Shown here in pieces: positions 1 to 36,578 of a stretch of DNA of 36,578 nt. The notes under the pieces were generated by a model. The model worked only from the letters and a program-made list of their open reading frames with translations. It had not been told where the DNA came from and ran no database searches. The DNA lies in NCBI GenBank assembly GCA_020350445.1, contig CP070717.1:4659457-4696034 (forward strand), written 5' to 3'. Source of the DNA: Acidobacteriota bacterium (GTDB taxonomy: Bacteria > Acidobacteriota > UBA6911 > RPQK01 > JAPXNP01). Every line of letters starts with the position of its first letter. Position 1 is the first letter of the stretch. The translations under genes were made by a program, and so were the position numbers.

Positions 1-1769
1 AACTGCATCAGGACCTGGAACGAAACGACCACGATGATTGGCACGAGCAGCAGTCCGACAACGTAGCGGTGACGCAGCGTCCATTCCATCGATCTGAGAT
101 ATTTTTCGGTAACCACCCCATGGCGCAACGTTTCCGTTGTGGGAGGGGCAGGCTTTGAACTCTTTCTCTTTCTGATGATTGCGGCCTGAGCGTCCTTCAG
201 GGTCGATGCCATCCAGGTCGCGATCCGGGAATCCCGAGTTTTGGGGCTCAAGAGTCGAGCGACTCCGAGTGGAATCAAGGTTATTGAGATGAAGAGCGAG
301 CAGAGCAGGGTGATCATGATCGCCACACCGGTGATCCCCAGGAAGATCGTAAGATTCGTTTCCTGTCCGAAGACCAGGGGGACAAAGATGATCATCGATG
401 TGAGGGTCGCGGCGATAACGGCGCGGATCACCTCCTGGGTTCCGACGCAGGCGGCAGCAGAGCGGCTGAGGCCTTTTTCGAGATTCTGGTAGATCGACTC
501 GAGGACGACAACGGCATTGTCGACGAGCATACCGGTCGCGAGCATCAACCCCATCATTGACAGGACGTTCAGGGTGTAGTCCATCAGGTAGAGAAAGCCG
601 ATGGCGGAGACAATCGAGAAGGGGATTGAGAGGCCAATGAGCAGCGTCGGGCCGATCCGGCGCAGGAAGAGGAACAGCACCAGGACCGCGAGAATGGCTC
701 CGACGACTCCGGCGTTGAGCAAACCGGAAAGCGACTTGGTGATCTCTGCGCCTGAGTCGTGCCAGATCAGGACTTCGATCCCTTCGAGAGCGGGATCTTC
801 ATTCAGCTTGTCAATCTGGGCTAGAACGTTCGCGACGGTATCTACGGTGTTGGCGTCGGAGGCCTTTCTGATTTCGAGAGCGATGGCGAATTCACCATTC
901 AGGTGCCGGCCATAGCTTGGAGCGGGTTCCCGCAGCATTACCTCGGCTATATCGTCCAGGACCAAGCCACGGTTGTTGACTGGAAACTGACGTAGATCGG
1001 CGAGTGAGATTACGGCTCCCTTGCTCATGACTCGGTATCGATTTCCAGCCTCGTTCAGCTTACCGAGTGAGAAGTTGAGGTTAGCCCCATCCAGACGCCG
1101 AAAGAGGCTGTCGACATCGACGTTGTAGCGTTTGATCGCGTCGAGTTCGAGATAGATATCGAGTTCCTTCGGTTCGACTCCACCGATATTGACTTCAGCG
1201 ACTCCGGGTACGCCTTCGAGTGGTTTCTTGATTCTTGTGTCGAGCAGATCGTAGGAGCCTCTGAGATCCATCCCAGACGAGATCCGTCCCTCCATGATGG
1301 GGATGTCGTCGGTACTGAAGTTCAGAACCATGATTCGATCGATGTCGCTGGGTAGATCCTTTCGCGCCCGATCGACTAGTTCACGGGCTTCCGAACGGAG
1401 GAGGTCGACATCCTTGTCCCAGGGAAAGGTCAGCCGGACAAAGGCTTCGTCGGCACTCGAGCGGGAGGTAATGCGTTCCACGTAGGGCAGGGTGCTGAGA
1501 GCCTCCTCGAGAGGTTTCGTGATTGTCTCCTGTACCTGTTCCGGGGTGGAGTTCGGGTAGGGAACGATCACGATAATCTGAGGTGCGTTAATGCTGGGAA
1601 ACAACACGAGTGGAATTTTGAAGGTCGAGACCAGTCCGAGCAGCAGAAACGAGATCAGGATCATACAGATCGTCACCGGGTACCGGATAGAGAACTCCGA
1701 TAGCCGGAACGCCTGCCCCTGGTTATCGATTGAATCGAGGCTCTGTTGTTTCCTTCTGGACTCAGGCAT
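1..1769 (-). CDS. RND efflux permease, second subunit (3' end beyond the left edge)
   Basis: The frame is open from ATG at 1769 to the window edge, giving about 589 N-terminal residues of a protein that is normally about 1,000-1,100. It is an inner-membrane proton-driven RND pump of the HAE-1/AcrB class. TM1 lies near residues 30-50, followed by the porter domain, then the TM2-TM6 block. The TM4 motif GMLVDNAVVVLE, with the proton-relay Asp near residue 417, is clear. Its ATG overlaps the last codons and TGA of the preceding RND gene by 8 bases, and a G-rich Shine-Dalgarno lies upstream, so translation is probably coupled. With the fusion protein and first RND gene it resembles MdtABC-type systems that use two different RND subunits. 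Substrate cannot be told from sequence. Confidence 0.93.
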   Translation of the reverse strand, partial: MPESRRKQQSLDSIDNQGQAFRLSEFSIRYPVTICMILISFLLLGLVSTFKIPLVLFPSINAPQIIVIVPYPNSTPEQVQETITKPLEEALSTLPYVERITSRSSADEAFVRLTFPWDKDVDLLRSEARELVDRARKDLPSDIDRIMVLNFSTDDIPIMEGRISSGMDLRGSYDLLDTRIKKPLEGVPGVAEVNIGGVEPKELDIYLELDAIKRYNVDVDSLFRRLDGANLNFSLGKLNEAGNRYRVMSKGAVISLADLRQFPVNNRGLVLDDIAEVMLREPAPSYGRHLNGEFAIALEIRKASDANTVDTVANVLAQIDKLNEDPALEGIEVLIWHDSGAEITKSLSGLLNAGVVGAILAVLVLFLFLRRIGPTLLIGLSIPFSIVSAIGFLYLMDYTLNVLSMMGLMLATGMLVDNAVVVLESIYQNLEKGLSRSAAACVGTQEVIRAVIAATLTSMIIFVPLVFGQETNLTIFLGITGVAIMITLLCSLFISITLIPLGVARLLSPKTRDSRIATWMASTLKDAQAAIIRKRKSSKPAPPTTETLRHGVVTEKYLRSMEWTLRHRYVVGLLLVPIIVVVSFQVLMQ

Positions 1770-4700
1770 TTGTCGATCCCCCGATGAAAGGCGTCAGGCC
1801 GTCTGCCACCGAATGTCCTGGAGTAGCTTCCTCATCGTCATCGAGGAGTGGTTCGCCGACGAAAGCCTTGCGATCAACCAGTTCATAGACGACGGGGATA
1901 AAGACGAGGGTCAGCAGGGTGGAGAACATCAGACCACCCATGACGGTAATTGCCATTGGTGCCCTGACCTCGGCTCCTTCTCCCCAGCCCAGGGCCATTG
2001 GAATCAGCCCGAGGACGGTGGTGAGCGTCGTCATCACGATCGGACGCAGCCGGACCTGCCCTGCCAGCAGCAGGGCGTCCCGCTTTGAATAGCCTTCCCC
2101 CCGAAGCTGATTCGTGTAGTCGATCAGGACGATGGCGTTATTGACAACGATCCCGGCTAGGATGATGACCCCCAGGAAGACCATCACGCTGATTGTGGTG
2201 CCGGTAAGAGCGAGCGAGAAGACCACTCCGATTACCGCCAGGGGGACACAGAAGATGATGATGAACGGATGGATCAGCGATTCGAACTGGGATGCCATTA
2301 CCAGGTAGACCAGGAAAACCGCCAGGGCAAAAGCGAAGACCAGGCTTCGATACGAAGCATCGAGTTCTTCTCTTTGTCCGGCGAGGCTGACTGTGGTGTT
2401 GGGAGGAATCTGGGCGGCGATCGTTGCCAGTTGAGCGTTAATCTCCTGGGCGACACTGTTCAGGTCTCTCCCGCTCAGGTTGGCAGAGATGAGGGCTGCT
2501 CTGCGAGAACGGATTCGCCGAATCTCGCTCGGGCCTCGATCCACTCGAATATCCGCAACCGCCCCCAGGCGAATCGGGATGGTATCGGATGCAACGGATC
2601 CTTCCTCTGAAGTCTGTTCGGCCGCGGACTGTGAGGCGGCTCTCTGGCCTGGGTTGGTGACCGGGATATTTATCGCCATGTTGCGTAGATCGGTGACCGT
2701 CTTGCGGTCAGCCTCTTCGACCCGAACCAGAATGTCGATCTGCTTTTCTTCTTCGCGGTAACGGGTAGCGACATCCCCACGAATTTTGTTTCTCAGGGCT
2801 GCCGAGATTTGCGATTCCTCGAGACCGAGGCGGGCCAGTTTGGCCCGGTCGAAGGTGACGTGAATCTCTGGATCTCCTGCCCGCGTACTGGTCTTGATAT
2901 CACTGAGACCGGGGATCTCGGCCAGAAGCCCGGCGACCTGTTCGGAGACTGTCCGCAGGTTGGTGAGGTTATAGCTGTAGACTTCGACCTCCACCGGGGT
3001 CCGGAAGCTGAACAGTGTGGGCCTCTGGAACTTGTAGGTGATATCTGGAATCTCACTGAGTTCATTGCGGATCTGGGCGATTACCTTCTCTTCGGCAATC
3101 GTGTCGCGTTTGTCGGACATGACAACATACAGCTGGCCGACGTTCTCCTGCAGGGTATTGCGCGCAAACTGGTTCTCCGTACTCCCTCCAATACTCGAAT
3201 AGACCGTTTCAACCTCTGGGTACCCTTCCACTGTTTCTTCGACTCTTGCCAGAGTTTGATCGGTCTGGGCGAGCGGACGGCCCTCCGGAAGCTTGATTTC
3301 AAATGAGAACTCTCCCTGGGTCAGGGGAGGAATCAGTTCCGCCCCAAGTTTCTGTGCGGTCCAACCGGAACCGGCGGCCAGGGCCAGGGCCAGGGCGAAG
3401 ACGAGGGACTTGTTATTGAGGGCCCAGGCCAGTCCCTTCGGATAGAGAAGGGAAAGCCAGTTAAAGCCTCGGTCAAATGCATTGAGGAGCGGGGAAATCA
3501 CAACGAGAATCGCGCGTCCAAACAGTCTCAGCAGGCGTCGGAGATCGGTCAACACCACCCGGCTCATCTCGATGAAAAGGAAGGACAGGATCTGGGTAGC
3601 CCACGAGCGCACCTTTCTGAATCCGCGCCGAAAACGTCCCACCTGGGAGAGGTCGGTTGTCGTGGTGCCTGTCGTTTCCTCCGGAGGAGAGCCCTCTTTA
3701 GCTGTTCGGGCCAGGGCCATTGGAATAACCGCCATTGCCACAAGGAGCGAGGCGAGAAGGGCATAGGTGATGGTCAGTGCCTGGTCACGAAACAGCTGGC
3801 CTGCTATGCCTTCGACAAAGATCAGGGGAAGAAAGACCGCAACCGTTGTTAAGGTGGAAGCGGTCACGGCTCGACTGACCTCCCGAGTCCCTTGATAGAC
3901 AGCCTGGGCCAGCCGGGTGCCAGACTTGCGGTAGCGATCGATCGCTTCCAGGACGACGATCGAATTGTCGACCAGCATCCCAACCCCCAGGGCAACACCT
4001 CCCAGGGACATGATGTTGAGTGTGATCTCGGTCTGATACATCAGGGCGAAGGTGGCCATAATAGAAATCGGTATCGAGAATCCGATGGTCAGCGTACTGC
4101 GGAGATCCCGCAGGAAGATGAACAGGATCAAAGTCGCGAGAATTCCTCCGATGATGGCAGCGGAAAGGACGTTGTCTACCGAGTTCTCGATGAAGGTGGC
4201 CTGATTAGAGACGATTTCGTAGTCGACGCCTTCAGGGAAACGGTCCTTGTTCTTCAGAAACTCGAGTTGAGAGATGACAAGCCTGGCAACGGTGACCGTA
4301 TTGGCGTCCCCTTCCTTGTAGACCGCCATCTCGACACTTTCTTTGCCTTCAAGCCGGGCGATGATCTCGCGATCCTTACTCCCTCTCCAGACGCGGGCGA
4401 CGTCTCCGAGCACCACTCGACGACCTTCCTGTTCACGAACGGTGATCCCCCGGATCTCCTCGACGGAGCGAAACTGGTTGAGCATGCGCACCAGGTAATT
4501 GGCATCTTGATCGTACAGGCTCCCGGTCGCCTGATTCAGGTTCTCCTGCCGAAGCACTTCCGTGACCTCGGTAATTGGAATTCCCAATTCGGCGAGCCGC
4601 TTTTCGTCCACTTCGATCCGGATCTGCTCTTCGAGCCCACCGATGACCTTGATTGCGGCGACACCCGCTGTCGATTCCAGGTACTTCTTGAGTTCTTTCT

Positions 4701-5163
4701 CGGCCAGATACCGGAGCGAACTCAGGCTGGAATCCCCGTAGATACGGATTCGAAGAATCGGGTCATATGAAGGGTCGAAGCGTAGGATTACCGGTTTTTC
4801 GGCGTCTCGGGGAATACTGATGAAGTCGAGCTTCTCGCGAACCTCCAGGCTCGCAATGTCCATGTCGGTATCCCAACCGAATTCCATGACAATTTCCGAT
4901 TGCCCCGACCGGGATACCGAAGTCATCTTCGTGAGTCCGGGTACGACTCCAACCGCTTCCTCGATCTGCTGGGTGATCAGGGTTTCGATTTCTTCGGGAG
5001 CCGCATCTTCATAATCGGTTTGGATGGTCAGCGAAGGGTACGATATGTCCGGCAGTAGGTTGAGGGCCAGGCGATCGAGTGATACCAGGCCAAAAAGGAT
5101 GACTGCGACCACGAACATGGATACAGTCACCGGACGCTGAATGGCTGTCTTGATAAGATTCAT
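1762..5163 (-). CDS. RND efflux permease, first subunit (AcrB/HAE-1 class)
   Basis: This 1,133-aa inner-membrane pump has the complete two-fold RND layout: TM1 at residues 12-30, a porter domain, TM2-6, then TM7 and a second porter and TM block. The first half has the TM4 motif [18 protein letters not shown] with the proton-relay Asp near residue 398. The C-terminal half has the [18 protein letters not shown] motif. It is somewhat longer than AcrB because of a charged linker with a TTTT run and amphipathic helices (about residues 485-600) between the halves. It lies 116 bases after the fusion-protein gene and overlaps the next RND gene by 8 bases. It likely exports toxic organic compounds across the envelope through an unlinked TolC-like protein, since none is visible here. 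Confidence 0.95.
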
Positions 5164-5279
5164 GGCAGACCCCGTGCGTAGGGTTTTCGAAACCCGAGTA
5201 GGCGGGAGGAACAGGGGCTGTCCCTCCCGATGCTATGAATGAATCAGGTCCCCTTTCGGAAGGGACTCACAGCAAGTAT

Positions 5280-6503
5280 CTAGGCGGAGGCTCCACTCTC
5301 GACCAGTTTGATCGAGGTGCCTTCCTTCAGTGCACCCTGGCCGGCGACAACCACCGCATCGCCGGGAGCGACACCTTCCAGGACTTCGATGTCCGATCCA
5401 TTCTCGTAGCCCAGGTTCACTTTGATCTTGTGAGCTGAGGTTTCGTTGGTGACGAAGAGGTACTTTTCACCATCCTCTTCGACGACCGCCCGTTTTGGAA
5501 CCAGGACGCTGTCCTGCCGGGTGTCGGTCTGGATTTCCACCCGCACGAAAGCTCCCGGCTTAAAGAGCCTGCCGGGCTGGGTAACCTCAACGGTAACTTT
5601 GACCGTACCCGTGGACTGATCGACAACGGGGCTGATCCTGGCGACTTGCCCGACGATGCTTTCCTCGGCAACTCCGGAGGAGAGAGTCGCCAACTGTCCG
5701 GGAGCAATTTCGGAGGCCTCACGCTCGGACAGGAATACATCGGCAATCAAGGGGGAAAAATCGCCCAGCTTGAACAGCCCGTCCATGTTGCGGATCGTCT
5801 GGCCCCGTTCCACCGTGCGGTCGGTGATAAACCCTGCAAACGGAGCTTCAATCCGAGTTCGGTCAATCTCCAACTCGGCCTGTTCGATTTCCGCCTCGAG
5901 TTCTTCGACCCGATGGCTCAACTCTCGTGATTCCGAACCGGAAACACGCAAGTCATGGAGCAGTTCATCCATGCGGTAGCGTATCTGAGCGACTTCTCTT
6001 TCGCTGACCAGACGCTCAGAGTATAGACTTTGGTAGCGGTCGAGTTCCTCTCGTGTATTGACGACCTGGACATCTGACTTGTCCTGCAGGATCCGGGCTT
6101 TCTCCAGTTGCAGCTTCGCCTGTGCGAGTTTCTGCTTTGCGGTCTGGAGTCGAATCTGATACTGGGAGTCATCCAAGCGGGCTAGAAGCTGCCCTTTGGC
6201 TACCCAGTCACCCTCTTCGACCATCACTTCTTCGACCCGGCCTTCAGTCTGAGCCGCTACGATGACATCACGGACTGGACGAAGATTTGCCGTCGATCCA
6301 ACGGACGATGAAATCGCGCCCTTTCGCGCGATTGCGATTTCGACAGGGATACTGGACTCTTCCTTCTTCTTCGCTTCTTCCTTTTCAGTATCCGCACTTG
6401 AAACCGCGCCGCCGGATGAGAGATAAGGCAATGCCAAGTAACCAGTCAAGGCAAACACAACAACCAGGGCCAGGAAACCGTAGGTCTTCTTCCTAACACT
6501 CAT
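5280..6503 (-). CDS. RND efflux membrane-fusion (periplasmic adaptor) protein
   Basis: This 407-aa HlyD/AcrA-family adaptor would link the two RND subunits to an outer-membrane channel. An N-terminal signal anchor (about residues 7-28) is followed by an Ala/Lys/Glu-rich linker, a half-lipoyl segment around the DVIVAAQTEGRVEEV stretch, a long heptad-rich coiled-coil hairpin (about 105-215), the second lipoyl half (IEAPFAGFITDRTVERGQ), then beta-barrel and membrane-proximal domains. I chose ATG at 6503 because GGAG sits six bases before it; an in-frame TTG twelve bases upstream has no such site. It is the first gene of the efflux operon. Confidence 0.93.
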   Translation of the reverse strand: MSVRKKTYGFLALVVVFALTGYLALPYLSSGGAVSSADTEKEEAKKKEESSIPVEIAIARKGAISSSVGSTANLRPVRDVIVAAQTEGRVEEVMVEEGDWVAKGQLLARLDDSQYQIRLQTAKQKLAQAKLQLEKARILQDKSDVQVVNTREELDRYQSLYSERLVSEREVAQIRYRMDELLHDLRVSGSESRELSHRVEELEAEIEQAELEIDRTRIEAPFAGFITDRTVERGQTIRNMDGLFKLGDFSPLIADVFLSEREASEIAPGQLATLSSGVAEESIVGQVARISPVVDQSTGTVKVTVEVTQPGRLFKPGAFVRVEIQTDTRQDSVLVPKRAVVEEDGEKYLFVTNETSAHKIKVNLGYENGSDIEVLEGVAPGDAVVVAGQGALKEGTSIKLVESGASA

Positions 6504-6568
6504 ATTGGTCTCCAATTCATATCCTTCAAGGGATTGGAAATTGTCTGTTGCGCATTCATCTCTCTTAC

Positions 6569-6593
6569 TAACGTATAAGAACGGAAAACGTTA
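6569..6593. promoter_or_regulatory. Inverted repeat, possible operator of the efflux operon
   Basis: TAACGT and ACGTTA are separated by 13 bases, and the right arm overlaps a second palindrome, CGTTAACG. The element lies in the 191-base divergent region between the fusion-protein gene (minus) and the small membrane-protein gene (plus), about 65 bases upstream of the fusion-protein start. The layout suits a dimeric repressor controlling an efflux operon, but no regulator gene is next to it. I could not identify convincing -35/-10 pairs. Confidence 0.3.
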
Positions 6594-6694
6594 ACGAATG
6601 GTTCTGTCGCAGCCGATAAAGGCGCCATAATGTCTTAGACGCCGGAGGAGACGAATGGGTCGAAATTTCTGACGAAGGAGGTCTGAAGGAGCCT

Positions 6695-6916
6695 ATGCTG
6701 GATAAGTATTTTTCTTACAAGATATTGATAGGACTGGCTTTAGTTATGGGTGTAATGCCCCTGACTCCGAGGCCGCACCTGGTTGAAAAGCTTCAGCTGC
6801 TTTGGGAAGGGTCTCTGACCAGGCCGATAGATGTTTTCGACTTGTTCTGGCATTCCTGGCCGGTTCTACTTCTGGTGCTGAAGTTGGTGCGCGACCGCTT
6901 CCGAGCTCGCAGCTAG
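6695..6916 (+). CDS. Small RND-associated inner-membrane protein
   Basis: This is a 73-aa protein with two hydrophobic segments (about residues 8-24 and 50-64) separated by the conserved-looking core PHLVEKLQLLWEG and PIDVFDLFWHSWP. I recall short proteins with this PHLVEKL...PIDxFDLxxHxxP pattern being annotated merely as RND transporter because they sit next to RND pumps; no biochemical role is known to me. A very good Shine-Dalgarno (GAAGGAG) lies 6-12 bases before the ATG. It is divergent from the efflux operon, sharing its upstream region, so it could be an accessory or stability subunit. That role is inference. Confidence 0.75.
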   Translation: MLDKYFSYKILIGLALVMGVMPLTPRPHLVEKLQLLWEGSLTRPIDVFDLFWHSWPVLLLVLKLVRDRFRARS

Positions 6917-6924
6917 CTTCTTTG

Positions 6925-6957
6925 AGGGGATGAGCAATCCCTTGGGACGTCAGTCCC
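6925..6957. terminator. Twin hairpins between convergent genes
   Basis: Two adjacent stem-loops lie between the converging small membrane-protein gene and the Wzz-like gene. The first pairs AGGGGAT with ATCCCTT across a five-base loop (6925-6943, one G-T wobble). The second pairs GGGAC with GTCCC across GTCA (6944-6957) and overlaps the stop codon of the Wzz-like gene. No strong U-tract follows on either strand, so a bidirectional terminator role is tentative. Confidence 0.35.
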
Positions 6958-7714
6958 TTCTGCGATCCAGTGCCGCTGCCAGGTTGGAGAGATCGGGAAG
7001 AGAACCGAGAAAGGGGCAGTTCAGATACTGGGCCAGCTGGCGTTCCGACTTAAAGGAGGGGTCACTCATTTCCAGGATCCCAATCAGGCAGAGGATTGCC
7101 ATGAGGGACAGAATGCCGACCGAGATCAGAGGGCTGAGACGGCTGTCGTTCCAAATCTCTTTCTGTGGGGTGATCTGGACTTCATGAATTACCGGCTCGG
7201 CAGTGACAGCAACTCCTGGCTGAGGAGTCTGAGTAGTCTGGCGGAGCACTCGGGCCTGACCCTCGGATGCTTTTTGTACCAGTCTTTCTGTGTAGTAAGT
7301 GACGAGTAGCTGCCCCGTCTCCTTATCTTTCCCAAGGTACCGGATGCGCACCCTTCCGGTTTCGGGAATCTCCATGCTCATATGGTGCCCTACCAGAGCC
7401 AGTAACGATCGGACGCGCAGATTCTCATTCGGTTCTGAACTCGCGATGAGTTCGTCGAGTTCCAGAGCGGCAAACACGTTTCGGAAGAATCCTTCGTACT
7501 GACGGGCGGTCTCCTTCACGCTTTTGACATCAACTGGACTGGCCGCTACCGCAATCGGGGCTTCGGGATCGATCTCGACATCCTGGGTGATCAGGTAGGA
7601 ACTCGGTAGGTACGCTGCGATGAGCAGATACAGGACGGGAGGAATAACGATGAGTGCCAGGAAGCTCTTTCGTGTCTTTATTCCCGCCCAGTACTGTCGC
7701 AGTATGAACTTCAT
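6950..7714 (-). CDS. Minimal Wzz/GumC-like polysaccharide co-polymerase protein
   Basis: This 254-aa inner-membrane protein has TM1 at about residues 19-37, a short periplasmic region (about 40-193), TM2 at about 194-214, and a cytoplasmic tail reading DPSFKSERQLAQYLNCPFLG. That tail matches the end of the GumC/Wzz-type chain-length regulators, which follows TM2 and contacts a partner ATPase. The periplasmic part is much shorter than in GumC-type proteins and has little long coiled coil. It lies 19 bases after the ATPase gene, so the two form an operon. No glycosyltransferase, flippase or polymerase is in the window, so its polymer, if any, is unknown. The start has only a weak Shine-Dalgarno. 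Confidence 0.72.
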   Translation of the reverse strand: MKFILRQYWAGIKTRKSFLALIVIPPVLYLLIAAYLPSSYLITQDVEIDPEAPIAVAASPVDVKSVKETARQYEGFFRNVFAALELDELIASSEPNENLRVRSLLALVGHHMSMEIPETGRVRIRYLGKDKETGQLLVTYYTERLVQKASEGQARVLRQTTQTPQPGVAVTAEPVIHEVQITPQKEIWNDSRLSPLISVGILSLMAILCLIGILEMSDPSFKSERQLAQYLNCPFLGSLPDLSNLAAALDRRRD

Positions 7715-7733
7715 AATTCGATTCTGTCGCTAC

Positions 7734-8381
7734 CTAGAAGATTGGATTTCGCCACTGGTTCAGAACTGTTCCAACGACGTTGGCTCCTGCAGTTTCAAGA
7801 GCCATGATCGACCTTTTGACCTGCTGTCGTGGGGAAACGCCACCGAGGACTGAAACGATTACGCCGTCAGCTTCGGCTGAGATAACAACTGGGTCGACCA
7901 TGTTCCGGTTTGCGGGGTAGATAGCCGCGGTATCGACCAGCACAAGGTCGTAGACCTTTTTTGCCTCGTTTAGAATCTTCACCGCCCCGGCTACTACCGC
8001 GGCGGCTGTGCTCTTCGTTTCCTGATCTGCTTGCGGAGCGGTGATTACTTCGACGTTAGGAAACGGGGTCTTCTGTACCTGCGCTTCAAGTTCCTGGCCT
8101 TCGAGTAGGGCTGGCAGGTCAAATTCCTGTTCGACTCCGAAGGTCAGGTGGAGGCAGGGGCGATACCAGTTGAAATCGACGGCCAGCACCTTCTTTTCTC
8201 CGTATGACGCTGCTGTCAATGCCAGCAAGGTCAGCAGGGAGGTCTTGCCCTCTTGAGCTTCAGCGCTCGTTACGACACAGCTCGGCCCTTTGAAGCCGCT
8301 TAGTTGTCTTTCGACAACGCTATAGATCCTTTTGATTTCTGCAACTTCAGATAGTGCGCTGAGTTGTTTCTGAGTGAACAT
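7734..8381 (-). CDS. BY-kinase/CpsD-like P-loop ATPase without tyrosine tail
   Basis: This 215-aa cytoplasmic protein has the MinD/BY-kinase fold. It shows a Walker A region (SAEAQEGKTSLL), a Walker A' strand reading VLAVDFNWYRP where the usual D-x-D is D-F-N, and a Walker B region (DLVLVDTAAIY), then the VIVSVLGGVSPRQQV and VVGTVLNQ strands typical of CpsD/CapB/Wzc ATPase domains. It ends at QWRNPIF, so the C-terminal tyrosine cluster that BY-kinases autophosphorylate is absent. I placed the start at ATG 8381; an in-frame ATG at 8443 would add about 20 residues and cannot be excluded, as neither has a strong ribosome site. It probably pairs with the Wzz-like protein encoded immediately downstream. 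Confidence 0.82.
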   Translation of the reverse strand: MFTQKQLSALSEVAEIKRIYSVVERQLSGFKGPSCVVTSAEAQEGKTSLLTLLALTAASYGEKKVLAVDFNWYRPCLHLTFGVEQEFDLPALLEGQELEAQVQKTPFPNVEVITAPQADQETKSTAAAVVAGAVKILNEAKKVYDLVLVDTAAIYPANRNMVDPVVISAEADGVIVSVLGGVSPRQQVKRSIMALETAGANVVGTVLNQWRNPIF

Positions 8382-8490
8382 CCGGTTTCGACTACCTAAT
8401 TTACGTGAACGATCTGAAAAAGCATAGGATTGGCGAGTCATTCTACACAATGCCTGAGGGGGATACCGTTGGGCTCTCGACTCCGGGTGG

Positions 8491-8519
8491 TTTTCACTTC
8501 GCATGGGCGGTGGTATTCT
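8491..8519 (+). promoter_or_regulatory. Weak sigma-70-like promoter for the bd-like oxidase genes
   Basis: TTTTCA and TATTCT are separated by 17 bases and lie about 40 bases before the start of the oxidase gene, in the 177-base divergent region shared with the ATPase gene. Each hexamer matches the consensus at four of six positions, so this is only a candidate. Confidence 0.22.
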
Positions 8520-8558
8520 CGCGACCTGTAGGTTTTGCCGAGTTCGCGGAGTCAGGCT

Positions 8559-10295
8559 ATGAACTATCCAATCTGGGACCTCCCGGCGAGTGGGCTGTTG
8601 ATCGCCGGCGTTGCGATCGTCCACGTTTTCATCTCGCATTTTGCGGTAGGAGGCGGACTCTTTCTCGTTCTCTTGGAATGGAGGGCTCGAAATACCGGCC
8701 ATGAGCCTCTGCTCGACTATGTGAGAAAGCACTCGCAATTCTTCATTCTTCTGACACTCGTGGGAGGGGCGATCACGGGTGTGGGAATCTGGTTCACCAT
8801 CGGACTGGTCCATCCGCAGGCGACATCGACGCTGATTCAGACGTTTGTCTGGGTCTGGGCGATGGAATGGACATTCTTCGTTACGGAAATTGCGGCTGCG
8901 ATGGTCTATTTCTATGGATGGGATTATCTGGGGCCGAAGACGCACCAGAGGATTGGCTGGATCTATCTAGTTTCCGCCTGGATGAGCCTTTTCACCATCA
9001 ATGGGATCCTGACTTTCATGCTGACTCCGGGGGATTGGATCGTCACCCGTTCCCTGCTTGATGGATTCTTCAATCCCACGTTCTGGCCTGCTCTAGTTTC
9101 GCGAACCATGGTGGCAGTGGGGTTGGCCGGGTTGTATGCCCTGTTGACCGCATCCTGGCTGAAGGATGTTTCATTGCGCGAAACGGTCGCTCGCTATGCC
9201 TCCCTGCGCTGGGTCCTTCCCAGTATGGTGGTCCTGCCGCCAGCATTGCTCTGGTTCCTCTCGGCGGCCGATGATGCAGGTGTTCCTGTCTCGGAGGTCC
9301 TGGGCGCCGCCGGAGGCTTCTGGTGGAACTGGTTGGCAGCTGTCTTTCTGAGGGATCCGTCGAGTGGTTATCCCATGGCCCAACTGGGAGGTTTCATCCT
9401 GCTTGCTGCTTCGATATTGATTGTCATCGCGACCCTGGTTGTCGGTGTTGCAATGCCGAAATACCTTCGTCCCGCGGTGAGTATTCCGTTGTTGGTACTG
9501 GGCCTGCTCGCCTTTGGGGGCGGTGAGTTTGTGCGGGAAGACCTGAGAAAGCCGTATGTGCTGGGACAGATCATGTTCGTGAATGGGGCGTTGCTTCCTT
9601 CGGAGAGCTCTTCTCCGGGAACCGGCCAGGATCACGAGACGATCGCTTCTGTCTATTCATTGCCCGGGCTTTCAGAAACCGGGGTGTTGCCCGTTTCCCG
9701 CTGGACCGATCCGGCCTTACGGGGTCCGTCCCCTGCCTCTGGGGAAGAGGTTTCGATTGAACGTGGACGGGAAGTCTTTCGCCTGCTCTGTTCGACTTGC
9801 CACACCACGGAGGGGCATCTGGGAATCACCGGTCTGGTTGCAGGGCAGTCGTCAGAAACCATCGAGAGTGTCGTGGCACGCCTGGCGGTTCCTGTGTCCG
9901 AGTCGGGTGAAGATACCGACTGGGCTGGTTTGCCGAGGAAGATCCGGAGCTGGCGCGGTCGGAGAATGCCTCCGTTCGCCGGTTCGGATTTGGAGCGGCA
10001 ATCGCTGGCTCTCTACCTGGATTCGTTGGATGGATCACTTGCTGGGGCAGCCGAGGTTTCTCTGGGTCAGCAGGTGTTCGAGAGACGCTGTGTATTCTGT
10101 CATGGCAATGAAGCGGATTGGGCGATGGTGAGATTGGCGCCCGGACGCAATGCCCCGGAGTTTTACGAGCGAATTGGCCGGCTGCCGACGATCAGTCCGA
10201 TCATGCCACCGTTTGAAGGAACCGAAGAGGACCGGTTGGCCCTGTCCCAGTATCTGGCTGAACTGGTAAGTGTCGATTCAGGGAAGGTTCAATAA
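8559..10295 (+). CDS. Cytochrome bd-like (CydA-like) subunit fused to a di-haem cytochrome c domain
   Basis: The protein is 578 aa. Residues 1 to about 345 form a multi-TM CydA-like domain. HVFISHFAVGGG places H22 where CydA has its high-spin haem ligand, with an additional H27. A helix with E103 and E110 runs into YFYGWDYLG, like the CydA E99/E107 proton-channel helix. GGEFVREDLRKPYV resembles the CydA GWxxxExGRQPW segment. The CydA H186-type haem ligand is not obvious. After a linker come two c-type haem sites, CSTCH (C411, C414, H415) and CVFCH (C511, C514, H515), presumably periplasmic. The ATG at 8559 is preceded by GGAG at seven bases. It probably oxidises quinol or cytochrome c and may reduce oxygen, but the substrates are inferred. 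It is coupled to the next gene by TAATG. Confidence 0.85.
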   Translation: MNYPIWDLPASGLLIAGVAIVHVFISHFAVGGGLFLVLLEWRARNTGHEPLLDYVRKHSQFFILLTLVGGAITGVGIWFTIGLVHPQATSTLIQTFVWVWAMEWTFFVTEIAAAMVYFYGWDYLGPKTHQRIGWIYLVSAWMSLFTINGILTFMLTPGDWIVTRSLLDGFFNPTFWPALVSRTMVAVGLAGLYALLTASWLKDVSLRETVARYASLRWVLPSMVVLPPALLWFLSAADDAGVPVSEVLGAAGGFWWNWLAAVFLRDPSSGYPMAQLGGFILLAASILIVIATLVVGVAMPKYLRPAVSIPLLVLGLLAFGGGEFVREDLRKPYVLGQIMFVNGALLPSESSSPGTGQDHETIASVYSLPGLSETGVLPVSRWTDPALRGPSPASGEEVSIERGREVFRLLCSTCHTTEGHLGITGLVAGQSSETIESVVARLAVPVSESGEDTDWAGLPRKIRSWRGRRMPPFAGSDLERQSLALYLDSLDGSLAGAAEVSLGQQVFERRCVFCHGNEADWAMVRLAPGRNAPEFYERIGRLPTISPIMPPFEGTEEDRLALSQYLAELVSVDSGKVQ

Positions 10296-11398
10296 TGGAA
10301 ACCGCGCTGACAACTGTGATTCCGTTACCGGATTCCGTACCACTGGCGGCTCCGCCGACGCTCTTCTGGGGGCTGCTGCTGCTAACGTTCTTTCTCCATT
10401 TAATCCCGATGAACCTGGTCCTGGGTGGAAGTGTCATCCTGGTGGTCAATCGGTTCCGCGGCGGCGGGGAGGTACTGTCGTCTGCATTGAATCCGGTTGT
10501 GAAGTGGTTTCCGGTCGTTGTGGCAGCGGCTGTCTCTTTCGGTGTGGCTCCCCTGCTCTTCGTTCAGGTGTTGTATGGAAGGCTACTCTATACGAGTTCA
10601 GTATTGATCGGATGGGCCTGGTGGCTGGTGATTCCGGTCTTGATCCTGGCGTACTATGGCGTCTACTACAGCGCGTTTCGATCCGGCGAGAAGGGAAGGG
10701 GACTGCGCTGGGTTGGATTGGGATCAGCCGCAGGATTCCTGCTGATAGGGTTCACCCTGAGCAACAACATGTCGCTGATGTTGAGGCCCGAGCAGTTTCT
10801 TTCAATCTATCGGGCTGACCCGAGCGGCTGGAATCTGAATTGGAGTGACCCCACGCTGATCCCCCGATACCTGCACATGCTGATTGGTTCAATCGGTGTG
10901 AGCGGGATGGCGCTGGCCCTGACCGGGTACTGCTGTCGCCGGAGTTGCGGTGAGAATGCAATCTGGATGATGCGACAGGGCGGTTTCTGGTTCCTGATAG
11001 CCACGGTTCTGAACTTCCTGGTGGGGACCTGGTTCTTGCTTTCCTACGATGCCGTGGTTCTGCGGGCATTCATGAGCCAGGGCGCCGCGGCGCTGCTCCC
11101 GCTCGTGGCGGGTATTATCCTGGGACTGATTGCCCTGGCTGTTGTGTTTCTTGATTCCCAGCGTCCTGAGCCGGGAATAGGTATCCCGGTAGGAAGCGCA
11201 ATCCTGGCGCTGACCCTGATAGCGATGATCCTGGTGCGTGATCAGATTCGCCAGGCGGCTCTGGCCAGTGTCTTTGAACCAGCTTCCTGGACAGTTCCTC
11301 AGTGGGGTGCGATTTCGATCTTCTTTGTCCTACTGCTTGCGGCAGTCGTAACGGTCCTCTGGATGCTCACGCGTGGAAGTCGCAATGGTTCATCATAA
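10295..11398 (+). CDS. Companion multi-TM subunit of the bd-like complex (second CydA-like protein)
   Basis: This 367-aa integral membrane protein has about nine hydrophobic segments and starts within the stop codon of the preceding gene (TAATG), so the two are surely co-expressed. FLHLIPMNLVLGG places H35 where CydA has its first haem ligand, and RYLHMLIGSIGVSGM places H194 where CydA has H186. The helix corresponding to the CydA glutamate pair reads GWAWWLVIPVLILAYYGVYY and has no acidic residue. It therefore looks like a CydA paralogue complementing the first subunit, reminiscent of CydAA' pairs, and I do not recognise it as CydB. This is an eye alignment. It has no c-type haem motif. Its 3' end overlaps the convergent aldo/keto reductase gene by 32 bases. 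Confidence 0.8.
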   Translation: METALTTVIPLPDSVPLAAPPTLFWGLLLLTFFLHLIPMNLVLGGSVILVVNRFRGGGEVLSSALNPVVKWFPVVVAAAVSFGVAPLLFVQVLYGRLLYTSSVLIGWAWWLVIPVLILAYYGVYYSAFRSGEKGRGLRWVGLGSAAGFLLIGFTLSNNMSLMLRPEQFLSIYRADPSGWNLNWSDPTLIPRYLHMLIGSIGVSGMALALTGYCCRRSCGENAIWMMRQGGFWFLIATVLNFLVGTWFLLSYDAVVLRAFMSQGAAALLPLVAGIILGLIALAVVFLDSQRPEPGIGIPVGSAILALTLIAMILVRDQIRQAALASVFEPASWTVPQWGAISIFFVLLLAAVVTVLWMLTRGSRNGSS

Positions 11399-12323
11399 AG
11401 TGATTGAACGCTGCCACTGAAGGTTCGACCTCTTTTCGAATCCGCACTTTCTCAGGCTCCGCCAGCGGCTGAAAATCACGTGCCAGCTGAATGTTCTCGC
11501 TGATGAACTCTTTCCTGGGCATTCCGACAACGCAGCTGGCAACGGGAAGACTCATGGAGTAGTAGAGCAGGTCGCGTATGCCGGCCTTTCCACGCTCATT
11601 GCCTACCAGCGTTTCCTGTCCCGTAATCTTCATTGCGAGAATCCCCAGGTTCTTCTTCCGGGCGGCGGGAAGGGCGACTCGTTCAAACGCAGTCGAGAAA
11701 CCTGAATTGGTGGCGGCATTGAGGGCCATCTGCACGCAGTTCAAGTCGTGGCGTTCGATCGCCGTCTTCATCGTTTCCGCGTCCGAATGAGAAGTCATGC
11801 CGATGAAGCGGGCCATTCCTTCTTCCCGGGCCTGGTAGAGGGCCTTCAAAACACCGTCGGAAGCTTCGATCGCCGCCAGGTCATCCATCTTTTCGAGGGA
11901 GTGGATATGCAGCAGATCGACGTGGTCCGTCTGCAATCGCTGGAGGCTGGCTTCGATCGTTTTCATCGCATCGTCATACTTACGATCGGAAAGCTTGGTT
12001 GCGAGAAACACCTCTTTGCGCCGGTCTTTCAGGACCTTTCCGTAGCGCGTCTCGCTTGCTCCGTTGCCGTAGGCTTGAGCTGTGTCGAGGTAATTGATCC
12101 CTGAGTCTATGACTCCGTTCAATACTTGGAGAGCCTCTTCCTCGTCTTCAAACATCAGGAAACGGCTTCCGCCACCGAAGGCCAGGATTGACACTTCCGC
12201 CCCGGTCTGACCGAGAACGCGGCGAGGAATCAGGGGAGCGGCGCCGGCCTTCAGGCTGGCTGCTGTACCGACCCCAACTGCGGTTGCTGTCAAGAAGTCT
12301 CTGCGCGTAAGTTCGTGTGACAT
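11367..12323 (-). CDS. Tat-exported aldo/keto reductase
   Basis: This 318-aa protein begins with a twin-arginine signal (TRRDFLTATAVGVG, then an Ala-rich region to about residue 29). The mature part is a complete aldo/keto reductase barrel: GINYLDTAQAYGNG supplies the Asp and Tyr, VFLATKLSD the Lys and VDLLHIHSL the His of the catalytic tetrad. Such enzymes reduce carbonyls with NAD(P)H; Tat export would carry a folded, cofactor-loaded enzyme to the periplasm. The ribosome site before ATG 12323 is weak. The C-terminus has HFMMNHCDFHA. Its gene end overlaps the oxidase subunit gene on the other strand, leaving no terminator between them. The substrate is unknown. Confidence 0.9.
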   Translation of the reverse strand: MSHELTRRDFLTATAVGVGTAASLKAGAAPLIPRRVLGQTGAEVSILAFGGGSRFLMFEDEEEALQVLNGVIDSGINYLDTAQAYGNGASETRYGKVLKDRRKEVFLATKLSDRKYDDAMKTIEASLQRLQTDHVDLLHIHSLEKMDDLAAIEASDGVLKALYQAREEGMARFIGMTSHSDAETMKTAIERHDLNCVQMALNAATNSGFSTAFERVALPAARKKNLGILAMKITGQETLVGNERGKAGIRDLLYYSMSLPVASCVVGMPRKEFISENIQLARDFQPLAEPEKVRIRKEVEPSVAAFNHFMMNHCDFHA

Positions 12324-12378
12324 AGCTTTAGGTTAAACCAGCTTTGCACAGGAAGCCAATGGGAACTGCTGAGAGATA

Positions 12379-13032
12379 TCAGCGATTGCTGTCCTTGGCG
12401 AGCGATCGGGGCTGTCCGTATTTTCCAGGTGTGATCGAAGGGTCTCCCATGCCTCCCCCTCTCGGCATGGGCTGTTTCTTTCGCATCGCCCTGAATCGCT
12501 CCATCTGGGTCTCACCCTCCTGGTGCTCGCCGTGCATAATCAGCGCGCGCGCCAGATTGTAGAAAGAGGCGGAATTTGAATTATCCAGATCGATCGACTG
12601 TCTGAACAGATCGACAGCCGCTTGGTAACGTCCCTCGTGGAACTCGATCAGGCCGAGCTGATGCAAGGTTCCGGCATCAGTTGGATCGACCTTGCGCACT
12701 TCTTCAAAATGTCTTGCGGCCTCTTCGAATTGACCTTCCCGAGAAGCGATCAATCCAGCCAGGAAATTCGCATGAGGATCTAATTCTTCGATATCCAGGA
12801 GAGAATGGAGTTCCGCATCGGTCTGATCGAGCGAGCCAGCGTAGAACTGCGACAGGAGCAGGTTCATCATAATGATATCGTTGTCGGGATCGAGATCCTG
12901 GGCCTTTTGAAACTCACGGGAAGCCCCGACAAAATCAAATGTGTGAAACCTCTCGAGGCCGGCTTGGTTGAAGGTTTCCGGGCCTTCTTGGTAGAGGCCT
13001 GCGATTAAGACGAGTGTTAAAAGTATCGCCAT
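12379..13032 (-). CDS. Secreted TPR-repeat protein
   Basis: The 217-aa protein begins with a hydrophobic signal segment (MAILLTLVLIAGLYQ) and carries at least four TPR-like units, e.g. AGLERFHTFDFVGASREFQK, ASREGQFEEAARHFEEVRKV, LIEFHEGRYQAAVDLFRQSI and ASFYNLARALIMHGEHQEGE. It ends in a short Met/Pro/Gly-rich tail. TPRs mediate protein-protein contacts; the location is probably periplasmic. I chose ATG 13032 because AAGGGA lies eight bases before it and the signal segment then starts the protein; the longer frame has no such support. It lies 55 bases upstream of the aldo/keto reductase gene on the same strand and is divergent from the hydrogenase operon. Confidence 0.82.
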   Translation of the reverse strand: MAILLTLVLIAGLYQEGPETFNQAGLERFHTFDFVGASREFQKAQDLDPDNDIIMMNLLLSQFYAGSLDQTDAELHSLLDIEELDPHANFLAGLIASREGQFEEAARHFEEVRKVDPTDAGTLHQLGLIEFHEGRYQAAVDLFRQSIDLDNSNSASFYNLARALIMHGEHQEGETQMERFRAMRKKQPMPRGGGMGDPSITPGKYGQPRSLAKDSNR

Positions 13033-13112
13033 AATCCAGTTCCCTTGCGAGAATTGTTCCACTCCACCAGAGCCAGTCCTCAAGGAGGGGATGACTCCAC
13101 TTCATCTCTCCC

Positions 13113-13140
13113 ATTATACGGGGGAAAAGCGCAATGTTTC
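13113..13140 (-). promoter_or_regulatory. Candidate promoter for the TPR gene
   Basis: On the minus strand a perfect TATAAT (13118-13113) is preceded by GAAACA (13140-13135) at a 16-base spacing; the latter matches the -35 consensus at three positions. It would start transcripts about 75 bases before the TPR gene ATG. A TTGACA further upstream is 37 bases from TATAAT and too far to be its -35. Confidence 0.4.
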
Positions 13141-13148
13141 TTCTGAAT

Positions 13149-13167
13149 GGCAAGTTGTCAAGTTGCC
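13149..13167. promoter_or_regulatory. 19-bp palindrome, possible operator or activator site
   Basis: GGCAAGTTGTCAAGTTGCC is an inverted repeat centred on the T at 13158 with one mismatch per arm. It can also be read as the direct repeat CAAGTTG-T-CAAGTTG. Its centre lies about 130 bases upstream of the sigma-54-like element, a usual distance for an enhancer-binding-protein site, and just upstream of the TPR gene promoter, so it could serve either direction. Confidence 0.4.
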
Positions 13168-13277
13168 TCATTTAACCTGAGTGTGGGTGAATTTGCGCAG
13201 TTTGTGGGGCTGAATCGGGCCGATGAATGTGGGAGCCGGGCAGGCCATTTCTTGTATCTGGCGGGGCAGACAGCCTT

Positions 13278-13294
13278 TGGCATGAGAACTGCTT
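13278..13294 (+). promoter_or_regulatory. Sigma-54-like promoter for the hox operon
   Basis: TGGCATGAGAACTGCTT has the invariant GG and GC dinucleotides exactly ten bases apart and a good -24 half (TGGCATG against TGGCACG); the -12 half (CTGCTT) is one base off TTGCW. It lies about 135 bases before hoxF. Several [NiFe] hydrogenase operons are known to be sigma-54-dependent, which fits. Confidence 0.42.
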
Positions 13295-13428
13295 CATGAA
13301 TAAACTTGAAGTCGTCTGGATTTTGTCGGGGAAGGGCAATCCGGAATGACCCATTGGGTTAGATGGCAACGTGTGAACCGGTCTGGAGATCGGTATGACT
13401 TCGGGTAGGCAAACCATAGGATTCACTT

Positions 13429-15246
13429 ATGAGTGAGACGCTGAAGGAAACCGTGGGAGAAGTGTGTCGTTCGGTCGAGTTTGACAGGTCTCGAATGATC
13501 GACGTTGTAAGGGAGGTCCAGAAACGGTACGGCAATGTCTCGGGGGAGGCGATGGAACTGATAGCCCGGGAATTGAAGACTCACCGGGTTGAAGTCGAGA
13601 GCGTCGTGTCGTTCTATGCGTTCCTTTCCGAGATGAGACAGGGGAAGGTGGTCATTCGACTCTGCAACGACGTGATCGACAGGATGCATGGCGCAGATCG
13701 AGTGCTCGCGGCCTTCGAAGAAGAACTGGGTATCCGGGTTGGTGAGACAACACCCGACGGAGAGATCACCCTGACGACGACGGCCTGTATCGGAATGAGT
13801 GACCAGGCCCCGGCGGCACTGATTAATGATGTGGTGGTCAATCATCTCTCATCGGATCTCGCCAGAGAAATTGTCTGGGAACTCAAACAGCATGGGAATC
13901 CTGCCCTGCTGGTTAAGAATCTGGGCGACGGGAACAACGCCAGTGAACTGGTTTCAGCGATGGTGAAGAACAATATTCGCCATCGGGGAGCGGTCATTCT
14001 TTCCCGTGCCGCCACTGGCCAGGGACTCGAGACGGCGCTGGCCATGACACCGGCCGAAGTAATCCGCAACGTCAAGACTGCGCGTCTGCGCGGACGAGGA
14101 GGGGCTGGCTTTCCCACTGGGATGAAGTGGGAGTTCACTCGTGCCGGGAGTGCGGCAGAACGGGTGATCGTCTGCAATGCTGACGAAGGGGAGCCGGGTA
14201 CTTTCAAGGACCGGGTGATTCTCACGGAGTGTCCGGATCTGATGTTCGAGGGTATGACGATTGGAGCTTATGCAATCGGAGCTTCCCTTGGAATTGTCTA
14301 CCTGCGTGCCGAGTACGCCTATCTGAAGAGGTTCCTTGAATCGGTTCTCGATCGACGTCGAAGTGAGGGTGTTCTGGGGAGGGGGATTTGTGGCCTCGAG
14401 GGATTCGATTTCGATATTCGAATTCAGATGGGAGCGGGAGCTTACATCTGTGGGGAAGAGACGGCCCTGCTGAGCTCGTGTGAAGGAGTGCGAGGGGATC
14501 CGAAGAACCGTCCCCCGTTTCCTGCACAGAAGGGGTATCTCGGCCTGCCGACCTCAGTCAACAATGTTGAGACTCTCTGCTGTGTTGCCCGGATCATGGA
14601 GCATGGACCCGGATGGTTTACGGCTCTCGGATCGGAACAAAGTGCGGGCACAAAGCTCCTGAGTATTTCCGGAGACTGCAAGCGATCCGGTGTCTATGAA
14701 CTTCCGCTGGGTATCCCACTCAGAGAGCTTCTGAAACTTGCCGGGGCAGAAGATGCGCAGGCCATACAGGTCGGAGGGCCCAGCGGCCAGATGGTGGGAC
14801 CGGACGCCTTTGACCGCACGATCTGTTACGACGACCTGTCCACGGGAGGCTCGATAATGGTCTTCGGCCCGAAACGCAAGATTCTGGAAGTGGTGGATGC
14901 CTTTTTGGAATTCTTTGTCGAAGAGAGCTGTGGATACTGTACTCCCTGCCGGGTGGGCAATGTCCTGCTGAAGAAGGCTGTGGCGAAGCTGATTTCAGGG
15001 AAAGGATCGCAGAAAGACCTGGCCTATTTGCAGAGCCTGGCCGAGACCGTGAAGAAGACCAGTCGCTGTGGGCTCGGGCAGACCTCACCCAACCCGGTTC
15101 TATCGACACTCGAGAATTTCCGGTCGGTGTATGAAGAGGTTCTGGTGGCAGGTGAAGCCGGCCTGCAGCACGATTTCGAGCTTTCCAGGGCGGTCTCTCA
15201 AGCCGCCCGAATTGCCGGACGTACCTCGGCCCATCTGCACCCTTAA
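13429..15246 (+). CDS. hoxF: NAD-linked [NiFe] hydrogenase diaphorase subunit HoxF (NuoE-NuoF fusion)
   Basis: This 605-aa cytoplasmic flavoprotein binds FMN and NAD(H) and exchanges electrons between hydrogenase and NAD+. An N-terminal NuoE-like domain (residues 1-150) precedes a NuoF-like core with GRGGAGFPTG (about 221-230), NADEGEPGTFKDR (about 249-261), GAGAYICGEETALL, and the 4Fe-4S ligands ESCGYCTPC (about 499-507) with SRCGLG (about 544). Length and architecture closely match Ralstonia HoxF. In the NuoE-like domain only two of four cluster cysteines remain: C79 and C120 stay, while the partner positions are D84 and S124. The N-terminal 2Fe-2S cluster is therefore probably absent, as I recall for Ralstonia HoxF. 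TAGGA lies seven to eight bases before the ATG. It is the first gene of hoxFUYHW. Confidence 0.95.
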   Translation: MSETLKETVGEVCRSVEFDRSRMIDVVREVQKRYGNVSGEAMELIARELKTHRVEVESVVSFYAFLSEMRQGKVVIRLCNDVIDRMHGADRVLAAFEEELGIRVGETTPDGEITLTTTACIGMSDQAPAALINDVVVNHLSSDLAREIVWELKQHGNPALLVKNLGDGNNASELVSAMVKNNIRHRGAVILSRAATGQGLETALAMTPAEVIRNVKTARLRGRGGAGFPTGMKWEFTRAGSAAERVIVCNADEGEPGTFKDRVILTECPDLMFEGMTIGAYAIGASLGIVYLRAEYAYLKRFLESVLDRRRSEGVLGRGICGLEGFDFDIRIQMGAGAYICGEETALLSSCEGVRGDPKNRPPFPAQKGYLGLPTSVNNVETLCCVARIMEHGPGWFTALGSEQSAGTKLLSISGDCKRSGVYELPLGIPLRELLKLAGAEDAQAIQVGGPSGQMVGPDAFDRTICYDDLSTGGSIMVFGPKRKILEVVDAFLEFFVEESCGYCTPCRVGNVLLKKAVAKLISGKGSQKDLAYLQSLAETVKKTSRCGLGQTSPNPVLSTLENFRSVYEEVLVAGEAGLQHDFELSRAVSQAARIAGRTSAHLHP

Positions 15247-15258
15247 GGAGAATTCACA

Positions 15259-15978
15259 GTGAACAAGACAGTCATATTCCTGTTGGATGGAGAAGTCATA
15301 GAGGGGAGCCCCGGAAAGACGATACTTGAAGCTGCTGAGGACGCAGGGAAGTACATTCCCAGGCTTTGTGCATACAAGGGACTGGCCCCGCACGGGAGTT
15401 GCCGGGTCTGTACCGTCCTGGTTAACGGACGCCCCCAGGCCTCCTGCATCCAGCCGATTGCCGACGGGATTGTTGTTGAGAGTGAATCAGCTGAAGTACG
15501 GGAACTCAGGCGTGGGGTCATTGAAATGCTCTTCGTCGAGGGAAACCACTTTTGTATGTGTTGCGAGAAGAGCGGCAATTGTGAACTTCAGGCCCTGGCC
15601 TATCGATTCGGCATCACGGCGCCTCGGTATCCGTATCTCTTTCCCAAACGGGAGGTCGATGCCACGCATCCCTACATCCTCCTCGATCGGAACCGCTGCA
15701 TTCAGTGTGGACGTTGCGTGCGGGCTTCACGGGACGTGGATGGAAAGAATGTCTTTCAGTTCGGGGGGAGAGGTGCGGGAAAGAGGATCGCCGTTAACGC
15801 TGCCGGCGGGTTGGGCAAAACGGACGCGGCGGTGATTGATCAGGCCATCGAGGTCTGTCCGGTGGGGGCAATCTTACGGAAGCGGGTTGGATTCAGGGTT
15901 CCGGTTGGGAAGAGGAAGTTCGACCACCAGCCGATCGGTTCCGATATTGAAGGCAAAGCCGGTCCAACGGCGGTTTAG
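15259..15978 (+). CDS. hoxU: NAD-linked hydrogenase diaphorase small subunit HoxU
   Basis: This 239-aa iron-sulphur protein relays electrons between HoxF and HoxY. The plant-ferredoxin-like 2Fe-2S domain has C37, C48, C51 and C63. The NuoG-like second domain has H97, C99, C102 and C108 in NHFCMCCEKSGNC, and then a ferredoxin-type NRCIQCGRC with a closing Cys in EVCPVGAI. These match the cluster set of Ralstonia HoxU. C101 in the CMCC run is additional. The start is GTG at 15259 with AAGGAG eight bases upstream; it follows hoxF by 12 bases. Confidence 0.95.
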   Translation: MNKTVIFLLDGEVIEGSPGKTILEAAEDAGKYIPRLCAYKGLAPHGSCRVCTVLVNGRPQASCIQPIADGIVVESESAEVRELRRGVIEMLFVEGNHFCMCCEKSGNCELQALAYRFGITAPRYPYLFPKREVDATHPYILLDRNRCIQCGRCVRASRDVDGKNVFQFGGRGAGKRIAVNAAGGLGKTDAAVIDQAIEVCPVGAILRKRVGFRVPVGKRKFDHQPIGSDIEGKAGPTAV

Positions 15979-15989
15979 AGGAGAAGTCG

Positions 15990-16535
15990 ATGGAGAAGCC
16001 AAGAATCGCCACGACATCATTGGCGGGTTGTTTCGGGTGCCACATGTCGCTATTGGATATCGATGCGAGGATTCTGGATCTCGCTGAATTAGTTGAGTTT
16101 CACAAATCCCCAATCAACGATATTAAAGCCTTTGACCAGCACTGCGCTGTCGGCTTGATCGAAGGTGGCTGCTGCAATGAGGAGAACGTCAAGGTTCTTC
16201 GTGAGTTCAGAAGGAACTGCGACATCCTGGTCTCCGTCGGTGATTGCGCCATTATGGGTGGTATCCCCGCGATGAGGAACCTGGTTCCGCTCGAGGAATG
16301 TCTTCAAGAGGCATACTTGAACGGTCCAACCGTGTTCAACCCGTCGAAAAGGATTCCGAATGATCCTGAAATACCCCTGTTACTCGAGAAGGTCTATCCC
16401 TGTCATGAGGTGGTTGAGATCGACTATCACCTGCCGGGCTGTCCTCCACCTGCAGATACGTTGTGGGAGGCACTGGGGGCCCTGCTGAAGGGGAATCCAA
16501 TCGAACTCTCCTATGAGTTGATCAAGTATGACTGA
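15990..16535 (+). CDS. hoxY: [NiFe] hydrogenase small subunit HoxY
   Basis: The 181-aa cytoplasmic subunit carries the single proximal 4Fe-4S cluster between the NiFe site and HoxU. Its ligands are visible as C14 and C17 (AGCFGCHMS), C86 (VGDCAIMGG) and C151 (LPGCPPPAD). There is no signal peptide and no medial or distal cluster domain, as expected for group 3 enzymes. Unlike the HoxY I recall from Ralstonia, it has a Cys-Cys pair (C61-C62) in the EGGCCNEEN loop, and further cysteines at 52, 77, 104 and 138. GAGGAG precedes ATG 15990, 11 bases after hoxU. Confidence 0.95.
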   Translation: MEKPRIATTSLAGCFGCHMSLLDIDARILDLAELVEFHKSPINDIKAFDQHCAVGLIEGGCCNEENVKVLREFRRNCDILVSVGDCAIMGGIPAMRNLVPLEECLQEAYLNGPTVFNPSKRIPNDPEIPLLLEKVYPCHEVVEIDYHLPGCPPPADTLWEALGALLKGNPIELSYELIKYD

Positions 16536-16552
16536 GGCCAGGAGATGAGGTC

Positions 16553-17998
16553 GTGAATGCCAATCAAGGTTCAAAGAGAATTGTCATCGAGCCCGTTACC
16601 CGGGTGGAGGGCCACGGGAAAGTAACCATCCAACTCGATGAGCAACATCGTGTTACTCAGGCCCGCCTGCACATTGTCGAGTTTAGAGGTTTCGAGCGCT
16701 TCATCCAGGGACGCCCGTTTTGGGAGGTTCCAGTCCTGGTGCAGCGGCTGTGCGGGATCTGCCCTGTCAGTCATCACCTGGCTGCCGCGAAAGCCGTCGA
16801 CCGGCTCGTTGGAGCTGATGAACTGACACCGACGGCAACGAAACTGCGACTCCTGATGCATCACGGGCAGTTTCTGCAGTCGCATGCTCTACACTTCTTC
16901 CATCTTTGCTCGCCCGATCTGCTGTTTGGGTTTGACTCCGATGTTGCCCAAAGGAACGTGATCGGGGTTGCCGGACGCTATCCGGAACTTGCGAAACAGG
17001 GGGTTCTGCTCAGGAAATTCGGCCAGGAGATCATCCAGGCGACTGCAGGAAAGAAGATTCACGGGACGGGAGCGATCCCGGGCGGTGTCAACAAGAACCT
17101 CTCCCCAGCCGAGCGCGATCTTTTTCTGGGGCAAATGGACCAGATTCTCGGCTGGAGTCGATCAGCTCTTGGGCTGGCCAGGGAATACACGCTCGACAAC
17201 CTCGAGCGGCTGGCTCCTTTTGGTTCCTTTGATTCAAACCATCTCTCGATTGTCCGAAGCGATGGGGCCTACGGCATCTACGACGGCCTGCTGAGAGCCA
17301 GAGACGCCGCGGGAAAGCTGATTTTCGACCAGGTAGACAATCAGGAATACGACCGGTACATCGCCGAAGAAGTCCGTTCCTGGTCCTACATGAAGTTTCC
17401 CTTCATCCGGTCAATCGGGCCGGAGCTTGGGTGGTATCGAGTCGGCCCGCTGGCTCGAGTCAATAACTGTGATTTCTTTGACACACCCGAAGCGGAACGC
17501 GAGCGGCAAGGATTCATGGAACTCACCCAGGGAAAACCCAACAACCTGACCATGGCGTACCACTGGGCCCGAATGATCGAAATGCTGCATTCGGCCGAGA
17601 AGATCCAGGAGCTCCTGCACGACAGCGATCTGCAGGGCGAGGACCTCGTCGTCGAAGGAGAGCGGCGTGAAGAAGCGGTCGGGATCATTGAAGCGCCGAG
17701 AGGCACCCTGTTTCATCATTATCGGATTAACGAGAACGACCAGATCACGATGGCCAACCTGATTGTTTCGACCACGAGCAATAATGAAGCGATGAACCAG
17801 GCTGTCCGAAAGGTTGCAGAGGATACCCTGGACGGAGTCCCGGAGGTCACTGAGGGAATGTTGAACGGCATTGAGGTGGCGATTCGTGCCTACGATCCCT
17901 GTCTATCCTGTGCTACCCACGCCTTGGGGCAGATGCCGCTGCGGGTGGAACTAGTAGACATGGACGGGAATGTTGTGGATTCCCTGCAGAAGGGGTAA
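16553..17998 (+). CDS. hoxH: [NiFe] hydrogenase large subunit HoxH
   Basis: This 481-aa catalytic subunit splits or makes H2 at a Ni-Fe(CN)2CO centre. The motif RVEGHGK lies at residues 17-23; the nickel ligands are C67 and C70 in RLCGICPVSHH and C450 and C453 in DPCLSCATH. Following H456 is a 25-residue C-terminal peptide that must be removed for maturation; the protease gene is next door. The start is GTG 16553 with AGGAG eight bases upstream, 17 bases after hoxY. L1 and L2 motifs and operon order place it in group 3d (NAD-linked, bidirectional). The hyp genes for cofactor assembly are not in the window. Confidence 0.96.
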   Translation: MNANQGSKRIVIEPVTRVEGHGKVTIQLDEQHRVTQARLHIVEFRGFERFIQGRPFWEVPVLVQRLCGICPVSHHLAAAKAVDRLVGADELTPTATKLRLLMHHGQFLQSHALHFFHLCSPDLLFGFDSDVAQRNVIGVAGRYPELAKQGVLLRKFGQEIIQATAGKKIHGTGAIPGGVNKNLSPAERDLFLGQMDQILGWSRSALGLAREYTLDNLERLAPFGSFDSNHLSIVRSDGAYGIYDGLLRARDAAGKLIFDQVDNQEYDRYIAEEVRSWSYMKFPFIRSIGPELGWYRVGPLARVNNCDFFDTPEAERERQGFMELTQGKPNNLTMAYHWARMIEMLHSAEKIQELLHDSDLQGEDLVVEGERREEAVGIIEAPRGTLFHHYRINENDQITMANLIVSTTSNNEAMNQAVRKVAEDTLDGVPEVTEGMLNGIEVAIRAYDPCLSCATHALGQMPLRVELVDMDGNVVDSLQKG

Positions 17999-18002
17999 GG
18001 AT

Positions 18003-18482
18003 ATGAGTGGAGGGTTGTTACTCCTCTGTTATGGCAACCCCGGGAGGCGGGATGACGGACTGGGGGCCGCCTTTGCCGAGGCTGTCGAGAAGTCGCCCCC
18101 GGAAGGCGTGACGGTCGAAGTGAATTACCAGTTGATGATCGAGGACGCTGCTCGAATCGCAGAACATGACGCCGTAGTCTTCGTTGATGCAGCTGTGGTG
18201 GGCCCGGAGCCCTTTGACTTTAGAGTGATCGAAGGGAGCGCTTCGCGGTCATTCTCGACCCACTCCATCCTCCCCGAGGAGGTGCTGGGATTGGCCCGGG
18301 AGCTGTTTGGATCGCAGGGAAAGGGTTACGTGTTGGCCATCCGTGGGTACGTTTTCGAAGATTTCGGTGAAGCTCTCAGCAAAAGGGCGAAGGAAAACCT
18401 TTCGGCAGCGCTCGACTTCTTTGCCCAGTTTGCTGAGCGGGTGGTGGATTCGACTCAGAGGGCTGAACGGGTTCGCTGGTAG
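18003..18482 (+). CDS. hoxW: Hydrogenase maturation endopeptidase HoxW
   Basis: This 159-aa M52-family protease should cleave the C-terminal peptide of HoxH after nickel insertion. The signature YGNPGRRDDGLG opens the protein, with D17 in the place of the HybD Glu16 nickel contact; D62 (VFVDAA) and H87 (STHSI) fit the other two metal-binding positions. I chose ATG 18003, four bases after the hoxH stop and seven bases after GAAGGGG. A frame start at 17970 inside hoxH has no support. The C-terminal end is charged and not conserved in my memory of the family. Confidence 0.9.
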   Translation: MSGGLLLLCYGNPGRRDDGLGAAFAEAVEKSPPEGVTVEVNYQLMIEDAARIAEHDAVVFVDAAVVGPEPFDFRVIEGSASRSFSTHSILPEEVLGLARELFGSQGKGYVLAIRGYVFEDFGEALSKRAKENLSAALDFFAQFAERVVDSTQRAERVRW

Positions 18483-18503
18483 TCGGTGACAGGGAGGAAT
18501 TAG

Positions 18504-18881
18504 ATGAAAGACGGGAAGTACCTGATTCTATGTATTGACGATGATCCGGACATTCTTGAATCTCTGCGGATCGTTCTCGAAGCGAATGACTACGAGGTGA
18601 CAACAGCCGAAAGTGGTGAGGCCGGACTCCGTTCGTATCGGGAAGAGCCCCCAGATCTGGTGATTGTGGATTTGATGATGGAAGAGATCGATGCGGGTAC
18701 GTCGTTTGTTCGAGAGCTGAAGGCGATGGGAAACACAGCCCCTGTCTATATGCTGAGTTCGACCGGAGACAGTTTGACGACAACTACGGATTACAGTGCG
18801 CTGGGTTTGACGGGGGTCTTTCAGAAGCCGATCAACCCCGATATGCTGTTGGCGTTGCTGAAGGCCAAGCTTCGTCGCTGA
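18504..18881 (+). CDS. Single-domain response regulator
   Basis: This 125-aa CheY-like receiver has no output domain. The acidic pocket is D12-D13-D14, the phosphoacceptor D56 (VIVDLMME), the switch serine S85 or S86 (YMLSST) and K108 (FQKP). GGAGG lies ahead of the ATG and the gene follows hoxW by 21 bases, so it is probably expressed with the hydrogenase. With the downstream kinase it makes a two-component pair, but as it cannot bind DNA itself, it must act through protein contact or a phosphorelay. It cannot be the sigma-54 activator, because it has no AAA+ domain. Confidence 0.9.
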   Translation: MKDGKYLILCIDDDPDILESLRIVLEANDYEVTTAESGEAGLRSYREEPPDLVIVDLMMEEIDAGTSFVRELKAMGNTAPVYMLSSTGDSLTTTTDYSALGLTGVFQKPINPDMLLALLKAKLRR

Positions 18882-18977
18882 CGAGGTGATTCTCTTTAGT
18901 ACCTGCGGCCGGAGCGCAGTCGTTTCCGCTCGCGAATCTCCGAGGAAGAGCCCATTTGCTGCGGGAGGAAGGGGTAA

Positions 18978-20822
18978 ATGGTCCCGTTGGGGGATCCGGT
19001 TCTGATACCGATTGAAAGTGAGCTTCGAGAACGTGTGCACTGGTTTATCCGCCTGAGGTGGATGGCCGTGGTCGGGATTCTGCTCGGAGGTTGGCTGGTT
19101 TCGAGCTTTGTCTTTCCGGAGGTCTCTCCGATACCCTTCTGGTCGGTCGGCCTGGTGGTTTTCCTTTACAACATCTTTTTCCACCGCATCCGGTTCAGGA
19201 TCCAGGCAGAGCCACGTTCCTTGAAGCGGACCGTCTTCCTGCAAATCGGACTGGACTGGTTCGCCTTGCTGGTATTGATCTTCTACTCGGGAGGCATCTG
19301 GAGCCCGATTGCACTGGCGTTCAATTTCCACCTCATCATCGGGGCGATTCTGCTCTCGAAGCGGACCTGTTTTCTTCTGGCCGGGATTGCGAGTGCCGCA
19401 CTGCTTCTTTCGGTCTGTCTCGACGATTTCGCCAGCGGGCTGGCACCTCCCAGCGCTCTTTCTCCCCATTCGGCATTTGCAGATTCGATCTCGGGTCTTT
19501 ACGTCTGGTTCGCTTTGACGGCAATTCTTTTCGTAACGGCATTCCTGGTAACTTCGATCACGGCCCAGCTGCGTGAGAAGGAAGAGGCCCTCTCCTCAAG
19601 CGAGAGAGCACTGAGTCACGCCTACCGTGAGATGGAGGCGTTGCACCAACTGGGACAGACGGTCAATTCGACCCTGGATATGAACGAAGTACTCGGTTTG
19701 ATTGCCGAGCACGCCACCAAGCTGCTGGAGATGAAGGCCTGCTTTATTCGTCTCTTTGATGACAGCGGGAAGTACCTGTTCATCGGGGGATCCTATGGTC
19801 TCAGCCAGGCCTATATCGACAAGGGGCCGGTGGAGGTTTCCAAGAGCCTGATCGATTCAGAGACCCTGCGGGGGGGAGTTGTACAGGTTTTGAATGTGAC
19901 CGAGGACCGGCGGTTCCAGTACCGTGAGGAAGCCCGGGCTGAAGGTCTGGCATCGGTGCTTTGTGTCCCTGTTTCAGCCAAGAGCCGGGTACTCGGCGTG
20001 ATTCGGGTCTACTCAGCTGAACCCCACCAATTCTCAGAGCAGGAACAGCATCTCCTGATGAATCTGGCAAACCTTGGTGCTGTCGCAATCCAGAACGCGC
20101 GCACTTATGCCAATTTGAAGGCACTGAACGAGCAGAGGGTATGGTTCGCCCGGATGACTCATCACCAGCTTCGCAGTCCACTCGCGGCCATCAGCGCAAC
20201 ACTCGATGCCGTGCCCTATGCCGGTGATCTTAGTGAGAAGCAGCGGGAGTTGATACATCGAGCGCGGCGGAGGATTGAAGATGCCTTCGAGACGATTCGG
20301 GATCTGCTCGATCTGGCTGCGGCGCAGAGACCTCCGGAGGATCGCCGGGTTAAACCGACGGCCATTGCGCCCGTCTTACAGAAGGTTGTCGATGCGTTCC
20401 AGGAGAGGGCACGAGGAAAGAATGTGGAGTTTAACGTCACGCTTCCCCCGGAAAACGTGACCGTCAACGTCGAAGCGGCGGACCTGGAGCGCATCTTCTC
20501 GAACCTGCTGGACAACGCGATCAAGTACACTCCCAGTGGAGGCCGTGTTGCCCTGGAATGCCGGTTTGAGCAGGGACAGTGCCTTGGGGAGGTAAGAGAC
20601 ACCGGAGTCGGTATCGCGGCAGATGAAATCGAGCGGGTCTTCGATGGCTTCTTCCGCGGGCAGGCTGCGAAGGCGACCGGTGAGATGGGGACCGGGCTGG
20701 GTCTTTCTATCGTTCGTCAACTGATCGATCGGCTGGGCGGTAAGCTGAACCTTGAGAGCACTCCTGGTGTCGGTACGACTGTTTCGATCAGCCTGAAAGC
20801 CCAGCAGGCAGGCCCCTCCTGA
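18978..20822 (+). CDS. Membrane GAF-domain sensor histidine kinase
   Basis: The 614-aa protein has six predicted TM helices (about residues 25-195), a coiled linker, a GAF domain (about 220-375), a dimerisation domain with H396 in MTHHQLRSPLAAI, and a catalytic domain with the N box (NLLDNAIKYTP), G1 (DTGVGI), F box (FDGFFRG) and G2 (GTGLGLSIV). THHQLRS in place of the usual SHELRT is an uncommon H-box. The six-TM input has no recognised ligand motif. The gene follows the response regulator by 96 bases and follows the hydrogenase genes in the same direction, which suggests that it senses redox, quinone, oxygen or hydrogen status; that is inference. GGAGGAAGGGG precedes the ATG. Confidence 0.92.
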   Translation: MVPLGDPVLIPIESELRERVHWFIRLRWMAVVGILLGGWLVSSFVFPEVSPIPFWSVGLVVFLYNIFFHRIRFRIQAEPRSLKRTVFLQIGLDWFALLVLIFYSGGIWSPIALAFNFHLIIGAILLSKRTCFLLAGIASAALLLSVCLDDFASGLAPPSALSPHSAFADSISGLYVWFALTAILFVTAFLVTSITAQLREKEEALSSSERALSHAYREMEALHQLGQTVNSTLDMNEVLGLIAEHATKLLEMKACFIRLFDDSGKYLFIGGSYGLSQAYIDKGPVEVSKSLIDSETLRGGVVQVLNVTEDRRFQYREEARAEGLASVLCVPVSAKSRVLGVIRVYSAEPHQFSEQEQHLLMNLANLGAVAIQNARTYANLKALNEQRVWFARMTHHQLRSPLAAISATLDAVPYAGDLSEKQRELIHRARRRIEDAFETIRDLLDLAAAQRPPEDRRVKPTAIAPVLQKVVDAFQERARGKNVEFNVTLPPENVTVNVEAADLERIFSNLLDNAIKYTPSGGRVALECRFEQGQCLGEVRDTGVGIAADEIERVFDGFFRGQAAKATGEMGTGLGLSIVRQLIDRLGGKLNLESTPGVGTTVSISLKAQQAGPS

Positions 20823-20942
20823 TCTGGGGCATCTGTGTGTGGCTCCCGTCTTCAAGCCATCGCTCTCAGGGATTATTCTAACTTGCCGTGGTTCGCTGAC
20901 TTCCGGTATCGTCGGCAGTCTGAGCTAAGAGAGGAGCAGAAG

Positions 20943-23900
20943 ATGTCTTCCACTACCCGAGCATTTGGTCGTTTGTGTCTGTTTCTTTTGCCGGCATTGA
21001 TGCTGCCCGGTTCCCTGGTTTGGGCCCAGGGCGAACCAGAGGATTCGAACCAGGTCGTACCGGAGGAACTCTATTCGAAACTGGAGTACCGGCTTGCCGG
21101 TCCCTATCGAGGGGGGCGTTCCACTGCCGGCGTGGGTGTTCCCGGCCAGCCCTTTACGTTCTACATGGGGACCACTGGTGGAGGGGTCTGGAAGACCGAT
21201 GACGCCGGTGAGAGCTGGGTCAACATTTCTGACGGCTTCTTCAAGGCGGGATCGATTGGGGCAATCGCCGTAGCGAAGTCGGATCCCAATGTTCTCTACG
21301 TCGGAACCGGTTCGAATGCTCCGCGCGGAAATGTGTCAGCTGGGATCGGTGTCTATCGATCAACCGATGCCGGGAAAACCTGGAAGCACATTGGGCTCGA
21401 GCAGGCCGGTCAAATCAGCAGGATTCGGATCAGCCCGACCGATCCCGATGATGTCTATGTTGCTGCCTTAGGACATATTTTCGGTCCGCATGAAGAACGG
21501 GGCGTATTTCGATCGCGGAACGGTGGAGAATCCTGGCACAAGATCCTCTACGTCGATGATTCTACGGGTGCCGTGGATCTGGCGATGGATTCGACAAATT
21601 CGAGAATCCTCTATGCCGGGATGTGGACTGTGGAAAGAAAGCCCTGGACCTTGAAAGGCGGCAGCGAGCAGGGCGGTGTGTTCAAGACTGTCGATGGTGG
21701 GGAGAACTGGGAAAAACTGCAGGGCGGATTGCCCGAGGGCGTTGTCGGAAAGATCGGAGTCTCCATTTCTCCCGCTGACCCGGATCGTGTCTGGGTTCTG
21801 ATCGAGGCTCAAGAAGGCGGGGTCTTTCGCTCTGATGATTCCGGCAAGACCTGGACCCGGGTGAACAAGGAGCGCAAGCTTCGCCAACGGGCTTGGTATT
21901 ACAGCCGGATCTATGCCGATCCCCAGGATGAGAATACCGTTTATGCGCTGAACACGTCCTTCTACAAGTCGGTCGACGGCGGAAAGACATTCGAGGCCAT
22001 CCGCGTGTTACACGGCGATTGTCACGATCTCTGGGTCAACCCTGAAAACTCAGAGATCATTCTCCAGACCAACGATGGTGGCGCACATGTCACCTTGAAC
22101 GGGGGCAAGACCTGGTCGACGTTGAATAACCAGCCTACCTCGGAGATCTATCGATTAGCCGTGGACAACCGGTTTCCCTATCGAATCTATGGCTCACAGC
22201 AGGATAACTCAACGATCTCGGTTTACAGCCGGAATACCGGTGAGCTGACACCGGATGGGGACTGGCTCAATGTGGGTGGATGTGAAAGTGGACATATCGC
22301 CGTCGATCCGAGGAATCCCAATATCGTCTATGCCGGCTGCTATGGGGGATACATTAGCCGTAGTAATTTGGAGAGCCGGCAGAGCCAGAACATCCTGGTC
22401 TATCCCCAGTTGCAGCTGGGGCAGGCACCCCGGGACCTGAAGTACCGCTTCCAGTGGAATGCTCCAATCCGGCTTTCGCCGCATGATCCGGGCATCCTCT
22501 ATCACACTTCTCAGGTCGTACACAGGTCAACCGATGAGGGGCACAGCTGGGAAGATATCAGCCCCGATCTGACCCGGAATGACAAGACGAAGCAGGACTG
22601 GGCCGGTGGATCAATTACCCTGGATAACACGGGAGTTGAGGTTTACGGGACCATCTTCGCGTTCGAGGAATCACCTCATGAAAAGGGGGTGCTCTGGGCG
22701 GGCAGTGATGATGGGCTTCTGCATATTTCGCGAAACGATGGGAAAGACTGGACTGATATCACACCCCCTGGGATTCCGGAGTTCAGTACCGTCAATGATA
22801 TTGAACTGTCGGCTCACGAGCCCGGCCGGGCATTTCTTGCCCTGTATCGCTACCGGTTTGACGATTTCCTCCCTTACCTTTACCGGACCAACGACTATGG
22901 AAAGACATGGGAGTCCCTGGCTGATGGCGAGAATGGCATCCCGGCCAATCATTTCGTGAGGGCGATTCGGGAAGATCCAGAAAAAAAGGGTCTTTTGTAC
23001 GCCGGGACCGAATTCGGACTCTATGTATCGTTTGACGACGGCGCTCACTGGCAGAGTCTTCAGCTGAACCTGCCGGTTACCCCGGTGACTGACATGGTGG
23101 TACATCAGGGTGAATTGGTCGTTGCCACACAGGGACGCTCCTTTTGGATCCTCGATAATCTCAACGTCATTCGCAGTCTCGCCCCCGGGCAGGATCTCGA
23201 AGCCCCTGTACTCTTCGCCCCGAAAGAGACCTCGCTGGCATTCTTTGGCCAAGCCTCAGAAAGACAGGGAAACCGGGAGAAGTCCAGCCCGCCGAACGGG
23301 GCGGTTATCCACTACTTTCTGCCAGCCGAATCCGATGATGTCCTGACCTTGGAAATCGTCGATCCTTCGGGGAATGTGATCCGGACTTTCAAGAGTTCTG
23401 AGAAGTCTGAAGCAGGGGAGGCGGAGGACGATGGCTTTGGCGGAGGGGGGGATACCGTTGCCCAGGCTCCTGCCGAGAAGGGACTGAATAAGCTGGTCTG
23501 GGATCTCAGGCTTTCCGCCCTGAACAAGGTCAAGGATGCGGTCCTGTGGGGATCCACGGGAGGTGCACTGGTATTGCCGGGAACCTATGAGGTGCGTCTC
23601 AGCCGTGGAGATTTTTCCGCCAGCCACCAGTTGCCCGTCGTGAAGGACCCGCGTGTTGCAGCGACTCAAGCCGATCTCGAAGAGCAGTTCGAGTTGCTCG
23701 AAGTGATCAGCGGACGAATCAACGAGCTTTATGACGCAGTCAGGAAACTGCGTTCGGTTCGGGAGCAGGTCAACAGCCTGGCTGATCGCATGAATGCGGC
23801 CGGCCTCGGTGAGGAAGCGGGCGAAAGGGCTCGGGGGATTGCTGAGAAACTCGATGAAATTGAGGCCAGGCTGATGCAGCCGAAGAATGAAAGCCGTCAG

Positions 23901-24137
23901 GACCCACTGAATTTTCCTCCCATGCTGGACAATCAGCTGGTTGCTCTGTACGGCTATGTTTCCGGAGAGGCCGCACGTCCTACGGAGGGAGCGACGGTCC
24001 GCTTGCGAGATCTTGAAAAGGAACTCAAGGGACATCTGGCGGAACTTGACAGCGTTCTCAGTTCCGAGGTGAAAGACTTCGAGACGTTCGTCGAAGCGGC
24101 GAATGTTCCGCGTGTTGTCCTGCCGAAGCAAGATTAG
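20943..24137 (+). CDS. Secreted VPS10/BNR-repeat beta-propeller protein
   Basis: This 1,064-aa protein has a Sec signal peptide (about residues 1-30, ending near LVWAQG) and about eleven Asp-box repeats of the S/T-x-D-x-G-x-x-W kind, e.g. WKTDDAGESW, YRSTDAGKTW, FRSRNGGESW, FRSDDSGKTW, VTLNGGKTW, HRSTDEGHSW and YRTNDYGKTW, which fold into sortilin-like propellers. After the propellers come a Gly/acid-rich linker (about 815-840), an Ig-like portion and a coiled-coil-prone C-terminus. The family is often called glycosyl hydrolase, without proof of activity. I chose ATG 20943 for GAGGAG six bases upstream and the signal peptide; an upstream in-frame start adds 36 non-signal residues. It follows the kinase by 120 bases. 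Function unknown. Confidence 0.9.
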   Translation: MSSTTRAFGRLCLFLLPALMLPGSLVWAQGEPEDSNQVVPEELYSKLEYRLAGPYRGGRSTAGVGVPGQPFTFYMGTTGGGVWKTDDAGESWVNISDGFFKAGSIGAIAVAKSDPNVLYVGTGSNAPRGNVSAGIGVYRSTDAGKTWKHIGLEQAGQISRIRISPTDPDDVYVAALGHIFGPHEERGVFRSRNGGESWHKILYVDDSTGAVDLAMDSTNSRILYAGMWTVERKPWTLKGGSEQGGVFKTVDGGENWEKLQGGLPEGVVGKIGVSISPADPDRVWVLIEAQEGGVFRSDDSGKTWTRVNKERKLRQRAWYYSRIYADPQDENTVYALNTSFYKSVDGGKTFEAIRVLHGDCHDLWVNPENSEIILQTNDGGAHVTLNGGKTWSTLNNQPTSEIYRLAVDNRFPYRIYGSQQDNSTISVYSRNTGELTPDGDWLNVGGCESGHIAVDPRNPNIVYAGCYGGYISRSNLESRQSQNILVYPQLQLGQAPRDLKYRFQWNAPIRLSPHDPGILYHTSQVVHRSTDEGHSWEDISPDLTRNDKTKQDWAGGSITLDNTGVEVYGTIFAFEESPHEKGVLWAGSDDGLLHISRNDGKDWTDITPPGIPEFSTVNDIELSAHEPGRAFLALYRYRFDDFLPYLYRTNDYGKTWESLADGENGIPANHFVRAIREDPEKKGLLYAGTEFGLYVSFDDGAHWQSLQLNLPVTPVTDMVVHQGELVVATQGRSFWILDNLNVIRSLAPGQDLEAPVLFAPKETSLAFFGQASERQGNREKSSPPNGAVIHYFLPAESDDVLTLEIVDPSGNVIRTFKSSEKSEAGEAEDDGFGGGGDTVAQAPAEKGLNKLVWDLRLSALNKVKDAVLWGSTGGALVLPGTYEVRLSRGDFSASHQLPVVKDPRVAATQADLEEQFELLEVISGRINELYDAVRKLRSVREQVNSLADRMNAAGLGEEAGERARGIAEKLDEIEARLMQPKNESRQDPLNFPPMLDNQLVALYGYVSGEAARPTEGATVRLRDLEKELKGHLAELDSVLSSEVKDFETFVEAANVPRVVLPKQD

Positions 24138-24173
24138 TGAGCGATTCCGAAGCCCGTTTCGGCGAGGTCTAAG

Positions 24174-25919
24174 CTAAGCCGCGGCGGTCTGTCTCGCTGT
24201 TTTTGCCGGTAGAGGCGCGGTGAAGAAGACCACGGCGGTTTCAATCGTCATCCAGATCGACAGCAGCAGGATGCAGCCTCCGATAATAAGCAGCAGCCAG
24301 TTCTGCGTGTTGAAGAATGTGATCTCGTTCGTGACCATGGCCCAGTTCGTAATCAGCAGCATCAGGAGGCAGGGGATGGCGGTGACCAGGTACTTGAGGC
24401 CTCCGAGTCTTCTCAGATAGATGGTGACGACGAGCAGGGCGAGGGCGGCCAGCAGCTGATTGGCACTTCCAAACAGTGGCCAGAGCCGCATAGCACCGGT
24501 TCCGTCAACTCCCGTCATGAAGGCCAGCCCGGCAGCAGTCAGTACGGCAATCGTCGTCGCTGCCCAACGATTCGATAGAGACTTGAACCCGAGATCGGTT
24601 GCGAGTTCTCCGATGACGTAACGCTGCAGCCGGACTGCGGTATCGAGAGTGGTCCCTGCAAAGGAGGCGATGAAGACTCCCATGATTGTGATTCCCAGGG
24701 TGACTCCGACCCCCACGGCTCCCATGAGGTTGGCAGCTCCCTCGACAACAGGGGCGATTTTATCGGAGAGTCCCGAATCCCCGATCCAGGTGCTGTAGTA
24801 ATGGTTCCACGCCGCTGTCCCGTAGAGGGCGGTACCGTCCTCCAGTCGCAGGAGCATGCCGACGCCCGCCCCGATACAGATGATCACCAGGACAGCGAGA
24901 AAGCCTTCGAGCAGCATCGACCCATAGCCGATAAAGAGGCTGTCCGTTTCGCTCGAGACCTGCTTGGGAGTTGTGCCCGAAGCCACCAGGGAGTGAAACC
25001 CGCTGATCGCTCCACAGGCGATGATGACGAACATGGCAGGCCAGATCGGAGGGGTGTTGGCCGGTACCGAAGGATTGATCGCAGGTGCTGACATGGAGAG
25101 CCCGGTGGTTGCAGCAGCCACGATAACGCCCACTGCAAGCAGGCCCATCGCAACGTTGAGCTGCCAGGCATTGATGAAATCTCTCGGCTGCAGCAGTGTC
25201 TGAACCGGAAGCGTCGATGCGATCCAGGCATAGATCAAAAGGATGATTACCCAAAAGCCGCTCGCCGGTATGCCGAAGGTGTCACCAACCTCGATGGGAA
25301 ACCAGCTGCCCAGGGCAACGGAAGCGTACATCGCAGCGACAGCAACCAGCGTGGCAACCGTCACGTTCGCCCCTCTCCTGTAGATGGCGTATCCCAGCCC
25401 GATGGCAATCGGAATCTGGAGCCAGACTGGAACCACCGCGGAAGGGAACCGGGTAAAGACTGCCGAGATGACGACACCGAAAATCGCTATGACGATCATT
25501 ACTGTGAGGAAGACAACCGCGAAGAAAATGAAGCGCACTCGAATGTTGATGTAGCGCGCGGCGACCTCCGAAAGGCTCTTGCCCTGGTTTCGCATCGAAA
25601 CGATGAGCGCCCCAAAATCATGGACAGCGCCCATCAGGATACAGCCGAAAAGAACCCATAAGACGGCGGGAATCCAGCCCCAGATGATCCCAATGGCGGG
25701 TCCGACGATCGGTCCTGTGCCTGCAATTGAGGTGTAGTGGTGTCCAAATACGATTCCCTTTCGAGTCGGCACGTAGTCAATGCCATCTTCGAACTGTCTG
25801 GACGGGACCTTCGCCGCAGGATCCAGTGCGAAGATCTTTCTGGCGAGGAACTTCCCGTAGGTGTGGTAGGCAATTACGTATCCGGCACCACAGATCAACA
25901 TCAACAACAGGGCATTCAT
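24174..25919 (-). CDS. cstA: Carbon starvation protein CstA family transporter
   Basis: This 581-aa protein has about 15-16 TM helices and a full CstA-like sequence from MNALLLMLICGAGYVIAYHT onward, with FGHHYTSIAGTGPIVGPAIG near residue 60, DFGALIVSMR and SGTTPKQVSSETDS typical of the family. It is shorter than the roughly 700-aa E. coli CstA, as many non-enteric members are. The family imports pyruvate or peptides. AAGGTGGT lies upstream of the ATG. It is convergent with the VPS10 gene, 36 bases apart. Close to it is the glutaminyl cyclase gene, so a peptide-related theme is possible but unproven. Confidence 0.95.
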   Translation of the reverse strand: MNALLLMLICGAGYVIAYHTYGKFLARKIFALDPAAKVPSRQFEDGIDYVPTRKGIVFGHHYTSIAGTGPIVGPAIGIIWGWIPAVLWVLFGCILMGAVHDFGALIVSMRNQGKSLSEVAARYINIRVRFIFFAVVFLTVMIVIAIFGVVISAVFTRFPSAVVPVWLQIPIAIGLGYAIYRRGANVTVATLVAVAAMYASVALGSWFPIEVGDTFGIPASGFWVIILLIYAWIASTLPVQTLLQPRDFINAWQLNVAMGLLAVGVIVAAATTGLSMSAPAINPSVPANTPPIWPAMFVIIACGAISGFHSLVASGTTPKQVSSETDSLFIGYGSMLLEGFLAVLVIICIGAGVGMLLRLEDGTALYGTAAWNHYYSTWIGDSGLSDKIAPVVEGAANLMGAVGVGVTLGITIMGVFIASFAGTTLDTAVRLQRYVIGELATDLGFKSLSNRWAATTIAVLTAAGLAFMTGVDGTGAMRLWPLFGSANQLLAALALLVVTIYLRRLGGLKYLVTAIPCLLMLLITNWAMVTNEITFFNTQNWLLLIIGGCILLLSIWMTIETAVVFFTAPLPAKTARQTAAA

Positions 25920-26092
25920 CGTTGGTCACCACCTTCGACGTCTAAGTCAGACATGAATATGAAATCCGGAATCTGAGCCCTGGCCTGGGCGTTGAAGGAC
26001 CCGATTGCCGCAGGGCCTGTTCCCAATGGTGGAGATTGTAGCAGGATTCGCTCGAAATGCACCGGGACTGCAGCGGAATCCTCTTCGGCCGA

Positions 26093-26899
26093 TCAATCCT
26101 GCGGGATGAAACGAACTTCGTAAATGGAAGGCCAAAGCTTTCCGGTTAACAGGAAAGTCCCTTTGTCGGGGCGGTAGGCGATGCCGTTCAATACATCCTC
26201 GCCGGCCCGCCTGGTGGTATAGGGCAGAGAGGAGGTATCGATCTGAGCTGTGACGATCCCTGACTCCGGATCAATCTCGACGAGGAGGCTGGTCTGCCAG
26301 ATGTTGGCGTAGATTCGGCCCTCGACATACTCCAGTTCGTTGAGGTTACTGACCGGACGATCATCGAGCGTGACCTCGACTGTCTTCCAGACCGCCAGTG
26401 AAGCCGGGTCCCGGAATGTCAGTTTCGAAGAACCGTCACTCATGATCAGCCAGTTCCCGTCGAAACAGAGCCCCCATCCTTCTCCGGAGTACTGGATCCT
26501 TGCGGTCTCCTTGAGGGTACCAAGGTCATAGACGAAGGCGGTCTGCTCCATCCAGGTGATCTGGGTCAGTCTGTTCCCAATTCGTGCGAGCCCCTCGCCA
26601 AAGAATGAAGGGGGAAGTGACCTCCTGAGGAGTACATCACCGGTTTCGAGCCTGAGTTTCCGGATTTCAGACCTTCCATATCGTCCGGTACTCTCAAACA
26701 GAAACCCGTTGTGCCAGAGGAGTCCCTGAGTGAAGGCGCCGGTGTCGTGCGGGTATTCCTCGAGGATCTCGATCTTCAGCTGGGTGGGTGATGTGGCTGA
26801 GTGCGCACGGGCACCCTCTTCATCCCGGCACCCGCAAAGCAGCGCCAGGGGGAGTGCCGCTAGAAGGATCACGATTCGGCTCTTGTTTGACATCCCCAT
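26093..26899 (-). CDS. Glutaminyl-peptide cyclotransferase lipoprotein
   Basis: This 268-aa enzyme converts N-terminal glutamine of peptides to pyroglutamate. It belongs to the plant/bacterial five-bladed propeller type, shown by FTQGLLW, STGRYGRSEIRKL, FGEGLARIG, TWMEQTAFVYD, GEGWGLCFDG, LNELEYVEGRIYANIWQTS and LNGIAYRPDKGTFLLTGKLW in family order. The N-terminus is a lipoprotein signal with the lipidated Cys probably C24 (LLCGC), so it sits on a membrane in the periplasm. The start may be ATG 26899 or ATG 26893, two codons apart. It is divergent from the amidohydrolase gene and lies 173 bases before cstA on the same strand. Confidence 0.93.
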   Translation of the reverse strand: MGMSNKSRIVILLAALPLALLCGCRDEEGARAHSATSPTQLKIEILEEYPHDTGAFTQGLLWHNGFLFESTGRYGRSEIRKLRLETGDVLLRRSLPPSFFGEGLARIGNRLTQITWMEQTAFVYDLGTLKETARIQYSGEGWGLCFDGNWLIMSDGSSKLTFRDPASLAVWKTVEVTLDDRPVSNLNELEYVEGRIYANIWQTSLLVEIDPESGIVTAQIDTSSLPYTTRRAGEDVLNGIAYRPDKGTFLLTGKLWPSIYEVRFIPQD

Positions 26900-27030
26900 A
26901 TCTCGATTTCGATGGCTCCCTGATAGTTCCCAGTTAGTTTTTCACATCTCGAGGATTGTGGTCGAGTCGCAGAATTATCCTTATGCTAAACTCGCCTTGA
27001 AAACTAGGAAAACTGTCAAAGGAGGTCCAG

Positions 27031-28245
27031 GTGTCGAACTGGAATCGGAGAGAGTGGATGACTGGGGTCGCTGGCGCAGCTGTAGTGGGTGCCGGGTCAG
27101 AAATTGTTGAAGCAGGGCCAGAAGCCGGGGAGAGTAAGAGTACAGATACAGAGTGCGCGCTCGCTCTCAAGGATTTCCAGCCACGAAGCATGTTGAAGGT
27201 TAAAGAGACGCGGGTTCCGAGATCACGTTTTCCAGTGATTGATTTTCATACGCACTTGACGTTTGTCAGGCGGGGAGAGGATGGATCCCTCAGGGCCAAA
27301 GCCGAGATAACGCCTGAGCAGGCCTTGAAGGTTATGGACGCGAAGAACGTGGCCGCCATGGTGAATCTGACGGGCGGCTATGGTCCTGCCCTCGAAGAGG
27401 CGCTCAATGTCTGGCAGAAGCCTCATCCGAAGCGGTTCCCGGTATTTGCGGAACCGTGGTTTAGCCGAATCCAGGAAGCCAATTACTCACAGATCCTGGC
27501 CGATGAGATCGAAAAAGCTGCCAAGGCAGGTGCAAAAGGCGTCAAGGTCCTTAAGACCCTCGGTCTGTTTCTCCGTGAACGGGGGAAGGAGGGGCCGCTG
27601 GTTGCGGTCGATGATCCGCGGTTCGATCCGATGTGGGAAGTTGCCGGCGCTTACAATCTACCCGTGGCAATTCATACTTCGGATCCGCTGGCCTTTTTTC
27701 TTCCGACAGACCGTTTCAATGAACGACAGGAGGAATTGAGTGCTCATCCCGACTGGTCCTTCTACGGTGATTTTCCGCCCGATCAGGAGCTTCAGGAGGC
27801 TCGCCTTCGGGTCATGAAGCGGCATCCGAAGACCACCTTTGTCGGGTTGCATATCGCTGTTGCCGAGGATCTCGATTTCGTCTCGAAATGCCTCGATGAG
27901 TGCCCCAACATGTTTGTTGAAATGGGAGCGCGCGTCGGTGAATTGGGCCGCCAGCCCAGAAGGTCCAAGCGATTCTTTGAGGAAAACCAGGACCGTATCC
28001 TCTTTGGGACCGATGCCGTCCCGAATGGGTACGAGACACCGCAGCAGATCTTCGGTGAAGAGCTCTACGAGATCTACTACCGTTTTCTCGAGACGGATGA
28101 TGAGTACTTCGACTACGCTCCGGCCGAAATCCCACCGCAGGGACGGTGGCGGATCTATGGCGTGGATCTGGATGAGTCGATTTTGAAGAAGGTTTACTAC
28201 GACAATGCAGCCCGTCTTCTGGGTTGGGACCCGTTGGATGCCTGA
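27031..28245 (+). CDS. Tat-signal amidohydrolase (TIM-barrel metal-dependent hydrolase)
   Basis: This 404-aa protein starts with a twin-arginine signal (NRREWMTGVAGAAVVGAG). The mature part is an amidohydrolase-2-like barrel: VIDFHTHLTF (H73, H75), a Lys in KAGAKGVKVLKTLG, a His in LPVAIHTSDP, a His in FVGLHIAVAED, and a late Asp in LFGTDAVPNGYE. These fit a mononuclear metal site for hydrolysis or decarboxylation. The start is GTG 27031, preceded by AAAGGAGGT at four bases, a near-perfect ribosome site. It is the first gene of six co-directional genes running to the MFS transporter. The substrate is unknown. Confidence 0.88.
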   Translation: MSNWNRREWMTGVAGAAVVGAGSEIVEAGPEAGESKSTDTECALALKDFQPRSMLKVKETRVPRSRFPVIDFHTHLTFVRRGEDGSLRAKAEITPEQALKVMDAKNVAAMVNLTGGYGPALEEALNVWQKPHPKRFPVFAEPWFSRIQEANYSQILADEIEKAAKAGAKGVKVLKTLGLFLRERGKEGPLVAVDDPRFDPMWEVAGAYNLPVAIHTSDPLAFFLPTDRFNERQEELSAHPDWSFYGDFPPDQELQEARLRVMKRHPKTTFVGLHIAVAEDLDFVSKCLDECPNMFVEMGARVGELGRQPRRSKRFFEENQDRILFGTDAVPNGYETPQQIFGEELYEIYYRFLETDDEYFDYAPAEIPPQGRWRIYGVDLDESILKKVYYDNAARLLGWDPLDA

Positions 28246-28292
28246 TAACGCCCATGGGAGCCTGTCTTCAGTTCCCGAATTGAGACTATGTG

Positions 28293-29213
28293 ATGTTCGC
28301 TAAGGCGGTGAGTCCGGACCGTATCGGAAGCCTTGCGCTTCTTCTATGCGCGCCCATTCTTTTGGCGGGTTGTCTTCAGCCTGAGCAATCAGAGATCCAA
28401 CCGGTCTCTCGGGTGCTGAACGTCGAAATCGGGGAGCCTCGGACGATTGATGGTCTCGGGGCGGCACAGGGTGTGGAGTTCCGTGATGGCCTGGTCTATC
28501 TTTACGGTGACCGGGAGGTCGGGATTATTCGTGAGTACAAGGTCACCGATGTCCCGGGTCTGGAATATACCGGACGTGAACTCCAGTTAACGGTTGAAGG
28601 TGAAGATGAAGTCGCGCATCCCACGGGTCTGACTCAGAACGTGGTCTTCGGGACATTCCTCGGTGACACCGTTTCGGGCCGGGGACGGATCTACACGCTC
28701 GACTGGGAGGCCCTGTTGGCCGATGGTTCGTTGGATAACGCCATTGTGAATATCACCGAGGATGATCTGGCCGTCAATGGGACGCGACCCGAGTTTGTCC
28801 GAGCGGGCGAGGAATGGGTGATCGCCACGGCCGATTACGGTGATCAGAACAACGCCGTGAGGATCTATGACCCCGAACAGCTGCGGGCTGCTTCCAGCAC
28901 GAGCGAGCCGGGGGTCCTTTTGGCCGAGTTCCGTTGCAGCCCGTGGGTACAGTCCCTTCATTGGATTGATGAGCGCGGTGTGCTCGCCCTGGTGCAGAAC
29001 CAGGTCGAAGGCCTGCTCTGGAGGATCACCTTTGTGGACCTCGCTCGCTCACTCGAATCGGGCAGGGAAGCTGTCGTCGAAGTCATTGATCTGGCTCCAG
29101 AAGACGAGTTGGAGGGATTCCATCTCGTGAATCCAAACTTGGCCATTCTGGTTTCCAGCTCCAGGAGAGATAATCTTTACCTGGCGACGCTGAACTGGAA
29201 ACAGACGTTTTAA
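28293..29213 (+). CDS. Predicted lipoprotein with beta-propeller-like sequence
   Basis: This 306-aa protein has a lipoprotein signal (PILLAGC, lipidated C27). The remainder is rich in short beta-strand patterns (GVEFRDGLVYLYGDREVGII, GRIYTLDW, WVIATADYGDQNNAVRIYDP), suggesting a small propeller; I do not recognise the family. It has an ATG at 28293 and an in-frame GTG just ahead; both have weak ribosome sites. It sits 47 bases after the amidohydrolase gene and 11 bases before the TonB receptor gene, so a cell-surface or periplasmic partner of that receptor is likely, by context alone. Confidence 0.75.
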   Translation: MFAKAVSPDRIGSLALLLCAPILLAGCLQPEQSEIQPVSRVLNVEIGEPRTIDGLGAAQGVEFRDGLVYLYGDREVGIIREYKVTDVPGLEYTGRELQLTVEGEDEVAHPTGLTQNVVFGTFLGDTVSGRGRIYTLDWEALLADGSLDNAIVNITEDDLAVNGTRPEFVRAGEEWVIATADYGDQNNAVRIYDPEQLRAASSTSEPGVLLAEFRCSPWVQSLHWIDERGVLALVQNQVEGLLWRITFVDLARSLESGREAVVEVIDLAPEDELEGFHLVNPNLAILVSSSRRDNLYLATLNWKQTF

Positions 29214-29224
29214 AAGGGGGCATT

Positions 29225-31618
29225 GTGCGCACCCGCAGATCCTTCTGGAAGTTGATCGATCCGCCCGTCAAGTCTGCGACGGCTTTTCCGGCGATGCATC
29301 CCCTGGGGCGAAACTGGGCTGCAAAGGGTTTTCGGCAGATCAGCATATTCGCAGCCGGGCTGCTGTTTTGGTTTTCCATTCCCTTGTCAGCTCAGGATCC
29401 CGGACGGATTCAGGGGGTGGTTCTGCTGCCCAACGGCTCTCCCGTTCACGAAGCTTTGGTCCTGATCGTCGAGACCGGGCAGGAGACAGAGAGCGATGAA
29501 ACCGGCAGGTTCGCGTTCACCTCAGTTGAACCCGGTCGGTACGACATGGTGGCATATTCCAGTGCGTTCACTTCCCAGGCCCAGCACGTCGACGTTAACC
29601 CGGGCCAGACGGTGACGATCGATTTTGTCCTGCAGCTGTCGCCGATTCAGGAATCGATCACAGTCACTGCAAGTGGAAGACATGAGACAACGTTTGAAGC
29701 CGTTCAGTCGGTGAATTCTCTCGACAGCTTTGACCTCGCCGAATCGATGGCTCCAACGATCGGCGAGGTACTCGAGAATGAAGCTGGGATTGCCAAACGC
29801 AGCTTCGGCCCGGGCAGTTCTCGGCCCGTCGTCCGGGGGTTTGACGGTGACCGGGTACTCGTCATGAAGGATGGTGTCTCCGTCGGTTCGATTGGGTCCC
29901 AGTCGGGTGATCATGCTGAACCGATCGATCCTGCCGGTCTGGAACGTCTCGAAGTCGTAAAAGGCCCTGCTACCCTGCTCTACGGCAGCAGCGCAATCGG
30001 CGGAGTCGTCAATGCGATCTCGAGGCACCACGAGATGCACAAGCATCGCCACGAGGGGGCAAGGGGACACGTCTCGGGGGTTGGAGGAACCAATAACGAG
30101 CATCTCGGCGGCGGAGCAAGTGTTGAGTACGGGGAAGGTCGCTGGATGTTCTGGGCCGGTGGAGGTGGGCAGTCGACTGGCGACTATTCAACCCCAGCTG
30201 AAGTTGTCGAAAACTCGGGATCGCGGATTTCAAATATCAGTGGTGGTTTCGGGTTCTTTCCCGGTTCCGGCTATCTGACACTGGGTTACACCCTCAATGA
30301 TGGCCGGTATGGAGTACCTTATGCCGGAGAGTTCCACGGTCACGGAGAGGAAGAGGACGAGGAGGAAGAAGAGGGAGAGGTCGACCTGGACTACCGCCAT
30401 CACTCACTCCGCTTCGACGGAGGTGTGGAAGAACTGGGAACCTTTGTCGAATCCTTCCGCGGTGTCCTGAGCTACACCGATTGGCATCACGAAGAGATTG
30501 AGGTTTCTCCTGCAGGCGGTGAGACGGTGGGGACCGCCTTCGACAATAGACAGTTCATCTTTCGAGGTGTCTTTGAACAGCGTGAGGCAGGAAAGCTCAA
30601 GGGAAGTTTCGGATTCTGGGGCCTTAATCGTGATTACCGAGCGGTCGGTGAAGAGGCTCTCTCTCCACCGGTGGATCAGAATTCTTTCGCCCTCTTCTGT
30701 CTCGAAGAGCTGGGCCTGAAAGCGGTGAGACTGCAGTTCGGTGCCCGGTTCGAGATGACCGAGTATGAACCGACAGCAGGGGTCGAACGATCCGAAGATC
30801 ATGACCATCAGCTCCTGAGAGCTGTCAGCCAGGGTGATCTCGTGTTTCTTCCGCCCCGTGATTTCAAAGGGTTCTCAGCGGGACTTGGAGGCCGGGTTTC
30901 GCTCTGGAGGAAAGGTGCCCTTGTTGCGAATTTCACATCCGGATATCGGTCCCCCGGTCTCGAGGAACTCTACAATTATGGGCCCCATGTTGGGAACCTG
31001 GCGTTTGAGATCGGTGACCCCAATCTTTCCGGAGAGCGCAGCAATGGCCTGGATCTCTCATTGCGGCACCTCTCTGAGAATTTGAGGGCTGAAGCCAATT
31101 TCTTCTACTACCTGATGAGTGACTTCATCTTCCTGGCGCCGACGGGGGATGTGGTTGATGGCCTGATCGAGGCGAAGTACCAGCAGGCCGATAGCCGGTT
31201 TCACGGCGCCGAGTTTGGATTGGACTTCCCGTTGGTGAACGCGCTCTGGTTGAACCTTGGAATGGATCTGGTCAATGCGGAACTGAAGGAGAGCGGGGTG
31301 CCGCTGCCGCGCATTCCCCCGGTTCGTGGAAGGATCGGGCTGGATCTCCGGCTGGGAGGCTTGAGCATTCGTCCTGAACTGACCATGGCTGCGGCTCAGG
31401 ACCAGGTGTTCTTAACCGAGGCGCCCACGCCGGGGTATGCGGTAGGCAATCTGAAGGCCTCCTATACGTTCTCGCGTCTTCATGTCGCCCACCAGTTTTC
31501 GTTTTCGCTCCTCAATATCGGAAATGCCTTGTATCGAAACCATCTCTCCTTTATCAAGGAGTTCGCTCCCGAAATCGGCAGGGGGATTCGGTTCTCCTAT
31601 GCGTTGCGCTTTTTCTAA
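29225..31618 (+). CDS. TonB-dependent receptor, ZnuD-like, with carboxypeptidase-like N-domain
   Basis: The 797-aa outer-membrane protein has a long signal region (ending near SIPLSAQDPG), a carboxypeptidase-regulatory-like Ig domain (about residues 56-140), a TonB-box-like SITVTA, a plug with PVVRGFDGDRVLVMKDGV and LERLEVVKGPATLLYGSSAIGG (written here in two parts of one segment), then a 22-strand barrel ending in FSYALRFF with terminal Phe. It is rich in metal ligands: HHEMHKHRHEG near residues 268-278 and EFHGHGEEEDEEEEEG near 369-384. Pattern and length resemble the ZnuD zinc-receptor branch. The start is GTG 29225 after GGGGG. Metal or metal-complex uptake is inferred; a glycan or peptide substrate cannot be excluded. 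Confidence 0.9.
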   Translation: MRTRRSFWKLIDPPVKSATAFPAMHPLGRNWAAKGFRQISIFAAGLLFWFSIPLSAQDPGRIQGVVLLPNGSPVHEALVLIVETGQETESDETGRFAFTSVEPGRYDMVAYSSAFTSQAQHVDVNPGQTVTIDFVLQLSPIQESITVTASGRHETTFEAVQSVNSLDSFDLAESMAPTIGEVLENEAGIAKRSFGPGSSRPVVRGFDGDRVLVMKDGVSVGSIGSQSGDHAEPIDPAGLERLEVVKGPATLLYGSSAIGGVVNAISRHHEMHKHRHEGARGHVSGVGGTNNEHLGGGASVEYGEGRWMFWAGGGGQSTGDYSTPAEVVENSGSRISNISGGFGFFPGSGYLTLGYTLNDGRYGVPYAGEFHGHGEEEDEEEEEGEVDLDYRHHSLRFDGGVEELGTFVESFRGVLSYTDWHHEEIEVSPAGGETVGTAFDNRQFIFRGVFEQREAGKLKGSFGFWGLNRDYRAVGEEALSPPVDQNSFALFCLEELGLKAVRLQFGARFEMTEYEPTAGVERSEDHDHQLLRAVSQGDLVFLPPRDFKGFSAGLGGRVSLWRKGALVANFTSGYRSPGLEELYNYGPHVGNLAFEIGDPNLSGERSNGLDLSLRHLSENLRAEANFFYYLMSDFIFLAPTGDVVDGLIEAKYQQADSRFHGAEFGLDFPLVNALWLNLGMDLVNAELKESGVPLPRIPPVRGRIGLDLRLGGLSIRPELTMAAAQDQVFLTEAPTPGYAVGNLKASYTFSRLHVAHQFSFSLLNIGNALYRNHLSFIKEFAPEIGRGIRFSYALRFF

Positions 31619-31629
31619 GGGGGAAGAGG

Positions 31630-32514
31630 TTGAGAGTCTATCTCGGTATCGATGTTGGGGGGACAAAGATTGCCGCTGGGCTCGTCAATGAGTTGGGGCA
31701 GGTTGAAGGCTATTCCAAGGTGCCGACGCTGCAGGATTCCGACCAATCGGCGCTCGAGCAACTGCAGAAGGTGATCGCATCTTTTGACCATGGCAGGATC
31801 GCGGGAGTGGGGATTGGGATCCCCGGTATCGCCGATCAGCGAAAGGGGACGGTGTGGGCACCGAATATTAGCGGCTGGGATCAGTTGCCTCTCAGTTCTC
31901 TGCTGCTGGAGCGATTCCCTGAGGTGGCCTTCGCTGTCGAAAGCGATCGGAATACAGCGGTGCTAGCTGAACTGCTCTATGGTGCCGGTCGGGGACGTCG
32001 GGATGTGATCGCCCTGATTATCGGTACCGGAATCGGTGCCGGGATTGTCTCCGGACGACATCTGGTCAGGGGACAGAGTGAGATCGGAGGGGCTGTGGGG
32101 TGGATTCCCGTCACATTCCGCCAGGAGATGCACCATTTCGAAGAAGTAGCTGCGGGACCTGCGATTGAACGGTTGGGCAGCGACCTGGGACTGGTTGGGG
32201 ATCTTGCGACGATTTCGCGACGGGCCCGGCAGGGGGATGTGACAGCGAAAGGACTCCTGGAAGAGGTGGGCGTCGTCATCGGACAGGCACTTTCCGTGCT
32301 GGTGAGCACCTTCAATCCCGAGGTCATTGTCATTGAAGGGGGAGTGAGTCATATTTGGGACCTCCTGAAGGATCCGGCCGGGCAGACGATGGTGGAATGG
32401 AGCCAACCCCTTTCGGTCAAAGAAGTCGAAGTCGTTGCGAGCCAGTTGGGAGAGGTAGCGGGAGTGTTAGGTGCCGCTGCTGCAGTTAGAGGATTGAATG
32501 GAGGAGAGTTATGA
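31630..32514 (+). CDS. ROK-family sugar kinase lacking the zinc motif
   Basis: This 294-aa ROK kinase or regulator-like protein has the phosphate-binding LGIDVGGTKIAAG at the N-terminus, GVGIGIPGI, ESDRNTAVLAELLYG and IIGTGIGAGIV with the catalytic-Asp/Asn region. There is no N-terminal helix-turn-helix, so it is a kinase and not a NagC-type repressor. The usual zinc-binding CxCGxxGCxE is absent; that region reads GWIPVTFRQEMHHFEEVAAG. The likely start is TTG 31630, with GGGGAAGAGG ahead of it. It follows the TonB receptor by 11 bases and shares ATGA with the next gene. Probable substrate is a sugar or amino sugar for the SIS-domain partner, by inference. Confidence 0.88.
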   Translation: MRVYLGIDVGGTKIAAGLVNELGQVEGYSKVPTLQDSDQSALEQLQKVIASFDHGRIAGVGIGIPGIADQRKGTVWAPNISGWDQLPLSSLLLERFPEVAFAVESDRNTAVLAELLYGAGRGRRDVIALIIGTGIGAGIVSGRHLVRGQSEIGGAVGWIPVTFRQEMHHFEEVAAGPAIERLGSDLGLVGDLATISRRARQGDVTAKGLLEEVGVVIGQALSVLVSTFNPEVIVIEGGVSHIWDLLKDPAGQTMVEWSQPLSVKEVEVVASQLGEVAGVLGAAAAVRGLNGGEL

Positions 32515-33263
32515 GTGCTGCCGAGTATTTCAGAAAGAGTGCGGAACTGCTCGAGAAGATTGAGGCAACCCAGGGAGACGCGATAAGGGATGCTGCTCAA
32601 TTGATGGCGTCGAGCATCGCCGGTGATAACTGGGTCTATCTGTTCGGCAGCGGGCATTCGGTTATACCGGTTCTGGATGTCTATCCCCGGTACGGGAGTT
32701 ATGTGGGCTACAAGCCGATCATGGATCCTCGGCTGATGTGGTTCAACGTGATCGGGCCGGGTGGCGCCCCGGAATTGCTCTGGCTCGAACGCCAGGAAGG
32801 CTATATCGCCAACTTCCTGAAGACCTATTCCATCACCGACAAGGATTCGATGGTGGTCTATTCTCATGGGGGGCTCAACGCTGCCCCGATCGAGGCCGCC
32901 CAATATGCCCGGGCTAAAGGCTGCAAGGTGATTGCGGTGACTTCAATGGATAATCACCGGAAAGCGGAGGCCAGGCATAGTAGCGGCATGAAGTTGGCCG
33001 ATGCCGCCGACGTTGTCATCGACAATTCGGTCCCTCTGGAAGATTCTCTTGTCGATGTGGGTCAAATCGAGAAGGTCGGAGCCGGTTCGACCCTGGCGGT
33101 GATCGTCATTTCAATGGCTCTGGTTGCTGAGACGGCGCGGGTGCTCAAGGAGCGGGGCGTGCACCTGACGACGTTCGTGTCCCCCAACGTCGAAGGAGTA
33201 TCTCCGGATCATAACCTCAAAGTTTTTGAGCAGTATCAGCTCAAGACCCGGCGCCGGAGCTGA
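32511..33263 (+). CDS. SIS-domain phosphosugar-binding protein (UPF0309-like)
   Basis: This 250-aa protein has a sugar-isomerase (SIS) fold: LFGSGHSVIPVLD for the phosphosugar loop, VVYSHGGLNAAPIEAAQYA and KVIAVTSMDNHRKAEARHSSG typical of the UPF0309/COG4821 group, and VGAGSTLAVIVISMAL in the last helix. It binds or isomerises sugar phosphates in the cytoplasm. It overlaps the ROK gene by four bases (ATGA) and precedes the MFS gene by 19 bases. The set of kinase, SIS protein and sugar-type permease suggests uptake and phosphorylation of an amino sugar or related compound. Confidence 0.88.
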   Translation: MSAAEYFRKSAELLEKIEATQGDAIRDAAQLMASSIAGDNWVYLFGSGHSVIPVLDVYPRYGSYVGYKPIMDPRLMWFNVIGPGGAPELLWLERQEGYIANFLKTYSITDKDSMVVYSHGGLNAAPIEAAQYARAKGCKVIAVTSMDNHRKAEARHSSGMKLADAADVVIDNSVPLEDSLVDVGQIEKVGAGSTLAVIVISMALVAETARVLKERGVHLTTFVSPNVEGVSPDHNLKVFEQYQLKTRRRS

Positions 33264-33282
33264 GAAGCCAGAGAACAACAGT

Positions 33283-34455
33283 ATGTCGAGACATTACTGG
33301 ACGGATCCTCTCACCTGGGCAGGGAATGCTGCGATCTTCATGTTTGGAGTTGTCATCGCCATGCTGGGCGGACTCCTTCCCGCACTGTTCGAGCGGGCGA
33401 ACCTCGACCCGGCACAGGCCGGGAGCCTGTTCCTCTTCCTGAGTCTGGGTTCCTTTGTCGTGACGGTTTCTAGCGGACCTGTCTTCGACAAGATCGGGTA
33501 TCGCCTGATCCTGATCGTCTGCTCGCTGGCTGTCTGTGCAGCGCTCTGGCTGATGGCCACTGCCGTGGATTACCCGACGCTGGTACTCTCTAGCGCTCTC
33601 CTCGGAATGGGCGGGGGCGGGTTGAACCTAGGCGCTAACGCCCTGGTCTCTGATCTCTATCCTTCGGGTGAGACGGTGGCCTTGAACCGTCTCGGTATCT
33701 TCTTCGGATTAGGGACATTCTTTATTCCGTTCTTCATCGGGATCTTGCTGGAATCGCTCGGAGTCGGTGGGGTCCTGGTCTTTTCGGGAAGCCTGGCCCT
33801 GATCCCGGGAGTTCTTTTCCTGTTGCTGCGTTTTCCAGAGGGAAAGCATGCGGAGACATTTCCGGTTGGTGAAGCGGTCGAGCTTTTGAAGAAACCCTAT
33901 GTTCTACTCCTGGGAATTTTGCTGCTGTTTCAGTCGGGAAACGAGATGACGACCAGTGGCTGGTTGACGACTTACCTGGTCCGAGAACTGCAGATCTCAA
34001 CCTCAAATGCCGCTTTCTACCTTTCCACATTCTGGGCGATGGTAATCCTTGGCCGGGCCTGTTCCGGATGGTTCCTGAGAGTTCTCGGGGCGGGACGAGT
34101 GGTGAGTTGGGGAGCACTTGGCGCCGCTGCGGGGGTCATACTGCTGTTACTCTTCCCCGATCGCTATCTATCCTTTGCAGTCGTCGGACTGATTGGATTT
34201 GCCATGTCACCGATCTTTCCCACGGTCATGGGAGAGGCTTCCGGCCGTTATCCGAAGTTCTCGGGTACGGTGATTGGGGCGCTGATGAGCATCGCCTTAA
34301 TCGGTGGGATGTTGGTGCCCTGGCTGGCTGGGCTTGTCGTTTCCTGGTACGGGCCGGGAGGGGCGTTCTTCTTCCCAATTGCCGGGTTTATTGGAGTGTG
34401 TCTGATTCAAACGTACGTTTCAATCCGGTATCACGGGCCCAGACAGGAAGGCTGA
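33283..34455 (+). CDS. MFS transporter (sugar-permease-like)
   Basis: The 390-aa protein has twelve predicted TM helices and the MFS loop 2-3 pattern GPVFDKIGYRL; GNEMTTSGWLTTYLV in TM7 and GFAMSPIFPTVMGEASGRYP in TM10-11 recall FucP/FHS-type sugar permeases. I chose ATG 33283, 19 bases after the SIS gene; a TTG 57 bases upstream lies inside that gene. The ribosome site is weak, so coupling is likely. It is the last gene of the six-gene run and its last 68 bases overlap the convergent histidine kinase gene. Confidence 0.9.
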   Translation: MSRHYWTDPLTWAGNAAIFMFGVVIAMLGGLLPALFERANLDPAQAGSLFLFLSLGSFVVTVSSGPVFDKIGYRLILIVCSLAVCAALWLMATAVDYPTLVLSSALLGMGGGGLNLGANALVSDLYPSGETVALNRLGIFFGLGTFFIPFFIGILLESLGVGGVLVFSGSLALIPGVLFLLLRFPEGKHAETFPVGEAVELLKKPYVLLLGILLLFQSGNEMTTSGWLTTYLVRELQISTSNAAFYLSTFWAMVILGRACSGWFLRVLGAGRVVSWGALGAAAGVILLLLFPDRYLSFAVVGLIGFAMSPIFPTVMGEASGRYPKFSGTVIGALMSIALIGGMLVPWLAGLVVSWYGPGGAFFFPIAGFIGVCLIQTYVSIRYHGPRQEG

Positions 34456-36578
34456 CCTTGATGACGGTGCCCTTTCCGGGAGAACTGCTGAGTTCTACCC
34501 TGCCACCCAGTTGCTCGACAAGTGAATAGACTGTCGATAGCCCGAGTCCGGCGCGATCTGGCCCCCGGGTTGTGAAGAATGGATCGAAGGCCCGGGAAAG
34601 AGTAATGGAATCCATCCCGACACCGTTGTCGACCACCTTCAGGACTGCGAGATAATCATTTCCAGTTGACCACCCGGTACTCTCTGGAGGGCAGGCTTCA
34701 GTATCCAGAGTGACCGTGACTGCCGGCGAGGCCGGGGACCATTCCTCGACTGCCTCTTCTGCGTTGGTGATCAGGTTGCGCAGGAGTTGCTCGAGTTGCT
34801 GCGCATTCCCCCAGACGGTTGGCTGGCTACTAATCTGGGTCGTCAGTTGTACCCGCGACGAGTCTATTCTGTCTTCCCTTTCCACGACCCGGTTAATGAT
34901 GTCGGCAAGGGCAATCTGCCGGGGTCTGGGGCTGTGGGACCGCTTCGAGAAGATCATCAACTCATTTACCATGGCCGCAATCCGATCGCCTGCAGTCCTC
35001 ATGTCAGCAATGATAGGGGAGAACTCGAGTGCCACCTTGTTTTCGAGCAGGGATAGATTGCCGAGAATGACCTGCATGAGGTTGTTGAAATGATGGGCGA
35101 TGCCGGTGGTCAGAAAGCCGAGTGCTTCCATCCTTTGGGCCTGCCTGAGCATCGTTTGACGATTCTCGATCTCTTTGAGATCTTCCAGTCGCTGGTGTGC
35201 AATGGAGAGAATCTGTGCGAGGTCGGCGATGCTCTGACACTGGGTCTTTCGAAACGCATTCTTCCGTGGACTGGAGACAATGAGTACTCCACCTCGGAAG
35301 GGGGCGGTCAGCAGCGTCTTCGTCCCAGCCGGCGCCAGCTCACTCCACTGCCCCAGCCCGGAGGGATGATCTGCTCGAGTTAATCTCCAGTTGGGGTATT
35401 CCAATGGTCTGGACGATGGCGGCTTTTCAAGGGCTTTTTCTCCAAATGTTCCTCCGACGCTGAACAGTGCCCATTGCCCTCCGTGGAGGTTCATCAGAAG
35501 AAAGGCGGAGTGTTCGCAGGTGAGCGTCTTCTCGAGCAGGCTGTCCAGTGTCCTCGCAACGGAGGGCCAGTCTCGTGCACTTCGCATCTCGCCGATCGCA
35601 CCCCTCAAGCGCTGACGCGAAAGGGCCTGGGTGTTGGCACGCGATTTCAGTCGATAATGAGTGAAGATAGTCGCTGCGATCACGATCAACAAGAGCGAGA
35701 AGGCCAGGAAAGCGTAGAGCTGTAGCCGATTGGATCGACGCAAGTAGCTGTTTTCGCGTGCGGTGCTCTCAACCTCGAATCTGGTCTGGAGTTCATCAAT
35801 TCGTTTCCGGTTCTCGCTGTTGAAGACCTCCTGGCTTGCGATCCAGTAACGATCAAAGTATTCCAAAGCTTTCTCGAAGTTACCTTGCCCCCGGTGGATA
35901 TCTCGAATGCTTGCGAGAGTTGCGGCCACTCCCCGGCGGTCCTCGATGCTTTCTTTGAGCTCGAGAGCTTTGAGGTGGTAGTCCAGGGCTTTGTCGGGTT
36001 CGTTGAGATCGGAGTGGATTCTTCCCAACCGGTCGTAAGCTGAGGCGATGGCTCTTGTCTCACCCAACTCCAAATAGTATTCGAGCGCCTCAGTTTGATG
36101 ATTCAATGCATCCGCCAGGCGTCCCTGATTCCGTGCGATGATGCCGAGGTTACTCAGTGCCCCGGCAACTCCTTGCGGATCATTTAGCTCGCGACCGATC
36201 GCCAGAGCACGCGAAACGGTCTCCTGGGCCCTCTCGTAGTCTTTGCTCAGCAGGTAGATGACCCCGGCCTGTCCCAAAGCCCCTGCCAAACCTGCCTGGT
36301 CGCCAGTTGACTCTGCCAGGGCGACTGCCTTCAGGCACAGGCTCAACCCCTGCCCCCTCTTGCCCGTAATGGCATAAACGACTCCCAGGCGGTGATAAAG
36401 AAGGATCAGTTCTGCTGGATATCCGTGGGATTCGGCGAGCTCGATTCCGTTCTGATAGTTACGGATCGCATCATCATACCGGCTCAGGAAATCGTTCGAT
36501 CTTCCCAGCAAGGTCAGTGCTCGAACAATTGCTTTGGAATCGTCAATCTCTTGAGCGATTCTGAGTGACTCGAGGATG
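34388..36578 (-). CDS. TPR-domain sensor histidine kinase (5' end beyond the right edge)
   Basis: The frame is open from the stop at 34388 to the window edge: about 730 residues without the N-terminus. It starts with at least six TPR units (e.g. LLYHRLGVVYAITGKRGQGL, ALSNLGIIARNQGRLADAL, SAYDRLGRIHSDLNEPDKAL), then one TM helix (LQLYAFLAFSLLLIVIAATI), a coiled, GAF-like region, a dimerisation domain with GIAHHFNNLMQVILGNL (phosphoacceptor His encoded at 35093-35095), and a catalytic domain with NLITNAEEAVEEW, VDNGVGM, FDPFFTTR and GLGLSTV. TPRs would be periplasmic with the kinase in the cytoplasm. No partner regulator is in the window. The convergent MFS gene overlaps its 3' end by 68 bases. 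Confidence 0.92.
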   Translation of the reverse strand, partial: ILESLRIAQEIDDSKAIVRALTLLGRSNDFLSRYDDAIRNYQNGIELAESHGYPAELILLYHRLGVVYAITGKRGQGLSLCLKAVALAESTGDQAGLAGALGQAGVIYLLSKDYERAQETVSRALAIGRELNDPQGVAGALSNLGIIARNQGRLADALNHQTEALEYYLELGETRAIASAYDRLGRIHSDLNEPDKALDYHLKALELKESIEDRRGVAATLASIRDIHRGQGNFEKALEYFDRYWIASQEVFNSENRKRIDELQTRFEVESTARENSYLRRSNRLQLYAFLAFSLLLIVIAATIFTHYRLKSRANTQALSRQRLRGAIGEMRSARDWPSVARTLDSLLEKTLTCEHSAFLLMNLHGGQWALFSVGGTFGEKALEKPPSSRPLEYPNWRLTRADHPSGLGQWSELAPAGTKTLLTAPFRGGVLIVSSPRKNAFRKTQCQSIADLAQILSIAHQRLEDLKEIENRQTMLRQAQRMEALGFLTTGIAHHFNNLMQVILGNLSLLENKVALEFSPIIADMRTAGDRIAAMVNELMIFSKRSHSPRPRQIALADIINRVVEREDRIDSSRVQLTTQISSQPTVWGNAQQLEQLLRNLITNAEEAVEEWSPASPAVTVTLDTEACPPESTGWSTGNDYLAVLKVVDNGVGMDSITLSRAFDPFFTTRGPDRAGLGLSTVYSLVEQLGGRVELSSSPGKGTVIKVSLPVWARDTGLKRTFESDTLQ

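Follow-up and report, generated by a model that had tools for sequence, protein, structure and literature searches.

Two adjacent genes on the forward strand, referred to here as P1 and P2, occupy positions 8559–11398 of a 36 578 nt window, the whole stretch of DNA that was analysed, taken from an Acidobacteriota bacterium (contig CP070717.1). P1 (8559–10295, +) encodes a CydA-like membrane subunit of 578 aa with eight helices and a C-terminal di-haem cytochrome c domain, while P2 (10295–11398, +) encodes a putative second CydA-like membrane subunit of 367 aa with nine predicted long helices and no quinol motif. The stop codon of P1 and the start codon of P2 overlap in the sequence TAATG (10293–10297, +), with one base in common. 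An earlier note, made from the letters alone, had placed the two ORFs and their TAATG coupling at exactly these coordinates. The ATG at 8559 was favoured over an upstream TTG as the start of P1 because homologues begin with MNYP(I/V)WD. The flanking genes lie on the opposite strand and are unrelated to the pair, and a promoter and terminator scan of 8300–11500 returned sites no more numerous than expected by chance.

An apparent NAD-coupled [NiFe] hydrogenase operon, assigned from Pfam matches, lies further along the window (13429–18482, +). Its order is a HoxEF-like fusion (2Fe-2S thioredoxin and Complex1_51K), followed by HoxU-like, HoxY-like and HoxH-like (NiFeSe_Hases) genes and finally a 170 aa ORF with no Pfam match, which may encode a maturation protease.

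The CydA-like chain and haem c domains of P1

P1 matched the Pfam model PF01654 (Cyt_bd_oxida_I) over aa 15–226 with an E-value of 1.6e-13 and 50.5 bits, above the curated cut-off of 26.2 bits. An AlphaFold2 (AF2) model (mean pLDDT 89.6) was searched against the PDB with Foldseek, and CydA chains filled the ten best places (E 3.7e-7 to 3.4e-6), with CydB chains appearing only from E 2.7e-3. P1 thus has both the CydA-type sequence and the CydA fold of the bd superfamily. The C-terminal region contains two stretches matching PF13442 (E 4.1e-12), a model of the cbb3 oxidase subunit III type. The first predicted haem c site, CSTCH (aa 411–415; 9789–9803, +), was matched by PF00034 as well as PF13442 and is conserved among homologues, with C411, C414, H415 and M470 invariant in 46 of them. 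The second, CVFCH (aa 511–515; 10089–10103, +), was read from the sequence and corresponds to the second PF13442 stretch. Chance occurrence of CxxCH was ruled out by the two Pfam stretches and the invariance of the first site. The c domains are fused in all full-length P1 homologues, with one, two, three or eight CxxCH motifs. The Pfam matches for both parts of the protein therefore bear out the previous description of the first subunit as CydA-like with two C-terminal CxxCH sites. Loop charges fit an eight-helix model with cytoplasmic loops after TM1, 3, 5 and 7, and hence are consistent with a periplasmic location of the c domain.

Affiliation of P2

No Pfam match below E 0.1, no NCBIfam match and no PDB sequence match were found for P2. 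With no model in either collection, this protein will be overlooked or misnamed in genome surveys. Comparison of P2 with P1 by hhalign gave a score of 97.9 % (E 5e-13, 275 columns), and profile comparison with three non-quinol, OR-N-like CydA-like proteins gave 94.9 %. The score against canonical CydA was 28 % over 60 columns, confined to the H186 helix, and that against CydB was 1.7 %; a control comparison of CydA with CydB gave 0.1 %. The AF2 model of P2 (mean pLDDT 90.1) also has the fold of the bd superfamily, with CydA as the best Foldseek match in the PDB (E 7.6e-6) and CydB chains from 6.8e-4. Because the TM-scores for CydB were similar to those for CydA, the search with this model cannot on its own tell the two families apart. 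A CydB identity was ruled out by the profile comparison, though not by the fold search, and the profile relation to P1 ruled out an unrelated protein. Judged from its profiles, P2 is a relative of P1 and of the CydA-like proteins and not a CydB. This agrees with the earlier note, which had read the second gene as CydA-like rather than as CydB and had proposed a profile comparison as a check: the best score did not fall on CydB, and alignment columns, tree and fold search likewise support two CydA-like subunits.

Division of haem-pocket residues between the subunits

Residues equivalent to those of the CydA haem pocket were located in a joint alignment of P1, P2, canonical CydA (qOR) and OR-N-like sequences. 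The H19 column, a haem ligand in CydA, contains His in all groups; it corresponds to H22 of P1 (8622–8624, +; 85 of 85 homologues covering the position) and to H35 of P2 (10397–10399, +; 108/108). E103 and E110 of P1 (8865–8888, +) align with the CydA glutamates E99 and E107 and are present in 90 of 90 homologues. At the E99 column, Glu occurs in P1 and qOR and Val or Ile in P2; at the E107 column, Glu occurs in P1, qOR and OR-N-like sequences and Ala or Gly in P2. The reverse pattern was seen at the H186 column, in which His is present in P2 (24/24), qOR and OR-N-like sequences but never in P1. P1 has Ser at this position, followed by Arg (S181-R182; 9099–9104, +), with His in 0/90 homologues and R182 in 90/90. 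The P2 residue is H194 (10874–10876, +), the equivalent of the haem b558 ligand H186; it is present in 108/108 homologues and the local match to the CydA profile falls on the same helix.

Two further glutamates of P1, E323 (90/90) and E327 (86/90), lie in GGGEFVREDLRKPY (9525–9539, +). The profile alignment pairs the REDLRKP motif of this segment with AEVGRQP in the E445 region of CydA (AEVGRQPW). This invariant and near-invariant pair goes beyond the residues listed previously for P1. Since E323 and E327 are kept besides H22, E103 and E110, P1 has the complete set expected for the di-haem pocket at the O2 site in the bd superfamily (H19, E99, E107 and the E445 region). No equivalent of CydA M393 was identified. 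The full sets of invariant residues were E103, E110, H129, R182, E323, R326 and R330 in 90 P1 homologues, and H35, Q91, R191, H194, M311, R315 and R319 in 108 P2 homologues, with M311 (11225–11227, +) on a late helix ahead of the two arginines.

The earlier note had assigned H22 and both channel glutamates, without a clear H186, to the first subunit, and H35 with an H186-like His, without glutamates, to the second. The homologue columns uphold both assignments and indicate that the split of key residues between P1 and P2 is real and family-wide.

Distribution, gene pairing and phylogeny

Homologues of P2 were found in 89 of 396 genomes of Acidobacteriota. A homologue of the operon also occurs in a cultivated organism, Granulicella sp. 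L46 (L051). A scan of GTDB contigs identified at least 567 relatives in many phyla, with Calditrichota, Krumholzibacteriota, Zixiibacteriota, Omnitrophota, Armatimonadota, Bacteroidota and Desulfobacterota among the matches listed; anaerobes such as Desulfuromusa and Desulforhopalus were also represented. P1 adjoins P2 on the same strand in 107 of 118 P2 loci, with P1 first in 93 and P2 first in 14. Nine of the other 11 loci reflect contig-end cuts or stop-to-stop framing, one (L066) has a framing problem with P1 adjacent, and one (L120) is a true orphan. As P1 therefore stands beside P2 in all testable loci but one, the pair behaves as one functional unit. In ten loci from different phyla no constant neighbours were seen, and the unit consisted of the two genes alone. 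The complex had been called unusual in the earlier note; this goes too far, as the same two-gene unit recurs in these 89 genomes and in many other phyla. The orphan is a lone P2 homologue on a Desulfobacteraceae contig (7989–9098 of L120), located just before a GTPase-like gene (MKPIVAIVGRPNVGKS).

A phylogeny of the bd superfamily was another check that had been suggested, and a joint tree recovered P1 and P2 as two separate clades. All P2 sequences grouped together with support of 100/94, which became 100/100 when the second subunit of a sister subtype was included; all P1 sequences grouped with the first subunit of the same subtype (100/97). P1 was sister to, and not inside, the three sequences that were assigned to the OR-N-like group in this analysis. 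The deepest branching order of the tree is not trusted, since P2 and qOR are joined in it by long branches. The separate clades indicate that the two subunits diverged before the family spread across phyla.

Several variants of the unit were observed. An eight-haem form of P1, of about 880 aa, carries an additional MtrC/MtrF-like domain in Desulfobacterota and Krumholzibacteriota, and here P2 precedes P1; such fusions with eight CxxCH motifs occur at L115 (9059–11698), L107 (9056–11704) and nine similar loci. A three-gene form, with two tandem mono-haem copies of P1 followed by P2, is present at L062 (5403–7996) and L088 (5378–7978). In the sister subtype (L167, L168), each subunit has one c haem site and the His split is the same. 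A pair of this subtype lies on the conjugative Agrobacterium tumefaciens plasmid pLN1-183666 (L169, 3505–6068); its annotation there is no more specific than c-type cytochrome and cytochrome C.

Electron donor and genome context

The quinol motif QPxK was present in 12 of 12 canonical CydA (qOR) sequences and in 0/90 P1 and 0/24 P2, counts that serve as a guide and not as proof, because an incomplete CydA fragment in the genome from which the window comes also escaped this simple pattern. That genome encodes three bc-type cytochrome b genes, a cluster of Rieske, cytochrome b, multihaem c and COX1 genes, and proteins for c-haem assembly, which makes a cytochrome c donor in the periplasm plausible. 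Taken from the motif and the gene content, the evidence on the donor leans towards cytochrome c and against quinol.

Three COX1-family oxidase genes are already present in the genome. Its canonical cydA (about 11561–12916 of L166; G000:C1:4046605–4047897) contains one in-frame TAG, reflecting either a sequencing error or a pseudogene. In this single-contig genome cydA and cydB are far apart, each beside a run of N (L162, 4164–7217; L001, about 1200). An apparent CydB fusion of 1018 aa is probably a gap artefact, as it spans an N run of this kind.

Proposed function and alternatives

The favoured interpretation, to which we give a probability of about 0.6, is that P1 and P2 form a heteromeric, non-quinol bd-type oxygen reductase fed by periplasmic cytochrome c, with a relay haem on H194 of P2. 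Electrons from a bc-type complex would pass through periplasmic cytochrome c to the two c haems of P1 on the periplasmic side. P1 would contain the O2-reducing di-haem pocket (H22, E103, E110 and E323/E327), and P2, as a CydA paralogue lacking the catalytic glutamates, would provide H194, whose counterpart in ordinary CydA is a ligand of low-spin haem b558, so that relay haem and active site would be in different chains. As in cytochrome bd, protons would be drawn from the cytoplasm, and charge would be separated without pumping. The three COX1-family genes, the relatives in anaerobes, the eight-haem forms, the missing M393 equivalent and the failure of the fold search to tell CydA from CydB for P2 were counted against this reading.

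The presence of relatives in anaerobic bacteria, Desulfuromusa and Desulforhopalus for example, together with the other oxidases of this genome, would also suit a bd-family enzyme whose main role is not O2 respiration but reduction of NO or peroxide, or scavenging of O2 to protect anaerobic metabolism. We regard such a role as unlikely, as P1 keeps the CydA-type O2-site residues and another substrate has no direct support. It is still less probable that the pair oxidizes quinol through a site other than the Q-loop, with the c haems as accessories: the motif counts, the short TM6–TM7 loop in the AF2 model of P1 and the fusion of c domains in every full-length P1 all argue against this, even though the fold is that of quinol-oxidizing bd enzymes and archaeal CydAA', likewise composed of two CydA paralogues, reportedly uses quinol.

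A third possibility is that the pair is an electron conduit, and not an oxidase, connecting quinones or periplasmic c-type cytochromes with multihaem partners. This would account for the arrangement in Desulfobacterota and Krumholzibacteriota of P2 followed by P1 with its eight-CxxCH, MtrC/MtrF-like fusion, and a non-oxidase role has been proposed for a bd-like protein of Nitrospina (PMC3578206). However, invariant O2-pocket glutamates would not be expected in a pure conduit and most members, including P1 of this window, have only one or two c haem sites, which makes a conduit improbable.

Under the favoured reading of a cytochrome c-fed oxygen reductase, the electron partner or direction may nonetheless differ within the family, given the relatives in anaerobes and the eight-haem MtrC-like forms. 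Tentatively, the family can be viewed as a class of bd oxidases with H186 on a paralogous partner and a c module extending from one haem to an eight-haem MtrC-like domain, some lineages being wired to multihaem cytochromes; this wider picture is possible rather than probable. If true, it would describe a modular, cytochrome c-fed bd oxidase with active site and relay haem in separate chains. The family also divides tasks cleanly between its duplicated CydA subunits, and it yields precise predictions for the assignment of haems to subunits, for the electron donor and for the feeding of bd-type O2 reduction by cytochrome c. As the arrangement is widespread, interest lies in the testable haem-ligand split and in the chemistry of the enzyme class.

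Comparison with known systems

P1 shares with canonical CydAB of the qOR type (Escherichia coli, Geobacillus) the CydA fold and the H19-, E99-, E107- and E445-like residues. The pair differs in three features that mark qOR, having no Q-loop motif, no CydB as second subunit and no H186 in the chain of the O2 site, where the His is found on the partner instead; it also has fused haem c. The c domains of P1 match the Pfam model of cbb3 oxidase subunit III (CcoP/FixP), but the operon lacks the haem-copper subunit of that enzyme.

P1–P2 falls among the non-quinol members of the bd superfamily that carry cytochrome c. Murali, Gennis and Hemp, in ISME J in 2021, are said to have described an OR-C family of non-quinol enzymes in which a haem c domain is fused to CydA. 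P1 likewise has no quinol motif and a haem c domain fused to a CydA-like chain, and the pair resembles and most likely belongs to this published class, the class names being taken from secondary mentions. Archaeal CydAA' (Caldivirga), reported in ISME J in 2021 to be a quinol oxidase, also has a membrane pair made up of two CydA paralogues. Genomes commonly encode non-quinol bd-type enzymes.

Two CydA-like subunits, with cytochrome c as the likely donor, have also been proposed for OR-N, or CydAA', of Nitrospirales and Nitrospinota (PMC10839748, PMC12342949), a family still described as uncharacterised (PMC10839748). P1–P2 resembles OR-N in both respects. It differs from the Acidobacteriota sequences that we labelled OR-N-like (L156, L157 and L159), which form a clade separate from P1 and P2, have no fused c domains, and carry H186 on the chain that also holds the E107-like Glu, with Tyr in place of E99.
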